Shown piece by piece: positions 1-64,000 of a DNA stretch of 64,000 nt (its first letter is position 1; every line of letters begins with the position of its first letter). The notes below the pieces were generated by a model. That model was not told where the DNA came from. It made no database searches and saw only the letters and a program-made list of their open reading frames with translations. Made by a program: the position numbers and the translations under genes. The DNA comes from Parvibaculaceae bacterium (GTDB lineage Bacteria; Pseudomonadota; Alphaproteobacteria; Parvibaculales; Parvibaculaceae): positions 372,001 through 436,000 of the forward strand of contig JAPWJY010000008.1 of NCBI GenBank assembly GCA_028283765.1. Reading direction: 5' to 3'.

Positions 1-350
1 AGCACGTTGATGTCGTAGAGCTGGGCGAATTGTTCCGGCGTGAACGCCTCGGCGGGGCCGAACGACATGTGCCCGGCATTGTGGATGATCACATCGACGC
101 GGCCGCATTCGGCGATCACCTTGGCAATCCCCGCCTCGACCGAAGCGTCGTTCGCGACATCGAGTTCGACGGTGCGCAGGTCGACCTTGTTCCCGGCGGC
201 GTAGCGCGCGGCCTCGGCCACCTGCGGGGCGTTGCGCCCCGCCGTCTCGCGCATCGAGGCGTAGACCGTGTGTCCGGCGTGGGCCAATGCCCGGGCGGTC
301 AGCGCGCCGAAGCCGCTGGACGCGCCGGAAATAACGATGATCTGTTTCAT
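1..350 (-). CDS. Short-chain dehydrogenase/reductase, partial (runs off left edge)
   Basis: N-terminal 116 residues of an NAD(P)-dependent short-chain dehydrogenase. The start codon is the ATG at 348-350; the protein opens MKQIIVISGASSGFGALTA, which holds the glycine-rich cofactor motif (GASSGFG, the TGxxxGxG equivalent) directly after the first strand. An LDV acidic segment and the NAG motif (IIHNAGHMSFG) follow near residues 63 and 92, as expected for classical SDRs. The catalytic YxxxK part lies outside the window, so substrate cannot be judged. It sits 25 bases downstream of a second SDR on the same strand, so the two are probably co-transcribed and controlled by the divergent LysR gene. 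Confidence 0.85.
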   Translation of the reverse strand, partial: MKQIIVISGASSGFGALTARALAHAGHTVYASMRETAGRNAPQVAEAARYAAGNKVDLRTVELDVANDASVEAGIAKVIAECGRVDVIIHNAGHMSFGPAEAFTPEQFAQLYDINV

Positions 351-375
351 GATCTTGTTCCTTTCAAATCGGCGA

Positions 376-1116
376 TCAGATGATTCCGCCGTTGGCGCGC
401 AGCGTCTGGCCGTTGATCCAGGCGCCGTCGGGACCGGCAAGGAAGGAAACGCTGGCGGCAATATCCTCGGGCTGGCCCAGCCGTTCCAGCGGGGCGAGCT
501 TGGCCAGACGCTCGATCAGTTCCGGCGACTTGCCGTCGAGGAAGAGGCCGGTCGCGGTTGGCCCGGGGGCAACGGCATTGACGGTGATGTTGCGGCCGCG
601 CAGCTCCTTGGCGAGAACGCTGGTCATGGCTTCCACGCCCGCCTTGGTCGCGGCATAGACGCCATAGCCCGGCTGGAGCAGGCCGACCACGCTCGACGAG
701 AAATTGATGATCCGGCCGCCTTCGCGCAGGCGGTGGGCGGCCTCGCGCAGCGTGTTGAACGTGCCCTTGAGGTTGATCGCGATCTGCCGGTCGAAGATGG
801 CGTCATCGCTGTCGGCGAGGGGCGCAAGAGTCATGATGCCCGCATTGTTGACCAGCACGTCGACGCCGCCGAAAGCCGCCTCGGCGGATTCGAACATGCG
901 CTTCACGGCGGCCGCGTCGCTGACGTCGGCCTGAGCGGTGATGGCCTTGCCGCCGGCGGCCTCGATCTTGCGGGCAAGTTCCGCGGCCGGGGCCGCGCTG
1001 CCGGCATAGTTGATGACGACCATGAAGCCGTCCCGGGCAAGCCGTTCGGCGACGCTGGCGCCAATGCCGCGCGATGCGCCGGTGATGATCGCGACCTTGT
1101 CTTTTACAGTGCTCAT
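376..1116 (-). CDS. Short-chain dehydrogenase/reductase (glucose 1-dehydrogenase/3-oxoacyl reductase-like)
   Basis: A full-length classical SDR of 246 residues. It shows the cofactor loop TGASRGIG near residue 14, the NNAG motif near residue 88, the catalytic Ser in the INFSSSVV strand, and the YAATK (YxxxK) pair near residue 150, ending with a typical C-terminal GQTLRANGG. I chose the ATG at 1114-1116 because GGAGG lies six bases upstream; an in-frame ATG 21 bases earlier has no better site. It likely reduces a carbonyl or oxidises an alcohol with NAD(P), substrate unknown. The upstream neighbour on the other strand is a LysR activator, the common arrangement for a regulator and its target operon. 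Confidence 0.88.
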   Translation of the reverse strand: MSTVKDKVAIITGASRGIGASVAERLARDGFMVVINYAGSAAPAAELARKIEAAGGKAITAQADVSDAAAVKRMFESAEAAFGGVDVLVNNAGIMTLAPLADSDDAIFDRQIAINLKGTFNTLREAAHRLREGGRIINFSSSVVGLLQPGYGVYAATKAGVEAMTSVLAKELRGRNITVNAVAPGPTATGLFLDGKSPELIERLAKLAPLERLGQPEDIAASVSFLAGPDGAWINGQTLRANGGII

Positions 1117-1173
1117 TTTGTCCTCCATGTCCGGCATCAGTGCCGTGGGAGGAATATGTGACCAATTTTTATC

Positions 1174-1191
1174 TGGATAATCATGGATAAT
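1174..1191. promoter_or_regulatory. Direct repeat TGGATAAT in the SDR/LysR divergent promoter
   Basis: The octamer TGGATAAT occurs twice with a two-base gap, giving a 10-base period (1174-1181 and 1184-1191), in the AT-rich gap between the divergent SDR and LysR genes. One helical turn spacing suits a regulator binding on one face of the DNA. Function is inferred from position only. Confidence 0.3.
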
Positions 1192-1202
1192 ACGGTAACA
1201 CT

Positions 1203-1219
1203 ATTCCATATTAACGAAT
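1203..1219. promoter_or_regulatory. Candidate LysR operator ATTC-N9-GAAT
   Basis: Interrupted dyad ATTC CATATTAAC GAAT, which contains the T-N11-A core typical of LysR-type binding sites. It lies just upstream of the LysR ribosome binding site, where autoregulation sites often sit. Inferred from pattern and position. Confidence 0.35.
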
Positions 1220-1230
1220 AATGAGGGGCC

Positions 1231-2151
1231 ATGGACCGGCTCGACGCCATGCGTCTGTTTGTCAGGATCGTGGAGCGGCGAAGCTTCACGCTCGCCGCCC
1301 AGGACATCGGCATTCCGCGATCAACCGTAACCCAGGCGATCCAGCAGATGGAGACGCGGCTCGGCGTCCGCCTGCTTCAGCGGACCACCCGCACGGTCAG
1401 CCCGACCCTTGACGGCGAAGCCTATTACCGCCGCTGCCGGACCATTCTGGACGATGTGGAGGATGCCGAAGGAGCCTTCAGCGGTGCGAAACCGCAGGGC
1501 CTGCTCCGGATCGAGGTGCAGGGCACCGTCGCCCGGCATTATCTGCTGCCGGGTCTGCCGGATTTCTTCGCGGCCTATCCCGGCATCGAGATCAGCATGA
1601 GCGAGAGCGAGCGCTGGGTGGATATCATCCGGGAGGGGGTGGACTGCGTGCTGCGTTTCGGCAACCTGCCGGACAGCGACATGATCGCCCGCCGGGTCAT
1701 CATGCTGGAGCGGCTGACCTGCGCCGCCCCCGCCTATCTGGCGCGCTTCGGGACGCCGGAAAATCTCGATGCGCTTGCGGACCATCGCATGGTCGGCCTG
1801 CGTTCGCTGACCACGGGCATCCTGCGTCCGATGGATTTCATGGTGGACGGGGAGGAGCGCATGATCACGCCGCCCGCCTTCTTTTCCGTCACCGGGACGG
1901 AGAGCTATCTTGCCGCCGCCCGGCTTGGCCTCGGCCTCGCGCAGGTGCCGCGTTTCCATGCCGTGGAGGATCTGGCCCGGGGCGATCTCGTATCCGTGCT
2001 GACGGCGACGCCGCCCTGCCAGCGGGCCGTTTCCCTGCTTTATCCCCGTAACCGCCAGCTTTCGCCCCGTGTGCGCGTGTTCATCGACTGGGTGGTCAGA
2101 AGGTTCGCCATGCAGGCGCACGCCGATGCGGCCGGCGAAAACATGTCCTAG
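1231..2151 (+). CDS. LysR family transcriptional regulator
   Basis: A 306-residue LysR-type regulator. Residues 1-60 form the winged helix-turn-helix (MDRLDAMRLFVRIVE, SFTLAAQDIGIPRSTVTQAI, LGVRLLQRTTRTV), followed by a periplasmic-binding-protein-like effector domain. Its wording (DRLDAMRLFVRIVE, DCVLRFG) is that of the PtxR/AphB-like branch seen next to SDR genes. A GAGGGG precedes the ATG by two bases, closer than ideal. It is divergent from the SDR pair and probably controls it. The stop codon overlaps the stop of the convergent LysR gene: the four bases 2148-2151 (ctag) serve both. Confidence 0.92.
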   Translation: MDRLDAMRLFVRIVERRSFTLAAQDIGIPRSTVTQAIQQMETRLGVRLLQRTTRTVSPTLDGEAYYRRCRTILDDVEDAEGAFSGAKPQGLLRIEVQGTVARHYLLPGLPDFFAAYPGIEISMSESERWVDIIREGVDCVLRFGNLPDSDMIARRVIMLERLTCAAPAYLARFGTPENLDALADHRMVGLRSLTTGILRPMDFMVDGEERMITPPAFFSVTGTESYLAAARLGLGLAQVPRFHAVEDLARGDLVSVLTATPPCQRAVSLLYPRNRQLSPRVRVFIDWVVRRFAMQAHADAAGENMS

Positions 2152-3059
2152 AACCGTTCGCGTTCGCGGCGGATGATCTCATGCAGGAAATCGGCGACGG
2201 CCCTGACACGAGGGAGATGCTGCTGGTCGGCGTGCATGGTCAGCCAGTAGCTGCGGGTGACTTCCACGCTTTCGGGGAGCAGGCGCACCAGCCGACCGTC
2301 CTGCCCGGCGGCGAACAGGTGGAGCACGCCAAGCCCGAGCCCCGAGGCCACGGCGGATTGCTGGGCGACGATGGATGTGGAGCGGAACACGATATGCGCG
2401 TCCGCGATGATCTGGCTCAGATATTTCATCTCCGGCATGTCGATCAGTTCCTCGATATACCAGATCAGCGGATGGGCGGTCAGGGTAGCTATGTCCTTCA
2501 GCGGCGCGTGGCTGGCCAGATAGTCCGCCGAGGCGTAAAGGCCGAGCCGGTAGTCCGTGAGCTTCTGGGCGACCAGCCGCCCCCGTGGCGGCCGGTTCAG
2601 GCTGACGGCGATATCCGCCTCGCGCTTGGACAGGCTGACGGTGCGGGATTCAGGCATCAGTTCAAGCTGGATGCCGGGATGGCGGGCGTGCAGCAGCCCC
2701 ACGTTCGGGGCCACCAGATAGGAGCCGAAGGCTTCCGGGGTCGCGAGGCGCACCGTGCCGGAAAGCCGCGTGTCGCGGTCGCCCAGCGCCTCGCGGGCGG
2801 CCAGCACCTCGGCCTCCACGCGTTCGGCATAGGTCATCAGTTCGCGCCCGGCTTCCGTCAGGGTCACGCCCTTGGGCGAGCGGTCGACGAGGCGGGCCTG
2901 CACCGCTTCCTCAAAGGCGGTGAGGCGGCGGGCCACCGTGGTATGGTCGAGCCCGAGGCGGCGGGCCGCGGCGACCAGCCGTCCATCCCGGGCGACGGCG
3001 AGGAAAATGCGCAGGTCGTCCCAGTTAAGCGTATGCGTTTTTGCAGATTGGATCGCCAT
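2148..3059 (-). CDS. LysR family transcriptional regulator, divergent from mmsA
   Basis: A 303-residue LysR-type regulator beginning MAIQSAKTHTLNWDDLRIF, with the HTH in residues 12-70 (DDLRIFLAVARDGRLVAAA, LDHTTVARRL) and a C-terminal effector domain with the usual ADIAVSLNRP strand. The same frame stays open far upstream (to about 4805), but that extension lies opposite mmsA and reads as antisense low-complexity Arg/His/Asp sequence, so the ATG at 3057-3059 is used. It is separated by 69 bases from mmsA on the opposite strand, which it most likely regulates. Confidence 0.9.
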   Translation of the reverse strand: MAIQSAKTHTLNWDDLRIFLAVARDGRLVAAARRLGLDHTTVARRLTAFEEAVQARLVDRSPKGVTLTEAGRELMTYAERVEAEVLAAREALGDRDTRLSGTVRLATPEAFGSYLVAPNVGLLHARHPGIQLELMPESRTVSLSKREADIAVSLNRPPRGRLVAQKLTDYRLGLYASADYLASHAPLKDIATLTAHPLIWYIEELIDMPEMKYLSQIIADAHIVFRSTSIVAQQSAVASGLGLGVLHLFAAGQDGRLVRLLPESVEVTRSYWLTMHADQQHLPRVRAVADFLHEIIRRERERF

Positions 3060-3093
3060 TGATGCGCCTTCCTGTGCGTCAGTGCATAGTTTA

Positions 3094-3114
3094 GCCTGCC
3101 GGGAAAGATCAGGC
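3094..3114. promoter_or_regulatory. Candidate LysR operator GCCTG-N11-CAGGC
   Basis: Perfect five-base arms GCCTG and CAGGC separated by 11 bases, in the short gap between the divergent LysR gene and mmsA. The spacing fits LysR-type sites. Another partial dyad, TGC-N6-GCA, lies at about 3073-3085. Inference from pattern and position. Confidence 0.35.
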
Positions 3115-3128
3115 AAAAGGGTAGGATC

Positions 3129-4628
3129 ATGCGCACCATTTCCCATTTCATCGACGGCGTTGCCGTCTCCATTCCCGGCGCTGCCCACAGCGACGTCTTC
3201 GATCCCAATACCGGCAAGGTGCAGGCGCAGGTGGAACTGGATGACGGCACGGCGCTGGCGCTCGCGGTTGCCAGCGCCCAGGCGGCCCAGCCCCAGTGGG
3301 CGGCAATGAATCCGCAGCGGCGCGCCCGCGTCCTCTTCAACTTCAAGGCCCTGCTCGAAAAGCACATGGACGAACTGGCCGTGCTGCTGTCGTCCGAGCA
3401 TGGCAAGACCGTGGCCGACGCCAAAGGCGACATCCAGCGCGGCCTCGATGTGGTCGAGTTCGCCTGCGGCATTCCCCACCTGCTCAAGGGCGAGTTCACG
3501 GATGGCGCGGGCCCTGGCATCGATGTCTTTTCGCTGCGTCAGCCCATCGGCATCGCGGCGGGCATCACACCCTTCAATTTCCCGGCGATGATCCCGCTGT
3601 GGATGCTTTCCCCCGCCATCGCCTGCGGCAATGCCTTCATCCTCAAGCCGTCCGAGCGTGACCCTTCCGTGCCGGTGCGGCTGGCGGAACTCGCCATCGA
3701 GGCGGGCCTGCCCAGGGGTGTGCTGAACGTGGTGCATGGCGGCAAGCCTGCGGTCGACGCCATCCTCGATGAGCCCGCGATCCGGGCGGTGAGCTTCGTC
3801 GGCTCGTCGGACATTGCCCAGTATGTCTATGGCCGGGGTGCGACCAACGGCAAGCGGATGCAGTGCATGGGCGGCGCCAAGAACCATGGCATCATCCTGC
3901 CCGACGCCGATCTCGATCAGGCGGTCACGGATATTCTGGGCGCAGCCTACGGTTCGGCAGGCGAGCGCTGCATGGCGCTGCCGGTCGTGGTGCCTGTTGG
4001 CAAAGCCACCGCCGAGGCGCTCCGGGCAAAGCTCGTCAAGGCGATCGAGGGCCTGCGGGTCGGCATCTCCACCGACAAGGACGCGGATTACGGCCCCGTT
4101 GTCAGCGCCCAGCACAAGGCAAGGGTCGAGAACTACATCAGGATGGCGGTCGACGAGGGCAGCGAGCTGGTCGTCGACGGGCGCGGCTTCTCCCTGCAGG
4201 GCTATGAGGACGGCTATTTCATCGCCCCGACGCTGCTCGATCACGTCAAGCCCGACATGCAGAGCTACCGCGAGGAGATTTTCGGGCCGGTGCTCCAGAT
4301 CCTGCGCGCGGAAACCTTCGAGGAGGCGCTGAGCTATCCCAGCAAGCACCAGTATGGCAACGGCGTGGCGCTGTTCACGCGCAACGGCGATGCCGCGCGC
4401 AAGTTCATCAGCACCGTCGAGGTCGGCATGGTCGGCGTCAATGTGCCGATCCCGGTGCCGGTTTCCTATCACAGCTTCGGCGGCTGGAAGCGCTCGGGCT
4501 TCGGCGATCTCAACCAGTATGGCATGGATGGCGTGCGCTTCTACACGCGGGTCAAGACCGTGACCCAGCGCTGGCCCGACGATGGCGAGGCGGTGGCAAG
4601 CTCCTTCATCATCCCGACCATGGCCTGA
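3129..4628 (+). CDS. mmsA: CoA-acylating methylmalonate-semialdehyde dehydrogenase
   Basis: A 499-residue aldehyde dehydrogenase of the MMSDH type, the usual length. The protein oxidises methylmalonate semialdehyde (valine and thymine breakdown) or malonate semialdehyde to propionyl- or acetyl-CoA with NAD and CoA. Visible features are the TPFNFPAMIPLWM cofactor segment near residue 147, the SFVGSSDIA turn near 222, the MGGAKNH strand near 247, and the catalytic Cys281 in SAGERCMALP. The Glu general base typical of ordinary ALDHs is replaced by Asn in GAKNH, as is usual for CoA-acylating MMSDHs. Propionyl-CoA made here would feed the methylmalonyl-CoA route encoded further right. Regulation is probably by the divergent LysR. 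Confidence 0.93.
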   Translation: MRTISHFIDGVAVSIPGAAHSDVFDPNTGKVQAQVELDDGTALALAVASAQAAQPQWAAMNPQRRARVLFNFKALLEKHMDELAVLLSSEHGKTVADAKGDIQRGLDVVEFACGIPHLLKGEFTDGAGPGIDVFSLRQPIGIAAGITPFNFPAMIPLWMLSPAIACGNAFILKPSERDPSVPVRLAELAIEAGLPRGVLNVVHGGKPAVDAILDEPAIRAVSFVGSSDIAQYVYGRGATNGKRMQCMGGAKNHGIILPDADLDQAVTDILGAAYGSAGERCMALPVVVPVGKATAEALRAKLVKAIEGLRVGISTDKDADYGPVVSAQHKARVENYIRMAVDEGSELVVDGRGFSLQGYEDGYFIAPTLLDHVKPDMQSYREEIFGPVLQILRAETFEEALSYPSKHQYGNGVALFTRNGDAARKFISTVEVGMVGVNVPIPVPVSYHSFGGWKRSGFGDLNQYGMDGVRFYTRVKTVTQRWPDDGEAVASSFIIPTMA

Positions 4629-4648
4629 GCGGCATTTCCGCAAAGGAA

Positions 4649-4679
4649 AACGGGCGGCGGATCGTTTCCGCCGCCCGTT
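4649..4679. terminator. Bidirectional terminator between mmsA and arsR-like gene
   Basis: Perfect 13-base-pair stem (4649-4661 with 4667-4679) and a five-base loop. The A-run on its left side (4642-4650 region) gives a T-run on the minus strand, so it is best suited to end the minus-strand ArsR gene, while also lying 20 bases after mmsA. Confidence 0.75.
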
Positions 4680-4702
4680 CGATTCCGGGGATATTATTCT
4701 AG

Positions 4703-5008
4703 TCAGGTCTCGGGTGCGTCCAGCACCACCTTGAGCAGGCCGGGGAAGCGGCGCTCCAGATCGTCCTTGCGCAAATGGTTCAGATGCACGGTGCCGTCGA
4801 CGCAAGTGCGGATCACCCCGGCGTCGCGGAGCGTGCGGAAATGATGTGACATGCTGGATTTGGGACGATCCACGCCCAGCGCGCCGCAGGTCAGTTCGCC
4901 TTCCTGCGCCAGCCTGCGCACCATGTCGAGGCGCGCCGGGTCGCTCAGCGCGTGCAGCACGCGGGGCAGATCCAGCTCTTCGGTTTTGGGATAGGGCAAT
5001 TCACGCAT
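4703..5008 (-). CDS. ArsR family winged-helix transcriptional regulator
   Basis: A 101-residue ArsR/SmtB-type regulator. It contains the ALSDPARLDMVRRL helix, the recognition region SSMSHHFRTLRDAGVI and a wing with DGTVHLNHLR. The usual metal-binding ELCVCDL motif is changed (ELTCGALGV), leaving only one Cys, so metal sensing is doubtful and it may sense an organic or redox signal. It is divergent from the flavin oxidoreductase at 5175, with a clean dyad in between, suggesting it represses that gene and itself. Confidence 0.9.
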   Translation of the reverse strand: MRELPYPKTEELDLPRVLHALSDPARLDMVRRLAQEGELTCGALGVDRPKSSMSHHFRTLRDAGVIRTCVDGTVHLNHLRKDDLERRFPGLLKVVLDAPET

Positions 5009-5046
5009 GATCCCTTTATTATCATAACTTGACCATGCGTTCTATT

Positions 5047-5064
5047 GTTCGTATTTTATCGAAC
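5047..5064. promoter_or_regulatory. Candidate ArsR operator GTTCG-N8-CGAAC
   Basis: Perfect inverted repeat GTTCG TATTTTAT CGAAC with an AT-only centre, located in the 166-base gap between the divergent arsR-like and LLM oxidoreductase genes. Size and symmetry fit a dimeric winged-helix repressor site. Assignment to this ArsR is inference. Confidence 0.5.
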
Positions 5065-5174
5065 TAAGAGGCGGACCCTGTCCACCGCCGCATATTTATC
5101 TCGGAATCGACCAATCTTCGCCTTGCAGGAGGGCTGATGCTTTCCGATATCATTTTCCTGATGGCGAGGCATAC

Positions 5175-6170
5175 ATGATCCCCTTTTCCGTTCTCGATCT
5201 GACACCGGTGACCCAGGGCCATACGCCCGCCGATGCGCTGCGCAACACGCTCGATCTGGCACAACATGCAGAAGCATGGGGCTACAACCGCTACTGGCTT
5301 GCCGAGCATCATAACATGCCGGGGATCGCCAGCGCCGCGACTGCCGTGGTTATCGGACATGTCGCGGGCGGCACGAAGACGATCCGGGTCGGCGCGGGCG
5401 GCATCATGCTGCCGAACCATGCGCCGATGGTGATCGCCGAGCAGTTCGGCACGCTGGAATCGCTGTTTCCCGGACGCATCGATCTGGGCCTTGGCCGCGC
5501 GCCGGGCACGGACCAGCGCACCGTGCAGGCGTTGCGCCGGGACATGGCCAGCGCCGAGCGGTTTCCGCAGGACGTGCTGGAAATTCAGAGCTTCTTTGCC
5601 GATGTGGTGCCGGGGCAGGTCGTGCAGGCGGTGCCGGGCGGCGGGCTTCATGTGCCCTTGTGGATTCTGGGATCGAGCCTTTTCGGCGCGCAGCTTGCCG
5701 CCATGCTGGGGCTGCCTTATGCCTTTGCCTCCCATTTCGCGCCCGATGCGCTGATGCAGGCGCTGGCCGTTTATCGCGAGCGTTTCGAGCCTTCCGAGCA
5801 GTCGCAGAAGCCATACGTCATGCTCGGTGCGCAGGCTATCGTCGCCGAAACGGATGCGGAGGCGAAGCGGCTCTTCACCTCCACCCAGCAGCAGTTCGCC
5901 AACATGTTTCGCGGCACGCGCGGCCTGCTCCAGCCGCCGATCGACGATATTGAAACCTACTGGTCGGCGGCCGAAAAGGCGCAGGCCTCGCATATGCTGA
6001 CCTATGCCTTCGTCGGTTCGCGCGAGACGGTACGGCGCGAACTTGACCAGTTCATTGCCCGCACCGGGGCGGACGAGCTGATGATCGTCTCGGGCATCTA
6101 TGATCAGGCGGCGCGCCTGCGCTCCTATGAATTGCTCTCGGAAATAGGCGAACTCCGCCTCGCGGCCTGA
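5175..6170 (+). CDS. Luciferase-like (LLM class) flavin-dependent oxidoreductase
   Basis: A 331-residue single-component-type bacterial luciferase-like monooxygenase of the YhbW group. It opens with LDLTPVTQG, then has [15 protein letters not shown] near residue 40 and the flavin/phosphate loop [15 protein letters not shown] near residue 75, both hallmarks of the group. It would use reduced FMN or F420-like flavin; the substrate is not known. GAGGC lies four bases before the ATG. The last 46 bases overlap the 3' end of convergent btaB. Control is probably by the divergent ArsR gene. Confidence 0.88.
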
Positions 6171-6814
6171 TCGAGCGTCACGGTCACGGAACGGGCATAA
6201 TCCCGGTAGAGGCGGGTTTGCCTGACCTGCCCGCCATGGCGGGCGGCGGCTTCTTGCGCCACCTCGAAAAGATCGGCGCGCGGGCTCACATGGAAACGCG
6301 CGAGCCAGGCGAAAAGCCCGCGCCGGAAGAAGGCGGGCAGGCCTTCCTGCTGGCCGAAATCGACGATGTGCAGTTCGCCGCCCGGCGAAAGGGCCCGCAG
6401 GCCCTGCTCGATGGCGGCGGGCCAGTCCGGGATCATGGACAGCGCATAGGAGATGAACACCCGGTCGAAGGTTTCAACCCCGAAAAGCACGGCAGGCGAA
6501 AAGCTCGTGGCATCGCCTTGGGCAAGGACGATCCTGTCGGTGCCGATGCCCGAATGAAGCGTGGAATGGAGCGCCGTCGCCAGCATTTCCGTTGAGAGGT
6601 CGAAACCGGAGAACCGGGCCCGGGGATAATGCTGTGCCGCCGCGATCAGGTTGCGCCCGGTGCCGCAGGCGATTTCCAGCACCGTCCCGCCGGGCGGCGG
6701 GGCGAGCTCCCGGATCAGCCTGTCGCGTCCCAGCAGATAGAATTTGCGCGTCGCGTCATAGATATGGCGCTGGCGGCGGTAGACGTCATCCATCAGCGAG
6801 GCGTGTGTGCTCAT
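6125..6814 (-). CDS. btaB: Diacylglyceryl-homoserine N-methyltransferase BtaB
   Basis: A 229-residue class I SAM methyltransferase. Motif I is [12 protein letters not shown] near residue 43, followed by [10 protein letters not shown] and an [13 protein letters not shown] motif. It starts at the ATG at 6812-6814, whose ATGA overlaps the stop of btaA, so the two are translationally coupled. Known function of the family: three successive N-methylations of diacylglyceryl-homoserine to the betaine lipid DGTS at the membrane. The residues that define BtaB are not fully known to me; the call rests mainly on coupling to btaA. The 3' end overlaps the convergent LLM gene by 46 bases. Confidence 0.88.
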
Positions 6815-8058
6815 GCGGACTTGAGGCTGTAAAGATGGAAGCCGCCATAGATCGAGGAGCGGTCCCTTTTGGTCCATTGTGCGGATTCCGCCTCATGGTA
6901 GGTCCAGCGTTCCAGCAGGGCGGGGGCGAGCCGCCCGGGCAGCAGGCTCGGCGTGTCGGCGGTGCGGAAAATGACCCGGGCGCCGGGCCGCGCAGTGCGG
7001 GTTATTTCCGCCCAGAGATCATTGAGCTGGGCATCGGTCATCCAGTCCTGCGCGTCGAGCAGCACATAACGGTCGGCGCTTGCTTCGGGCTCATGGCGCA
7101 GGAACTCGCTGAACGAGCGGTTCAGCACCATGACGCGGTCATGGCGCGCATTGAGCGCGTTGAAATGCTGACGTTGCAGATAAGCGGGCAGCGGGCCGTC
7201 ATCGTCGTTCGCGTAATGCCGGTTGAAGGCCTGCCAGGCGAAATAATTCTCCTGAACGGGGAAATCGCAGACCAGCCGTTCCAGCCGCTCGCGCAGCACC
7301 AGATGCATGGCGCGCCCGCCGGACAGCGCGGCGAACTGGGCGGGCGGAATGCCGAGACCGAACAGCGAGGCGGGCTGGCGCGTGACCCAGCGGACAAGAC
7401 GCTTCTCGAACTGGGGGGCGATTTCGCGCTCGAAAAAGGCGCGCTGCTCCTCCAGCGTCCGGCATCGGGTGAAGGCCTTGAGGTCGACGCCAAGGGCCTT
7501 CGCCGCCACATGGCTCGCGCCGATGAAATTGCCGAGCAGCCCGTGGCGGTAGATGTTGCGCCGGAACAGGGAGATGCGCTTGCGGCCCAGCAGCGAGCGC
7601 TTTTCCCAGTAGGCGGCGGTTTCATCGTCGAGCCGGTGTTTCAGGAAACCCTTGTAGGCGTCGATATTGCCGGGGTGGTTGGCCTGGGCGAAGAAGCGCC
7701 GGAAACGCTCGTAGCTCGGCAGATGGGCCGCGGCGGCAAGCTTGAGGCGGGTCAGTGCCACATGGGCGGGATTGAGGTCGACCGCCGTGATCCGGCGCGG
7801 ATCGGCGAGCAGGTAGCACATCACGTTGCAGCCGCCCGAGGCGATGGTGACGATATGGCTGTCCGGCTGCACGTCCAGCGCTTCGAGGTCGATGTCGGGG
7901 TCTTCCCAGATCTGGGGATAGACGAGGCCCGAAAACAGCGCCGTGAACAGGCGCTCCTGCATGCCGCCCTTCGAGATGGCCCGGTGCTGGTGCACCGCCT
8001 TGTGCAGAAGGTTTCCGCCTGCCGGTGTTTCGGCCACGCGCGCGCTCTCCATCGGCAT
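6811..8058 (-). CDS. btaA: SAM:diacylglycerol 3-amino-3-carboxypropyltransferase BtaA
   Basis: A 415-residue DUF3419-type protein matching BtaA: early LVYPQIWEDPDIDLEAL, then IVTIASGGCNVMCYLL and ITAVDLNPAHVALTRLKL, which form the SAM-binding site, with a C-terminal second Rossmann-like half (AWNRSFSEFL region, VLLDAQDWM, VIFRTAD). It transfers the aminocarboxypropyl group of SAM to diacylglycerol, the first step of betaine-lipid synthesis. AGGAG lies five bases before the chosen ATG (8056-8058). It heads the btaA-btaB operon; a weak Pho-box-like sequence lies upstream. Betaine lipids replace phospholipids when phosphate is scarce. Confidence 0.93.
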   Translation of the reverse strand: MPMESARVAETPAGGNLLHKAVHQHRAISKGGMQERLFTALFSGLVYPQIWEDPDIDLEALDVQPDSHIVTIASGGCNVMCYLLADPRRITAVDLNPAHVALTRLKLAAAAHLPSYERFRRFFAQANHPGNIDAYKGFLKHRLDDETAAYWEKRSLLGRKRISLFRRNIYRHGLLGNFIGASHVAAKALGVDLKAFTRCRTLEEQRAFFEREIAPQFEKRLVRWVTRQPASLFGLGIPPAQFAALSGGRAMHLVLRERLERLVCDFPVQENYFAWQAFNRHYANDDDGPLPAYLQRQHFNALNARHDRVMVLNRSFSEFLRHEPEASADRYVLLDAQDWMTDAQLNDLWAEITRTARPGARVIFRTADTPSLLPGRLAPALLERWTYHEAESAQWTKRDRSSIYGGFHLYSLKSA

Positions 8059-8105
8059 TGAAGCTCCTGTCCCACTTGTGCTGAGCCAAGGGCGTATAAT
8101 GATTT

Positions 8106-8124
8106 GATGAAGAACATGTGACGG
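8106..8124 (-). promoter_or_regulatory. Possible Pho box upstream of btaA
   Basis: On the minus strand CCGTCACATGTTCTTCATC resembles two CTGTCAT half-sites four bases apart (5 of 7 and 4 of 7 matches), followed seven bases later by TATACG, which could be a -10 hexamer. This is the geometry of PhoB sites. The match is weak; the expectation that btaA is phosphate-controlled comes from other organisms. Confidence 0.3.
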
Positions 8125-8131
8125 CTGGCGT

Positions 8132-8557
8132 TTAGTCGTCGCCGCCCGGTTTCACGGTGCGCAGGCGCTTGATGGTCCCGGTCCGGGTTTTTTCGTCCAG
8201 CCTGCGCTTTTTCGAGCCCAGGGTCGGCTTTGTCGGTACACGGAACCGGGGCTGGAGCGCGGCGCGCGCGATCATCTCGACGAGGCGGGCAAGCGCGTCC
8301 TTGCGGTTGGCGTCCTGCGTGCGGAAGCGGTTCGCCGTGATGACGATCACCCCGTCTTTTGTCAGGCGCGCGCCCGCGATGGTTTCGAGCCGTGCCTTCA
8401 CCCGCTCGGGGAGCGAGGGCGAGTGGCGGGCGTCGAAGCGCAACTGGGCGGCGGTCGAGACCTTGTTGACGTTCTGTCCGCCCGGCCCGCCCGCCCGGAT
8501 GAACGTCAGCGAAATCTCGTCATCCGCGAGCGCCAGCCTGTCATTGATCTCGATCAT
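8132..8557 (-). CDS. arfB: Alternative ribosome-rescue factor ArfB (peptidyl-tRNA hydrolase)
   Basis: A 141-residue member of the class I release-factor family without codon-recognition domains. The catalytic GGQ (residues 26-28 in RAGGPGGQNVNKVST) hydrolyses peptidyl-tRNA on stalled ribosomes, and the Lys/Arg-rich C-terminal tail (KPTLGSKKRRLDEKT onward) would enter the empty mRNA channel. Length and layout fit ArfB/YaeJ. Its ATG overlaps the stop of upstream bolA (ATGA), so the two form an operon. Confidence 0.94.
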   Translation of the reverse strand: MIEINDRLALADDEISLTFIRAGGPGGQNVNKVSTAAQLRFDARHSPSLPERVKARLETIAGARLTKDGVIVITANRFRTQDANRKDALARLVEMIARAALQPRFRVPTKPTLGSKKRRLDEKTRTGTIKRLRTVKPGGDD

Positions 8558-8823
8558 GGCTGGTCAGGCGCTCTGGCGGTGATGGAGAGGGCGTGGATCG
8601 GGTTGCCGATCAGTTCGCCCAGCGCGTTTGTCACCAGCCTGTGGCAGGCGACCCGGCTTTGCCCGCGGAAGGCTTCGGCGGTGATCGTCACCCTGAAATG
8701 GGTCTCGCCGCCCTCGCGCGCGCCGGCATGACCCTTGTGCTTGTGGGATTCATCCTCCACTTCCAGCGCGACAGGGTGAAGCAGGCTGGTCAATTTCTGC
8801 TCGATCTGGTTGGCAACGCTCAT
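8554..8823 (-). CDS. bolA: BolA family protein
   Basis: An 89-residue BolA-type protein, starting at MSVANQIEQKL (ATG 8821-8823). It shows the conserved VEDESHKHKGH segment near residue 25, with the His residues used by BolA-glutaredoxin pairs to hold a [2Fe-2S] cluster, then THFRVTITAEAF and the FxGxSRVxxHRLV stretch (FRGQSRVACHRLV) and a C-terminal IHALSI. It likely partners a monothiol glutaredoxin in iron-sulfur or iron signalling. It is translationally coupled to arfB and divergent from the DnaJ-domain gene. Confidence 0.93.
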   Translation of the reverse strand: MSVANQIEQKLTSLLHPVALEVEDESHKHKGHAGAREGGETHFRVTITAEAFRGQSRVACHRLVTNALGELIGNPIHALSITARAPDQP

Positions 8824-8962
8824 TTTCGCTCTCCGCTTCCGGGCAGGTTCCGGACAAGCCGGTTGTGCAATTCCTTGTTTTGGGCGTGCCGGACCCCCAT
8901 AATCAAGCCCCCAAAAGCGAAACGGGGCCGAAACGGCGGCGGCCTTGCCAACCAGAGTTCTG

Positions 8963-9646
8963 ATGACCAGCAATTCGAAATATTTCGATTCGATCCGCAT
9001 CTCGACGCGCAAGGGCCGGGGCGGCTCCTCTGCGCCCAGTCCCGAGATCGTCAAGCATGTCTGCGAATGGGCGGGCTGCAAGGAGGCGGGCACCCACCGC
9101 GCGCCCAGAGCGCCCATGGCGGGGGAGGCCCCGGCATTTCACCATTTCTGCCTGCGCCACGTCTCGGAATACAACCGTAATTATGATTTCTTCAAGGGCA
9201 TGCCCGAGGATGAGGTTTCGCGCTTCCAGAAGGATGCGCTGACCGGCCACCGGCCGACCTGGGGCATGGGGCAGAACGCCTTTTCATCGGCCGCCCGGGC
9301 GCGGGCCGCGGGCACCGACAGGGCGCCGTTCGGCGATCCGTTCGAGATTTTCGAGGGCGCGGCAGGGGCGGGCGGCGGGGCCCGGCGCAAGCCGCCGGTC
9401 CGCAAGCCGCGCGCGCTGGAGCGCCAGGCGCTGGAAACGCTGGGTTTCGAGGACACCCCAACCTTGAACGAGATCAAGGCCCGGTATAAGGAATTGGTCA
9501 AGCGTCATCATCCGGATGCCAATGGCGGGGACCGCTCGTCGGAAGAACAGCTCCGGAAAGTCATCCAGGCTTATGACTATCTGAAAAAGAGCGGCTTCGT
9601 CCCGCCAGCCGGCGCAAAGCCCGGTACGAAGTCAGGATCGAAATGA
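8963..9646 (+). CDS. J-domain protein with a Cys/His-rich N-terminal region
   Basis: A 227-residue protein with a C-terminal J domain from about residue 155: LETLGFEDTPTLNEIKARYKE then the HPD motif in KRHHPDANGG, required to stimulate DnaK. The N-terminal part has CEWAGC and FCLRH, a C-x4-C...C-x2-H set that may bind zinc. Such proteins occur next to cobST and bolA in many alphaproteobacteria. I use the ATG at 8963; an in-frame alternative exists at 8945. It lies 51 bases before cobS, on the same strand. The client is unknown. Confidence 0.87.
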   Translation: MTSNSKYFDSIRISTRKGRGGSSAPSPEIVKHVCEWAGCKEAGTHRAPRAPMAGEAPAFHHFCLRHVSEYNRNYDFFKGMPEDEVSRFQKDALTGHRPTWGMGQNAFSSAARARAAGTDRAPFGDPFEIFEGAAGAGGGARRKPPVRKPRALERQALETLGFEDTPTLNEIKARYKELVKRHHPDANGGDRSSEEQLRKVIQAYDYLKKSGFVPPAGAKPGTKSGSK

Positions 9647-9697
9647 CCGGTGGCCGGATGCGGTCAGCCTCGGATGAGAACAAAGGTGATAGGCACG

Positions 9698-10696
9698 ATG
9701 AGTAGTGAAGCGAGTGGCGGCGGACTGTCCCAGGCCCTTCCCGACAAGAAGGTTTCCGTCCGCGACCTGTTCAAGATCAATGTCGATATGGACGTTCCGG
9801 CCTTTTCCGAGCCGAACGAATATGTGCCGGATCTCGATCCCGACTATCTGTTCGACCATGACACCACGCTGGCGCTGCTGGCGGGCTTCGCCTTCAACCG
9901 GCGCGTGATGGTGCAGGGCTATCACGGCACGGGCAAATCCACCCATATCGAGCAGGTCGCCGCCCGCCTCAACTGGCCGTGCATCCGCATCAACCTGGAC
10001 AGCCACATCTCGCGCATCGATCTCGTCGGCAAGGACGCGATCGTGCTGAAGGAAGGCAAGCAGGTCACCGAATTCCGCGAGGGCATCCTGCCCTGGGCGC
10101 TCCAGCATCCCGTCGCCCTCGTGTTCGACGAATATGACGCAGGCCGCCCGGACGTGATGTTCGTGATCCAGCGCGTGCTCGAACTCTCGGGCAAGCTGAC
10201 GCTCCTCGACCAGAACCGCGTCATCCGCCCCCATCCCGCGTTCCGCCTGTTCTCGACGGCGAACACCATCGGTCTGGGCGATACGTCGGGCCTCTATCAC
10301 GGCACGCAGCAGATCAACCAGGGCCAGATGGACCGCTGGAACATCGTCACCACGCTCAACTACCTGCCGCACGACGAGGAAGTGAACATCGTCTACGCCA
10401 AGTCGAAGACCTACCAGACCGAGGCGGGCAAGAAGGTCATTTCGGCCATGGTCCGCGTTGCCGATCTCACCCGCTCGGCCTTCATCAACGGCGACATTTC
10501 GACCGTGATGAGCCCTCGCACGGTGCTGACCTGGGCCGAGAATGCCCAGATCTTCGGCGGCGATGTCGGTTTCGCCTTCCGCGTCACTTTCCTCAACAAG
10601 TGCGACGAACTCGAACGCGCCACGGTCGCCGAGTTCTACCAGCGCGCCTTCGGGGTCGATCTGCCGGGTTCGTCGGCCAAGGTGATGGTCGCCTGA
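9698..10696 (+). CDS. cobS: Cobaltochelatase, CobS subunit (AAA+ ATPase)
   Basis: A 332-residue AAA+ ATPase, the family length. It has the opening [18 protein letters not shown], Walker A in [12 protein letters not shown] near residue 88, Walker [12 protein letters not shown] near 145 and the sensor [11 protein letters not shown] near 198. With CobT and CobN it inserts cobalt into hydrogenobyrinic acid a,c-diamide in aerobic B12 synthesis; CobS supplies ATP hydrolysis. AAAGGTG precedes the ATG at 9698; a GTG at 9650 is less likely. cobT follows after 28 bases; cobN is not in the window. Confidence 0.95.
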
Positions 10697-10724
10697 GCAG
10701 GCCACGGACAGGGTAGAGCGCGCC

Positions 10725-12623
10725 ATGAGCACCAAGGAAGGCCCTATCGAACCGTTCAAGCGGGCGCTCACCGCGACCATGCGGACGATTGCGGAGAGCC
10801 CTGACCTGACGGTCACCTTCGGCACCGAGCCTCCGGGCCTGCGGGGTCTGCGCGCGCGCCTGCCCCAGCCGAGCCGCACCCTGCCCGCCGACGAGGTGGC
10901 GCAGGTGCGCGGCTATTCCGACGCCTATGCGCTGCGCATCGTTCACCATAATGAAGAGGTCAACACCCGCCTTCAGCCGGTCGGGGCCAACGCCATCGCC
11001 GTCTTCGATGCGGTCGAGCAGGCCCGCTGCGAGGCGATCGGCGCCACGGAAATGGCGGGCGTCTCGCAGAACCTCACAGCCGCGCTGGAGCAGCGCCTCA
11101 ACGCCCGCGGCTACCAGCGCGCGACCAAGCGCGAGGAGGCCCCGCTTGCCGAGGCCGTCGCGCTGATGGTGCGCGAGCGCCTGACCGGCGAGGCCCCGCC
11201 GCCCTCCGGCAAGGCCACGCTCGATCTGTGGCGGAGCTGGATCGAGGAAAAGGCGGGCAAGGACATCGAGCGCCTTTCCACATTGATGAACGACCAGAGC
11301 GCTTTCGCGCGCGCCACCCGCGAGGTCATCCGCGACCTCGACATGGGCGACGAGCTGGGCGAATCCCCCGACGATTCGAGCGACGAGGGCGAAGATCAGG
11401 AAGGCGACAGCGAGCAGAGCCAGGAGCAGAGCCAGTCCGGCGAGGCCGAGCAGCCTGACGGGGAGTCCTCCGATCAGGTCGAGTTCACCGATGGCGAGGG
11501 CGATGAGGGCGACGAGCAGTCCGTCGAGATGGAATCGGACGAGGTGCCTTCGGACGCCGAGGTTGATGAATCGAGCGAGGGCAACCAGCCCTGGCGGCCC
11601 AATCAGGCGATGGATGATCGCAACCGCGACCTCTACAAGGTGTTCACGACCCAGTTCGACGAGACGATCGCGGCGGAGGATCTGTGCGACGCCGAGGAAC
11701 TGGCGCGGCTGCGCCAATATCTCGACCAGCAGTTGCAGCAGATGCAGGGCGTGGTCTCGCGCCTCGCGAACCGCCTTCAGCGCCGCTTGCAGGCCAAGCA
11801 GAACCGCACCTGGGAATTCGATCTGGAAGAGGGGATGCTCGATCCCGCGCGTCTGATGCGCGTGGTCATCGATCCCATGCACCCGCTCTCCTTCAAGGTC
11901 GAGCAGGACATGAATTTCCGCGACACGGTGGTGACGCTGCTGCTGGATAACTCCGGTTCCATGCGCGGCCGTCCGATCACGGTGGCGGCCATGTGCGCGG
12001 ACATTCTCGCGCGCACGCTGGAGCGCTGCTCGGTCAAGGTCGAGATTCTGGGCTTCACCACGCGCGCCTGGAAGGGCGGGCAGAGCCGCGAGCGCTGGCT
12101 GGCGGAAGGAAAGCCCGTCGCCCCCGGCCGCCTCAACGATCTGCGCCATATCGTCTACAAGTCGGCGGACATGCCCTGGCGGCGCGCCCGGCGCAATCTC
12201 GGCCTGATGATGCGCGAGGGGCTGCTCAAGGAAAACATCGACGGCGAGGCGCTGATCTGGGCCTACAACCGGCTGCTCGCCCGGCCCGAACAGCGCCGCA
12301 TCCTGATGGTGATCTCCGATGGCGCGCCTGTCGACGATTCAACGCTCTCCGTCAATGCAGGCAACTATCTTGAGCGGCATCTGCGCTCCGTGATCGAGCA
12401 GATCGAGAACCGCTCGCCTGTGGAACTGATCGCCATCGGTATCGGGCACGACGTCACCCGTTATTACCAGCGCGCCGTCACCATCGTGGACGCCGAGCAG
12501 CTTGGCGGCGTGATGACGGAAAAGCTTGCCGAACTCTTCGATGAGGCCCCGCAAAAAGGCGGGCGCGGCGGCCGGACGCGTGGTGGCGGCAAGGCGCTCG
12601 CTGCGGCGGGCCGGGGCCGGTAG
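10725..12623 (+). CDS. cobT: Cobaltochelatase, CobT subunit
   Basis: A 632-residue protein, usual CobT length. The N-terminal third is alpha-helical and ends in a very acidic linker from about residue 210 to 290 ([16 protein letters not shown] and similar). The C-terminal half is a von Willebrand A-type domain whose metal-ion-dependent adhesion site DNSGSMRG appears near residue 410, as in the CobT/ChlD family. It forms the AAA+ ring complex with CobS that drives cobalt insertion by CobN. It closes the bolA-side cluster; downstream is an unrelated acetyltransferase. Confidence 0.95.
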
Positions 12624-12723
12624 GAAGCGATCATTTTATTTATGAGCTTTTGGGCGGCGGCGGTTTGCAGCCCATGCCCGACCTTGCCGCGCTCATAAGG
12701 AATAGCCGGTTCGGCGGGATGCG

Positions 12724-13185
12724 ATGGTGAATGAAACGATCCGGCCTGCGACAGCCGATGACATAGAAGCGATCACCGCGCTGACGCGTGCAGCCTATGC
12801 GAAATGGGTGCCCCTGATCGGCCGGGAGCCGCTGCCGATGAAAGCCGACTATGCCGAGGCGTTCAAAAAGCATCGCTTCGATCTGCTTTTCACCGGCTCA
12901 GAAATGGCTGCCCTCATAGAAACGGTGCCGCGAAACGGCGACCTGCTCATTGAGAATGTGGCGGTATCGCCCGCGTTCCGGAAGCGGGGTTATGGCCGCA
13001 GATTGCTGGCGCTTGCCGAGGAGCATGCAAGGGAGGCAGGCTTTCCTTGCATCCGCCTCTACACGAACGCGCTTTTTGAAGAAAACATCAAACTGTACCT
13101 CGCTCTGGGCTATGAGATTGAGCGTGAGGAGCCGTTGAACGGAGGCACCGCCGTTCATATGCGCAAGGATTTCGCCTGCGCCTGA
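12724..13185 (+). CDS. GNAT family N-acetyltransferase
   Basis: A 153-residue GNAT enzyme. It begins IRPATADDIEAITALTRAAY and has the acetyl-CoA pyrophosphate-binding motif A, VAVSPAFRKRGYGRRLL (R-x-x-G-x-G/A form), near residue 80, then the motif B part LYTNALFEENIKLYLALGYE. It would transfer an acetyl group from acetyl-CoA to an amine; the acceptor is unknown. It stands alone between cobT and the MFS gene with 100-base and 79-base gaps. Confidence 0.9.
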   Translation: MVNETIRPATADDIEAITALTRAAYAKWVPLIGREPLPMKADYAEAFKKHRFDLLFTGSEMAALIETVPRNGDLLIENVAVSPAFRKRGYGRRLLALAEEHAREAGFPCIRLYTNALFEENIKLYLALGYEIEREEPLNGGTAVHMRKDFACA

Positions 13186-13264
13186 TTTGAAGCCCTGTCT
13201 TTTTTGCCATTCGTGAGCGATCCGGCTATGAGTTGGAGAATAATCCAGCCGACGGGAGCGAGTG

Positions 13265-14473
13265 ATGAGTATCGAGGCGCTGAGGCGCCGTGAGGTGAGG
13301 AAACCTGCGAAGGCCAAGCGCCGGATCAGCCTTGTCGCGGTCATCGTCGCCATGGCGATGGTCAATCTGATCATGGGCATCACCTTTCCCCTGACCGCGC
13401 TGGTGCTGGCGCGTCAGGGCGTCGAGACGAGCTGGATCGGGCTCAATGCGGCGATGCAGGCCCTGCCGGTGCTGTTCATGACGCCGCTGACGCCGCGCCT
13501 GATCAAGCGTTTCGGTCCGGCGGCGACCATGTTCACCGGGCTTGTCATTGCCGCCATGGCGCTGCCGCTCATGGGGCTTTTCCCTTCGCTGCCGATCTGG
13601 TTTCCGCTGCGCGCCCTGCTGGGGGTCGCGGGCTGCCTGCTCTGGGCCACCAGCGAGGCCTGGATTCACGCCATGGTCGAGGACGACAGGCGCGGCCGGA
13701 TGATGGGCATCTATTCGGCCTCGGCCGCCGCGGGCTTTTCGGCGGGGCCGGTCATTCTCGTGCTGGTCGGCACCAATGGCGTTCTGCCTTTCCTCATCGG
13801 TGGTGGCGCGATGCTGCTGGGGGCGGTGCTGATGGCGTTCGCCGACTGGTCGCGGGGCCATTTCGATACCGGGCGCAAGGGCGCGCCGGTCTGGGGTCTC
13901 GTCTTTCTCGCGCCTGCCGCCCTCCTTGCGAACTTCTTTTTCGCGGCGGCGGAAGAATCGGTCACCAGTTTCTTCTCGCTTTATGCCCTCCAGTTCGGGA
14001 TGCCGGAAAAAATCGGCCTCGCGCTGCTGACCATCGCGGCGCTGGGCGCCATCGCGCTCCAGTTTCCCATCGGCTGGCTTGCCGACAAGATGAACCGGAT
14101 GGCCCTGATGGTCCTCCTGATCGCACTCACGATCGTCGGCTATGCGACGCTGCCTTTCGTGCTGCCGGGTGTCATCGCGACGGGCATTGCCATCTTCTTC
14201 ATCGTGGGCATCGCCACCGGCATCTACACGGTCGGCATGGTGCTGATGGGCGAGCGCTTTACCGGCGGCGAGCTTGCGGGCGCAAGCGCGCTCACCACCG
14301 CCATGTGGGGCCTTGGCGCATTGGTCGGCGCGCCCTTCTCAGGCGCCGCCATGGAATTGTGGCACCCCCATGGTCTCATCGCCGCCGTCATCCTGCTCTA
14401 TCTTGCCTATCTGCCCTTTCCCCTCATCGCCTGGCGGCGGGAGCGTGCGGCGACAGACATGATCCGGACATGA
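13265..14473 (+). CDS. MFS transporter
   Basis: A 402-residue major facilitator with about 12 hydrophobic segments after a basic cytoplasmic start (RRREVRKPAKAKRRISL). A conserved loop after helix 2 carries TPRLIKRFGP, corresponding to the MFS motif A position, and GWLADKMNRM repeats it after helix 8. A probable secondary carrier in the inner membrane; substrate unknown, possibly a drug or sugar-type exporter. I take the ATG at 13265, with GGGAG seven bases upstream, over the adjacent GTG at 13262. Confidence 0.88.
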   Translation: MSIEALRRREVRKPAKAKRRISLVAVIVAMAMVNLIMGITFPLTALVLARQGVETSWIGLNAAMQALPVLFMTPLTPRLIKRFGPAATMFTGLVIAAMALPLMGLFPSLPIWFPLRALLGVAGCLLWATSEAWIHAMVEDDRRGRMMGIYSASAAAGFSAGPVILVLVGTNGVLPFLIGGGAMLLGAVLMAFADWSRGHFDTGRKGAPVWGLVFLAPAALLANFFFAAAEESVTSFFSLYALQFGMPEKIGLALLTIAALGAIALQFPIGWLADKMNRMALMVLLIALTIVGYATLPFVLPGVIATGIAIFFIVGIATGIYTVGMVLMGERFTGGELAGASALTTAMWGLGALVGAPFSGAAMELWHPHGLIAAVILLYLAYLPFPLIAWRRERAATDMIRT

Positions 14474-14512
14474 TCCCGTCCGGCAATAATTTCGGCCGGA
14501 ACGCGTATTTTA

Positions 14513-14540
14513 TTAGATAATAAGACTCATTTGCATCTAA
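14513..14540. promoter_or_regulatory. Dyad and Fur-like sequence upstream of the Ni-SOD operon
   Basis: TTAGAT and ATCTAA form a perfect six-base inverted repeat 16 bases apart (14513-14518, 14535-14540). Inside it, GATAATAAGACTCATTTGC (14516-14534) matches the classic Fur box at 14 of 19 positions. It lies 40 bases before the hupE start in an AT-rich gap. A Fur-family regulator (Fur or Nur) binding here is inferred, not shown. Confidence 0.35.
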
Positions 14541-14579
14541 GCTGACGGCTGACCTTTCCGCTATACGAGGAGCGATGCC

Positions 14580-15179
14580 GTGCGTTTCAAGCTTCCCTTC
14601 GCAACCCTTTCAGCTTCAGCCCTTATTCTTCTGCCCACCCTCGCGCTGGCCCATCCTGGCCATGGCGAAACGGCCAGTTTCACGCAGGGTCTTGCCCATC
14701 CGCTGACGGGCCTGGACCATATTCTGGCCATGGTCATGGTCGGTCTTTTCGCGGTGCAACTGGGCGGACGCGCCCTGTGGCTTCTGCCCACGACCTTTGT
14801 CGCCGCGATGGCGGCCGGTTCCCTTGCGGGCGTCACCGGGATCGATCCCTCCGCCGTCGAACTGGGGATAGGGCTTTCCATCGTGCTGCTGGGCGGCCTT
14901 CTCGCCATGCAGGTGCGTATGCCGCTCGTCGCGGCCATGGCGGTCGTGGGCACGATCGCCCTGTTTCATGGATATGCCCACGGGGCTGAAGCGCCTGGTG
15001 GCGTCTCCCTGCATTATCTGGGCGGTTTCCTCTTCAGCACGGCGATTCTGCATATTGCCGGTGTTGCCGCCGGTCTTGGCATCGCCCGGGTGCTGACGAA
15101 CCGGCACGGGCAGGTGGCGACGCGCGTGCTCGGCGGCCTTGGTGCCGGCGCAGGCATCCTGCTGCTCGCGACAGCGTGA
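14580..15179 (+). CDS. hupE: HupE/UreJ family nickel permease
   Basis: A 199-residue protein with a signal peptide (MRFKLPFATLSASALILL, cleaved around ALA) whose mature end begins HPGHGE, and six hydrophobic segments. The family signature HPLTGLDHILAMVMVG is near residue 40 and a second His motif HGYAHGAE near 130. HupE/UreJ proteins import nickel or cobalt. The start is a GTG at 14580 with GGAG nine bases upstream; a nearby ATG is out of frame. No urease or hydrogenase is present; the next genes make a nickel superoxide dismutase, so nickel supply for that enzyme is the likely role. Confidence 0.88.
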   Translation: MRFKLPFATLSASALILLPTLALAHPGHGETASFTQGLAHPLTGLDHILAMVMVGLFAVQLGGRALWLLPTTFVAAMAAGSLAGVTGIDPSAVELGIGLSIVLLGGLLAMQVRMPLVAAMAVVGTIALFHGYAHGAEAPGGVSLHYLGGFLFSTAILHIAGVAAGLGIARVLTNRHGQVATRVLGGLGAGAGILLLATA

Positions 15180-15196
15180 AATGGCGGGGGGATTTC

Positions 15197-15730
15197 ATGG
15201 CAAGATCGCTCAAAACCGGCAAGGCGCCGCCAGCAAAGGCGGGGCCGCTCCTCACTCCCTCCCGGCCGGCCGGAGACCGGCGCTGGAAGGCGCTGACGGC
15301 GGCGGGCAATGCCGCTTTTGCCCAGGGGCGCCGGGAGGAGGCGGAGCGCTGCTATGCCGCCGCTCTGGCCGAGGCTGAGGCGGCCTTCTCCGCCTTCCGC
15401 GCGGGCAGATCGGACCCGGATCTCGATGCGGCGGCGATGCTGGTGATCGCCAGCGCCAATGCGGCGGACAACTGGCTTGATATGGGGCAGGGGAGACGCG
15501 CGGGAGAGCAGATCGTCATGCTGTGCCGCCGTCTGTGCGCGGCGCTGGAGAGCGATGATCTGGCGCTGGAGGTCCGGGAACGGTGCTTCCTTCACCTGCG
15601 CCCTGCCGTCATGGAGTTGATGGATAAACTGCCGCGTGCGGGATGGCCTGCCGATGCCGTCGCACACGAGGCCGGACATGTCAGGGCGGTGGCCCTGCGC
15701 TTTATCGGGCACAACAGCCCCAGACATTGA
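15197..15730 (+). CDS. Uncharacterised helical protein between hupE and sodN
   Basis: A 177-residue protein I do not recognise. The first 30 residues are basic and Pro/Ala-rich and are not a signal peptide. Residues 35-65 (WKALTAAGNAAFAQGRREEAERCY) read like a tetratricopeptide helix pair, and further amphipathic helices follow. The C-terminus carries several His residues (AHEAGHVRAV, RFIGHNSPRH) that could bind metal. GGGGGGA precedes the ATG at 15197. It begins 17 bases after hupE and ends 9 bases before the chosen sodN start, so it is part of the Ni-SOD operon. A cytoplasmic nickel chaperone or maturation partner is possible, but this is inference. Confidence 0.75.
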   Translation: MARSLKTGKAPPAKAGPLLTPSRPAGDRRWKALTAAGNAAFAQGRREEAERCYAAALAEAEAAFSAFRAGRSDPDLDAAAMLVIASANAADNWLDMGQGRRAGEQIVMLCRRLCAALESDDLALEVRERCFLHLRPAVMELMDKLPRAGWPADAVAHEAGHVRAVALRFIGHNSPRH

Positions 15731-15739
15731 GGAATGATG

Positions 15740-16237
15740 ATGATTTCCATACAGAAGCTTCTCGGCCGTTTGCCGAATGTCCAGGAGGCCCAGGCGCATT
15801 GCGACATTCCCTGCAAGATCTACGACCCTGCGCCAGCCCTGATCGCAGCTGTTTCCGTTGTGCGGATGATGGATATTCTCCATGAGGTCGCGGCCAAGAC
15901 CGACGCCGATCCGGTGTCGCGCCAGAACACCATGTCGCGCAATATCGCCACGAAGGAGATCGAGGCCGAGAAGGTGAAGGCCGAGATCCGGGTGATCTGG
16001 GGCGATTATTTCAAGGCCCCGCAGATCGAGAAATATCCCGAAATCCATGATCTGACCCACAAGATCATGATGGCTGGCAGCGCCTGCAAGCAGGATGTGC
16101 ACCGCGCCGATGGCGAAAAGCTGGTCGAACTGGTCAACCGCTTCGCGGAAATATTCTGGGCGACCAAGGACATCGCCACCGTGCGCAGGCCATGCCCCTA
16201 TCCGCCCGCGATCGAGGTTGTCTATCCCGTCCTTTGA
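15740..16237 (+). CDS. sodN: Nickel superoxide dismutase precursor
   Basis: A 165-residue precursor of nickel-dependent superoxide dismutase. The Ni-hook begins at His20: HCDIPCKIYDP, giving His1, Cys2 and Cys6 of the mature enzyme as nickel ligands once the 19-residue leader (ending VQEAQA) is removed. Canonical hooks read HCDLPCGVYDP, so residue 7 is Lys rather than Gly here. The rest is the helical bundle (VVRMMDILHEVA, HDLTHKIMMAGSACKQD). Three in-frame ATGs are tandem (15734, 15737, 15740); GAGG is seven bases before the third. The downstream gene is the cognate peptidase sodX. The enzyme dismutates superoxide without iron or manganese. Confidence 0.95.
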   Translation: MISIQKLLGRLPNVQEAQAHCDIPCKIYDPAPALIAAVSVVRMMDILHEVAAKTDADPVSRQNTMSRNIATKEIEAEKVKAEIRVIWGDYFKAPQIEKYPEIHDLTHKIMMAGSACKQDVHRADGEKLVELVNRFAEIFWATKDIATVRRPCPYPPAIEVVYPVL

Positions 16238-16249
16238 CGGCGCGTGCCC

Positions 16250-16576
16250 ATGTTCGGCTGGTGGCTGATCAGGGTCCGGGGGCGCAGCATGGAGCCCACG
16301 CTTTGCGATGGCGATCATGTCCTCGTCCGCCGTCCGGGCCGGTGGCGTCCGGCCAGGCCGGGGGATGTCGTCTGCATCCGGCGCGAAGGTGAAGCGCAAC
16401 TGATCAAGCGGCTCGGGCGGCGCACGCCCGGCGGCGGCTTCCATCTCTCGGGAGACGGGGCCGTGTCAGCCCCGTCCGTCGATCTGGGCACCGTGGGGCG
16501 CGAGCAGATCGTGGCCAGAGCCATCCTGCGGATTTCGGACCGGGGAGTGCATTTCATCCGTTCCCGCCCCGTGTGA
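16250..16576 (+). CDS. sodX: Ni-SOD maturation peptidase SodX (S26 family)
   Basis: A 108-residue signal-peptidase-I-like serine protease. The catalytic Ser lies in VRGRSMEPTLCDGDHVLV near residue 14 and the catalytic Lys in QLIKRLGRR near residue 52, the Ser/Lys dyad of family S26. Small peptidases of this kind next to sodN remove the leader to expose the His1 amino group needed to bind nickel. The gene starts 12 bases after sodN; a GTG at 16244 is an alternative start. Only a short hydrophobic N-terminus (MFGWWLI) is present, so it is probably cytoplasmic. Confidence 0.92.
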   Translation: MFGWWLIRVRGRSMEPTLCDGDHVLVRRPGRWRPARPGDVVCIRREGEAQLIKRLGRRTPGGGFHLSGDGAVSAPSVDLGTVGREQIVARAILRISDRGVHFIRSRPV

Positions 16577-16770
16577 AGAGGCGCGCCGGCCAGGCCCATC
16601 CCGGCCCCATCGCCCGCGTTGCGCCCGGGGCCTGGAAAAACGGGTCCGGGATGGTTGGCGTCAAGCCTTTGTCATGGCTTTTGCTGTATCCCGGCATAAG
16701 GTCGCTCCTCATCAGGAGGGGCGGGCTGAAACGGGTTTTCCGCGAGAGACATGACGGGAGGAATGCTGGC

Positions 16771-17817
16771 GTGGCGATGCAGGTTTCATGGCGCGGAGGC
16801 GCTGTTCTGGGGTTGATGCTGGCTCTTGCTCTGCCAGCGGTGCAGGGGTGCGTTCCGGAGAGGGCCGCCGCCCAGACCCTGCCGGGGGAGCATGGCGTTT
16901 CCCTCTCGGTTTCGCAGGTGCCGCTCGCCCCGGGCGATGGAAAGCGGCAAAGGCTTGGCGCGCTCGAATATCGGGGCGGCTTCGAGATACGTTCCAGCGA
17001 TCCCGATTTCGGCGGCTTGTCCGGCCTTGTGGTCGGCGGCGACGGCAAGTCCCTGCTGGCCATCAGCGACGAGGGCCACTGGTTCGCCGCGGAGCTTGCC
17101 TATGATGGCGAGGGGCGCCTCACCGGCATCGGCAACGGCCGTATCGCCCCCCTTCTCGATGAAGATGGCAAGCCGCTGGAACACAAGCGCTGGCAGGATG
17201 CGGAGGGGCTGGGGATGTCCGGCGGGACGGCCTTCGTCAGCTTCGAGCGCGAACACCGGGTCTGGGCCTACGATCTGGCGGGCCATGGCTTCGCGGCGCC
17301 GGCACGGCAGGTTGCCGGGCAGGCGGATCTGGGCGATCTGGTCTCGAACAGCGGTCTGGAAACGGTCACGGCCATGCCCGGCAGCACGGCGGGCCCTGTG
17401 CGCCTGCTGGCGCTGGCGGAAGGGGGGGCCGACGCGGAGGGGCACCTCAAGGGCTTTATCCTTGAGGACGGCCGGATTGGGCATCTGTCGCTCAGGGAGC
17501 GCAAGCCCTATAGCCCGACGGATGCGGGGTTTCTGCCGGATGGCGACCTGCTGGTGCTGGAGCGGCGCTATTCGCCGATCGGCGGGGTTGGCATGGAGAT
17601 ACGGCGGATTCCGGCGGCGCTCGTCCGGGAGGGCGGGGTGCTCGATGGTCCGGTCATTGCCGAGGCAGGTGGTGGACCGTTCTCGATCGACAATATGGAA
17701 GGCATGAGCCTTCGTCGGACGGCGGACGGACGCACGCTTATCTATCTGATTTCAGATGATAATTTCAATCATGGCCTGCAACGCACCCTGCTCTTGATGT
17801 TCGAGCTGAAAGGGTGA
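16771..17817 (+). CDS. Secreted esterase-like protein (phytase-type propeller)
   Basis: A protein of 348 residues resembling the esterase-like activity of phytase family (PF13449). After a signal peptide (GAVLGLMLALALPAVQGC) come FEIRSSDPDFGGLSGLVVG, SLLAISDEGHWF, then EGLGMSGGTAFVSFER and a C-terminal DNMEGMSLRR and LIYLISDDNFN, the beta-propeller signatures of that family. The cysteine after LPAVQG could be lipidated, although Gln at -2 is unusual; cleavage at AAAQ is an alternative. The start used is a GTG at 16771, nine bases after GGGAGG. Substrate unknown. It lies 194 bases after sodX, so separate control is possible. Confidence 0.82.
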   Translation: MAMQVSWRGGAVLGLMLALALPAVQGCVPERAAAQTLPGEHGVSLSVSQVPLAPGDGKRQRLGALEYRGGFEIRSSDPDFGGLSGLVVGGDGKSLLAISDEGHWFAAELAYDGEGRLTGIGNGRIAPLLDEDGKPLEHKRWQDAEGLGMSGGTAFVSFEREHRVWAYDLAGHGFAAPARQVAGQADLGDLVSNSGLETVTAMPGSTAGPVRLLALAEGGADAEGHLKGFILEDGRIGHLSLRERKPYSPTDAGFLPDGDLLVLERRYSPIGGVGMEIRRIPAALVREGGVLDGPVIAEAGGGPFSIDNMEGMSLRRTADGRTLIYLISDDNFNHGLQRTLLLMFELKG

Positions 17818-17831
17818 CGCCCGCAAGACCA

Positions 17832-17862
17832 AGAAAAAGGGCGGCCTTCTGCAAGGCCGCCC
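17832..17862 (-). terminator. Rho-independent terminator of rpmB
   Basis: Perfect 10-base-pair stem (17839-17848 with 17853-17862) and a CTGC loop; on the minus strand it is followed by TTTTTCTT. It ends rpmB, 26 bases downstream of the stop. Confidence 0.85.
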
Positions 17863-17887
17863 GATATTATGATCCGGTCTTGAAGGC

Positions 17888-18184
17888 TCAGGCGGCCGCG
17901 GCAGCCGCGATGCGCTTCTCGATCTGGCGCTTCAGGCGGCGGGCCTCGATCGAAAGGTCCTTGTCGGACGACTTGATCAGGAAGGCGTCGATGCCGCCAT
18001 TGTGCTCGACCGAGCGCAGCGCGTGCGCCGTGATCCGCAGATAGACCTGACGGCCCAACGCGTCGCTCGTCAGCGAAACCTGATTGAGGTTCGGCAGGAA
18101 ACGGCGGCGCGTCCGGTTGTTCGCGTGGCTGACATTGTTGCCTGACATGACGGCCTTGCCGGTCAATTCGCAGCGGCGGGACAT
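17888..18184 (-). CDS. rpmB: 50S ribosomal protein L28
   Basis: A 98-residue bL28 protein: [24 protein letters not shown], then [13 protein letters not shown] and [20 protein letters not shown], all typical of the alphaproteobacterial form, which is longer than the E. coli protein and ends in an Ala-rich helix. It is a structural protein of the large ribosomal subunit. Start is the ATG at 18182-18184. It stands as its own transcription unit with a strong terminator downstream. Confidence 0.97.
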
Positions 18185-18381
18185 GACAACATCCTTTTTT
18201 GCCGGAAACACAGGCCTCCCGGACCTTGGTCCGTGGCACGCATGCTTCCCATTCTAGAGAAATGATATGGGCGCACACAAAGGCTCAAGAGCCCTCGCGG
18301 AGCGCCGTTCTGGGTGTTCGTATAAGGGGGGGAGAGAAGGGCGTCAAGTCCGCAGAGTCGGCGCAAGGCCCTTCTGGCCGG

Positions 18382-18816
18382 TCAGTTCTGGTCGAGATCG
18401 ATGGACAGGATGTGGAACATCCACTGGTTGCCGGGCCTGTAGGCCTCGGCGAAGCTGTCCGGGCGGCGGAACTGGGGGACGCCGCCATTGGCCATATCGT
18501 GCGCGTCGCGGGGAACGGCGGCCATTTCCGCGTCACGGCTGCTGCTGACCGGCATGTAATCGTCGGGCCGGTCCGGGGCGGCCCTGTCATAGGTTATCTG
18601 CAGGCCCGGCGCGGCCGCGGCATCGGCCAGCATCATGCTGGTGGCGAGCGAGGCCGGGCTGGCCGCAATGGCTGTCGTGGCGCTGGACGGGCGCGGCATG
18701 GGCAGGGTGAGGGGAGAGGGCAGGCTTGTGGTCGCGAGGGCGGAGCCGGACAGAATCGGCAAAAGCCCGCTCGCGAGCAGGCCGATCATTGCCATCAATC
18801 CGGTCCGATTTTTCAT
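18382..18816 (-). CDS. Hypothetical exported protein
   Basis: A 144-residue protein with a clear signal peptide (MKNRTGLMAMIGLLASGLLP, cleavage near SALA) and an Ala/Ser/Pro-rich mature part that ends GNQWMFHILSIDLDQN. No domain recognised. The signal peptide is what favours this strand over an open frame on the other strand across the same DNA. It lies between rpmB and meaB with no obvious operon partner. Low complexity limits certainty. Confidence 0.55.
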   Translation of the reverse strand: MKNRTGLMAMIGLLASGLLPILSGSALATTSLPSPLTLPMPRPSSATTAIAASPASLATSMMLADAAAAPGLQITYDRAAPDRPDDYMPVSSSRDAEMAAVPRDAHDMANGGVPQFRRPDSFAEAYRPGNQWMFHILSIDLDQN

Positions 18817-19021
18817 CTATATATTTTCCATAACGGAGAGACGGATGCCTCTCCCTCTGCCCCAGATGTCTCTCGATGCCGAAAATTAAAGACAGTTTGT
18901 TGTGAGAGTGAAAACAATATTTGTGGCGAAATGTGACATCTGCTAGCGCGGCTCGGGGTCACAGCCCTTTTTGCGGCTCATTTCAGGAAAAATGCGCCCA
19001 GAGCGTGCAGAAATGTCCGGT

Positions 19022-20014
19022 TCAGCGCCCGATCATGAGTTTCAGCAGTTCCTGGGCGGCAAGGCTCGGGGTGATGGTGCCTGCTTCCACCTCGCCTTCG
19101 AGGCTTGCCAGCCGCTGGCGCACGGCGGGCGTTTCCCGGAACGCGGAAATCAGCCCTTCCCGGATTTCGGCCCACATCCAGGCGCGCGACTGGCGCGCCC
19201 GCATCTGCGCGAGTTCACCGGTGGGGGTCAGCGCCGCGCGATAGGCTTCCACCACCGCCCAGACGCGGTCCATGCCGTCATTCCTGAGGGCCGAGACGAG
19301 TTCGACGCCGGGGCTCCAGTTGGGGCTCTTGGGCCGCATCAGGTGCAGGGCGGTCTTGTATTCCAGCGCGGCGCGCCTGGCTGCGGGCAGGAAATCGCCA
19401 TCCGCCTTGTTCACGACCACATAGTCGGCCAGTTCCATGATGCCGCGCTTGATGCCCTGCAACTCGTCGCCGCCGCCGGGGGACTGGAGCAGCAGAAACA
19501 TGTCGACCATGTCGGCGACGGCGGTTTCCGACTGGCCGACGCCGACCGTCTCGATCAGCACCACGTCATAGCCCGCCGCCTCGACCAGCAGCATGGCTTC
19601 GCGGGTGCGCCGCGCCACGCCACCCAGCGTGCCGCCGGAGGGCGAGGGGCGGATGAAGGCGTTGGGGTCGCGGGCGAGGAGCTCCATGCGCGTCTTGTCG
19701 CCGAGGATGGAACCGCCCGTGCGGGCCGAGGAAGGGTCGATCGCCAGCACCGCCACCTTGTGGCCATGGCCTGTCAGAAACGAGCCAAAAGCCTCCGTGA
19801 AGGTGGATTTACCTACCCCCGGCGCACCCGAAAGGCCAAGCCGGATCGCCTTGCCGGCATGGGGCAGGAGGGCGGTCACGAGTTGCTGGGCGAGGGCGCG
19901 ATGGTCGGCGCGGGTCGACTCGATCAGCGTGATGGAACGGGCAAGCGCCGTGCGCTCGCCAGCCAGAATGCCCTCCATCAGCGCCTTGGGATCTGTGCGA
20001 CTCGCGCTCATCAA
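19022..20014 (-). CDS. meaB: Methylmalonyl-CoA mutase-associated GTPase MeaB
   Basis: A 330-residue G3E GTPase of the MeaB/ArgK type. Walker A is GLSGAPGVGKSTF near residue 60; VLAIDPSSARTGGSILGDKTRM and VETVGVGQSETAVADMVD follow, and the base-recognition motif is VVNKADGD. MeaB protects and gates the B12 cofactor of methylmalonyl-CoA mutase. The mutase gene lies about 900 bases upstream on the same strand, with a DUF3108 gene on the opposite strand between them, so they are neighbours but not one operon. Confidence 0.95.
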   Translation of the reverse strand: MMSASRTDPKALMEGILAGERTALARSITLIESTRADHRALAQQLVTALLPHAGKAIRLGLSGAPGVGKSTFTEAFGSFLTGHGHKVAVLAIDPSSARTGGSILGDKTRMELLARDPNAFIRPSPSGGTLGGVARRTREAMLLVEAAGYDVVLIETVGVGQSETAVADMVDMFLLLQSPGGGDELQGIKRGIMELADYVVVNKADGDFLPAARRAALEYKTALHLMRPKSPNWSPGVELVSALRNDGMDRVWAVVEAYRAALTPTGELAQMRARQSRAWMWAEIREGLISAFRETPAVRQRLASLEGEVEAGTITPSLAAQELLKLMIGR

Positions 20015-20123
20015 TGCCTCACCCTGAAATCATGCCGTTCAAAGGCCAAGGGTTGCATAGCCGCCGGAGCGCGGGGCGTAAAGAGCCCCGGGGGAGATCG
20101 GGGATCTGTGATAAATCTTCCCC

Positions 20124-20840
20124 ATGAAAAGATCGCGCATATATGGACCAGCCGTGGCCCTGCTGCTGGCGTTGACGGCTGGCGGCATGGCGAATGCCGG
20201 CAGCGTGGATGCCGCCTTCACCCTTTCCCTCGGCGGCCAGACGATAGGGCAGGGGCAATACAGCGCGGCGCTCACCGGCGACGCGTACCGGCTCAAAGGC
20301 GGCGTCGCAATCGCGGGCGCGCCGGAGCAGGAAAACAGGCCGCTTTTTTCCGGCACGGCCGGGAGCTTCGGCACCATCCGGGGCGACAGGCTGGAGGTGA
20401 AGGGCTTCAGCGCCGGGATAAAAGGCGGGAAAGGCCCTCAGGCGCTGACGCTGGATGCCGCCCGGCTCAGGGGCTTCATCGATCCGCTCGGCATGATCCT
20501 GCTGCCGGTGATGCAGGGGGGCGATCCCTGTGCACGAACGCTCCATGTGTTTGACGGGCAACATCAGTTCGACCTGATCCTGAAAAGCGGTGGGCCTACC
20601 CGTTATCGCATCGCAGCGGATGGCGGTTCGCGAACCGGGGTGCGCTGCTCGGCGCAATTCGTGCCCCGGAAAGGGTTTGGCAAGGACGATCCCGTCCTGC
20701 CGCTGAGGACCGGGGATGGCGTGCTGCTCTGGCTTACGCCCGCCCAAGGCGGTTCGGTCTGGATGCCTTTGCGGGTGCAGGTCCGCTTTGGCGATGGCGC
20801 GCTCACGGCGGAGGTGACCCGTTTCGTGGAGCGGGACTAA
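20124..20840 (+). CDS. DUF3108 domain-containing exported protein
   Basis: A 238-residue secreted protein with signal peptide (YGPAVALLLALTAGGMANA). The mature part is a predicted beta-rich fold resembling DUF3108: AAFTLSLGGQTIGQGQYSA, then FDGQHQFDLILKSGG and a C-terminal WMPLRVQVRFGDGALTAEV. Members are periplasmic or outer-membrane-associated and have no settled function. It is transcribed against meaB and the mutase, which flank it. Confidence 0.75.
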   Translation: MKRSRIYGPAVALLLALTAGGMANAGSVDAAFTLSLGGQTIGQGQYSAALTGDAYRLKGGVAIAGAPEQENRPLFSGTAGSFGTIRGDRLEVKGFSAGIKGGKGPQALTLDAARLRGFIDPLGMILLPVMQGGDPCARTLHVFDGQHQFDLILKSGGPTRYRIAADGGSRTGVRCSAQFVPRKGFGKDDPVLPLRTGDGVLLWLTPAQGGSVWMPLRVQVRFGDGALTAEVTRFVERD

Positions 20841-20843
20841 ATG

Positions 20844-20870
20844 AAAAAGGAGCGCCGTTGAAGGCGCTCC
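20844..20870 (-). terminator. Terminator of the methylmalonyl-CoA mutase gene
   Basis: Perfect eight-base-pair stem (20849-20856 with 20863-20870), six-base loop, then TTTTT on the minus strand. It lies 26 bases after the mutase stop and 9 bases after the convergent DUF3108 gene, so may serve both. Confidence 0.8.
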
Positions 20871-20896
20871 AGATCTTGTTTCCGGTATTGGGGCGA

Positions 20897-23060
20897 TCAG
20901 GCCGCCTTTTGCCGGCGCTCCCGGATCAGGCCCAGAATTTCGGAAGCTGCGGCGGGGATGTTCGTGCCCGGACCGAAAATGGCGGAGGCACCCGCCGATT
21001 TCAGGAAAGCGTAGTCCTGAGCGGGGATAACGCCGCCACAGACGATCAGGATGTCGCCCGCACCCGCCGCGCGCAGTTCCTCGACAAGGGCGGGCACCAG
21101 CGTCTTGTGTCCGGCGGCAAGGCTCGAAATGCCGATGACATGGACGTCGTTTTCCACCGCGTCGCGGGCCGCCTCGGCGGGCGTCTGGAACAGCGGCCCC
21201 ACGTCAACGTCGAAGCCCAGATCGGCGAAGGCGGTCGCGATCACCTTGGCGCCCCGGTCATGGCCGTCCTGGCCCATCTTGACCACGAGCATGCGCGGGC
21301 GGCGGCCTTCCTCCTCCGCGAATTCATCGATTTCGCGGCGGATTTTGGCAAAGCCCTCATCGCCTTCATAGGCGGTCGAATAAACGCCGGAAATGGTTTT
21401 TACCTCCGCGCGGTGACGGCCGAACACGGCCTCCATGGCATCTGAAATTTCGCCGACCGACGCGCGCGCGCGCGCCGCCTCGACGGCCAGCGCCAGCATG
21501 TTGCCATTGCCGCGCGCGCCTTCGGTGATGGCCTTGAGCGCGGCCTGACATTTGGCCTCGTCGCGCGTTTCGCGCATCTTCTTCAGGCGCGCAATCTGGC
21601 CCTCGCGGACCTTCACATTGTCCACGTCGAGAATTTCGATCGGGTCTTCCTTGGGGAGCCGGTATTTGTTGACGCCGACGATGACTTCCTCGCCCCGGTC
21701 GATGCGCGCCTGCTTGCGGGCGGCGGCCTCCTCGATCTTGAGCTTGGGCATGCCGCTTTCGACGGCCTTGGTCATGCCGCCCAGTTCTTCCACTTCCTCG
21801 ATCAGCTTCCAGGCTTCCGTGGCAAGCGAATGGGTCAGGCTTTCGACATAATAGGAGCCGCCGAGCGGGTCGATGACATTGGTTATCCCCGTTTCATGCT
21901 GAAGCACGAGCTGGGTGTTGCGCGCGATGCGGGCCGAGAAATCGGTGGGCAGCGCAATGGCCTCGTCGAGCGCGTTGGTGTGCAACGACTGGGTGCCGCC
22001 GAGCACGGCGGCCATGGCCTCCACCGTGGTGCGGATGACGTTGTTGTAGGGGTCCTGCTCGGTCAGCGACACGCCCGATGTCTGGCAATGGGTGCGCAGC
22101 ATCAGGGACTTGACGTCTTTGGGGTTGAATTCGGCCATGATCCGCGACCAGAGCAGGCGCGCGGCGCGCAGCTTGGACACTTCCATGAAGAAATTCATGC
22201 CGATGGCGAAGAAAAAGGACAGGCGTCCGGCGAAATCGTCGACGTCGAGACCGGCGGCCAGCGCGGCGCGGACATATTCCCGCCCGTCGGCCAGCGTGAA
22301 GGCCAGTTCCTGCACCTGGTTCGCGCCCGCTTCCTGCATGTGGTAGCCGGAAATCGAGATGGTGTTGAACTTCGGCATATGGGCCGAGCAATAGGCGATG
22401 ATGTCCGCGATGATCCGCATCGAGGGCGCGGGGGGATAGATGTAGGTGTTGCGGACCATGAACTCCTTGAGAATGTCGTTCTGGATCGTGCCCGAGAGCT
22501 TGTCCTGACTGACGCCCTGTTCCTCCGCCGCCACGATGAAGTTGGCGAGGATCGGGATGACCGCGCCGTTCATGGTCATCGACACCGACATTTCATCGAG
22601 CGGGATGCCGTCGAACAGGATTTTCATGTCCTCGACGCTGTCGATGGCGACGCCCGCCTTGCCGACATCGCCGACGACGCGGGGGTGGTCGCTGTCATAG
22701 CCGCGATGGGTGGCGAGATCGAAGGCGACCGAAAGACCCTTCTGGCCCGCCGCGAGGTTGCGCCGGTAGAAGGCGTTGGAATCTTCGGCGGTCGAGAAGC
22801 CCGCATATTGGCGGATGGTCCAGGGGCGGCCCGCATACATGGTCGCCTGCGGCCCGCGGGTGAAGGGGGCGAAAGCCCGGCAGCGTGTTGGCGTCGTAGC
22901 CTTCGGCGGCGATCCGTTCCAGATCTTCCGCTGTAAAGAGCGGCTTTACGTCAATGCCCTCCGGCGTGTGCCATGTCAGCTTGCCGAGGTCGCCCTTTGT
23001 GGCTTTCTCGGCAGCCTTCTGCCAATCCGCCAACGTCTTCTTTTCCCACGCCATTGCCAT
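20897..23060 (-). pseudogene. scpA: Methylmalonyl-CoA mutase, apparent single-base frameshift near the N-terminus
   Basis: Joined, the frames give a mutase of about 720 residues, the normal length. The first part (from MAMAWEKKTLADWQKAAEKA, ATG at 23060) reads to YDANTLPGF and then shifts; the second frame resumes with [20 protein letters not shown] and runs to the stop at 20897. The shift is one extra base in the A-run at 22872-22874 (TTT instead of TT on the coding strand). The downstream frame has the (beta/alpha)8 substrate domain and the B12 domain with DGHDRG near its C-terminus. The enzyme converts methylmalonyl-CoA to succinyl-CoA. The shift may be a real mutation, a sequencing error or, less likely, recoding. 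If translation started at the ATG at 22840, the product would lack about 73 residues. Confidence 0.88.
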
Positions 23061-23290
23061 CTACTCTCGCCGGAATTTCATTGTTCGCCAGTTTATCATG
23101 TCACGGAGGCGGCCCGAAAGCGCGCGGAGTATCGGGGATGGGACCGTGCCGGTCAAACAAAGCCGCGCCTGCGGGCGGACCCGCGTGGTTCCCCTGCGTC
23201 AGATGCCCGGCACGGATGGGCGCTTGCACCCGCCGGTTTTTCCCAACACCATGCGCGCTCGCCGCGAGTCAGGCCCGAAAAGAGGTATTC

Positions 23291-24025
23291 ATGCCCAGAG
23301 CTACGTCATTCCCCTTCCGTTCCCATCGCCTTTTCAGGGCAACCGCTTTCGCGGCGGCGGTGCTCATGGCCGGGTCGCTTTCAGGGTGCGGCTCGGGCAA
23401 GCGCGTCGAGCGCGACGGCAATGGCAAGGTTATCCCCAGTATCGCCGATCAGGACCCGATTGCCTCGCTCTATGCCCAGTCCGTCAACGAGGCGGATTCA
23501 GGCAAGGCGTGCAGCGACGAGACCTTGCAGGTGCTGACCTGCTTTGCCTATCGCGGGCGGGGATATGAGGAGGCCCAGTACGCACTGGGCGAGTGCATCA
23601 TCGCGGCCAAGGGCGATGTTCCAACAGCGATCACATGGATGAAGCGCGGGGCCGAAGGCGGCAACGCGCAAGCCCAGCAAAGCCTGGCCCAGTTCTATGA
23701 GGAGGGCAAACTCGTGACCCGCAATCTCAGGGCGGCGACCTTCTGGAACGAGCTTTACATTCATAACCCGTCCCTGCTGACGCTGGGCGCGGTGCCGGAC
23801 GGAACGCTCACCGACAAGCTGTCGCGGGAACTGTCGCCTGACGAGATCAAGCCGGTCCAGCAGCAGGCGCAGGCCTTCACGCCTGTCTACTGGGCGCCGA
23901 CCTCGACGCTCGACCAGCAGACGGCCGAGACCTGCAGCAAGGTCAAGGGCGTGCCGAAGGGGTTCAAGGCGCCGGTGCTCAACCCGGCCGTCCAGCAGGC
24001 GCCCGACTATCCCACCGGGAACTGA
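23291..24025 (+). CDS. Sel1-repeat-type lipoprotein
   Basis: A 244-residue protein with a lipoprotein signal peptide (AFAAAVLMAGSLSGCGSG; lipobox LSGC). The mature part has two helical repeats resembling Sel1/TPR units (GYEEAQYALGECIIAAKG and GGNAQAQQSLAQFYEEGKLV). The family often acts as a scaffold for protein contacts in the envelope. AGAGG lies five bases before the ATG at 23291; the open frame upstream is non-coding in character. It is divergent from the mutase with a 230-base gap. Function unknown. Confidence 0.8.
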   Translation: MPRATSFPFRSHRLFRATAFAAAVLMAGSLSGCGSGKRVERDGNGKVIPSIADQDPIASLYAQSVNEADSGKACSDETLQVLTCFAYRGRGYEEAQYALGECIIAAKGDVPTAITWMKRGAEGGNAQAQQSLAQFYEEGKLVTRNLRAATFWNELYIHNPSLLTLGAVPDGTLTDKLSRELSPDEIKPVQQQAQAFTPVYWAPTSTLDQQTAETCSKVKGVPKGFKAPVLNPAVQQAPDYPTGN

Positions 24026-24071
24026 CGGCCATGACCGCGCTCTTCGATAGATAAACGGATGAGGAGAGACG

Positions 24072-24941
24072 ATGCTGGAGGGATTTGAGCAACGCCAAAT
24101 CGATACGGGCGAGGTGGCCATCAATCTGGTGACGGGCGGCAAGGGGCCACCCCTGCTGATGCTGCACGGCTACCCCGAAACCCATGTGATGTGGCACAGG
24201 ATCGCCCCGGCGCTGGCCGAACATTTCACGCTGGTGATGCCCGACCTGCGCGGTTATGGAGACAGCGCCAAGCTGGAGGGCGACGAGGCGCATCTGGCCT
24301 ATTCCAAGCGCGCGATGGCGGCCGATCAGGTGACGGTCATGGAAAAGCTCGGTTATTCCCGCTTTCAGGTGGCGGGGCACGACCGGGGCGCACGGGTGAC
24401 CCACCGCATGTGTCTCGATCATCCCGGACGGATCGAGCGGGCGGCGGTTCTTGACATCGTGCCGACGGCGACCGTTTACGGGCGTCTCTCCAGGCGGCTC
24501 GCCAGCGCCTATTTTCACTGGTTCTATCTCATCCAGCCCCGGCCCCTGCCGGAGACGATGATCGGGCACGATCCCGATTTCTGGCTGGACAGGCTGTTCG
24601 CGTCCTGGAAGGACAAGGACGTTTTCACGCCGGAGGCGATGGCGGAATACAAGCGCTGCTTCCGCGATCCGGCCGCCATCCATGCGACCTGCGAGGATTA
24701 CCGCGCCGGCGCCAGCATCGATCTCCAGCATGACAAGGAAGACGCGGAGAAGCGCATCGAATGCCCGCTGCTCGTGCTCTGGGGCAAGAGCGGCATCGTC
24801 GGCGGCCTCTATGATCCGGTGGAGGAATGGCGGCTGAAGGGCGATGACGTGCGCGGCCATGGCGTGCCCGGCGGGCATTTCCTGCCGGAGGAAGCGCCGG
24901 ACGAAACGCTGGCGGCTTTTCTGGATTTCTTCAGACACTAG
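24072..24941 (+). CDS. Fluoroacetate/haloacetate dehalogenase-type alpha/beta hydrolase
   Basis: A 289-residue alpha/beta hydrolase. The residues that define fluoroacetate dehalogenase (as known for the Rhodopseudomonas palustris enzyme) are all present with matching spacing: nucleophile Asp104, Arg105 and Arg108 (GHDRGAR), Asp128, the halide-binding His149-Trp150 (FHWFYLIQP) and Tyr210 (CEDYRAG), and the catalytic His269 (GGHFLPEE). The oxyanion motif LHGYPETHVMW is near residue 31. It would hydrolyse haloacetates to glycolate, cytoplasmic. GAGGAGAG precedes the ATG. It lies between a lipoprotein and a terminator, with no uptake gene nearby. Confidence 0.9.
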   Translation: MLEGFEQRQIDTGEVAINLVTGGKGPPLLMLHGYPETHVMWHRIAPALAEHFTLVMPDLRGYGDSAKLEGDEAHLAYSKRAMAADQVTVMEKLGYSRFQVAGHDRGARVTHRMCLDHPGRIERAAVLDIVPTATVYGRLSRRLASAYFHWFYLIQPRPLPETMIGHDPDFWLDRLFASWKDKDVFTPEAMAEYKRCFRDPAAIHATCEDYRAGASIDLQHDKEDAEKRIECPLLVLWGKSGIVGGLYDPVEEWRLKGDDVRGHGVPGGHFLPEEAPDETLAAFLDFFRH

Positions 24942-24962
24942 ATTTTCAGGCGCTGAAAACAG

Positions 24963-24998
24963 AACCGCCCCGGCATGGACCGGGGCGGTTCGTTTTAT
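24963..24998. terminator. Bidirectional terminator after the dehalogenase-type gene
   Basis: Perfect 12-base-pair stem (24963-24974 with 24981-24992), six-base loop, then GTTTTA. On the minus strand the stem is followed by TG then TTTTC, so it also suits the convergent acyl-CoA dehydrogenase gene ending at 25014. Confidence 0.85.
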
Positions 24999-25013
24999 AT
25001 GCCGGCGCAGAAC

Positions 25014-26309
25014 TTATTCAGCCGCCTTCTGCGCGGGCTTCTGCTTTTCGATATAGCCGAGAAGAACGCCGCCGATCTTGCGCATCTGGATTTCCTCGGA
25101 CCCTTCCGTGATCCGGTAGCGGCGATGATGGCGATAGATGTGCTCGAACGGCTTGTGGCGCGAATAGCCCATGCCGCCGTGGATCTGCATGGCAAGGTCG
25201 GCGGTGTTGCAGCAGAGCCGGTTCGCCCGGTAGTTGCACATGGAGACCTTGTCGGAGAGATAGCGCGCAACATCCGGCTTCGACATCTGGTCCATCTGCC
25301 AGGCTGTCTTGTGGATCAGGGTGCGGATCATCTCGGCTTCCGTGTGGGCTTCCACCAGCGGAAACTGGATGGCCTGATTGGCCGCGAGAGGCTTGCCGAA
25401 AGGCTTGCGCTCATTGGCGTATTTCACGCTCTCGTTGATGCAGAACTGCGCCGCGCCGAGAGACGAGGCCGCCTGACGGATGCGGTTTTCATGGACGAAA
25501 TGCTGGGCAAGCTGGAGGCCATGATCGATGCCGCCGAGATTTTCTTCTTCCGGCACCCAGACATTGGTAAAGGAAACGCGGGGATGATCGGTGGGCATGT
25601 TGAAGGTCCACAGATATTCCTCGACGACCAGGCCCGGCGCATTCATCGGCACAATGAAACAGGTGATGCCGCGCGCATCGCCATCCTTGCCGCTGGTGCG
25701 GGCAAAGACGAAATCATGGGTGGCGACATGAACGCCGGTGTTCCACATCTTCATGCCGTCGATGCGATAGCCGCGCACGCCGTCGCGGGTTTCGGGAACG
25801 GCGCGGGTTTCCATCCAGGTCGCATCCGAACCATGGTCGGGTTCGGTCAGGCCGAAAGCGATGCGGATCGAGCCGTCGAGTGAACCCGTAATGTATTTGG
25901 CCTTCTGCTCGGGCGTGCCGAAATCGCGGAACATCAGCACGGTCGGGAAATTGCCGACGATCGAGCTTTCATTCTGGAGATCGTTGTGCAGGCCGAGGCC
26001 CTTGGTGGCCAGATGCTCGCGAATGATCGCCATGCCCAGATTGGTGCCGTCCTTGCCGCCGAATTCCTTCGGCAGCGCATAACGCAGATGGCCCGCCTTG
26101 TCGGCCAGCTTGCGCATCCGGCCAAGCAGCGCTTCCCACTCATGCCGGGGCAGGCCCTGATTGTCCCAGTCGGTCCGGGCATGTTCGCGGCGGTGATCGA
26201 AGAAGCGGATATTGTCGTCGGCGTTCTCGATCGGCTTGATTTCACGTTCGATGAAATCGTCCAGTTCCTTGAGGTAGCCGGCCAGTTCCTTTGGGATAGT
26301 GAAGTCCAT
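25014..26309 (-). CDS. Acyl-CoA dehydrogenase family protein
   Basis: A 431-residue acyl-CoA dehydrogenase. It has the N-terminal helical domain, the flavin-contacting IAFGLTEPDHGSDATWME motif near residue 155, the middle beta domain (RGYRIDGMKMWNTGVHVA) and a C-terminal helical domain with AMQIHGGMGYSRHKPFEHIYR and RITEGSEEIQMRKIGG. The chosen ATG at 26309 is preceded by GGGAGG at seven bases; a longer open frame to 26396 lacks support. It would oxidise an acyl-CoA to the trans-enoyl-CoA with FAD; the closest relatives act on larger or branched substrates, but this is uncertain. Confidence 0.92.
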   Translation of the reverse strand: MDFTIPKELAGYLKELDDFIEREIKPIENADDNIRFFDHRREHARTDWDNQGLPRHEWEALLGRMRKLADKAGHLRYALPKEFGGKDGTNLGMAIIREHLATKGLGLHNDLQNESSIVGNFPTVLMFRDFGTPEQKAKYITGSLDGSIRIAFGLTEPDHGSDATWMETRAVPETRDGVRGYRIDGMKMWNTGVHVATHDFVFARTSGKDGDARGITCFIVPMNAPGLVVEEYLWTFNMPTDHPRVSFTNVWVPEEENLGGIDHGLQLAQHFVHENRIRQAASSLGAAQFCINESVKYANERKPFGKPLAANQAIQFPLVEAHTEAEMIRTLIHKTAWQMDQMSKPDVARYLSDKVSMCNYRANRLCCNTADLAMQIHGGMGYSRHKPFEHIYRHHRRYRITEGSEEIQMRKIGGVLLGYIEKQKPAQKAAE

Positions 26310-26669
26310 TTCGTCCTCCCGAACGTTATTTTTGTAATAGCGATGAAAAACATTATAGACCGGAGTCTGGCGACGGAAAGAGGCAAGATCGGTCACTACA
26401 GCTAGTGGTCGGAAGGTGGCGATAACGCTACGGCAATGTGTGTAACCTATTGTGTAACCACAATATTTAGCCGTGAACGAAGCGGGAAAGATCGAATGTC
26501 AACGATTCGGACATGCTTTGTTCGTTGAATGATCTTTTTTGCGCCGGGCAGGCCTTCCAGCCTCCTTCGGAGGCCTTTGGCGGTCTTCATGAAGGGAACG
26601 ATTTGTCTCTGCCGGTGCGGTCTGCCAGATTGGCCGCACCAGTTCGATTCAAATTTAAGGAAAATGAAG
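26310..26669. other. Intergenic region, 360 bases
   Basis: Less GC-rich gap between the divergent acyl-CoA dehydrogenase and methyltransferase-like genes. I see a direct repeat TGTGTAACC at 26439-26447 and 26451-26459 (12-base period) and a six-base-pair hairpin GCCTCC-TTC-GGAGGC near 26560. No gene with a convincing start is visible on either strand. Confidence 0.5.
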
Positions 26670-27410
26670 ATGGAGCCCAATTCCAGCGCCGGCGCGGTTG
26701 CCGCCCCTGTTGCGGCGGAGAGCGTGGCGCGGCTGACGGCGTTGTTTCGCAACCAGTCGAAGTTTCATCTCGGCGGCAAGGAAAACTGGTCCATCTCAAG
26801 CGAGCTGGTCGATTTTCTGTTGAAGACCCTGCGTCCGGGGCAGTCGACGCTGGAAACGGGGGCGGGCTTCAGCACCGTCATTTTCGCGGTGTTCCGGTGC
26901 AGGCATATCTGCATTTGCCCGGATGTCGGCGAAATGGAACGGATACGGAGTTTCTGCGCCAGCAATGCGATCTCCATGGACACGGTCAGCTTCATCAATG
27001 AGCCTTCGCAGATCGCCCTGCCGAAGCTCGACATGGGCGAACTCGATCTGGTGCTGGTGGATGGTGGCCACGGCTTTCCCGTGCCCCAGATCGACTGGTT
27101 CTATACCTCCTACGCGCTCAGGATCGGCGGCCTTTCGGTCATCGACGACATCGAGCTGTGGTCCTGCCATATTCTGTCGGCCTTCCTGAAAAAAGAGACG
27201 GGCTGGCGCTCGCTGGGCGATATCGGCCATCGCACGGCGGTGTTCGAAAAGACGGAACCCTTCGACTACAAGGAATTCTGCGATCAGCCCTATGTGGTCG
27301 GGAAAAGCCGGATGCGGTCCCTGATCTTGAAGGTCCGGCGGGTGCTGTCGCTGATCGGTTCCGGCAATCTGGGCGAATTGAGACACCGGATCAGGAAACT
27401 GTCGGCCTGA
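26670..27410 (+). CDS. Class I SAM-dependent methyltransferase-like protein
   Basis: A 246-residue protein with a Rossmann-type methyltransferase core: LRPGQSTLETGAGFSTVIFA (motif I) near residue 55, CPDVGEMERI, then LDLVLVDGGHGFPVPQIDW (motif IV-like) and IGGLSVIDDIELW. The fold fits the Methyltransf_24-like group seen near glycosylation and surface-polymer genes. TAAGGA precedes two in-frame ATGs; 26670 has the better spacing, 26664 is an alternative. It lies between an acyl-CoA dehydrogenase and a helicase, which gives no clue to substrate. Confidence 0.75.
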   Translation: MEPNSSAGAVAAPVAAESVARLTALFRNQSKFHLGGKENWSISSELVDFLLKTLRPGQSTLETGAGFSTVIFAVFRCRHICICPDVGEMERIRSFCASNAISMDTVSFINEPSQIALPKLDMGELDLVLVDGGHGFPVPQIDWFYTSYALRIGGLSVIDDIELWSCHILSAFLKKETGWRSLGDIGHRTAVFEKTEPFDYKEFCDQPYVVGKSRMRSLILKVRRVLSLIGSGNLGELRHRIRKLSA

Positions 27411-27532
27411 ACCGGGGCAGCCTCTTGGATATTCGTCTCTCTTGTATGGTATGAAGTTGGGCCCCACATGGGGAGAGTACGGCCCGAAAGGGTCTGTCCA
27501 TTCCGGCCGGAAAGCATTCAGGTATCAAGTCT

Positions 27533-30500
27533 GTGACGAGTAGCAGGGCAGGTTTTGAGCCCCCCAGACGCGTGACCGCGGTGCTGGGCCCCACCAACAC
27601 GGGCAAGACCCATCTTGCCATCGAGCGGATGCTGGGCCATTCGTCCGGCATCATGGGGCTGCCGCTGCGGCTTCTTGCCCGGGAAGTCTATGACCGGGTG
27701 CGACGGGTCAAGGGAGCCAGCGAAGTTGCGCTGATCACCGGCGAGGAGAAAATCCTTCCGCCCCATGCGCGCTATTTCATCTGCACCGTCGAGGCGATGC
27801 CGCTGGAGCGCGACGTGGCCTTCGTCGCCATCGACGAGATCCAGCTCGCCACGGACAAGGAGCGCGGGCACATTTTCACCGACCGGCTGCTGCACGCGCG
27901 GGGCCGGGAGGAGACGATGGTGCTGGGCTCGGAGACCGTGCGCGGGCTGATCCAGAAGCTGCTGCCAGATACGGTCTTCATTTCGCGGCCAAGATTCTCC
28001 GAACTGACATGGTCCGGTTCGAAAAAGATCACGCGCCTTCCACGGCGCTCTGCCATCGTCGCCTTCTCGGCGGATCAGGTTTATGCCGTGGCCGAGCTGA
28101 TCCGGCGCCAGCGGGGCGGTGCGGCGGTGGTGATGGGCGCGCTCAGTCCGCGCACCCGCAACGCCCAGGTTGCGCTTTACCAGTCCGGCGAGGTGGATTT
28201 TCTGGTCGCAACGGATGCCATCGGCATGGGGCTCAACATGGATGTGGACCATATTGCCTTTGCCTCCACGAGCAAATTCGATGGCTCGGAACACCGTCCG
28301 CTCAAGGTTTCCGAGCTTGCCCAGATCGCCGGACGGGCCGGACGATACATGAACAATGGCACGTTCGGGGTGACGGGAGACGCAACCGGCCTGCCCGACG
28401 AAACCATCGGGCGGATCGAAAATCACCAGTTCGAGGCCGAAAGGGTGTTGCTCTGGCGCAATCCCAATCTCGATTTTTCGAGTCTGGACGGGCTGGTCCG
28501 CAGTCTTGAACTGGCTCCGGGGAGGCCCGGATTGAGCCGTGCGCCGATGGGAATCGACCATGACGCCCTGGTGCGGCTGAAGCTCGATCCTGAGATAAAA
28601 GAGCTGGCGAGAGGCCCTGCCGCGCTAAAAAAACTGTGGGAAGTCGCGCAGATACCCGATTTTCGGAAAACCATGGTGAGCGAACATGCTTCGCTTTTGA
28701 ACCGTCTCTACCGGTTTTTGATGGATGACCGTGAACATATTCCCGAGGAATGGTTCGCCGGGCAGGTTTCAAAGCTGGACCGGAGCGACGGGGACATTGA
28801 TACTCTCGCCGCGCGGATCGCCCATGTCAGGACGTGGACTTTCATTGCAAATCGAAGCGGATGGCTTGATAAACCTCTGCATTGGCAAGAGCGGACGCGC
28901 GCTATAGAGGATAAGCTCTCCGATGCCCTGCACGAGAGGCTGACGCAAAGGTTCATCGACCGGCGCACCAGCATTCTGATGAAGCGTTTGCGCCAAAAAG
29001 AGGATCTGATGGCGGCTGTGAATAAAGACGGGGATGTGCTCGTCGAAGGTGAATTTGTTGGCAAGCTTCAGGGCTTCGTCTTCGTGGCGGACCCCAAGGC
29101 CGAAGGTGTGCATGGAAAGGCGTTGCGGGAAGCTTCCTCGCAGGCGCTGGCCGGTGAGCTGATGGAGCGCGCCCAGCGCCTCTTCGTCGCCAATGATGCT
29201 GACATTCAGCTTTCCGAACACGGACGGTTGATCTGGGACGGGCACCCCGTCGCGGAGCTGAAGAAGACGGATAATCCGTTTGCGCCCCGGGCCGAGCTGA
29301 TCGCCGGGGATGAATTGCAGAACCCGCATCGCGAGGCCGTGCAGGGACGGCTGGAGAAGTGGCTCGCCCAGCATGTTGCGACTGTGCTGGCCCCGCTGTT
29401 CGCGTTGCGCGATGCAGAGGATGTGGTGGGCCTTGCCCGTGGCATCGCCTTCCGGCTGATCGAGGGATATGGCTCGCTGCGGCGGGAAAATGTCGCCGAA
29501 GACGTGCGCGCGCTCGATCAGGCGGCGCGCGGCCAGTTGCGCAAGCATGGCGTGCGTTTCGGGGCCTATTCCATCTTCATGCCCGCGCTGCTGAAGCCCG
29601 CGCCTGCGCGATTGCTGCTGGTGCTGTGGTCGCTGGCGCGCGAGGGAGCCGACAGCGCCACTTCGCTGCCGCAACCGCCTGCGCCGGGGCTTACCTCTGT
29701 TCCCGCCGACAAGGATGCGCCGCAGGGCTTTTATGAGGCGCTGGGTTTCAGGGTCTGCGGCACGCGGGCCGTGCGCATCGACATGCTGGAGCGGCTGGCG
29801 AACCTCATCCGGCCGATCATCATGGACCGCATCTATCAGGGCGGGTTCGTCGTCGGCCCGGACATGATGTCACTGGTCGGCTGCTCGGGCGAGGAGTTTG
29901 CCGGGTTGCTGCGCGGACTTGGGTACAAGTCCCAGCTTGAGACGGTGCGGGTGAAAACCTTGAAGACCGATGCCGCCCCTGTGGCGGCTCCGGTTGCCGA
30001 AGGCGAGACTGCGGAGAACGCGGCGGCTGAAGGGGATGTGGCCCCGGAAGCCGCGGAGCTTCCACAGGCGGCTGAGTCTGAAGCGTTGGCTCCGGTCATG
30101 GAAGCCGAGGCGGTGACGCCGGTGTCCGAGGCTCCTCTGCCTGAACACGAGGTCGCGCCGGTTGAGGCGTCCGCTGAGACAGCGGCTGAAGCTGCCGTGG
30201 AGACTGTGGCGGAGACTGCCCAGTCGCCGGAGCCGGTTTCCGGGGAGACAGCCCTGTCTGAACCTCAGGCTGCTGACAGCGCCCCGGCACCGGCGGCTGC
30301 GGCCCCGGCGCCTGCCGTCACGGGCGGCATGTTTGAACTGAGCGATCCCGTCGAGCTTGAAATCTGGCGTCCGCAGCGCCGCCAGCAGGCGCATCGCCGC
30401 CCCTATCAGGGCGACAAGCGCCCGGCGCGGGCGGCCGCTCCGGCCCGGGTGGCGGGGAGTGAACCGGCTGGTGATGGCAAGGCGGTTGAATCAGGGGATG

Positions 30501-30802
30501 AGCCGCGCCGTGGCGGCGAGCGGACGGGCCAGCGGGCCGGGCAGCGCGCGCCGGAAGAGGCGCGGAGCCGTCCCGACCAGCCACGGCAGGAGCGGAAACC
30601 CGGCAAGCCGCAGGAAAGGCCTCAGGGCAACAAGCACGGCAAACCCGGCCGCGACGAGGGGGGACGGAACGATCGCCCCCGTGGCGGCGAGCGGGGCGGG
30701 GACCGGGGCTACAAGGATCCCAAACCCAAGGACAGGCCCTATGATCCGGATTCGCCTTTCGCGGCGCTTGCCGTGCTCAAGGATCTTGTCGGGAAGCCAT
30801 GA
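27533..30802 (+). CDS. SUV3-like DExH RNA helicase with long disordered tail
   Basis: A 1089-residue superfamily 2 helicase similar to mitochondrial SUV3. Walker A is GPTNTGKTHLA near residue 19, the DEIQ motif near 103, and motif VI QIAGRAGRYM near 265. A helical C-terminal core follows to about 800. Residues 812-930 are Ala/Glu/Pro-rich, 944-1065 are Arg/Gly-rich and basic, and the end (SPFAALAVLKDLVGKP) is again conserved-looking. The start is a GTG. Mitochondrial SUV3 unwinds RNA for degradosome decay; a similar RNA role is inferred. The stop overlaps the S4 gene start (ATGA). Confidence 0.9.
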   Translation: MTSSRAGFEPPRRVTAVLGPTNTGKTHLAIERMLGHSSGIMGLPLRLLAREVYDRVRRVKGASEVALITGEEKILPPHARYFICTVEAMPLERDVAFVAIDEIQLATDKERGHIFTDRLLHARGREETMVLGSETVRGLIQKLLPDTVFISRPRFSELTWSGSKKITRLPRRSAIVAFSADQVYAVAELIRRQRGGAAVVMGALSPRTRNAQVALYQSGEVDFLVATDAIGMGLNMDVDHIAFASTSKFDGSEHRPLKVSELAQIAGRAGRYMNNGTFGVTGDATGLPDETIGRIENHQFEAERVLLWRNPNLDFSSLDGLVRSLELAPGRPGLSRAPMGIDHDALVRLKLDPEIKELARGPAALKKLWEVAQIPDFRKTMVSEHASLLNRLYRFLMDDREHIPEEWFAGQVSKLDRSDGDIDTLAARIAHVRTWTFIANRSGWLDKPLHWQERTRAIEDKLSDALHERLTQRFIDRRTSILMKRLRQKEDLMAAVNKDGDVLVEGEFVGKLQGFVFVADPKAEGVHGKALREASSQALAGELMERAQRLFVANDADIQLSEHGRLIWDGHPVAELKKTDNPFAPRAELIAGDELQNPHREAVQGRLEKWLAQHVATVLAPLFALRDAEDVVGLARGIAFRLIEGYGSLRRENVAEDVRALDQAARGQLRKHGVRFGAYSIFMPALLKPAPARLLLVLWSLAREGADSATSLPQPPAPGLTSVPADKDAPQGFYEALGFRVCGTRAVRIDMLERLANLIRPIIMDRIYQGGFVVGPDMMSLVGCSGEEFAGLLRGLGYKSQLETVRVKTLKTDAAPVAAPVAEGETAENAAAEGDVAPEAAELPQAAESEALAPVMEAEAVTPVSEAPLPEHEVAPVEASAETAAEAAVETVAETAQSPEPVSGETALSEPQAADSAPAPAAAAPAPAVTGGMFELSDPVELEIWRPQRRQQAHRRPYQGDKRPARAAAPARVAGSEPAGDGKAVESGDEPRRGGERTGQRAGQRAPEEARSRPDQPRQERKPGKPQERPQGNKHGKPGRDEGGRNDRPRGGERGGDRGYKDPKPKDRPYDPDSPFAALAVLKDLVGKP

Positions 30803-31179
30803 GAAAAGGCGGCGTCAGCCGTCCCCTGTCCGGGGATGAACAGCTTCCGCCCGGACAGCGGATAGACCAATGGTTGTGGATGGCCCGCTTCATCGGGTCG
30901 CGGACCCAGGCGTCCGATTTCATCGAAACCGGGCGGTGCCGGATCAACGGCACCCGGGTGACCCGGGCAAGCCGGGCGGTCCGTCCGGGAGATGTGCTGA
31001 CGTTCCCGCAAGGAAGCCATATCCGCGTGATCCGGATTCTCGCCCTTGCGGCGCGGCGTGGCCCGGCACCGGAAGCGCGGACGCTTTATGAGGATCTCGA
31101 TCAGGCGGGGGCAGCCGGAACGGAGGCCGGGGACGATGCGGGGGCAGGTGCGCTGACCCGATGTGAGGGCCCGGAATGA
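30799..31179 (+). CDS. hslR: S4-domain RNA-binding protein (Hsp15-like)
   Basis: A 126-residue protein with one S4 RNA-binding domain: QRIDQWLWMARFIGSRTQASDFIE and GRCRINGTRVTRASRAVRPGDVL, spanning residues 18-66. It resembles heat-shock protein 15 (HslR), which binds 50S-nascent-chain complexes freed after stress. The C-terminal 40 residues are acidic and low-complexity. It is translationally coupled to the helicase gene, so both are probably RNA-handling partners. Confidence 0.87.
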   Translation: MRKGGVSRPLSGDEQLPPGQRIDQWLWMARFIGSRTQASDFIETGRCRINGTRVTRASRAVRPGDVLTFPQGSHIRVIRILALAARRGPAPEARTLYEDLDQAGAAGTEAGDDAGAGALTRCEGPE

Positions 31180-31207
31180 GCCTTCGACGTGAGTTATTGA
31201 GAAAGAC

Positions 31208-31684
31208 ATGCTGAACAGGATAAAGGCGTTTCTGTCGAGCCCCACCCCAGGGACCGGTGGCTTTGACGAGGTGCAGGTCGCGGCCGTTGCGCTTCTCGTG
31301 CGGGCGGCGACCATCGATTCCGACTTTTCGGCGGCAGACCGCGCGACGATCCGGGCGATCGTGGAGCGCTCTTTCAGGCTGGACGAGGCGGAAATTGCCC
31401 GCCTGATCGCCATTGCCGAGGGGGAGGAGGCCGAAACCCTCGATCTTTTCCGCTGGGCACAGGCGATCAAGCAGCATATGAGCGAAAATGAGCGCGTCGG
31501 GCTTATTGAGGAAATGTGGGAAGTCGTTTACGCCGACGGCCATGTGGACGACTTCGAGGCCAATCTGTTGCGGCGCGTCGCAGGCCTGATATACGTTCCC
31601 GACGTTCTGTCGGGCGCGGCCCGGCAGCGGGTGCTCGCCCGGCGTGGCAATTCTAAAGAAAATGGCAGTAAGGCCCTTGATTAG
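31208..31684 (+). CDS. TerB family protein
   Basis: A 158-residue all-helical protein of the TerB (tellurite-resistance/ DjlA-like) fold. It has VQVAAVALLVRAATIDSDFSA, a conserved acidic turn, then LIEEMWEVVYADGHVDDFE where the Asp/His/Asp and Glu residues form the likely metal site. It is 29 bases after the S4 gene and 21 bases before fdxA. The function in chromosomes of this type is not known. Confidence 0.85.
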   Translation: MLNRIKAFLSSPTPGTGGFDEVQVAAVALLVRAATIDSDFSAADRATIRAIVERSFRLDEAEIARLIAIAEGEEAETLDLFRWAQAIKQHMSENERVGLIEEMWEVVYADGHVDDFEANLLRRVAGLIYVPDVLSGAARQRVLARRGNSKENGSKALD

Positions 31685-31705
31685 TCAGGGCTGGCGGAGA
31701 CGGCG

Positions 31706-32044
31706 ATGACCTATGTGGTGACCGAAGCTTGCATTCGCTGCAAGTACATGGATTGCGTGGAAGTGTGCCCTGTGGATTGTTTCTACGAGGGCGATAACAT
31801 GCTGGTCATCCATCCTGACGAATGTATCGACTGCGGTGTTTGCGAGCCCGAGTGCCCGGCTGAGGCGATCAAGGCGGATACGGAGACGGGGCTGGAGCAA
31901 TGGCTCGACCTCAACGCCAAATATGCCCAGAGCTGGCCCAACATAACGATCAAGCGGGACGCCCCTGCCGATGCCGATGAAATGCAGGGCATCGAAGACA
32001 AGTTCGGCAAGTTCTTCAGTCCCGAACCTGGCCAGGGTGATTGA
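31706..32044 (+). CDS. fdxA: Ferredoxin FdxA (7Fe, [3Fe-4S][4Fe-4S])
   Basis: A 112-residue seven-iron ferredoxin: [26 protein letters not shown] supplies the first cluster ligands (with the longer C-x7-C pattern of 3Fe clusters) and [12 protein letters not shown] the second. The C-terminal extension [13 protein letters not shown] is typical of FdxA. It carries electrons in the cytoplasm; partners are unknown. The gene follows TerB and precedes the carD leader. Confidence 0.95.
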
Positions 32045-32410
32045 GAACCGGCTTCAGGTTCAGATCACGAGCGCTCCGGGGCGTGGTGTGCACATCGATA
32101 AAGTCAGGGCGGTTCTCCTTACGGGATGGGCCGCCTGAAGCTGTGCCCGGATGAACCAAGTTGGCCTTCCATTTTGCCTAAGCATGTGATATACATGGCG
32201 CTATTAAGACAGAAGCGCGGCTAGCGCGCGTGCAAAAGAAAAAGCGTCGCTCCCGCTGCGAGGCGTGGGTGATTTTTTTTGGCCTTTGGCTGGGCAGCCG
32301 GTTCTGCTGGAGCGGTTGTCGGATATGAGCCCGGTGTTGAGCGGCGGCAGGGTGCAGCCGCGGGTCCGGTGGTTCTATATTCTTCCCGCCCGCATCGGCT
32401 GAGATACCAT

Positions 32411-32428
32411 GTGAATGCCGACATTCAC
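32411..32428 (+). promoter_or_regulatory. Hairpin preceding the mini-ORF in the carD leader
   Basis: Perfect seven-base-pair stem GTGAATG / CATTCAC with a four-base CCGA loop. It ends five bases before GAGGAAGG, the ribosome binding site of the mini-ORF, so it could affect its translation. Confidence 0.4.
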
Positions 32429-32443
32429 GGGTGAGGAAGGTAT

Positions 32444-32476
32444 ATGCTTTCCCGCCGGATGTGTATCTGTTCCTGA
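32444..32476 (+). CDS. Candidate leader peptide MLSRRMCICS upstream of carD
   Basis: A 10-codon reading frame with an unusually strong ribosome binding site, GAGGAAGG, three bases before the ATG. The peptide MLSRRMCICS ends in a Cys-x-Cys-Ser run. The spacing of three bases is shorter than ideal. Short Cys-bearing peptides can act as cysteine- or oxidation-responsive attenuators, and carD lies 82 bases further on. No homology evidence is available to me, so this could be chance. Confidence 0.3.
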   Translation: MLSRRMCICS

Positions 32477-32523
32477 GCACCGTCGCAGCCGTCTGTAGTG
32501 TTGTGTTGCTTCACTGTTTCGTG

Positions 32524-32550
32524 AGGCCCCGAACGAGTTTATCGGGGGCT
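32524..32550 (+). promoter_or_regulatory. Hairpin immediately upstream of carD
   Basis: Nine-base-pair arms (32524-32532 with 32542-32550) with one mismatch and a nine-base loop, placed so that the 3' arm ends eight bases before the carD ATG and includes the G-rich ribosome binding site. Folding would hide the site. It has no T-run, so it is not a terminator. Confidence 0.4.
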
Positions 32551-32558
32551 CTGTGCTG

Positions 32559-34016
32559 ATGGGAAAAGCGATGGTCACAACATCGACAAAGGCATCCAGA
32601 CCTTCAGGCTCCGGCAAAGCCGTGGCCAAAGGGGGCGCGGTGCGTTCTTCGGCTGCCCGGCAAGCCCCCAAGGCTGAAGCCAAGGGCGGCAAAGCCGCGC
32701 CTGCCAAGGCCCGGCCCGCAGCTGCCGTTTCTGCCGCAGCTTCTAAAGGATCATCAAAGGGGCCGTCGGCCAAGCCCTCAAAGCCCGTGAACGGGTCATC
32801 TCCCGGCGCGGCCGCGAAACCGGCTGCCGCCAAATCCGCGGTTAAAGCTGCCGCGCCTGCCAAGAAGGCGGCGGACAAAGGCGCTGCGTCCAGAGCGAAG
32901 CCCACCGCCGGGCCGGCTGTAAAGCTGGCCGTCAAGGCCGCGGTTAAAACGAAGACATCATCCCCGGCCGGGACGGCGGCAAAAGCAGCCACGCCTGCCG
33001 TGAAGGCCCCTGTAAAGATTAAGGCTTCCAGCCACAAGAAAGCCGACAAGACGGCCGCGACTCCCAAGGGCGCAGCCGGTGTTTCCCGTGTAATGTCTGT
33101 GAAAGTAGCTGAAACAGTGTCCCAGCAAGCGTCCACCAAGTCCAAGACGGCCAAATCTGCAACCGCTCCCGCTCAGGCAAGTGAAGCCGCCGCCAAACCT
33201 GCGAAGACTTCCAAGGCCTCCAGCACAAGCAAGGCCACCGGCACAGGCGAAGCATCTGCGTCCAAGCGTGCGGCCGCGAAGCCGGCGGCGAAAGCCGCAA
33301 GCGCGACCTCTGCAAAAACGCCTCCCGCCCAGAATGGCGCGGCCAAGCTTGCCGCTGCCCAGAAGGCGGCGACCGCGAGCAAGGCCGCTGCCGCCGCCTC
33401 GGCGGCCACGCCTGCCGAGCCTGTGCCCGCTGCCGCTGTTGCGGTGAAGCCCGCGGCTGCGGCGCCGGTGTCGTTCAAGGCCAAGGAATTCGTGGTCTAT
33501 CCCTCACATGGTGTGGGCCAGATCCTCGATATCGAGGAACAGGTCGTGGCCGGGCACCGGCTTGAGCTGTTCGTCATCAATTTCGACAAGGAAAAGATGA
33601 CGCTGCGCGTGCCGACCCACAAGGCGCAGGCCGTGGGCATGCGCAAGTTGTCCCACGCCGATGTGGTCGGTTCCGCTCTTGAGACCCTGCGTGGCCGGGC
33701 GCGCGTCAAGCGCACCATGTGGAGCCGCCGCGCCCAGGAATATGAAGCCAAGATCAATTCCGGCGATCTGATCTCGATCGCGGAAGTGGTGCGCGACCTC
33801 TACCGTTCCGAGCGCCAGCCGGAGCAGTCCTATTCCGAGCGCCAGCTTTATGAGGCGGCCCTTGACCGGATGGCGCGCGAAGTCGCCGTGGTCGAGCGCA
33901 TCGCCGAGGATCAGGCGATTGCCCGGGTGACGGCCGCACTCGAAAGCGAAAGCGCCGCGCGCGCCAAGGCTGCCGACAAGCTGCTGGAAAAGTCCGGCGA
34001 TGAGGCGGTTGCCTAA
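32559..34016 (+). CDS. carD: CarD family transcriptional regulator with histone-H1-like N-terminal tail
   Basis: A 485-residue protein in two parts. From about residue 305 it is a normal CarD/CdnL protein: FKAKEFVVYPSHGVGQILDI is the RNA polymerase beta-binding Tudor-like domain, followed by the helical DNA-contacting part (RGRARVKRTMWSRRAQEYEA, SGDLISIAEVVRDLYRSE). Residues 1-300 are Ala/Lys/Pro/Ser/Thr-rich repeats like histone H1 or AlgP tails and probably bind DNA without a fixed fold. Ordinary CarD proteins in this class are about 170 residues. The ATG at 32559 is used; 32571 is an alternative. CarD stabilises open promoter complexes. Confidence 0.92.
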   Translation: MGKAMVTTSTKASRPSGSGKAVAKGGAVRSSAARQAPKAEAKGGKAAPAKARPAAAVSAAASKGSSKGPSAKPSKPVNGSSPGAAAKPAAAKSAVKAAAPAKKAADKGAASRAKPTAGPAVKLAVKAAVKTKTSSPAGTAAKAATPAVKAPVKIKASSHKKADKTAATPKGAAGVSRVMSVKVAETVSQQASTKSKTAKSATAPAQASEAAAKPAKTSKASSTSKATGTGEASASKRAAAKPAAKAASATSAKTPPAQNGAAKLAAAQKAATASKAAAAASAATPAEPVPAAAVAVKPAAAAPVSFKAKEFVVYPSHGVGQILDIEEQVVAGHRLELFVINFDKEKMTLRVPTHKAQAVGMRKLSHADVVGSALETLRGRARVKRTMWSRRAQEYEAKINSGDLISIAEVVRDLYRSERQPEQSYSERQLYEAALDRMAREVAVVERIAEDQAIARVTAALESESAARAKAADKLLEKSGDEAVA

Positions 34017-34045
34017 AGCCGCTGCATTCCAGATGACCCGATATG

Positions 34046-34080
34046 CGGGCTGGCTTCTTCAAAGGAAGCCGGCCCGTTTT
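34046..34080 (+). terminator. Rho-independent terminator of carD
   Basis: A stem of 12 bases (34046-34057) pairs with 34065-34076 apart from one T-G wobble, with a seven-base loop and a TTTT tail. It lies 30 bases after the carD stop. Confidence 0.85.
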
Positions 34081-34084
34081 GCAT

Positions 34085-34939
34085 TTAATGGTCGAGCAGT
34101 TCAATCTGCCCCGGGTGGGTGACCGCTATTTCGGCCCCGTTCCAGTTGCCGACCCAGCCCCGCACGCGCAGCCTGGCCCCTGCCAGAATCCGGGGATCAT
34201 CGATAAAGCTTTGCCACGGCTCGCCTGAAAAGTTCCCCAGATTGCCGGGGCTGATCCGCACGGTGAAATCGGTTTTCCAGTCGCTGCCGAAATTGATGTA
34301 GAGGGTCTTGCGGACCAGAGCGGCGCTGACGGCCTTGCCCTCGACGAGTTGGTAGGTTCCTTCATCCGCACGGAGCCGGGAGGCATCGGCAGCGTCGCGG
34401 ATGGCGTAATAGGTCAGGGCCCAGATACCGCGTCTGGCGGTGCGGGCCGTCTGTTCACTGGCCAGAAGCGCGTCCACGCAGGACTGGTTGTCCGGAAAGC
34501 TGTAAACCCGGGCGAGGCCCTGCTCGATCATGGCCTGCTGGATCCAGCGCCCGTCGGGGAGAAACAGGTGCGCGAGCAGTCGCTGATAACGGTCTTTTTC
34601 CGCCCCGCCATAGCGCAGCGTGACGGTTTTGCCGAGGCTGAGTTTCTCAAGGGCGGCTCTTGACTGATCCGCGAGCGGCCATGTCCTGAAATTGCGCCGG
34701 CCGAGCGGCAGCTTGGGGGCTTGCGTGCCGGCGAGCCGGACCTGACGCCCGTCGTTCAGGACAAGCGTGTCGCCATCCACGATATTGGCGACCCGGGCCG
34801 TTTCCTCGCCCTGCAACCGGCAGGTGCCGGCGGTATCGGGTACGGCGGCGCGGGCATGGAACGATATAAGGCCGCCGATGGTCAGGGCCAGAGCAAGCAA
34901 GGCGGACTTTTTGCGTATGTGCAGCCGCACCTGTCTCAA
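34085..34939 (-). CDS. Thermonuclease-family (SNase-like) exported protein, likely degenerate active site
   Basis: A 284-residue protein with signal peptide (ALLALALTIGGLISFHARA) and a staphylococcal-nuclease OB fold: RVANIVDGDTLVLNDGRQVRLAG near residue 48 and KDRYQRLLAHLFLPDGRW near 114. In SNase the loop after the second strand supplies catalytic Asp40 and Glu43; here it reads GTQAPKLP, so both appear replaced (Gln, Lys), while the two Arg positions are kept. A second OB-like C-terminal part follows (TLYINFGSDWKTDF). The start is TTG at 34939, overlapping the regulator's TGA, or GTG at 34930; there is no ATG. Probably non-catalytic binding protein or altered nuclease. Confidence 0.82.
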   Translation of the reverse strand: MRQVRLHIRKKSALLALALTIGGLISFHARAAVPDTAGTCRLQGEETARVANIVDGDTLVLNDGRQVRLAGTQAPKLPLGRRNFRTWPLADQSRAALEKLSLGKTVTLRYGGAEKDRYQRLLAHLFLPDGRWIQQAMIEQGLARVYSFPDNQSCVDALLASEQTARTARRGIWALTYYAIRDAADASRLRADEGTYQLVEGKAVSAALVRKTLYINFGSDWKTDFTVRISPGNLGNFSGEPWQSFIDDPRILAGARLRVRGWVGNWNGAEIAVTHPGQIELLDH

Positions 34940-35577
34940 CCGTGCTGGATCGCCACCGGCTCGTTTCGCAGCGCCATGATCGCCGCTTCCGTGCGATTGC
35001 GGACGCCGAGCGTTTGCAGGATCGCATTGACATGGAGCTTGACGGTTGCAACCGAGATGCCCAGAGCCTTGGCGATCTCCTGATTGGACTGGCCCTTGCC
35101 AAGCTGGATCAGGACTTCGCGCTGGCGCGGCGTCAGGCGTTCATGGCCACCCCAGCTAAAATTTTCCTCCGCCAGACCCTCCGGTTTTGAGAGAAGGAGG
35201 CTGTCCGGCACATAGCGCCCGCCCATATGGATGAGCCTGAGAGCGCTGACCACGAGATTGACCGGGAGGCTTTTGGGAATGAAGCCGCCGACGCCCAGTT
35301 CCATGATTTCGCGGATATTGGCGGGGGATTCATGGCCTGAAAAAACGGCTGCCCGTCCCTGGACCGAGGCGGAGAGCTTGCGAATGAATTCGGACCGGAC
35401 CTCGTTCATGGTTTCCCATTGTTCGATGAGAACAAGGTCCGCCTTCTCGATGGGTTTGTCATAAGCGACCGCGGGACCGGCCAGCGTGACGGCCTGCGCG
35501 CTTTCATCGAACAGGGATGCGATCCGCACCAGACCTTCACAAAAAACCGGCTGTTCGCCCACCACCAGTATACGCAT
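34936..35577 (-). CDS. LuxR-type response regulator with atypical receiver domain
   Basis: A 213-residue protein with an N-terminal receiver-like domain and a C-terminal LuxR HTH (LTPRQREVLIQLGKGQSNQE, IAKALGISVATVKLHVNAIL). In the receiver, the normal phospho-acceptor Asp is Glu52 (DLVLIEQWE) and the acidic pair near the start is EQ rather than DD, while the switch Ser and Lys are kept (FSGHES, FIPKSLP). It therefore probably works without phosphorylation. The start is the ATG at 35575-35577; a longer open frame lacks a ribosome site. It is coupled to the SNase-like gene by overlap. No histidine kinase adjoins it. Confidence 0.88.
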   Translation of the reverse strand: MRILVVGEQPVFCEGLVRIASLFDESAQAVTLAGPAVAYDKPIEKADLVLIEQWETMNEVRSEFIRKLSASVQGRAAVFSGHESPANIREIMELGVGGFIPKSLPVNLVVSALRLIHMGGRYVPDSLLLSKPEGLAEENFSWGGHERLTPRQREVLIQLGKGQSNQEIAKALGISVATVKLHVNAILQTLGVRNRTEAAIMALRNEPVAIQHG

Positions 35578-35953
35578 CACTCTTGCCCTCTGTGTCGAAG
35601 CTTGATCTGCCTCGCTCCCGTGGCACCACCCTTCGGTCCGTTCATCCCGCAAATCTGCAATTGCGACCGGTCTTCCCGTTCAGACCGGAGCAATGAAACA
35701 CATACGTCTTATTGCGGTAATACTATGAGAATTTCGTACATCTTTTAGCTTGGCAAGCGGTTTTAATAGAAAGTTAGTGTTATTCTATGTGGAAGCTAAA
35801 TCTTGATGCCATGGCCTTCTGAACAGGCAGGCACTCCGAATTCAGGCCTAAATGATATCCGGCTTCGGGTTCGCGGTTGCCTGACAAGGGCAAGGACCGC
35901 TATCTTGCGGCGACTTCAAGCCCGTGCCGGCTGGTATTCCCGTCTTCATGCAC
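35578..35953. other. Intergenic region, 376 bases
   Basis: Gap between the response regulator and the tRNA gene. Its middle part is AT-rich and holds a nested inverted repeat (listed separately). No protein gene or clear terminator was identified. Confidence 0.5.
35744..35800. repeat. Nested inverted repeat in AT-rich intergenic DNA
   Basis: Outer perfect arms TTTAGCTT (35744-35751) and AAGCTAAA (35793-35800); inner perfect arms ATAGAA (35766-35771) and TTCTAT (35783-35788). The transcript could fold into a stem with an inner stem-loop on either strand. It lies upstream of the response regulator (divergent direction) and of the tRNA. Function unknown. Confidence 0.4.
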
Positions 35954-36030
35954 GGCCCCGTAGCTCAGCAGGATAGAGCACCAGATTCCTAATCTGGGGG
36001 TCACAGGTTCGAATCCTGTCGGGGTCACCA
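35954..36030 (+). tRNA. tRNA-Arg (anticodon CCT)
   Basis: A 77-base tRNA with CCA encoded in the gene. The acceptor stem is GGCCCCG with CGGGGTC (one G-U pair), the D arm contains TAGCTCAGCAGGATAGAGCA, the anticodon stem CCAGA/TCTGG encloses loop TTCCTAA giving anticodon CCT, and the T arm has GGTTCGAATCC. It reads the Arg codon AGG, rare in this GC-rich DNA. Confidence 0.97.
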
Positions 36031-36090
36031 CTTCTTAGGTGACTGGCGGCGCGCCAGCCGCTCTGACTTGGCGCGCTGCGGAGCCTTTGC

Positions 36091-36744
36091 CTATTTGCCG
36101 CCGAGTACGTTGATGGTGAAGGCGATCACGCCGATGTTGAAAACGAAGGCCGCGAGACAGTGAAATGTCGAAACCCGGCGGAATTGCCGTGACGTCATTT
36201 CCGTGTCGGATGTCTGGAAAGTCATGCCGAGGCAAAAGGAGAAGTAGGCGAAATCCCAGTAATCGGGCTCTTTCGTTCCGGGGAAATCCAGGCCCCCGCT
36301 GTCTTTTCCGTCCCTGGCGCCTGTGTAGAACAGGTGGGCATAGTGAAGCGCATAAAGCGTATTCGTGAATAGCCAGGACATCGCCAACGTGCAGATGATC
36401 AGCGCGATATCAAGCGGCCTGGAGGCGTCGCCATGCATCAGTTCACTCGCGACAGCGATCATGATAACCACCATGACGACCACGGCAATCGCAAGCATCA
36501 GGGCGCGATTGGCGTCGTTCCGCTTGGCCGCCACGCGCATCGCGTTCGCCTCATCGTTCAACAGAGGGATGCAGGAAGCGAGAAACACGACAGCCGCCAC
36601 GTCGAAGCTCATCATGATGCCCTGGCTCCAGCCCATGGCGGGAAGAGTCAGCAGCGTCAGGATGCCTGATATCACCGCAAAGGTGATGAAGCGCCATGGT
36701 GCGATGACGTTGCCAATCCCCCGGCGTGCCGCTTTCGTCTCCAC
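36091..36744 (-). CDS. DUF1345 domain-containing inner-membrane protein
   Basis: A 217-residue integral membrane protein with about five hydrophobic helices. It matches DUF1345: the segment SWLFTNTLYALHYAHLFY and the PDYWDFAYFSFCLGMTFQTSD stretch are hallmarks of the family, whose function is unknown. The start codon is GTG at 36742-36744, six bases after AAGGA. It lies tail-to-tail with the tRNA; upstream is a gap with a Fur-box-like site. Confidence 0.87.
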   Translation of the reverse strand: METKAARRGIGNVIAPWRFITFAVISGILTLLTLPAMGWSQGIMMSFDVAAVVFLASCIPLLNDEANAMRVAAKRNDANRALMLAIAVVVMVVIMIAVASELMHGDASRPLDIALIICTLAMSWLFTNTLYALHYAHLFYTGARDGKDSGGLDFPGTKEPDYWDFAYFSFCLGMTFQTSDTEMTSRQFRRVSTFHCLAAFVFNIGVIAFTINVLGGK

Positions 36745-36911
36745 GATATTTCCTTCACAAATGCATGCCCGCCTGAGCGGGCGATGATTATACCTATCCT
36801 GCTCCCCGCGCAGGGAAAAGCGCGCCCCGGTCCCGATGGTGGTGAGAAGACAGCTGTCTGGTCCATGTAATCCCGGCTGCCTGATCGGAGGAGTTTTATT
36901 GATTATTGGTT

Positions 36912-36930
36912 AATAATGATAATTATTATC
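36912..36930. promoter_or_regulatory. Near-consensus Fur box
   Basis: AATAATGATAATTATTATC matches the 19-base Fur consensus (GATAATGATAATCATTATC) at 17 of 19 positions. It stands in an AT-rich island in otherwise GC-rich DNA. A -35-like hexamer begins eight bases downstream on the plus strand, toward the OprB porin; the divergent DUF1345 gene is the other possible target. Binding by Fur is inferred from consensus. Confidence 0.6.
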
Positions 36931-36937
36931 AAATATA

Positions 36938-36967
36938 TTGACGCTTCATATGTTCGTTATTAATAAT
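36938..36967 (+). promoter_or_regulatory. Candidate promoter upstream of oprB-like gene
   Basis: TTGACG at 36938-36943 and AATAAT at 36962-36967 with an 18-base spacer (5 of 6 matches each to sigma70 consensus). Transcription from here would leave a leader of about 235 bases before the porin start. AT-richness alone could produce such a match. Confidence 0.4.
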
Positions 36968-37208
36968 CACTCCTAATCCAGCCTGACTCAATCGGGTCAG
37001 GGGGCAGGGTGGGTTTGCCTGAATAGCCGTGGGCGGACGCTTGTGCGAGTCAAACGCGCGGACGGGTGAATTTCCACAGATCCAGCAGGCGGATCTCTCG
37101 GTGGCGACGCATGTGCCACTGCAAAGCGATCTCGGCGCAAGAGGGGCCGCCTTCACATCCTGAAACATTTCCAGGTTTCAGAGCCGGGAACAGACGGAGT
37201 ACCGCTCC

Positions 37209-38618
37209 ATGATCGGAATAAAGAAAAAAGCACATGGCCAGCCCCGAAACAGGTGGCTGGCTGTGGCTGGTGGATTGTTGTTCGCTTCAACAGCTTTCAC
37301 GGCGCCTGCGCTGGCCGATGACAATGATATATGGCATCGCGACACCCTGACGGGCGACTGGGGCGGCGCCCGGACGATGCTCGATAATCATGGCATCGAC
37401 ATCACCGGCGTCTATACCGGCGAAGGCTGGGCCAATGCTTCGGGCGGCATGAAGCGGGGCGCGACCTATAATGGCCGCGCCGAACTTTCCATCGACGCCG
37501 ATCTCGACAAACTGATGGGATGGGGTGGTGGCAGCTTCCATGTGACCGGTTACCAGATCCATCGCGCGAACGGCGGCGTGGGTTCCAATTTCACCGGTTC
37601 GATCGGCGATCCGAGCAACATCGAGGCGCGGCCCTCGACCCGCCTGTTCACGCTCTGGGTGCAGCAGAACCTGTTTGAAGACAAGCTGTCGGTCCGCATC
37701 GGCCAGCTTGCCGCCGACGATGAATTCGCCATCAGCCCGACGGCCGGAAACCTGCTCAACGGCACCTTCGGCTGGCCCGATCTCATGGCCGCGAATCTGG
37801 TGAACGGAGGTCCGGCCTATCCGCTCGCAACGCCCGGCGTGCGCGTGCAGGTCAATCCGACCCCGGAGCTTTCCATTCTCGCGGCGGCCTTCAGCGGCAA
37901 CCCGGCCGGTCATAATTGTGATGACGACCCGCAGATCTGCGACAGGCATGGCACCAAGTTCAGCATGAGCGGCGGCACGCTGTGGATTGCGGAAGCGCAA
38001 TACGCCATCAATCAGGGCGATAATGCGACGGGTCTTCCCGGCGTCTACAAGCTGGGCGCCTGGTATCAGAATGCGCCGTTTGCCGATCAGAAGTTCGGCT
38101 ATGACGGAACCGGCACGCGCGTCACGCTTGCCTCAGGCCAGGCGACCGATCCGGACAATCATAGCGGCGATCAGGGGCTCTACGCGATTGCGGACCAGAC
38201 CTTCTGGCGGAGCAGCGACAAGGCGCAGAGCCTCGCAGGTTTCGTGCGGATGGGCGGGGCGCCATCAGACCGCAACCTGATCTCGTTCTATGTGGACGGC
38301 GGGCTCGGCTATACCGGACTTATCCCCGGCCGGAACGAGGATGTGCTGACGCTCGGCGTCGCTTATCAGAAGATCAGCAAGGACGCGGCCAGCTTTGACA
38401 AGGAAGTCCGGCTGGACGATCTGGGTTATCCCGTGCGAGATCAGGAGACTGTCATCGAGTTGAGCTATCTCGCGCCCGTCACCCCATGGCTGAGCATGCA
38501 GCCCGATCTTCAATATATCGTGCATCCGGGCGGCAACGTGCAGAACCCCGAGAACACGAATCTGGATACGGCCAACAACGCTTTCGTGCTCGGATTGCGG
38601 ACGACGATCACGTTCTGA
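37209..38618 (+). CDS. OprB family carbohydrate-type porin
   Basis: A 469-residue outer-membrane porin of the OprB family. The signal peptide ends at ALADD near residue 36. It carries the family opening DTLTGDWGGARTMLDNHGI, then alternating beta strands and an aromatic final residue (VLGLRTTITF) needed for barrel insertion. OprB porins allow glucose and other sugars across the outer membrane. CGGAG lies ten bases before the ATG. No sugar transporter adjoins it; the upstream Fur-box-like sequence hints at iron-responsive control, which would be unusual for a sugar porin. Confidence 0.93.
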   Translation: MIGIKKKAHGQPRNRWLAVAGGLLFASTAFTAPALADDNDIWHRDTLTGDWGGARTMLDNHGIDITGVYTGEGWANASGGMKRGATYNGRAELSIDADLDKLMGWGGGSFHVTGYQIHRANGGVGSNFTGSIGDPSNIEARPSTRLFTLWVQQNLFEDKLSVRIGQLAADDEFAISPTAGNLLNGTFGWPDLMAANLVNGGPAYPLATPGVRVQVNPTPELSILAAAFSGNPAGHNCDDDPQICDRHGTKFSMSGGTLWIAEAQYAINQGDNATGLPGVYKLGAWYQNAPFADQKFGYDGTGTRVTLASGQATDPDNHSGDQGLYAIADQTFWRSSDKAQSLAGFVRMGGAPSDRNLISFYVDGGLGYTGLIPGRNEDVLTLGVAYQKISKDAASFDKEVRLDDLGYPVRDQETVIELSYLAPVTPWLSMQPDLQYIVHPGGNVQNPENTNLDTANNAFVLGLRTTITF

Positions 38619-38644
38619 GGCCGGCCGGCGCCCGACAAGTACCT

Positions 38645-38678
38645 GCCACCTCCGGGTCGCTCCGGGGGTGGCGGTTTT
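38645..38678 (+). terminator. Rho-independent terminator of the OprB gene
   Basis: Stem of 11 pairs (38645-38655 with 38662-38672, one T-G wobble), six-base loop and GGTTTT tail, 27 bases after the porin stop. Confidence 0.8.
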
Positions 38679-38726
38679 GCGTGTTGCCTTCGCATGAAGG
38701 ATCCCGCTTTTCCTGTTTCCTCAGGT

Positions 38727-39506
38727 TCAGACCTGAGGTTGAGTATAGATCACAAGCTTCAGGTGAGGATCGTCATTAGCCTGGAAGCTCGTGTATTGCA
38801 GGCGTAATGTGCCCTTGCGCGGATGGGCCAGCCGCTTTTGGCCGCCGGTGGTTTCGCGAAGATCATGGGATTCCCACCAGCCGGTGAACTCAGGACATCC
38901 GGACCGCAGACGTTCCACCAGACTGGCGAACGCGGGGTCTCGCGCCCACAGGTCGTAGGCCGTCCGGAACTGGGCCACCATCCTCCGGGCCTCATCTGCC
39001 CAGTCCGCGCCGAAAAGCCGGCGGGTCTTCGTATTGGTCAATACAAGGATCAATGTGTTTCGCTCATCTTCGGGCACCCGGTCGAAGGCAAATATCTCGG
39101 CGGCGGCCGCATTCCAGGCCAGCACGTCCCAGCGCCGGCCGGTCACATAGGCCGGGACGTTCAGGGCCTCGACGGTGCGCCGGAGGCTTTCCGGCACAAC
39201 TTCACGCGCGAAAGGTTCTCGCACGGCGTTGCGCGTCAACGCCCGCAAATGTGCCTCTTCCACCGGATTGAGGCGCAGGGCGCGGGACAGGGAGTCCACG
39301 GTCGCCGCCGAAGGGCTGACGGTGCGACCCTGCTCCAGACGGATATACCAGTCGACGCCAATGCCCGCGAGCTGGGCGACTTCCTCGCGGCGCAGGCCCG
39401 GTATGCGGCGGCGGCGGCCCTTGGGCAGGCCCACGGCTTCCGGCGACAGCCGGTCGCGGCGGGAGCGGAGAAAATCACCCAATTCGCTGCTGGCAATCTC
39501 ATTCAT
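38727..39506 (-). CDS. HTH (XRE-type) regulator with MmyB-like ligand domain
   Basis: A 259-residue regulator. Residues 5-80 form a helix-turn-helix of the kind seen in MmyB proteins: LGDFLRSRRDRLSPE, RRIPGLRREEVAQLAGIGVDWYIRLEQG. The remainder is the MmyB-like ligand-binding domain (RWDVLAWNAAAAEIF, NTLILVLTNTKTRRLF, HPRKGTLRLQYTSF), thought to bind small hydrophobic molecules. It is divergent from the alcohol dehydrogenase-like gene at 39617, with a dyad between them, and most likely represses it. Confidence 0.92.
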   Translation of the reverse strand: MNEIASSELGDFLRSRRDRLSPEAVGLPKGRRRRIPGLRREEVAQLAGIGVDWYIRLEQGRTVSPSAATVDSLSRALRLNPVEEAHLRALTRNAVREPFAREVVPESLRRTVEALNVPAYVTGRRWDVLAWNAAAAEIFAFDRVPEDERNTLILVLTNTKTRRLFGADWADEARRMVAQFRTAYDLWARDPAFASLVERLRSGCPEFTGWWESHDLRETTGGQKRLAHPRKGTLRLQYTSFQANDDPHLKLVIYTQPQV

Positions 39507-39542
39507 GGGAAGTGGCGCTTCGGTTTCAGGGGAACTTACAGT

Positions 39543-39559
39543 CCTAGGATAATATTAGG
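39543..39559. promoter_or_regulatory. Candidate operator CCTA-N9-TAGG
   Basis: Interrupted dyad CCTA GGATAATAT TAGG with an AT-rich centre, in the 110-base gap between the divergent HTH regulator and dehydrogenase genes. Position suggests it is the regulator's site; short arms make chance possible. Confidence 0.35.
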
Positions 39560-39616
39560 CCTGCATCAGGTTTTCAAGGCGTGCGACGGTCGGGCTTCAG
39601 CGAAAGGAGACCATCA

Positions 39617-40696
39617 ATGAAAGCTGCTGTCCTTGAAGAGTTCGGAGCCCCCCTCGTCCTCCAGGAACTACCCGATCCGGTGCCGGGCACCGGTGATGTC
39701 ATCGTCGATGTCGTGGCGGCAGGCGTGCTGCCCTACATGAGCGAGGTGCTGAGCGGCAAGCGCAGGTACATGATGACATTGCCGATGGCGCCCGGAGCTG
39801 GCGCAGTCGGCCGGGTCCGCGCGGTCGGGCCTGATTCCACCAGACTCAAGATCGGCGAGTGGGTGATCTGCGATCCGACGGTGCGCTCGCGCGACGATGC
39901 ACGAACACCCGACATCACCTTGCAGGGCCTGAGCGCGCGGGGAGACGGTGGCCTGAAGCTGCAGGAGCATTACCATCACGGCTCATGGGCGGAGCAGATG
40001 CTGGTTCCCACTGAGAACGTCTTTCCTCTCGGTTCAATCGATGAGGCGGACGCCGGGATGTGGTGCGTCCTCGGCCTCTATCTGGTTCCCTATGGCGGCC
40101 TTCTGGCCATCGGCCTCAAGCCTGGAGAGACGCTTCTGGTGAGCGGTGCCACGGGGAATTTCGGCAGCGCAGGTGTGGCGGTGGCGCTCGCCATGGGTGC
40201 GGGCTGCGTGATCGCGCCGGGGCGTAACGAGGCGATGCTTCAAAGTCTGGAACGCCGGTTCGGCCCGCGCGTGCGAACCGTGAAACTGACCGGCGACGAG
40301 GCGGAGGACGTTCGGCGGATGAAGGCGGCCGCGCCGGGTCCTGTCGACAGCGTGCTCGACCTCTTGCCTCCGTGGGCGCCGTCCTCAGCCGTCCGCGCCG
40401 CCGCAATGACGGTGCGCGAATATGGCCGCGTCGTCCTGATGGGCGGTGTCGGCATGCTGGGGGGCGACGATCTCGCACTCCCCTATCCCTGGCTCATGCG
40501 CAACAACATCACGGTCACGGGGCAGTGGATGTATCCGCCTTCCGCCAATACGCTGATGATAAATCTCGTGCGCGCGGGCCTGCTCGATATCTCGACCGTG
40601 GAAACCACAGCGTTCCCGCTGGATCAGGCCAATGAGGCCGTGGCACATGCGGCAGCGAAAGGAGGCAGATTCAGGCGCACGGTCATCTGTCCCTGA
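39617..40696 (+). CDS. Medium-chain alcohol dehydrogenase/quinone reductase-like protein
   Basis: A 359-residue medium-chain dehydrogenase/reductase. It opens MKAAVLEEFGAPLVLQELPD, and the Rossmann cofactor motif is LLVSGATGNFGSAGVAVALA near residue 175. The catalytic-zinc ligands expected in true alcohol dehydrogenases (GHE motif, Cys cluster) are not evident, so it is probably a zinc-free oxidoreductase of the quinone reductase type. AAAGGAGA lies seven bases before the ATG. Expression is likely controlled by the divergent HTH/MmyB regulator. Substrate unknown. Confidence 0.85.
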   Translation: MKAAVLEEFGAPLVLQELPDPVPGTGDVIVDVVAAGVLPYMSEVLSGKRRYMMTLPMAPGAGAVGRVRAVGPDSTRLKIGEWVICDPTVRSRDDARTPDITLQGLSARGDGGLKLQEHYHHGSWAEQMLVPTENVFPLGSIDEADAGMWCVLGLYLVPYGGLLAIGLKPGETLLVSGATGNFGSAGVAVALAMGAGCVIAPGRNEAMLQSLERRFGPRVRTVKLTGDEAEDVRRMKAAAPGPVDSVLDLLPPWAPSSAVRAAAMTVREYGRVVLMGGVGMLGGDDLALPYPWLMRNNITVTGQWMYPPSANTLMINLVRAGLLDISTVETTAFPLDQANEAVAHAAAKGGRFRRTVICP

Positions 40697-40741
40697 GCCG
40701 ACGCTTGCCCGCAAGCGCAAGATCGATGATCGACGCCATTT

Positions 40742-41926
40742 TCAGACCCTTTCGGTCAGGACGGAGAGCGCCTCGTCCGCGATGATCTGCTCCTCATCGG
40801 TGGGGATAACGAAGGCGGCGATCCGGCTTGAGGAGGAACTGATCCTCTCGCTGTTCGCGGCATTGGCAGTTTCATCGATGTCCAGACCCAGCCAGGCGAG
40901 GCGGGCGCATATATCCGCGCGTATCCGGGGCTGGTTCTCGCCGATACCGGCGGTGAACACGAGAGCGTCGAGACCGCCGAGCGTTGCCGCGATCCGGGTG
41001 ATTTCACCGGCGGTGCGGAAGGTGAACAGGTCTATCGCCTCGCGGGCCTCAGGCCGCTCGCTCGCCAGCAACTCGCGGCTGTCGGCGCTGATGCCCGACA
41101 CGCCGAGTAGGCCCGACTGGTGATAGAGGATGTCGGAGAGTTCCGAAGCCGAGCGTCCGAGGGGCCCGAGAAGGTGCAGGAGCACGCCGGGGTCGAGTGC
41201 GCCGCACCGGGTCGCCATGGGAATGCCGTCGAGGGTTGAAAAGCCCATGCTGCTGTCGAGGCTCACACCATTGTCGAGACCGCACAGGCTGGCGCCGCTG
41301 CCCAGATGCGCGGCGATAACCTTGCCCCGGGCCGCATCGGGCATGCGGCGCTTCATCTTGCCTGCAATGAATTTGTAGGAGAGGCCGTGAAAGCCATAGC
41401 GCCGGATGCCCTCATCATGGAGCGCGCGGGGAATGGCGAAACGCCGGACGATGTCGGGATTGGTACGATGGAAGGCGGTGTCGAAGGAGGCCGTCTGGGG
41501 CAGATCGGGCTTGAGATGACGGATGGCGCGGATCAGCCGCAGGCATTGCGGCTGATGGAGCGGGGCGAGCGAGGTCAGCCCGTCAATCTCTTCGATGGAG
41601 GCATCGTCGATGCGGACCGGACCGGCGAACAGATCGCCGCCATGAACGACGCGATGACCGACGGCGGACACGCGGCTCATGTCGAAGTGCTGAGCCAGCC
41701 AGCCGAAGGTTTCGGCGATGACCTCACGCAGATCGTCGCTGGCCGTGGCCTTGAGAACGGTCTCGGAGATTTCCGTCCCCTTGACGACATGGAGAGTCGG
41801 CGGGTCCTTCCGGAAATCGATGACGGCGCTGGCCATCTGGCGGGCATGTGCCTCTTCCAGGCTGAACAGGCCGATCTTGACCGTCGAGGAACCGGCGTTG
41901 AAGGTGAACAGCAGATCCGTGCTCAT
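40742..41926 (-). CDS. ackA: Acetate/propionate kinase
   Basis: A 394-residue acetokinase. It has the signature LFTFNAGSSTVKIGLF at the start, VGHRVVHGG near residue 90, FDTAFH near 145, RRYGFHGLSYKFIA near 175, HLGSGASLCGL near 205 and VFTAGIGENQPRIRAD near the end. It makes acetate and ATP from acetyl phosphate and ADP, or the reverse, and may also use propionate. The start overlaps the upstream gene's stop (ATGA), so it is translationally coupled to the MaoC-phosphotransacetylase fusion. Confidence 0.95.
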   Translation of the reverse strand: MSTDLLFTFNAGSSTVKIGLFSLEEAHARQMASAVIDFRKDPPTLHVVKGTEISETVLKATASDDLREVIAETFGWLAQHFDMSRVSAVGHRVVHGGDLFAGPVRIDDASIEEIDGLTSLAPLHQPQCLRLIRAIRHLKPDLPQTASFDTAFHRTNPDIVRRFAIPRALHDEGIRRYGFHGLSYKFIAGKMKRRMPDAARGKVIAAHLGSGASLCGLDNGVSLDSSMGFSTLDGIPMATRCGALDPGVLLHLLGPLGRSASELSDILYHQSGLLGVSGISADSRELLASERPEAREAIDLFTFRTAGEITRIAATLGGLDALVFTAGIGENQPRIRADICARLAWLGLDIDETANAANSERISSSSSRIAAFVIPTDEEQIIADEALSVLTERV

Positions 41927-43329
41927 GCGCCGGTCATTCCTTCCGACGGGTGGGGGCCGCAGACCAGCTTCGCGAGCGCGGCAGAGGCGATCCGGGCGGT
42001 CAGGGAATCGGCACGGCTCGTCAGCACGATGGGCACGCGCGCCCCGAGAACGAGACCGGCGGCGGTGGCCCCGGCGAAATAGATCAGTTGTTTGGCGAGC
42101 ATGTTCCCGGCTTCGAGGTCGGGCACCAGCAGAATGTCGGCAAAGCCCGCGACCGGGGAGACGATGCCCTTGGTTTTTGCGGCATCGGGGCTGATGGCGT
42201 TGTCAAAAGCCAGAGGGCCATCGACCTTGGCGCCAGTGATCTGGCCGCGCGCGGCCATGACGGTCAGGGCGGCGGCGTCAAGCGTCGCCTGCATTTTGGG
42301 ATTGACCGTCTCCACGGCGGCGAGCACGGCCACCAGCGGCTCGGCAAGGCCGAGCTTGTGGAGCAGGTCGATAGCGTTCTGGCAGATATCGCGCTTGTGT
42401 TCCAGGGTCGGCTGGATGTTGACCGCCGCGTCGGTGATGATGACCGGCTTTGCATAGGCGGGCACGTCCATCGCATAGACATGGCTGATCCGCCGTTCCG
42501 TCTGGAGGCCGGAACCGGGGGCGACCACAGCCCCCAGAAGCTCATCCGTGTGCAGGCTGCCCTTGACGAGGATCGAGACCCGGCCCGAGACCGCAAGTTC
42601 GACGGCGCGTGCGGCGGCGGCGTGGCTGTGGATGGCCGACTCGATCATGATGCCGTCGAGGGAAACCTGCGCGGCGTCTGCCGCAGCGCGGATTTTTGCC
42701 TCGGGCCCGATCAGCAAGGGCTCCAGCAATCCCTCGTCACGCACCTCGATGGCGGCGAGGATCGCTTCGGGTGAACAGGGGTGGACAATGGCGGCCCGGA
42801 CCGGCGGGCGTTTGCGCGCCTCGCTCACAAAAGCCTCATAGCGGTCGTGCCGGCGCAGCGAAACATCAGGCAGTTTCGTCCGGGGCCATTCGATAACCCG
42901 GTCGGGGGCGATCACCGTGGCGGTGCCTGCCAGCACCTGCTCGTTTTTCTGGTTGGTGCAGATGGTGTCCAGAAGCACGATATGCCTGTCGGGCTGCTTC
43001 TCCTTGACGGTAACCGTGACCGTGACCGTATCCCCGGGGGTAACGGGCTTGAGGAAGTGGAGGTCCTGCCCGAGATAGATGGTGCCTGGCCCCGGCAGCT
43101 TGGTGCCGAGCACGGCCGAGACCAGCGCTCCGGTCCACATGCCATGGGCGACGATATGGCCGAACAGATCGGTCGCGGCGAAGGCCGCATCGAGATGCGC
43201 GGGGTTCACGTCGCCGGAGAGGCTTGCGAACAGGTCGATGTCGTCGCGCCCGACGATGCGGACGATAGATGCCGCATCACCCACTTTAAGCTCGTCATAG
43301 GGGTGATTTCTGAGAAAGGGCTCGTCCAT
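41923..43329 (-). CDS. Bifunctional enoyl-CoA hydratase (MaoC)/phosphate acetyltransferase
   Basis: A 468-residue fusion. Residues 10-150 are a MaoC hot-dog hydratase with the (R)-specific active-site motif DVNPAHLD near residue 40 and the following FGHIVAHGM; the second part (from about 165) is a phosphotransacetylase domain (VKGSLHTDELLG, ITDAAVNIQPTLEHKRDI, LLVPDLEAGNMLAKQLIYF). The pair appears together in many alphaproteobacteria next to phaC. The hydratase can make (R)-3-hydroxyacyl-CoA, the PHA synthase substrate; the transferase swaps acyl-CoA and acyl phosphate. It lies 11 bases after phaC. Confidence 0.93.
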   Translation of the reverse strand: MDEPFLRNHPYDELKVGDAASIVRIVGRDDIDLFASLSGDVNPAHLDAAFAATDLFGHIVAHGMWTGALVSAVLGTKLPGPGTIYLGQDLHFLKPVTPGDTVTVTVTVKEKQPDRHIVLLDTICTNQKNEQVLAGTATVIAPDRVIEWPRTKLPDVSLRRHDRYEAFVSEARKRPPVRAAIVHPCSPEAILAAIEVRDEGLLEPLLIGPEAKIRAAADAAQVSLDGIMIESAIHSHAAAARAVELAVSGRVSILVKGSLHTDELLGAVVAPGSGLQTERRISHVYAMDVPAYAKPVIITDAAVNIQPTLEHKRDICQNAIDLLHKLGLAEPLVAVLAAVETVNPKMQATLDAAALTVMAARGQITGAKVDGPLAFDNAISPDAAKTKGIVSPVAGFADILLVPDLEAGNMLAKQLIYFAGATAAGLVLGARVPIVLTSRADSLTARIASAALAKLVCGPHPSEGMTGA

Positions 43330-43340
43330 TTATTTGGGCC

Positions 43341-45137
43341 TCAACGCTGCAAGACATAAGTACCGGGCGCATCCTCAAGGGGGGCATAATCGCTCCCCGC
43401 AGCGCCCATGCCGGGAGGCGATACGCTCTCCGGCGTGGAAAGAGCGGCAAGCCAGGCGCTCCAGTCTTCCCACCATGAACCGGTTCTGGATGCCGCCGCC
43501 GCTGCCCACTCATCGGGGCCAAGGCAGGGATCGGCAGCTCGCTTCAGGGCGACGCGAAAATGCCGGCCATGATGGCCGGGCTCGCTGACGATACCGGCAT
43601 TATGGCCGCCACTGGTGAGGATGAAGGTGATGTCCGTATCGGCGAGGTAGTGGATCTTGTAGACCGAACGCCACGGTGCGACATGATCGCGCTCCGTTCC
43701 AACCACGAACATGGGCGCGCGGATATTCTGGATCGCAGCCGGATGGCCATCGACCATGAAGCGGCCGGCCGCAAGCTCGTTATCCAGATAAAGACGCCGA
43801 AGATATTCGGTGTGCATCCGGTAGGGCATCCGCGTCGAATCCGCGTTCCACGCCATGATGTCGATCATGGGGGTGCGCTCGCCCATCAGATAGTCATGGA
43901 CAAGACGCGACCAGATGAGGTCGTTGCTGCGCAGAAGCTGGAAGGCGCCCGCCATCTGGTCGGCGGAAAGATATCCCCGGTTCCACATCATGCTTTCGAG
44001 GAAGTGCATCTGGCTGTGGTCGATAAAGAGCGCAAGCTCCCCGGGTTCGGTGAAATCCGTCTGCGCGGCCATCAGCGTCAGCGACGCCAGCCGGTCGTCG
44101 CCCGCTCTCGCCATGGCTGCGGCGGAGATGGAAAGAAGGGTTCCCCCGAGGCAATATCCGGCCGCATGAATCTTCTGGCCGGGAACGATGGCGTTGATGG
44201 CCTTGAGCGCGGCCATGACGCCCATCTCGCGGTAATCGTCCATGGCGAGGTTCGCGTCCTCGGCCGTGGGGTTGCGCCACGAGATGCAGAACACCGTGTA
44301 GCCCTGACCGACGAGATAGCGGATCAGCGAGTTCTGCGGCGACAGATCGAGAATATAATATTTCATGATCCAGGCGGGCACGATCAGGATCGGCTCGGCC
44401 CGCACCTGTGCCGTCGCTGGGGCATATTGAAGCAGTTCGATGAGGTGATTTCTGTAGACGACCTTTCCCGGGGTGATGGCGACGTCTTTTCCGACCTGAA
44501 AATTTTCGGTCCCCACCGGCGGCTGGCCCGCCGTCTGCCGGTTGACGTCCTCAAGCCAGTTCTGGAAACCCTGGACGAAGTTGCCGCCGCCCTCGTTGAG
44601 CGTCCTTTCGACGACCTCGGGATTGGTCACAGGGTTGTTCGATGGCGAAGCCATATCCAGCAACTGTCGCGCTGCGAAGGACACCACGTCCTCATGATGC
44701 GGCGTTACGCCCGGCACCTCGTGTGTGACGTTATGCCACCACTGCTGGTTCAGCAGAAACGACTGCGCCCAGAAATTATAGGGTTGTTTTCGCCATCCTT
44801 CCGCTTCGAAGCGGCTGTCGCCGGGCAGGGGATTGATGCAGGCCGGCGTATCGGGATGGCTTGCTGCCGCGGCAAGGTAGGTCAGCAGGCGGTTGGTTTT
44901 CCGTACGCTCTTGACCGCAAGCTCCATCTGTTTGCCGGGCGCCGAGGCGAGGTGGGCTGCCCAGTCGAACGTCGCAAGGGCCAGAGATGCGGGCGAGAGG
45001 CCTCCCGTAAACCGGGCGCTCAAAGCTTCCCGCATTCTGTCGATGGCGCGGAAAGCTTCGGTGCCGACGCTCTCATCTTCGCGTGGAGGAAGAGGTTGCC
45101 GGATATGGGCTGGATCGGGTGGTGTGGCCGCGTTCAT
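43341..45137 (-). CDS. phaC: Class I poly(3-hydroxyalkanoate) synthase
   Basis: A 598-residue PHA synthase, typical class I length. The N-terminal PhaC domain has WRKQPYNFWAQSFLLNQQWW near residue 115. The catalytic triad is visible: Cys329 in the lipase-like box GYCLGG, Asp484 (TERDHVAPW) and His512 (SGGHNAGIV). It polymerises (R)-3-hydroxyacyl-CoA on granules in the cytoplasm. It heads an operon with the MaoC-PTA fusion and ackA, and is divergent from a phasin gene. Confidence 0.96.
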   Translation of the reverse strand: MNAATPPDPAHIRQPLPPREDESVGTEAFRAIDRMREALSARFTGGLSPASLALATFDWAAHLASAPGKQMELAVKSVRKTNRLLTYLAAAASHPDTPACINPLPGDSRFEAEGWRKQPYNFWAQSFLLNQQWWHNVTHEVPGVTPHHEDVVSFAARQLLDMASPSNNPVTNPEVVERTLNEGGGNFVQGFQNWLEDVNRQTAGQPPVGTENFQVGKDVAITPGKVVYRNHLIELLQYAPATAQVRAEPILIVPAWIMKYYILDLSPQNSLIRYLVGQGYTVFCISWRNPTAEDANLAMDDYREMGVMAALKAINAIVPGQKIHAAGYCLGGTLLSISAAAMARAGDDRLASLTLMAAQTDFTEPGELALFIDHSQMHFLESMMWNRGYLSADQMAGAFQLLRSNDLIWSRLVHDYLMGERTPMIDIMAWNADSTRMPYRMHTEYLRRLYLDNELAAGRFMVDGHPAAIQNIRAPMFVVGTERDHVAPWRSVYKIHYLADTDITFILTSGGHNAGIVSEPGHHGRHFRVALKRAADPCLGPDEWAAAAASRTGSWWEDWSAWLAALSTPESVSPPGMGAAGSDYAPLEDAPGTYVLQR

Positions 45138-45541
45138 GGGACAAATCTTTCTGTTTCCAGAGGAAAAGACGTCAACAGAAGGACGTCTTGTCGCAGGCGT
45201 CTGTCGCGGTGTGCGCTCATATGCCGGAAGAAAGGCTGTTCCCGTTCCCTGCTGGCAGCACGAGGTGATGCCGATACCTTGCGCGAACAGCCAGCCTTGT
45301 CATGAGAGCGTCTTGAAAAACGGATCGCTGCGGCATCGGAAAAGCGCGTCTGTGTAGCGATGAGCGCCTGACTTGCTGGACCATGGCGCATGTATGCCTC
45401 ACGAGAAATCGATTGCTTTCGAGGGACGCTATTCCTAATGTTTTAAATGGTCAACGACGGTTCGCGTCGATCCAGAAAGTCCCTGTACAGGGTAATTTTT
45501 TGACCAGCCGGCGCGTCTGTATGCAGTAGGGGAGCTTGACG
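45138..45541. other. Intergenic region between phaC and phasin gene, 404 bases
   Basis: Divergent promoter region of the PHA module. It contains the palindrome CCCTGTACAGGG at 45481-45492 (listed) and an AT-richer stretch around 45420-45460. Short open frames on both strands here have no ribosome site or family resemblance and are not called. Confidence 0.5.
45481..45492. promoter_or_regulatory. Perfect palindrome CCCTGTACAGGG upstream of the phasin gene
   Basis: A 12-base uninterrupted palindrome 50 bases before the phasin ATG, in the divergent phaC/phasin promoter region and followed by an AATTTTTTG stretch. It could be an operator for a PHA regulator; the known PhaR motif is different, so the binder is unknown. 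Confidence 0.35.
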
Positions 45542-45874
45542 ATGGCTGACGGAAAGACGGCGGACGACGCACAGACAAAGACCACCGGGTCTTCGGATTT
45601 TTTATTTGGCAATGGCGAGTGGGCACAGCCGTTTTCCGGTGCGCCGCTGAAGATGTATGCGACCCTGCGCAAGGAAGCTCTTGAAGCTATGGCGCGCTAT
45701 CTGCAGATTCAGATCGAATATCTGGAAAAGCTGGCGAAATGCGATGGGCCTGCTGACGCGCTCGCCTGTCAGAGCGAATTTGTGCGGAAGGCCGCCACCC
45801 ATTCCTTCGAGGAGGGGAAGCATATCGCCGACAAGCTGCGCGACAGCATGTCGGCTCCTGCCGCGGATAAATAA
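45542..45874 (+). CDS. Phasin family protein
   Basis: A 110-residue small helical protein. From residue 35 it forms amphipathic helices (MYATLRKEALEAMARYLQIQ, IEYLEKLAKC, QSEFVRKAATHSFEEG) resembling phasins, which coat PHA granules. It is divergent from the PHA synthase, a common phasin location. GGGGAG precedes the ATG at 45542 by eight bases; a TTG six bases upstream is less likely. Confidence 0.75.
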   Translation: MADGKTADDAQTKTTGSSDFLFGNGEWAQPFSGAPLKMYATLRKEALEAMARYLQIQIEYLEKLAKCDGPADALACQSEFVRKAATHSFEEGKHIADKLRDSMSAPAADK

Positions 45875-45995
45875 AGACCACTCTTCAATGCTTCTGTGAA
45901 GCGGCCGGCATGGCGTTCCGTCATTGCTGGATGCCTGATCCGTGTTGGCCCGGTGCTGGTCAGGTTCGCTCCGTCCGGGTGCCTGGGATCGCGGA

Positions 45996-47090
45996 ATGAG
46001 TCTCCAGAGTAAATTGACTGTAACCCGTAAACGCTGGCTTCTGCTTGTTGTTGTCCTCGCTTTGGCCATCGGTGGATATTATGGATGGGAGAAGCTGGAG
46101 GGCGGCGGCCTGCCCGACGGATTTGCCAGCGGCAACGGCCGCATCGAGGCGGTCGAGATCGATGTTTCGACCAAGGCACCGGGACGGATCACGGAAATCC
46201 TTGCGGATGAGGGCGACTTCGTCAAAGCCGGGCAGGTGCTGGCACGCATGGACACAGCCCAACTGGAAGCGCAGAAACGGCAAGCCCAGGCGCAGTTGCA
46301 GCGCGCCATCATCGGCGTCGGTACGGCCGGAAGCCTTGTAAAGCAGCGTGAGGCTGAAAGGAATGCGGCGAGCGCCGTGATCGCACAGCGCGAAGCGGAA
46401 CTGGATGCGGCCCAGCGGAAGCTGGTGCGCTCACAGGAACTGGTCAAGAGCAACAATGTCGCCATTCAGGTGCTTGATGATGACCGTGCGGCGGCGCAGG
46501 GCGCGCGGGCAGCCGTCAGCGCCGCCCAGGCTGAACTTGCAGCCTCTGAGGCCGCGATCAGCGCCGCCAGAGCGCAGGTGGTCGATGCGGATGCGGCGGT
46601 TGATGCCGCCCGGGCGGTTATCGAAGGTATCCAGGCCGATCTTGAAGACAGCATCCTGACCTCTCCCCGGGATGGGCGGGTGCAATATCGCGTGGCTGAG
46701 CCCGGAGAGGTGCTGAGCGCGGGCGGGCGCGTGCTCAATCTCGTCGACCTCGGCGATGTCTATATGACCTTCTTCCTGCCCACCGCGCAGGCCGGGCGGG
46801 TCGCCATGGGGGCCGAAGTGCGTCTGGTACTCGACGCGGCGCCTCAATATGTCATCCCCGCCACGGCAACCTATGTCTCGAATGTTGCCCAGTTCACGCC
46901 CAAGACCGTCGAGACGGAAGAAGAGCGCCAGAAGCTGATGTTCCGGATCAAGGCGCGCATTTCGCCCGAACTGCTCCGCAAATATATCCAGCAGGTCAAG
47001 ACTGGCCTTCCCGGCGTGGCTTACGTCCGCCTCGATCCGAAAGCTGAATGGCCAGCCCGCCTGACCGGGCCGCTGGTGCGAAATGACTGA
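45996..47090 (+). CDS. HlyD-family membrane fusion protein (YhiI-like)
   Basis: A 364-residue periplasmic adaptor with an N-terminal anchor helix ([18 protein letters not shown]). A split biotinyl-lipoyl domain ([40 protein letters not shown]) brackets a long coiled coil, followed by a beta-barrel domain. It would link the RbbA-type ATPase and permease encoded next to an outer-membrane channel. Its last eight bases overlap the rbbA start. It begins 121 bases after the phasin gene, on the same strand. Confidence 0.9.
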
Positions 47091-49866
47091 TCCCGCGGAG
47101 AGTGCAGACAGGGCGGTGAAACCTGTTGCGCGTCTGGAAAAGGTCAGCCTGTCTTATGGCAAGACCCGGGCCCTGAACGGCATCAGCCTCGAAATTCCTG
47201 CGGGGCGCATGGTCGGATTGATCGGTCCGGACGGAGTCGGCAAGTCGAGTCTTCTCTCTCTCGTCGCGGGCGCGCATGAAATCCAGTCAGGCCATGTCGA
47301 GGTGCTGGGTGGCGACATGGCCGATACCGTTCATCGACGGAAGACCTGCCCGCGGGTCGCTTATATGCCGCAGGGCCTTGGCAAGAATCTCTATCCGACT
47401 CTCTCCGTCTTTGAAAACGTTGATTTCTTCGGCCGCCTTTTTGGTCAGGACAAGGACGAGCGTAGTCGTCGTATCGGCGATCTTCTGGCCAGTACGGAAC
47501 TGACCGCCTTCGCGGACCGGCCGGCTGGCAAGCTCTCGGGCGGCATGAAGCAGAAGCTGGGGCTTTGCTGCGCGCTGATCCATGACCCCGATCTGCTCAT
47601 CCTCGATGAACCCACCACGGGCGTCGATCCTCTTTCCCGGCGGCAGTTCTGGGAACTCATCGATGAAATCCAGGGCAACCGGCCCGGCATGAGCGTCATC
47701 GTCGCCACCGCCTATATGGAGGAGGCTGCCCGTTTCGAGTGGCTGGTCGCGATGGATGAGGGACGTGTGCTCGCGACCGGCACGCCGGATGATCTGCTGA
47801 AGCAGACGGGGGCGGACACGCTCGATGCGGCCTTTATCGCCCTCCTTCCTGAAGAAAAGCGCGCAGGTCACCGCGACGTGGTTATTCCGCCCCGTTCGGC
47901 CGAGGAGGAGGGCGAGATAGCCATTGAGGCCGTGGGCCTCACCATGCGCTTTGGCGATTTCGTGGCCGTCGACAACGTCAGTTTTCGGATCGGCCGGGGT
48001 GAGATCTTCGGTTTTCTCGGTTCTAACGGGTGCGGCAAGACAACCACCATGAAGATGCTGACGGGTCTTCTGGCAAGCACTGAAGGCACCGCGCGCCTGT
48101 TCGGGCAGGAGGTGGACCCCAATGACATAGAGGTGCGCCGCCGCGTCGGCTATATGTCGCAGGCCTTCTCCCTCTATACCGAGCTGACCGTGCGCCAGAA
48201 CCTGAATCTCCATGCGCGGTTGTTCGGCATGTCCGAGGACGCGATCCCGGCGCGGATCGCGGAGATGGTGCGGCGTTTCGATCTTGCGAACGTCATGGAG
48301 GTTCTGCCGGACGCCCTGCCTCTGGGCATCCGCCAGCGGCTGTCGCTCGCCGTGGCCATGATCCATTCTCCTGACATCCTTATTCTCGATGAGCCGACCT
48401 CCGGCGTCGATCCCATTGCGCGCGACGGTTTCTGGGAAATTCTGGCGGACCTGTCCCGCAAGGACGCGGTGACCATTTTCGTTTCGACCCATTTCATGAA
48501 CGAGGCTGAACTGTGCGATCGCATTTCGCTGATGCATGCGGGCAAGGTTCTCGTCAGCGATACGCCGGCAGCCATTGTCCGGCAACGCTCCGCCGCCACG
48601 CTCGAAGACGCTTTCATCGATTATCTTGAAGAGGCGGTGGCCAGAAACGAGCCGTCGCCGTCTCTGCCGGCCGGGCCCGGCAATGAACAGCCAGCCACTC
48701 TCGCCGCTGCCGGACATGCCGCCGGTGGAGGCAAGCGGTTCTTCGATTTCCGCCGCATGTTCGCCTATACGCAGCGCGAAACGCTTGAATTGCGGCGCGA
48801 CCCGATCCGGGCGACGCTCGCCATTCTCGGTAGCGTCCTGCTGATGTTCGTCGTCGGCTATGGCATCAATCTCGATGTCGAGAATCTTTCCTTCGCCGTG
48901 CTCGATCACGACAATACGACGACCAGCCGGGACTATGTGCTCCAGATCGCCGGGTCCAGATATTTTTCGGAAAAGGCGCCGATCACGGATTATGCCGATA
49001 TGGACCGGCGCATGCGCAATGGCGAGCTGAGCCTCGCTATCGAAATTCCCCCGGAATTCGCGCGCGATGTCGCCCGGGGGCGTCACGTCGAGATAGGCGC
49101 CTGGCTTGACGGGGCCATGCCCACCCGTGGCGAGACCGCGCGCGGCTATGTGCTGGGCATGCACCAGAACTGGCTGACGGAGCGGACCCGGCAACTTTAT
49201 GGCGACGCTGCCGCGCGGGGAAATTTCCAGCTGGACATCCGCTATCGTTACAATCCCAATATCCAGAGTCTTGTCGCCATGGCGCCGGCGGTCATTCCGC
49301 TCCTGCTCATGATGATACCGGCGATGCTGGCTGCTCTCAGCGTCGTTCGCGAGAAAGAGCTGGGCTCCATCATCAATTTCTATGTGACGCCGGTGTCGCG
49401 GTTCGAGTTCCTGATAGGCAAGCAACTGCCCTATGTCGCTCTCGCCATGCTTAATTTCTTCATGCTGGCGGGTGTCGCCGTCTTCATCTTCCGCGTGCCG
49501 TTTACGGGGAGTTTCCTCACTTTCACCGGCGCGGCGCTTTTCTACGTTATTGCGACGACGAGCATGGGGCTTCTCATCTCAAGCTTCATGAACAGCCAGA
49601 TCGCCGCCATTTTCGGAACCGCGCTGCTTACCCTTGTTCCTGCCGTCCAGTTTTCGGGCATGATCGATCCGGTCCCGTCTCTTCAGGGCGCGGGGGCCCT
49701 TATCGGGCAAATCTATCCGACGACCTATTTCGTGACGATCTCGCGCGGCACCTTTTCCAAGGGGCTCGATTTCTTCGATCTCTGGAGCGCATTCGTGCCT
49801 TTGCTGATCGCCATTCCGGTGCTGCTGGGGTCTGGCGCGGCGCTTCTCAAGAAGCAGGCGAACTGA
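47083..49866 (+). CDS. rbbA: RbbA-type ABC exporter: two ATPase domains fused to a permease
   Basis: A 927-residue fusion resembling E. coli RbbA (YhiH). ATPase 1 has Walker [11 protein letters not shown] near residue 47 and signature LSGGMKQKL; ATPase 2 has GSNGCGKTT near residue 315 and [11 protein letters not shown] in place of the classic LSGG, as in other RbbA proteins, both followed by ILDEPT(T/S)GVDP. The C-terminal ABC-2 permease domain (from about 560) has some six membrane segments. Family role: export, reported also as ribosome-associated. Upstream and downstream genes supply the adaptor and second permease. Confidence 0.93.
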
Positions 49867-49868
49867 TC

Positions 49869-50981
49869 ATGCGGATAGCCAATGTTTTCCAGCTTGGCGT
49901 CAAGGAATTGTGGGGGCTCACCCGCGATCCCATGCTGCTGGTGCTGATCGTCTATGCCTTTACCGTCTCGATCTATACAGCCTCGAAGGCCATGCCGGAG
50001 ACGCTCAATCATGCGACGATCGGAATCGTCGACGAGGACCAGTCTCCCGTGTCCTCCCGCATCGTCACCGCCTTCTATCCGCCCTATTTCGTTATCCCTA
50101 AGCTTATCTCGCAGTATGAAATGGATAGCCGGATGGATGCCGGCCTCGATACGTTCGCCCTCGACATTCCGCCGAATTTCCAGCGCGATCTGCTCGCAGG
50201 CCGGTCGCCGTCAATCCAGATCAATATTGATGCCACGCGCATGTCCCAGGCTTTCAGCGGCGGCGAATATATCCAGTCCATCGTTTCAAATGAGATAAAT
50301 GAATTCCAGAGCCGCTATCGCGATGAGGGAACGCTACCTATCGATCTCACGCTGCGGTCGCGGTTCAACCAGGAACTCAACAAGGGCTGGTTTGGCGCAA
50401 TCAGTAATGCCATTTCCTCCATCACCATGCTCTCGATCGTCCTGACAGGGGCCGCTCTCATCCGTGAACGCGAGCATGGCACGATCGAGCATCTGCTGGT
50501 CATGCCCGTGACGCCGACCGAGATCATGGTGAGCAAGATCTGGTCGATGGGCCTTGTCGTTCTGGTGGCCTGTTTTCTCTCGCTGGTCTTCGTCGTGCAG
50601 GGTCTGCTCTCTGTCCCGATTCAGGGATCGCTTGCCCTTTTCATGATAGGGGCCGCCTTGCAGATATTCGCCACGACAAGCATGGGGATATTTCTCGCCA
50701 CCGTGGCGGGCTCGATGCCGCAATTCGGTTTGCTGCTGATGATGGTGCTGCTCCCGCTTGAGGTGCTCTCCGGAGGCATGACCCCGCGAGAAAGCATGCC
50801 GGAGGTCATCCAGTTCATCATGCTGGCAGCGCCCAATACCCATTTCATCATCCTGGCCCAGTCCGTCCTGTTTCGCGGCGCCGGTCTCAGCGTTGTCTGG
50901 CCCCAGTTGGCCGCGCTTGTGGGGATCGGGGCCATCCTGTTCTTCTTCTCCCTGCGGCGTTTCCGGCAATTCCTGAGATAG
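49869..50981 (+). CDS. yhhJ: ABC-2 type permease (YhhJ-like)
   Basis: A 370-residue inner-membrane permease with an N-terminal helix, a large periplasmic domain (PNFQRDLLAGRSPSIQINID, IVSNEINEFQSRY), and a C-terminal set of five or so helices that includes REREHGTIEHLLVMPVTP and EIMVSKI, the ABC-2 motif. It is the partner of the RbbA permease domain. It starts two bases after the rbbA stop, so the three genes form one operon. Confidence 0.92.
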   Translation: MRIANVFQLGVKELWGLTRDPMLLVLIVYAFTVSIYTASKAMPETLNHATIGIVDEDQSPVSSRIVTAFYPPYFVIPKLISQYEMDSRMDAGLDTFALDIPPNFQRDLLAGRSPSIQINIDATRMSQAFSGGEYIQSIVSNEINEFQSRYRDEGTLPIDLTLRSRFNQELNKGWFGAISNAISSITMLSIVLTGAALIREREHGTIEHLLVMPVTPTEIMVSKIWSMGLVVLVACFLSLVFVVQGLLSVPIQGSLALFMIGAALQIFATTSMGIFLATVAGSMPQFGLLLMMVLLPLEVLSGGMTPRESMPEVIQFIMLAAPNTHFIILAQSVLFRGAGLSVVWPQLAALVGIGAILFFFSLRRFRQFLR

Positions 50982-51118
50982 GCGCATGGTCAGGCGGCCT
51001 GACGTTCTCTGATGGTCCGTATCCCGGATGGGTGGCTGACTTTATCCCCTGTATGGGCCTGGTTCGTGTTCGCTGGCGGTTCCGGGGCCCCTCTCTTCTT
51101 TTTGGCAGGGGGGACGCC

Positions 51119-51149
51119 TTGACTTATTGAATTATACTTATCATCTAAT
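51119..51149 (+). promoter_or_regulatory. Possible promoter of the RND efflux pair
   Basis: TTGACT (51119-51124) with TCTAAT (51144-51149) 19 bases later, in the 266-base gap before the adaptor gene. The spacer is long and AT-richness may produce it by chance; TATACT at 51133 is another possible -10. No other feature was seen in the gap. Confidence 0.25.
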
Positions 51150-51247
51150 GGTGCGACTTTCGGATAACCGGCATACCCATGCCCTTGTCCTGTCATGGCC
51201 GGTAAATATGGACGCCTTTTCAGTGGCGGTCCTGGGGAGTGCTGAAG

Positions 51248-52345
51248 ATGCCAAGGCTATTGCAAGGCTGTTTGATTGTTTCGCTGACGTGCCTTGTGCT
51301 CGGTCTTGGCGCCTGCGGGAAAAAAGAGGAGCAGGACCCCAGAACACAGGTTTCACTGGTCCGCTCCGTCCTTGTTCAGCCGGCAAGCGGAGCGAGGAGC
51401 CGGTTCACGGGCGTTATTTTGGCCCGGGTGCAGAGCAACCTCGGTTTCCGGGTGGCGGGAAAAGTCACGGAAAGGCTGGTCGATACGGGCCAGAATGTCC
51501 GCAAGGGGCAGGTTCTGATGCGGATCGACGCTGTCGATCTTGAGCTTGCCGTCCGCGCGCAGACCAGCGCGGTCGAGGCGGCCCGCGCCCACTTTGAACA
51601 GACAAATCTTGATGAAATCCGCTTGCGCAGGTTGTTGCCGACCAGAGCCATTTCCGTTCAGGTCTATGAACGGGCGAAGGCGGATGCCGATAGCGCGCGC
51701 GCCTCGCTTCAGGCGGCGCAGGCTCAGGCCCGGGTGGCCGAGAACGCGGGCAGCTATGCGGAATTGCTGGCGGATAGCGACGGCATCGTGGTGAACACTC
51801 TGGCAGAGCCCGGGCAGGTGGTGGCGGCGGGACAGACCGTCGTGCAGCTTGCCCATGCGGGACCCCGGGAGGCGAGGGTGGATCTGCCCGAGAATATAAG
51901 GCCGGCCCTTGGGTCCACAGCGCAGGCGCGGCTTTACGGGGGCGCCGGGCCTGCCTATCCCGCATGGTTGCGGGAGCTTTCGCTGTCTGCCGATCCAGTC
52001 ACGCGCACTTTCGAGGCGCGTTATGTTCTGGAAGACACGGGAACCGTACCGCTCGGCACCACGGTCACGATCGATATTGCCGGTAAAAACGGGACGGATG
52101 GATATGTCGTGCCCATCGGGGCCCTTTATGACGGCGGCAAGGGGCCGGGCGTATGGGTGATCGAGGGGGAGGGCGATGCCACGACGGTCTCGCTCAAGCC
52201 CGTCAGTATTTCAAGGCTTGGCGAGGAAGAGGCCATTCTTTCCGGGGGTGTGGCCAGGGGCGAGCGGGTGGTTGCGGTCGGCGCGCATCTGCTCCATGAG
52301 GGCGAGAAAGTCCGGCTTGAGATGGTGACGGGAGCGGCTCAATGA
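51248..52345 (+). CDS. RND efflux periplasmic adaptor lipoprotein
   Basis: A 365-residue membrane fusion protein of the AcrA type. A lipoprotein signal ends at LGLGAC; lipidation of this Cys is likely. The lipoyl halves (LARVQSNLGFRVAGKVTERL; DSDGIVVNTLAEPGQVVAAG) flank a helical hairpin, and a beta-barrel and membrane-proximal domain follow. GGGGAG lies eight bases before the ATG at 51248. Its stop overlaps the start of the pump gene (ATGA), so both are one unit. Confidence 0.92.
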   Translation: MPRLLQGCLIVSLTCLVLGLGACGKKEEQDPRTQVSLVRSVLVQPASGARSRFTGVILARVQSNLGFRVAGKVTERLVDTGQNVRKGQVLMRIDAVDLELAVRAQTSAVEAARAHFEQTNLDEIRLRRLLPTRAISVQVYERAKADADSARASLQAAQAQARVAENAGSYAELLADSDGIVVNTLAEPGQVVAAGQTVVQLAHAGPREARVDLPENIRPALGSTAQARLYGGAGPAYPAWLRELSLSADPVTRTFEARYVLEDTGTVPLGTTVTIDIAGKNGTDGYVVPIGALYDGGKGPGVWVIEGEGDATTVSLKPVSISRLGEEEAILSGGVARGERVVAVGAHLLHEGEKVRLEMVTGAAQ

Positions 52346-55300
52346 ACCGCTTCAATCTGTCGGCGATTGCCGTACGTCAGGGCTCGGTCACGCTTTTTCT
52401 GATTCTTGCCATCGCTCTTGCCGGCACCTTTGCCTTTCTGAAGCTCGGCCGCGCCGAGGACCCTTCCTTTACGGTCAAGACCCTTACGGTTACGGCGGCA
52501 TGGCCCGGCGCCACTGCGCAGGAAATGCAGGATCTGGTCGCCGAACCGCTGGAGAAACGGCTTCAGGAACTCACCTGGTATGACCGGGTGGAGACGTTCA
52601 CCCGCCCGGGGCTGGTGTTCATGGTGCTCAATCTCAGAGACAGCACGCCGCCTGCCGCCGTGCCGGAACAATTCTATCAGGCGCGCAAGAAACTGGGCGA
52701 CGAGGCCTCCACGCTCCCGGCAGGCGCGCTCGGTCCGTTTATCAATGATGAATATTCCGATGTCAGCTTCGCGCTCTATGCGGTGAAGGCGCCTGACTTG
52801 CCGCCGCGTTTGCTGGTACGTGAGGCGGAAACCCTGCGCCAGCGTCTGCTGCATGTGGCGGGCGTGAAGAAGGTCGATATTCTGGGTGAGCGCCCCGAGC
52901 AGATTTTCGTTGAATTTTCTTATGCACGGCTTGCCAATCTGGGCATCGGACCACAGCAGATTTTCGAGGCGCTCCAGCGTCAGAACGCCGTGACCCCGGC
53001 GGGCTCGGTTGAAACCAGGGGGCCGCAGGTCTTCATCCGGCTCGACGGGGCCTATGACGATCTGCAGGCGCTGCGCGACACGCCGATCACGGCCAACGGG
53101 CGCTCGTTCAAGCTTTCCGACATAGCGGACGTTCACCGGGGCTATGAGGATCCGCCGACCTTTTTGATCGAGCATAATGGAGATCCCTCGCTTGTGCTGT
53201 CTGTCGTGATGCGGGATGGCTGGAACGGGCTTGATCTGGGCAAGGCGCTGGAGGCGGAAGAAGCCGTCATCGCGCAGGGTCTCCCGCTTGGCATCAGCTT
53301 CACCAAGATTTCCGATCAGGCGGTCAACATCAAGGAAGCCGTCGGCGAATTCATGCTGAAGTTCTTCGTTGCGCTTTCCGTGGTGATGATCGTCAGTCTC
53401 GTCAGCATGGGCTGGCGGGTTGGCGTGGTCGTCGCCGCAGCCGTGCCGCTTACGCTGGCGGCGGTGTTCGTCATCATGATGGCGACGGGGCGGGTGTTCG
53501 ACCGGATCACGCTGGGCGCGCTCATTCTTTCGCTCGGCCTGCTGGTGGACGACGCCATCATCGCCATCGAGATGATGGTGGTGAAGATGGAAGAAGGCAT
53601 GGAGCGGTCCAAAGCCGCAGCCCATGCCTGGACGGTCACGGCGGCGCCCATGCTGGCGGGGACGCTGCTGACTATCATCGGCCTGATGCCGGTGGGTTTC
53701 GCCCACTCCGGGGCGGGCGAATATGCGGGCAATATCTTCTGGATTGTCGGCTTTTCCCTGATCACCTCATGGATCGTGGCGGTCGCCTTCACGCCCTATA
53801 TGGGGGTGAAGCTGCTGCCGAATATCAAGGTCGTGGCGGGTGGCCACCACGCCATGTATTCGACCCCTCGCTATGTCCGCTTCCGGCGTCTCGTGCAGGC
53901 CTGCATCAATCACAAGTTTATCGTCGCCGGCATGGTGCTGGTCGTGTTTTTCCTGGCGGTTGTCGGCATGGGATTTGTGAAACAGCAGTTTTTCCCGGTC
54001 TCGGAGCGTCCGGAGCTGATTGTCGAGGTAACCCTGCCGGAAGGCACCAGCATCGAGACGACAAAGGCCGCGACCGACAAGGTGGAGGCATGGCTGAAGC
54101 AGCAGGAAGAAGCTAAAATCGTCACGAGCTATATCGGCCAGGGCGCGCCACGGTTTTTTCTGTCGCTCAATCCCGAATTGCCGGACCCCGCTTTTGCCAA
54201 GCTCATCATCCTGACGCCGGATGCCCATGCCCGCGAACGCCTCAAGCTCAAGCTGCGCGAGCGGATCGCGCAGGGGCTTGCGCCGGAAGCGCGGTTGCGC
54301 GTCACCCAGTTGCTGTTCGGCCCGCCTGTGCCCTTTCCTGTCGCCTTTCGCGTCATGGGGCCGGATGTGGGACTTCTGCACCAGATCGCCGATGAGGTGG
54401 AAAGCGTGATGCTGACCAATCCCCATCTGCGTCAGATCAATCAGGATTGGGGTCAGCGCGCACCGACCGCCCATTTTGTGCTCGATCAGGACCGCCTGAG
54501 GCTGATCGGGCTTTCGCCCGAGGATGCCGCCAACCAGTTGCAGTTTCTGCTGACGGGCGTGCCGGTCACGCAGGTGCGCGAGGATATCCGCACCGTCGAG
54601 GTCGTCGCGCGGGCAGGTGGCACGGAACGGCTCGATCCCGAGCGCCTGTCGGACTTCAGCCTCATTACCCGGGATGGCCGGCCCGTTCCGCTGGGGCAGG
54701 TTGGCCGGGTGGAAATCCGCATGGAGGATCCGATCCTCAAGCGGCGGGACCGCACGCCCACCATTACTGTGAGGGGCGATATCGATGAGCGTATGCAGCC
54801 GCCGGAGATTACCGCGCAGGTGCTGAAGGACATCGCGCCCATCATTGCCCGGCTGCCCGACGGCTATCGCATCGAAACGGCAGGCACGGTCGAAGAGAGC
54901 GGCAAGGCGAACACGGCCCTTGCCGCGGTCTTTCCGATCATGATCATTCTGATGCTGACAGTGATCATGTTTCAGGTCCGCTCCTTCCCGGCCATGATCA
55001 TGGTGTTTCTGACTGCGCCACTGGGGCTTGCGGGCGTGGTGCCAACCTTGCTGGCGTTTCACCAGCCGTTCGGCTTCAACGCCATTCTCGGGCTTATCGG
55101 TCTTGCGGGGATATTGATGCGCAATACGCTCATCCTGATCGGCCAGATCGAGGAAAACCGGTCCGGGGGAATGGCGGCTTATCCTGCCGTTGTCGAGGCA
55201 ACCGTCCAGCGTGCGCGCCCCGTCATTCTCACGGCAATGGCCGCCGTCCTTGCCTTTATCCCGCTGACAACATCCTCGTTCTGGGGATCTCTCGCCTTCA

Positions 55301-55404
55301 CGCTGATCGGGGGAACGGCGGGCGGAACGGTGCTCACCCTGCTGTTTCTGCCTGCGCTCTATGCCATCTGGTTCCGCGTCACGGCGCATGACAGGGAGGC
55401 CTGA
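52342..55404 (+). CDS. RND family efflux pump (HAE1/AcrB type)
   Basis: A 1020-residue proton-driven efflux pump with the typical duplicated layout: six helices, large periplasmic loop, six helices. It begins VTLFLILAIALAGTFAFLKL and GRAEDPSFTVKT. The paired Asp residues in helix 4 (LLVDDAIIAIEMM) used for proton transfer are present. It is coupled to the adaptor gene; no outer-membrane channel gene is in the window. Substrate unknown. Confidence 0.95.
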   Translation: MNRFNLSAIAVRQGSVTLFLILAIALAGTFAFLKLGRAEDPSFTVKTLTVTAAWPGATAQEMQDLVAEPLEKRLQELTWYDRVETFTRPGLVFMVLNLRDSTPPAAVPEQFYQARKKLGDEASTLPAGALGPFINDEYSDVSFALYAVKAPDLPPRLLVREAETLRQRLLHVAGVKKVDILGERPEQIFVEFSYARLANLGIGPQQIFEALQRQNAVTPAGSVETRGPQVFIRLDGAYDDLQALRDTPITANGRSFKLSDIADVHRGYEDPPTFLIEHNGDPSLVLSVVMRDGWNGLDLGKALEAEEAVIAQGLPLGISFTKISDQAVNIKEAVGEFMLKFFVALSVVMIVSLVSMGWRVGVVVAAAVPLTLAAVFVIMMATGRVFDRITLGALILSLGLLVDDAIIAIEMMVVKMEEGMERSKAAAHAWTVTAAPMLAGTLLTIIGLMPVGFAHSGAGEYAGNIFWIVGFSLITSWIVAVAFTPYMGVKLLPNIKVVAGGHHAMYSTPRYVRFRRLVQACINHKFIVAGMVLVVFFLAVVGMGFVKQQFFPVSERPELIVEVTLPEGTSIETTKAATDKVEAWLKQQEEAKIVTSYIGQGAPRFFLSLNPELPDPAFAKLIILTPDAHARERLKLKLRERIAQGLAPEARLRVTQLLFGPPVPFPVAFRVMGPDVGLLHQIADEVESVMLTNPHLRQINQDWGQRAPTAHFVLDQDRLRLIGLSPEDAANQLQFLLTGVPVTQVREDIRTVEVVARAGGTERLDPERLSDFSLITRDGRPVPLGQVGRVEIRMEDPILKRRDRTPTITVRGDIDERMQPPEITAQVLKDIAPIIARLPDGYRIETAGTVEESGKANTALAAVFPIMIILMLTVIMFQVRSFPAMIMVFLTAPLGLAGVVPTLLAFHQPFGFNAILGLIGLAGILMRNTLILIGQIEENRSGGMAAYPAVVEATVQRARPVILTAMAAVLAFIPLTTSSFWGSLAFTLIGGTAGGTVLTLLFLPALYAIWFRVTAHDREA

Positions 55405-55505
55405 GGCATTGGTTCCCCATGCGGGGTGAATTTGAACATCGCCATGGAAATGACTATGCTCCGGCTCTCCCTGAGTGCGTTGTATCTGCGTTATTGGAAA
55501 TTCAC

Positions 55506-55865
55506 ATGATCGACTTTCAGACCTTTGCCCACCTTGCCTCGATCGACCTTGGCGAACCGGAGCCCAAGCCCACTTCGGTTGAGGGGGAGCAGTATGAGGC
55601 TGCCGTGGAGCTTTGGAGGTCGGACGATGGTCTGGTCGAGATCGGGGTCTGGGAATGCACGCCGGGACGGTTTACCGCTGCGCGCGAGACCAATTCCGAG
55701 ATTTGCCACATCATCAGCGGCCGCGTGTCGCTGCGCGGGCCGGAAGAGCGGACAAAAGAGGTTCTTCCCGGTGAAATGCTGGTGTTGCCCAAGGGATGGC
55801 GCGGTGAATGGATCATCCATGAAAAGACCAGAAAGCTCTATATCCTCCATCACGATGCGGCCTAA
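55506..55865 (+). CDS. Cupin domain-containing protein
   Basis: A 119-residue small cupin of the DUF861 kind. The motif region WECTPGRFTAARETNSEICHIISG ends in the EXXHIISG form of cupin motif 1, with GEMLVLPKGWRGEWII as motif 2. The usual metal His residues are only partly kept (Glu and His seen). The ATG at 55506 follows GGAAA at seven bases; longer frames upstream are unsupported. It is followed 11 bases later by a glycosyltransferase gene. Function unknown. Confidence 0.85.
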   Translation: MIDFQTFAHLASIDLGEPEPKPTSVEGEQYEAAVELWRSDDGLVEIGVWECTPGRFTAARETNSEICHIISGRVSLRGPEERTKEVLPGEMLVLPKGWRGEWIIHEKTRKLYILHHDAA

Positions 55866-55876
55866 GCAGCCTTGCG

Positions 55877-56839
55877 ATGACGCCTGAGCAGGTCGCCGCC
55901 CGTAAAATCCTCGTCATCAAGCACGGTGCCTTTGGCGACATCGTGCAGGCGGAAGGGGCGTTTCACGATATTCGCGAGAATCACCCCGCCGCCGAAATAA
56001 CGGTGCTGACGACGCGGTCTTTCGTCGGCCTTTTCGAGCGCTGTCCGTGGGTCGATGCTGTCATGACCGACCCACGGGATCCGCGCTGGCGGCTCGATCT
56101 GATGGCAAGGCTGGGGCAACGCCTGAAGGCCGGTCACTTCGATTTTGTGTACGATCTCCAGAACTCTACCCGCACGGCGACCTATTTCCGGCGCTTCTTC
56201 AAAGGTGTGCCCTGGTCCGGGACGGCGCCGGGATGCAGCCATCCCCACACTGCTCCCGATCCCAAAACGATCCGGACGCTCGACCGGCTGGCGGGACAGC
56301 TGGAGGAGGCGGGGCTCACTGTGCGCCATAGCCGCACGCCTGATGTGAGCTGGATGGCGGATGCGCCTGAGCCTACCTTTGCCCGGTTCAAAATCGTCCC
56401 GCCTTATATCGTGCTTATCCCCGGTTCTTCCGCGTCACGGCCGGAAAAGCGTTGGCCTCATTATGCGGCGCTGGCCTCTCTTCTGATCGATGCCGGGCAC
56501 AGGGTGGTGACCGAGGTGGGGCCGGACGAGCATGGGCTTGTTTCCGGCATGCCGGGGATCATCGCGGGCGGTCCGGGGCAGGGCATGACGCTCTTTGAGC
56601 TCGCCGCCCTGCTGAAACGGGCGCGTTACGTGGTCGGCAACGACACGGGCCCAAGCCACCTTGCCGCCCATCTCGGCGTCCCCGGCCTTGCGCTTTTCGG
56701 CCCGAAATATGATCCGCACTGGACCGGCATCGACACGCCGGGATTTGACGTCATTCAGGTGGATGATCTGGCGGCTCTCTCGCCGGAACGGGTGGCCGCG
56801 CAGGTCGAAAGCAGGCTTCACGACCTTCTTGAAGGCTAG
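55877..56839 (+). CDS. Glycosyltransferase family 9 (heptosyltransferase-like)
   Basis: A 320-residue GT-B enzyme of family 9. It has ILVIKHGAFGDIVQAEGAF near residue 10, PYIVLIPGSSASRPEKRWP near 175 and the nucleotide-sugar pocket ARYVVGNDTGPSHLAAHLGVP near 255. ADP-heptose:LPS heptosyltransferases share these. It may add heptose or another sugar to lipopolysaccharide at the cytoplasmic face. No good ribosome site is seen at the ATG. Its stop overlaps the convergent GST stop: 56836-56839 (ctag) serve both. Confidence 0.9.
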   Translation: MTPEQVAARKILVIKHGAFGDIVQAEGAFHDIRENHPAAEITVLTTRSFVGLFERCPWVDAVMTDPRDPRWRLDLMARLGQRLKAGHFDFVYDLQNSTRTATYFRRFFKGVPWSGTAPGCSHPHTAPDPKTIRTLDRLAGQLEEAGLTVRHSRTPDVSWMADAPEPTFARFKIVPPYIVLIPGSSASRPEKRWPHYAALASLLIDAGHRVVTEVGPDEHGLVSGMPGIIAGGPGQGMTLFELAALLKRARYVVGNDTGPSHLAAHLGVPGLALFGPKYDPHWTGIDTPGFDVIQVDDLAALSPERVAAQVESRLHDLLEG

Positions 56840-57435
56840 GCGGGGTTGCTTTCCACGAAGGAGGGGCGGGCGCTCATGGTGGCGTACCAGCCGGAAAGAC
56901 GCGGTGCGTTGGCGCGCCATTCAATGTCGGGATGGCGAAAATCGATGTAGCCAAGGGCGCAGGCGACCGCGATGCCGCCAATATCCAGTCCGCTCTGGGC
57001 GACGCCCATATCCGCCTCAAGGGCTATGACTGAACGGTCTATAGCCCTCTTCCAGCGCGCCATCCACATGGCCGAGCGTTCGGATTCGGGACGGTTCTTT
57101 TCATAGATCAGGCGAATAGCCGCCTCCATGATGCCATCGCCAAGGCTCTGGCGATACAGGCTCTGCCAGTGGGCAGGGCCTTCGGACGGGATCAGCTTCT
57201 GGCCGGGCAGAACCTCGTCCAGATAGGCGCAGATCACGTCACTTTCGATGACCGGGGTACCCTCAGGCGTGATCAGTGCCGGTACGCGGCCCAGCGGGTT
57301 GGCGGCATGGAGCGCCGCGGGATCTTCCATGGTGGCGGCCAGGATATATTCCACCTGTTCGGCACAGCCCTTTTCATGGACCAGAACCCGCACCTTGCGG
57401 GCAAAAGGGGAGGTGGGCGAGTAAAACAGTTTCAT
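56836..57435 (-). CDS. Glutathione S-transferase family protein
   Basis: A 199-residue GST. The N-terminal thioredoxin-like domain contains FYSPTSPFARKVRVLVHEK with a Ser rather than Cys active-site region, RVPALITPEGTPVIESDVIC as the glutathione-binding cis-Pro and Glu-Ser pair, and a C-terminal helical domain. The substrate is unknown. The start is the ATG at 57433-57435; an open frame to 57549 has no supporting site. Convergent with the glycosyltransferase gene. Confidence 0.92.
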   Translation of the reverse strand: MKLFYSPTSPFARKVRVLVHEKGCAEQVEYILAATMEDPAALHAANPLGRVPALITPEGTPVIESDVICAYLDEVLPGQKLIPSEGPAHWQSLYRQSLGDGIMEAAIRLIYEKNRPESERSAMWMARWKRAIDRSVIALEADMGVAQSGLDIGGIAVACALGYIDFRHPDIEWRANAPRLSGWYATMSARPSFVESNPA

Positions 57436-57587
57436 TCCAGGACCTCGAGTGAAGCACATATGGAAACATCTATCCCACAGTCGATGCAGAAGTGCGAGAA
57501 GCTCAGGATAGATAAATCGCCTGGCACTCCCTATATGGAGAGCTGACACCGGTCACAAGACCAGCATTTGATGGGGAGCGGCATTCG

Positions 57588-58652
57588 ATGAGCGGCAGCC
57601 TGATATTTGTTCTGATATTACTGGTTCTGGCAGTTCTGTTTATTTTTAAATCTGTCGTGATTGTCACGCAGGGTTATGTTTATACGATCGAGCGATTTGG
57701 CCGCTACATGCGCAGTCTTCATCCCGGTCTTGCCATCATTATCCCATTCGTCGATTCTATCGGCGCGAAGATGAACATGATGGAATCGGTGCTGGATGTG
57801 CCAAGTCAGGAGGTCATCACCCGCGATAACGCCATGGTGACGGTGGATGGCGTGGTCTTCTTTCAGGTGCTGGACGCAGCGAAGGCCTCCTATGAGGTCA
57901 ACAATCTGCAATATGCGATCTTGAACCTGACCATGACCAATACCCGCACGGTGATGGGCAGTATGGATCTCGACGAGCTTCTGTCCCAGCGCGACCAGAT
58001 CAACCAGCGTCTGCTCACGGTCGTGGATCAGGCGACCGAGCCCTGGGGCGTGAAGGTGACGCGCATCGAGATCAAGGACATCGCGCCGCCGCGCGATCTG
58101 GTCGACGCCATGGGACGCCAGATGAAGGCAGAGCGTGACAAGCGGGCCGCCATTCTGGATGCGGAAGGCCGCCGCCAGTCGGCTATCCTGCGCGCCGAAG
58201 GGGAAAAGCAGGCGGCCATCCTTGAGGCCGAAGGGCGCAAGGAGGCTGCTTTCCGCGATGCCGAAGCGCGGGAGCGTCAGGCTTCCGCCGAAGCAAGGGC
58301 AACCGAAGTGGTGAGCCAGGCGATTGCCAATGGCAGCGTGCAGGCGATCAATTATTTCGTGGCGACGAAATATGTCGAGGCCCTGAAGGACATCGCTTCG
58401 GCCCCCAACCAGAAGCTGGTGCTGATGCCGCTCGAAGCATCGAGCCTGATTGGTGCTGTCGGGGGCATAGGCGAACTTGCCCGTGAGGCTTTTGGCGGCT
58501 CTGGAGGCGATAGTGCAACAAGGAAGCCGCCGTCATCGGCGCGTACAGGGATTTCCGCATTGATGGGGGCGACACCGCCGCAACGTGCGCCATGGGAAGG
58601 TTCCGTGCCGCCTGCGGGCCCGGCGTCCAGTAGCGAACCGGAAAACGGATGA
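57588..58652 (+). CDS. SPFH/Band 7 (stomatin-like) membrane protein, QmcA type
   Basis: A 354-residue SPFH protein with an N-terminal membrane helix ([20 protein letters not shown]), the Band 7 domain ([37 protein letters not shown]), and a coiled coil rich in the repeat [20 protein letters not shown]. Such proteins form large ring-like assemblies and act with NfeD in membrane quality control. GGGGAG precedes the ATG. The stop overlaps the nfeD start (ATGA). Confidence 0.94.
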
Positions 58653-59101
58653 TGGTGGGATTGACTGGTCTGTTCGGGGATTGGCTGTGGTGGATCGTGG
58701 CGATCATGCTCGCCGTATTTGAACTGCTGGCGCCGGGCATCTTCTTTATCTGGCTCGCCGCGGCTGCGGGGATGGTCGGGGTCGTGATCCTTTTTCTCCC
58801 CATGCCGCTTGAGGGACAACTGGCGATGTTCGCCATGTTGTCGGTGGTTTTGCTGTGGTTTTCGCGCCGCGTCTTTACGCGCCGAGAGGCCATCAATGAT
58901 CAGCCATGGCTCAACCAGCGCGGTGCCGCCTATGTGGGACGCATATTCACGCTGGAAGAGGCCATTATTAATGGGCGCGGCAAGATAAAGGCCGGCGATG
59001 GCGTCTGGCCTGTGGCAGGACCGGATCTGGCTGCAGGCACGCAGGTGCGGGTCACAGCCGCCGACGGGGTCGTTCTGACGGTTGTTCGCAACGAGCCTTA
59101 A
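58649..59101 (+). CDS. NfeD family membrane protein
   Basis: A 150-residue NfeD1b-type protein: two or three hydrophobic helices ([36 protein letters not shown]), then a C-terminal OB-fold ([20 protein letters not shown]). It works with the SPFH protein encoded directly upstream in the same operon; the pair is widespread in bacteria and acts in membrane organisation. Confidence 0.92.
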
Positions 59102-59139
59102 AAGGGCTAGGCTGGCAGCCGTAATCAGGGGAGGTGACG

Positions 59140-59715
59140 ATGTCGGATCTGTTTCAAGCCAACGGGGATTTGCACAAGTTGATCGCGGACGCCATCAACC
59201 GGAACCGCACCCGTTATCTGGTGTTTGGGGCTATTCTTGTGGCCGCCGGGATCGCCGCCATCATTTTCCCCGTAATCAGCACCTTTGCGACGATATTCAT
59301 GATCGGCTGGTTGCTGGTTCTGGCCGGTATCGTTCAGGGTGCTCATGCCATGAGCTATCATGAAACCGGTGCGAAGATCATCGGTGTCCTGATTGCTCTG
59401 GTGACACTGATTGCAGGATTGATGACCATCTATAATCCGCTTGTCGGCACCTTGAGCATCACGATGCTGCTGACCGTCTATTTTCTCATGGATGGCGTCT
59501 TCCGCATTCTTGCAGCCCTGCGCTTCCGGCCTCACGGGGGCTGGAGCATCATGTTGCTGAATGGCGTTGTCAGTCTGGCAATGGCTTTTATTCTGTTCTT
59601 TGCGCTGCCGGGGGGAGCCCTTTGGGTGCTCGGCGTGCTGGTGGGCGTCAATTTCGTATTTATGGGGCTGACGTTATTTACCCTTGTTGCTGCGGCCCGA
59701 AATGCATCGCTGTAG
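59140..59715 (+). CDS. HdeD/DUF308 family membrane protein
   Basis: A 191-residue protein with six hydrophobic helices arranged in three pairs (LVFGAILVAAGIAAIIFPVI; IGVLIALVTLIAGLMTI; WSIMLLNGVVSLAMAFILFF), typical of HdeD/DUF308. In E. coli HdeD is an acid-resistance membrane protein. GGGGAGG lies 5-6 bases before the ATG at 59140; a GTG at 59134 overlaps that site and is less likely. It follows nfeD by 38 bases. Confidence 0.87.
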   Translation: MSDLFQANGDLHKLIADAINRNRTRYLVFGAILVAAGIAAIIFPVISTFATIFMIGWLLVLAGIVQGAHAMSYHETGAKIIGVLIALVTLIAGLMTIYNPLVGTLSITMLLTVYFLMDGVFRILAALRFRPHGGWSIMLLNGVVSLAMAFILFFALPGGALWVLGVLVGVNFVFMGLTLFTLVAAARNASL

Positions 59716-59725
59716 GGCAGGCCGA

Positions 59726-59756
59726 CAAGGTTTCGCAAGGAATGCACCTTGTTTTT
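59726..59756 (+). terminator. Possible terminator after the HdeD-like gene
   Basis: Arms CAAGGT and ACCTTG with an inner GCA/TGC pair and a TTTTT tail, 11 bases after the HdeD-like gene. The long, partly unpaired interior makes it weaker than the others listed. Confidence 0.4.
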
Positions 59757-59891
59757 GTTGCTGGCGGCATGAAGATTTTTGGATTCTCGGGGCGCAGCCG
59801 GACGATCATTTTGTGGCATCGTTGTTTTTAAATGGCTAGAAGGATTGGCCTTTAGGCTGATGTCTTTTGCCTGTCCCCTGTCTGGGGGCGT

Positions 59892-60884
59892 GTGCGTGGT
59901 TTCCGAGAGTTGATTTTGGACGTGAACGAGAGAGCGGAACGATTGCCGACGGGATCCCTTGCCGATGATTTCACCCGTTCCGGGTCGGAGGCCGCGCCGG
60001 ACGGCGCGCTGGTAGGCACAGCGCTCGAGCAGGCGTCGGTGGGGGAGCATATCCGGCTTGGTGCGGATGTCGTCGACGGCGAGGCGCTGGTCCCCCCGAC
60101 GCGGGTGAGCCTTGCCTGGCGCGATCTGGCGGATGGTCTTGGCATGTTCTGGCTGTGGAGCAGCCTTGCCTTTCAGGACATCAGGCTGCGCTATCGCGGC
60201 TCGATACTGGGCCCGTTCTGGCTGACCATCACCACGGCGATCATGGTCACGGCCATGGGTCTGGTCTATGCCGAGCTGTTCAAGATGAACATGCGCCAGT
60301 ACTTCCCCTATATCGCCTGCGGCATCGTCACGTGGAACTTCATCAATGTCCTGATCGTGGACGGCTGCGATTCCTTTCTCAGCGCGTCGGGCGTGATCCA
60401 GCAGGTGAAACTTCCCTTTTCGGTACAGGTCTACCGGGTGGTGCTGCGCAACCTGATCGTGCTGCTGCACAATATCGTCATCATTCCCGTGGTCCTGTTG
60501 CTCTTCGGGGTGCCGATCGGTTTTTATTCGCTGATGTTCCTGCCCGGGCTCGCGGTGATGGTGGTGAACGGGGTCTGGATGGCGATCCTGTTCGGCATGC
60601 TGAGCGCGCGTTTCCGCGACATCCCCCCGATCATCGCCAGCCTGGTGCAGATCGGCTTCTTCATCACGCCGGTGTTCTGGTCGCCCGAGCTTCTGGGCAG
60701 ATATGGTTTCTATGCGACGCTCAGCCCCTTCGCCTCGGCGCTCGACGTCATCCGCGCGCCGCTGCTGGGCCACGCCTACGCCATCGCCTCATGGCCGGTG
60801 CTGGGGGTGGTGACGCTGGCCGGCTGGTCCATCACATTCGCAATGTACGCGCGCTTTCGCGGCCGCCTCGCCTACTGGGTATAG
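59892..60884 (+). CDS. wzm: ABC-2 polysaccharide exporter, permease (Wzm/KpsM-like)
   Basis: A protein of up to 330 residues. After a hydrophilic start (about 80 residues), the permease core begins with FWLWSSLAFQDIRLRYRGSI, a motif typical of Wzm/KpsM permeases, then six helices (FWLTITTAIMVTAMGLVYAE; YFPYIACGIVTWNFINVLIV) and the GFFITPVFWSPE segment. It carries undecaprenyl-linked O-antigen or capsule across the inner membrane. No ATG is available: GTG at 59892 or 59922 are candidate starts. Its partner ATPase starts three bases after it. Confidence 0.88.
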   Translation: MRGFRELILDVNERAERLPTGSLADDFTRSGSEAAPDGALVGTALEQASVGEHIRLGADVVDGEALVPPTRVSLAWRDLADGLGMFWLWSSLAFQDIRLRYRGSILGPFWLTITTAIMVTAMGLVYAELFKMNMRQYFPYIACGIVTWNFINVLIVDGCDSFLSASGVIQQVKLPFSVQVYRVVLRNLIVLLHNIVIIPVVLLLFGVPIGFYSLMFLPGLAVMVVNGVWMAILFGMLSARFRDIPPIIASLVQIGFFITPVFWSPELLGRYGFYATLSPFASALDVIRAPLLGHAYAIASWPVLGVVTLAGWSITFAMYARFRGRLAYWV

Positions 60885-60887
60885 ATC

Positions 60888-61649
60888 ATGGCTTTTCTGC
60901 GCCTGCGCAATGTCACCGTCGACTTCCCGATCTATCAGGGCACGAGCCGCTCCCTGAAGAAGGCGATCTTCGCCGCCTCGCTCCAGCGCAACTTCGCCCG
61001 CGATTCGGTCGACCGCGTGACGGTCCGGGCGCTGGACAACGTCTCGCTCGACATCGAGCATGGCTCGCGGGTGGCGCTCATCGGCTCCAACGGGGCGGGC
61101 AAATCGACCCTGCTGAAGACGCTGGCGGGCATCTATGAGCCTTCCCACGGCACCGTGCACGCCCAGGGCTCGATTTCGGCCCTGCTCAATATCTCGGTCG
61201 GCTTCAACCAGGAAGCGACCGGCCTTGAGAACATCATGCTGCGCGGCATGTGCATGGGCATCTCGCCGGGAGAAATGCGCGGCTATGTGACGGAGATCGC
61301 CGAATTCACCGAACTCGGCCCCTATTTGGACATGCCGATCCGGACCTATTCGGCGGGCATGTCCGTCCGGCTGGCCTTTGCCACCTCGACCTGCAAGCGG
61401 CCGGAAATCCTGCTGATGGACGAGTGGCTCTCGGCGGGCGACGCCTCCTTCCTGAGCAAGGCCCAGCAGCGCATGGCGGGCTTCGTCGACCAGTCCAGCA
61501 TCCTTGTCCTCGCCTCCCATTCCCTCCAGCTCCTCGAACAATGGTGCGATATCGGCCTCTTCCTCCATCAGGGACACATCAGAGCCGCCGGCCCCATAAA
61601 AAACGTCATCAACGAATATCAGAAAACCGTCGATCAAAATCATGGATGA
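60888..61649 (+). CDS. wzt: ABC polysaccharide exporter, ATPase (Wzt/KpsT-like)
   Basis: A 253-residue ATPase. Walker A is ALIGSNGAGKSTLLKTLAG near residue 62, the signature YSAGMSVRLAFA near 150 and Walker B PEILLMDEWLSAGD. It lacks the roughly 150-residue C-terminal sugar-recognition domain of long Wzt proteins, so export may not depend on a modified chain end. It drives the Wzm-type permease encoded upstream. Confidence 0.92.
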   Translation: MAFLRLRNVTVDFPIYQGTSRSLKKAIFAASLQRNFARDSVDRVTVRALDNVSLDIEHGSRVALIGSNGAGKSTLLKTLAGIYEPSHGTVHAQGSISALLNISVGFNQEATGLENIMLRGMCMGISPGEMRGYVTEIAEFTELGPYLDMPIRTYSAGMSVRLAFATSTCKRPEILLMDEWLSAGDASFLSKAQQRMAGFVDQSSILVLASHSLQLLEQWCDIGLFLHQGHIRAAGPIKNVINEYQKTVDQNHG

Positions 61650-61682
61650 TCAGGGAGAAAAAGAGGTTTTCCGGGAAGTGCT

Positions 61683-63767
61683 ATGGCGCCCATAAAGATT
61701 CTTTCGGCTGTCCGCGCCGGTGAAGACCATTTCGTTGCAGCGGTTGAACCTGGAATGCGGGGACGGTGGTGCCTCATCTTTCTGGGAGACGTGAAGCGCA
61801 CCGGGAAAATCGCGCCGAGCGTCCAGATCGGACAGGGCGGGGAATCGAAAGGTGCGGATATTTATTATCCTTCCCGGTTGTCCGGGTTACCTGCAATTGC
61901 CCGATACTGGAGCGTGATGTATCTGCCTGTGGGCACTCGCACGCTTTCTGTCGAATTCCCGGGTGCCGATCCGGATGTCGTTCATTATAAATTCAGCGTA
62001 TGTCCGATTTCCAGGGCCGCTGCCGCCGTCCTGATCGTGTCGAAGCATCCGCTGAGATTTATCCGCATGTTCTCCGGTGGCGGAATCGGCATTGGCCATC
62101 GGGTCCGGGCGCTTCTGGCGACTCTCCCGACCGATGCAGGCAAGCAGAGGTCCTATGCCACATGGCAGACGCTGTTCGATACATGGGGCGAGGCGAACCG
62201 GCAAGCTCTTATGGGGGCAGCGCAAAGGTCTGCGTGGCCGACATTCTCGGTCCTCGTCTTCAACCCTGCCGGTGAGGCATCGCCAGCCCTTGAGGCAACA
62301 TTGAAGGCGCTGGCGGTGCAATGGCTCAGCGTCCCGTACAGTCTGGTGACGGGGGCTGGGGGCGATGCGGATGATGCCGTCGACCGGGCGCTGGAAAATC
62401 ATCCGTCCGATTATATTCTCGTTTTGCAGGCCGGTGAGATTCTGCCGCCCCATGCAGTGGCCGTCCTCGCGGATTCAGCCGTCCGCTACGCCCGCCCTGA
62501 TGTTCTCTATGCAGATGAGGATGAAGTCACGCCGGCAGGCCGGCGCCATGCGCCCCATTTCAAGCCTGAAGTTAATCATGCACTGATGTTGTCCGGCACA
62601 CTCAGCCGTGGCGTATGGGCTATCCGTCAGGATGTCGTTCGAGGCCGTATAAAGAGGAGCGCTGACTGGGCCGAGACGTTCAGACTTGATATATGGCTCC
62701 GCTTGTATGAAGCGAAAAGGCAACCGCACACCCGCCGGGTGCCGTTTGTTCTCACACATCGAAGAACCGATACAGAACTGGCTTCTCCTGGATCTCTTGC
62801 TGCCATCGTAACCGGACATCTGAAGCGGTCGAATTTTCCGGCGGAAGTGGATGGTGAGGCATTTCCGCTTCGGGTGCATTTCAAGTCCGGTCCCGATGGC
62901 CCGAAAGTGAGCATCATTGTTCCCACGATGGGCCGCTCCCCGCATGTGCTCAGATGTCTGAAAGCGGTGCTGTCCCGGACCAGCTACAAAAATTTCGAAT
63001 TCGTGGTCATTATTGCACAAGGTGGCGATCTCGACCCGGTGCAGGAACGGACGCTGGAATCATTGAAGGCAGATGCGCGAACAAAAGTCATCTTGTTCGA
63101 TCTGCCCCAATTTAATTATTCCCGCGCGAATAATTACGCCATTGAGAAAAGCGATGGCGAACTGATCTGCCTGTTGAACGATGATGTTGAGCCAATCGAT
63201 GAGGATTGGCTTGAACGGATGATCGGCCATCTTGCCGATCCGTCCATCGGGGCTGTGGGCGCAAAACTGCTCTATGGCAATAACACCGTTCAGCACGGAG
63301 GTGTCATTGCCGGGCTGGGCGGCGTGGCGGATCATATGAACCGCTTTCTTTCCGGTGATGATCCGGGATATAGCGCGCGGGCCGTTCTCAATCAGGAAGT
63401 ATCGGCTGTGACCGGCGCCTGCCTGCTTGTTCCGCGCACTGTCTTTCATCAGGTGGGCGGTCTCAATGAGGATTTTCCCGTCGCCTACAATGATACGGAT
63501 TTCTGTCTGAAGATCAGGGAGGCGGGGTACGGGATTATCTTTTCTGCCGAGACGCGGCTCTTCCATTACGAGTCGTTGTCTTTTCTGAAGCATTATGCCG
63601 ACGACAGGATCGACCAGCATCCGGTAGAGGTTTCACGGATGCTGGCGCGCTGGGGAGCCATTTGTGCGGCCGATCCGTTTCATAATCCCAATCTGTCCCT
63701 GGGCCGGGGCAATGAATGGAAGCCTGCTTTTCCTCCCCGGATCAAGCGCCCGGGAAATGATGGATGA
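61683..63767 (+). CDS. Large GT2-family glycosyltransferase with N-terminal extension
   Basis: A 694-residue protein. Residues 1-170 have no recognised fold. A degraded GT-A-like segment (170-390: FSVLVFNPAGEASPALEATL, ILVLQAGEILPPHAV, YADEDEV) resembles a first glycosyltransferase domain, and residues 405-650 form a clear GT2 domain: VSIIVPTMGRSPHVLRCL, a DDVEP acidic motif near 502 (DxD-like), VTGACLLVPR and YNDTDFCLKIREAGY. Rhamnosyl or other sugar transfer in O-antigen assembly is likely. It starts at ATG 61683, 33 bases after wzt. Base composition is less GC-rich than the wzm-wzt pair. Confidence 0.87.
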   Translation: MAPIKILSAVRAGEDHFVAAVEPGMRGRWCLIFLGDVKRTGKIAPSVQIGQGGESKGADIYYPSRLSGLPAIARYWSVMYLPVGTRTLSVEFPGADPDVVHYKFSVCPISRAAAAVLIVSKHPLRFIRMFSGGGIGIGHRVRALLATLPTDAGKQRSYATWQTLFDTWGEANRQALMGAAQRSAWPTFSVLVFNPAGEASPALEATLKALAVQWLSVPYSLVTGAGGDADDAVDRALENHPSDYILVLQAGEILPPHAVAVLADSAVRYARPDVLYADEDEVTPAGRRHAPHFKPEVNHALMLSGTLSRGVWAIRQDVVRGRIKRSADWAETFRLDIWLRLYEAKRQPHTRRVPFVLTHRRTDTELASPGSLAAIVTGHLKRSNFPAEVDGEAFPLRVHFKSGPDGPKVSIIVPTMGRSPHVLRCLKAVLSRTSYKNFEFVVIIAQGGDLDPVQERTLESLKADARTKVILFDLPQFNYSRANNYAIEKSDGELICLLNDDVEPIDEDWLERMIGHLADPSIGAVGAKLLYGNNTVQHGGVIAGLGGVADHMNRFLSGDDPGYSARAVLNQEVSAVTGACLLVPRTVFHQVGGLNEDFPVAYNDTDFCLKIREAGYGIIFSAETRLFHYESLSFLKHYADDRIDQHPVEVSRMLARWGAICAADPFHNPNLSLGRGNEWKPAFPPRIKRPGNDG

Positions 63768-63803
63768 GATACCGAGGCGGCCGATGGGCCCACTACCGTC
63801 GTG

Positions 63804-64000
63804 TCATGGCCTGTCGAATATCTGCGATACGACCTTCGAAAGACTTATACGCCATGGCGGCAGCCGCAGGCCGAAAACAGTCTCAAGTTTTGTGCAATCA
63901 AGGCGGGAGTCAGGCGGCCGGTGGGCGGGCGTCGGCCATTCATCCGTTGTGATGGCCATTACCTCTGGCACAGGATTTCCATATTGTGCGGCTTCCTCGA
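63804..64000 (-). CDS. rfbD: dTDP-4-dehydrorhamnose reductase, C-terminal end (partial)
   Basis: The last 64 residues of RmlD/RfbD, reaching the right edge, with no start inside the window. The minus-strand frame reads EWPTPAHRPPDSRLDCTKLE, which matches the C-terminal signature of the family (YPTPAxRPxNSxLDxxKL), then FGLRLPPWR and a final helix to a TGA at 63806-63804. It makes dTDP-L-rhamnose, so the locus probably builds a rhamnose-bearing polymer. It is convergent with the glycosyltransferase. Confidence 0.85.
   Translation of the reverse strand, partial: EEAAQYGNPVPEVMAITTDEWPTPAHRPPDSRLDCTKLETVFGLRLPPWRISLSKVVSQIFDRP

Follow-up and report, generated by a model that had tools for sequence, protein, structure and literature searches.

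A CdnL/CarD protein with an N-terminal polycationic tail in Parvibaculaceae and similar tails elsewhere in the alphaproteobacteria

The CdnL/CarD proteins of Caulobacter, Rhodobacter, Mycobacterium, and Thermus consist of an RID module and a helical C-terminal domain with a wedge Trp, as does the core of the protein described here. CdnL is presented, in the portion of PMC4374960 that was available, as a standalone protein of 160–200 residues, and, in the available portion of PMC5324124, as conserved in alphaproteobacteria. In the excerpts of PMC8407463 consulted, CarD is proposed to activate alphaproteobacterial promoters lacking the −7T, and such promoters are many. The closest described tailed protein is Myxococcus xanthus CarD, in which a CdnL-like module is likewise joined to a basic, disordered tail. 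According to the parts of PMC4374960 and PMC8156234 that could be consulted, this tail lies at the C-terminus, includes an acidic part and RGRP AT-hooks, and acts together with CarG. The same part of PMC4374960 states that the HMGA domain is confined to CarD-containing myxobacteria and, in its authors' view, is probably the cause of the nucleoid localization of Myxococcus CarD, and in the excerpted text of PMC8156234 the tail of Myxococcus CarD is reported to be replaceable by human HMGA, H1, or the C-terminal region of H1. No description of N-terminal basic tails of CarD was found in the literature searched, which lacks most subscription papers.

The window, i.e., the whole 64-kb stretch of DNA that was analyzed, contains a carD/cdnL-like gene whose product has 481 aa, in contrast to the standalone CdnL proteins. 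Unlike Myxococcus CarD, it carries its tail at the N-terminus (where it is predicted to be disordered), lacks RGRP/GRP motifs in this tail, and is the only CarD of its genome. The features of the locus are as follows.

31706..32044 (+), fdxA ferredoxin, adjacent gene upstream (NF045490, 168.8 bits, cut-off 135)
32561..32568 (+), Shine-Dalgarno-like GGGAAAAG before ATG 32571, corresponding to AGGAAAG of Parvibaculum relatives
32571..34016 (+), carD/cdnL-like gene encoding 481 aa with the basic tail at the N-terminus, preferred start ATG 32571
32571..33320 (+), tail residues 1–250, basic, with a net charge of +7 to +10 in each 50 residues and predicted disorder
33321..33467 (+), Ala-rich, nearly neutral, linker-like stretch, residues 251–299, net +3
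33474..33650 (+), CarD_TRCF_RID, RNA polymerase β-binding Tudor-like module (Pfam PF02559, E 3.8e-13)
33675..33923 (+), CarD_C helical domain (PF21095, E 1.9e-24)
33720–33722 (+), wedge Trp, residue 384, invariant in the alignment
34045..34077 (+), intrinsic-terminator-like hairpin of 15 pairs, then TTTGCATTTA, 28 bases past the stop

The open reading frame spans 32553/32559–34016 (+), with ATG 32559 and GTG 32553 as alternative starts. The first-pass annotation had given the gene as 32559–34016; the frame is real, and its start is better placed at ATG 32571, 12 bases downstream, because the Shine-Dalgarno/ATG arrangement there matches the start of the relatives. The context is TGATGGGAAAAGCG-ATG-GTCACAACA in the window and, in an example from the relatives of genus 5 (Parvibaculum among them), GGGTATAGGAAAGACG-ATG-GCGAGCAAA. 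This start leaves a tail of 299 aa and a CarD of 182 residues, and the two Pfam domains confirm the earlier statement that CarD stands at the C-terminus behind a tail of about 300 residues, in the reverse order of Myxococcus CarD. As is common for alphaproteobacterial CdnL, fdxA is the neighboring gene, and FdxA, recognized by motif, lies upstream of 63 of the 73 named carD loci having at least 1500 upstream bases. A consensus scan for terminators found 11 such sites against 2.9 expected, and a promoter scan found none.

The core has the makeup of an ordinary CdnL, including the wedge Trp. With numbering from 32559, Pfam places CarD_TRCF_RID at aa 306–364 (49.7 bits, cut-off 23) and CarD_C at aa 373–455 (85.9 bits, cut-off 23.1). 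Trp384, Arg386, Arg387, Tyr421, and Arg424 are invariant in 29 of 29 alignment rows and, with a fixed numbering shift of 294 in place of an alignment to the Caulobacter sequence, correspond to Trp90, Arg92, Arg93, Tyr127, and Arg130 of Caulobacter CdnL, which form the wedge and basic patch. For the RID contacts with RNA polymerase (RNAP) in Caulobacter CdnL, Val39, Arg52, and Pro54, the same offset gives an invariant P348 and a nearly invariant R346, and L333 occupies the position of Val39. In the AlphaFold2 model built from the 29 rows (mean pLDDT 61.4 and pTM 0.44 for the whole), residues 301–460 reach pLDDT 78–91 per block. Foldseek matched CarD structures (8hvr_H, 0.89; 6edt_M, 0.90; 4l5g_A; TM by target 0.85–0.90) that come partly from RNAP complexes, 6edt_M and 8hvr_H being RNAP-bound CarD. 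From the family and these conserved residues, the core may bind the RNAP β lobe, with the Trp propping the upstream edge of the bubble. PF02559 has one other match in the genome, in a 1172-aa frame read from its length as Mfd; no other CarD copy was found in the genome, and the tailed form must therefore do the housekeeping job of CarD. An SMT3-CarD fusion with SMT3 first is a chain in seven solved entries (9e7v and others), one of them, 9e87, being a promoter complex of M. tuberculosis RNAP; RNAP complexes can thus accommodate an addition at the CarD N-terminus. For Caulobacter, the available part of PMC5324124 reports a failure to obtain a strain whose only CdnL bore an N-terminal FLAG tag.

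The tail is composed of 34% Ala, 15% Lys, 12% Ser, 9% Pro, and 7% Thr, with a net charge of +46 and with zero aromatic residues and zero Cys. Bacteria have H1-like Lys-Ala-Pro proteins such as AlgP and HC2, and a typical H1 tail contains about 40% lysine. Like linker histone H1, AlgP, and HC2, the tail is of low complexity in Lys/Ala/Pro, is predicted to be disordered, and is net positive; it differs from them in its 15% lysine and its attachment to an RNAP-binding module. Of the earlier label of an H1-like, Ala/Lys/Pro-rich tail, the basic, Ala/Lys/Ser/Pro-rich character is retained, whereas the lysine content lies below that of a typical H1 tail; it is 15–16% in the genus of the window versus 24–33% in 31 measured tails of other genera. 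Pfam and NCBIfam gave no family above cut-off on the tail (an "mfd" match at aa 177–369 scored 19 bits against a cut-off of 800), and no Pfam match to HC2 or linker histone appeared at E up to 1. The winged-helix globular domain of histone H1 was not found, either as a Pfam match or as predicted structure in the tail, which also contains no AT-hook motif (RGRP/GRP) and no [ST]PKK motif. From a net +10 over the first 50 residues, the charge declines to +3 over the 49 residues next to the core, so the core-proximal end looks like a linker. Residues 1–300 have pLDDT 41–55 and zero secondary structure in AlphaFold2, and the tail is probably disordered, as suggested by this model and by composition, low AlphaFold2 confidence in a low-complexity tail being weak evidence of disorder.

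The annotation had further spoken of a fusion. No fused donor was found, and the tail is an extension of low complexity whose length varies. At E up to 10, a search of its own genome returned the tail and nothing else; this search scored 150 of its 191 first-look candidates, and the handling of low complexity may hide further matches. A plasmid search (28 records) gave no lead. When the window was scanned for basic, Ala/Lys/Pro/Ser/Thr-rich stretches of 60 aa, this tail (939 nt) and a 195-nt stretch at 22149–22343 were obtained, and 0 of 10 Markov-3 simulated windows gave any such stretch. The Ala/Lys-rich stretch at 22149–22343 (+) was rejected as a gene; it is probably a shadow, because it is antisense to a 647-aa ORF, read as methylmalonyl-CoA mutase.

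We favor, with a probability of about 0.55, the reading that this is an alphaproteobacterial CdnL/CarD whose polycationic tail grips promoter DNA non-specifically and raises CarD occupancy. CdnL/CarD is a general activator that binds RNAP and stabilizes the open promoter complex. In the proposed mechanism, the tail, which appears to be joined to the core by a nearly neutral Ala-rich linker, may hold nearby DNA non-specifically, probably upstream promoter DNA. This grip could lead to higher CarD occupancy and to a higher affinity of RNAP for the promoter, and selection may act on charge rather than on sequence. The HMGA/H1-type tail of Myxococcus CarD would do the same from the opposite end, and by this analogy an added non-specific affinity for DNA is the most likely contribution of the tail to RNAP-bound CarD.

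Two other roles for the polycation are considered unlikely, and to the same degree. In line with the first-pass annotation, which had suggested a coupling to chromosome compaction, the tail could make CarD a chromatin-like nucleoid factor, coating or condensing DNA across the whole genome and tying its compaction to transcription, as the polycationic, Ala/Pro-containing composition, its predicted disorder, and the probable part of the HMGA domain in the nucleoid localization of Myxococcus CarD (PMC4374960, in the portion available) might suggest; the lysine density of the tail is modest, however, the search of its genome yielded no free-standing relative, and the core argues for work at promoters. 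Alternatively, the tail could mainly bind RNA, ribosomes, polyphosphate, or acidic proteins, or drive RNAP condensates, since an unstructured Lys/Ala-rich tail may be a generic polyanion binder and this one is without an AT-hook, but a core seated on promoter-bound RNAP would make DNA the nearest polyanion.

Parvibaculum and Tepidicaulis belong to the Parvibaculaceae (NCBI taxonomy), and the family forms one side of a single branch with support 90 in a tree of 183 distinct CarD cores. Among the 37 family genomes searched (G000–G036), CarD was matched in 35, and the upstream region, read in all 35, contains an Ala/Lys-rich stretch ahead of the core in every one. An intact tail with a start is present in 32 genomes, corresponding to 33 loci because one genome has two copies; these tails are 148–302 aa long with net charges of +29 to +61. 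In G004 the N-terminal part of the tail reads N. Two of the 35 genomes have a frame change inside the tail, G002 (L042/L091) and G003 (L031; Tepidicaulis marinus), for which sequencing error, a real break, or slippage in an A-run are alike possible. In 12 of 12 close pairs, which were hand-picked and some of which share a row, dN/dS was 0.06–0.27 for the tail and at most 0.06 for the core; for the window and its sister species the values were 0.27 and 0.03, so the tail changes several times as fast as the core. Together with the family-wide stretch, these ratios indicate a translated tail under loose constraint. Charge and length show rank correlations of 0.74 (33 family tails) and 0.71 (33 tails elsewhere), as expected of any evenly charged tail. 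The idea that net charge is held more tightly than length was not borne out, with coefficients of variation of 0.19 and 0.17, respectively, in the 33 family tails; the data show tails staying positive, not a set charge being kept. Tail residues 156–188 (33036–33134) are identical in the sister species and have no counterpart in the aligned other genera, in contrast to the drift in the rest of the tail.

In the class as a whole, 387 genomes were searched, of which 351 gave a match, and the following fractions hold for the best-scoring 150 listed places, a biased sample. The frame stays open for at least 240 aa in 63 of the 150, and all 63 were fetched because many GC-rich frames are simply open upstream; for this reason open-frame length itself was dropped as a measure of tail length. 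A tail of at least 80 aa was found in 40 of the 63, comprising all six listed family members and 34 of the 144 other listed genomes. These 34 span 20 other family-level groups, and all of their tails are net positive, from +19 to +77; the remaining 110 of the 144 have no long tail (23 read, 87 judged from a frame length below 240 aa). The tail-length rule is heuristic: L031, L032, L042, L088, and L109 were set by hand for the tree count, and L032, L042, and L088 for the family-group count; some lengths include pre-start codons (L021, L025, L035, L043, L067, L093, and others), and L035, the sole listed genome giving group f5, has exactly 80 aa from its likely start. Such a tail, of 80 aa or longer, is also present in 40 of the best 80 named loci out of at least 591, including Bradyrhizobium, Nitrobacter, Afipia, Hyphomicrobium, Devosia, and Beijerinckiaceae as well as some metagenome bins; five of the 40 (L099, L100, L101, L109, and L133) are family members that had entered the counts above. 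In a sample of 150 genomes of the phylum, CarD_C was present in 47, all of this class. A stop is visible in 193 of 195 sampled loci, and none of these 193 has more than 45 residues past core residue 160, so that in this sample the survey of domain order proposed in the first-pass annotation found long tails only at the N-terminus. That the tail arose independently, as suggested there, holds relative to Myxococcus, whereas a singular fusion is ruled out by the family-wide tail and the long tails in 20 other family-level groups, which make this a recurrent variant.

On the core tree, the tail label changes at least 19 times, eight of them forced by starred branches; this number is rough because 88 of the 180 inner branches are poorly supported (FastTree, 165 columns, with 12 identical-core rows dropped before the count). 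Such a patchy distribution would suit a near-neutral low-complexity extension, produced by codon slippage and doing little harm or serving only solubility or turnover, as would the length range of the family tails, three short repeat rows in the DNA, the two frame changes, and a charge no steadier than length. Yet dN/dS lies well below 1 in all 12 pairs, and every intact family tail (33 of 33) and every listed long tail elsewhere (34 of 34) is net positive, which leaves this explanation somewhat more doubtful than the two alternative binding roles.

In the window, the in-frame starts that lie up to 60 codons from the core are GTGs at −15, −8, and 0 with no visible Shine-Dalgarno sequence; the sister species G001 has a single such start, the GTG at 0, and many Parvibaculum relatives have an ATG 45–57 codons ahead of the core, without a clear Shine-Dalgarno sequence, that is absent from the window. 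The start near residue 290 that the first reading had allowed for was accordingly dropped, and loss of the tail from the mature protein through such a start or by cleavage is highly improbable, given that the sister species shares only the GTG at 0, relatives have the same N-terminal start context, and the tail codons are under selection.

Returning to the DNA-gripping tail, a broader form of this reading can be put forward only tentatively: alphaproteobacteria may repeatedly have given a general open-complex factor an N-terminal H1-like polycation, such that RNAP would carry a chromatin-type tail at CarD-dependent promoters while the sequence drifts and disorder and charge stay. Should CarD bear a long polycation in many lineages, the published picture of a small standalone CdnL would be incomplete for the class, and a DNA-tethering function may escape studies of species without the tail. 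The repeated gain or loss of the tail would also offer a ready comparative experiment on promoter opening.

At the other end of the protein, the window (33999–34013) encodes DEAVA as the C-terminus, where EAA is the ending in most genus-5 relatives; a C-terminal AA motif is required for CdnL degradation in Caulobacter (PMC5324124, in the part available). A separate observation concerns ten loci, mostly from Hyphomicrobiales families, with a short CarD start (L108, L110, L119, L121, L122, L127, L140, L141, L144, and L152). Upstream of that start the frame is open to a shared GTG and encodes a basic extension of about 54–65 residues (VAGKTRQKSKK... or similar), with pN < pS in the pairs shown. 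In most of the ten, the internal ATG follows an AAGGAG-like signal, and a GCGTG...CACGC inverted repeat was read just before the GTG in all of them. Judged from these sequences, loci of this type possibly contain a two-start gene or encode a longer protein than assumed.
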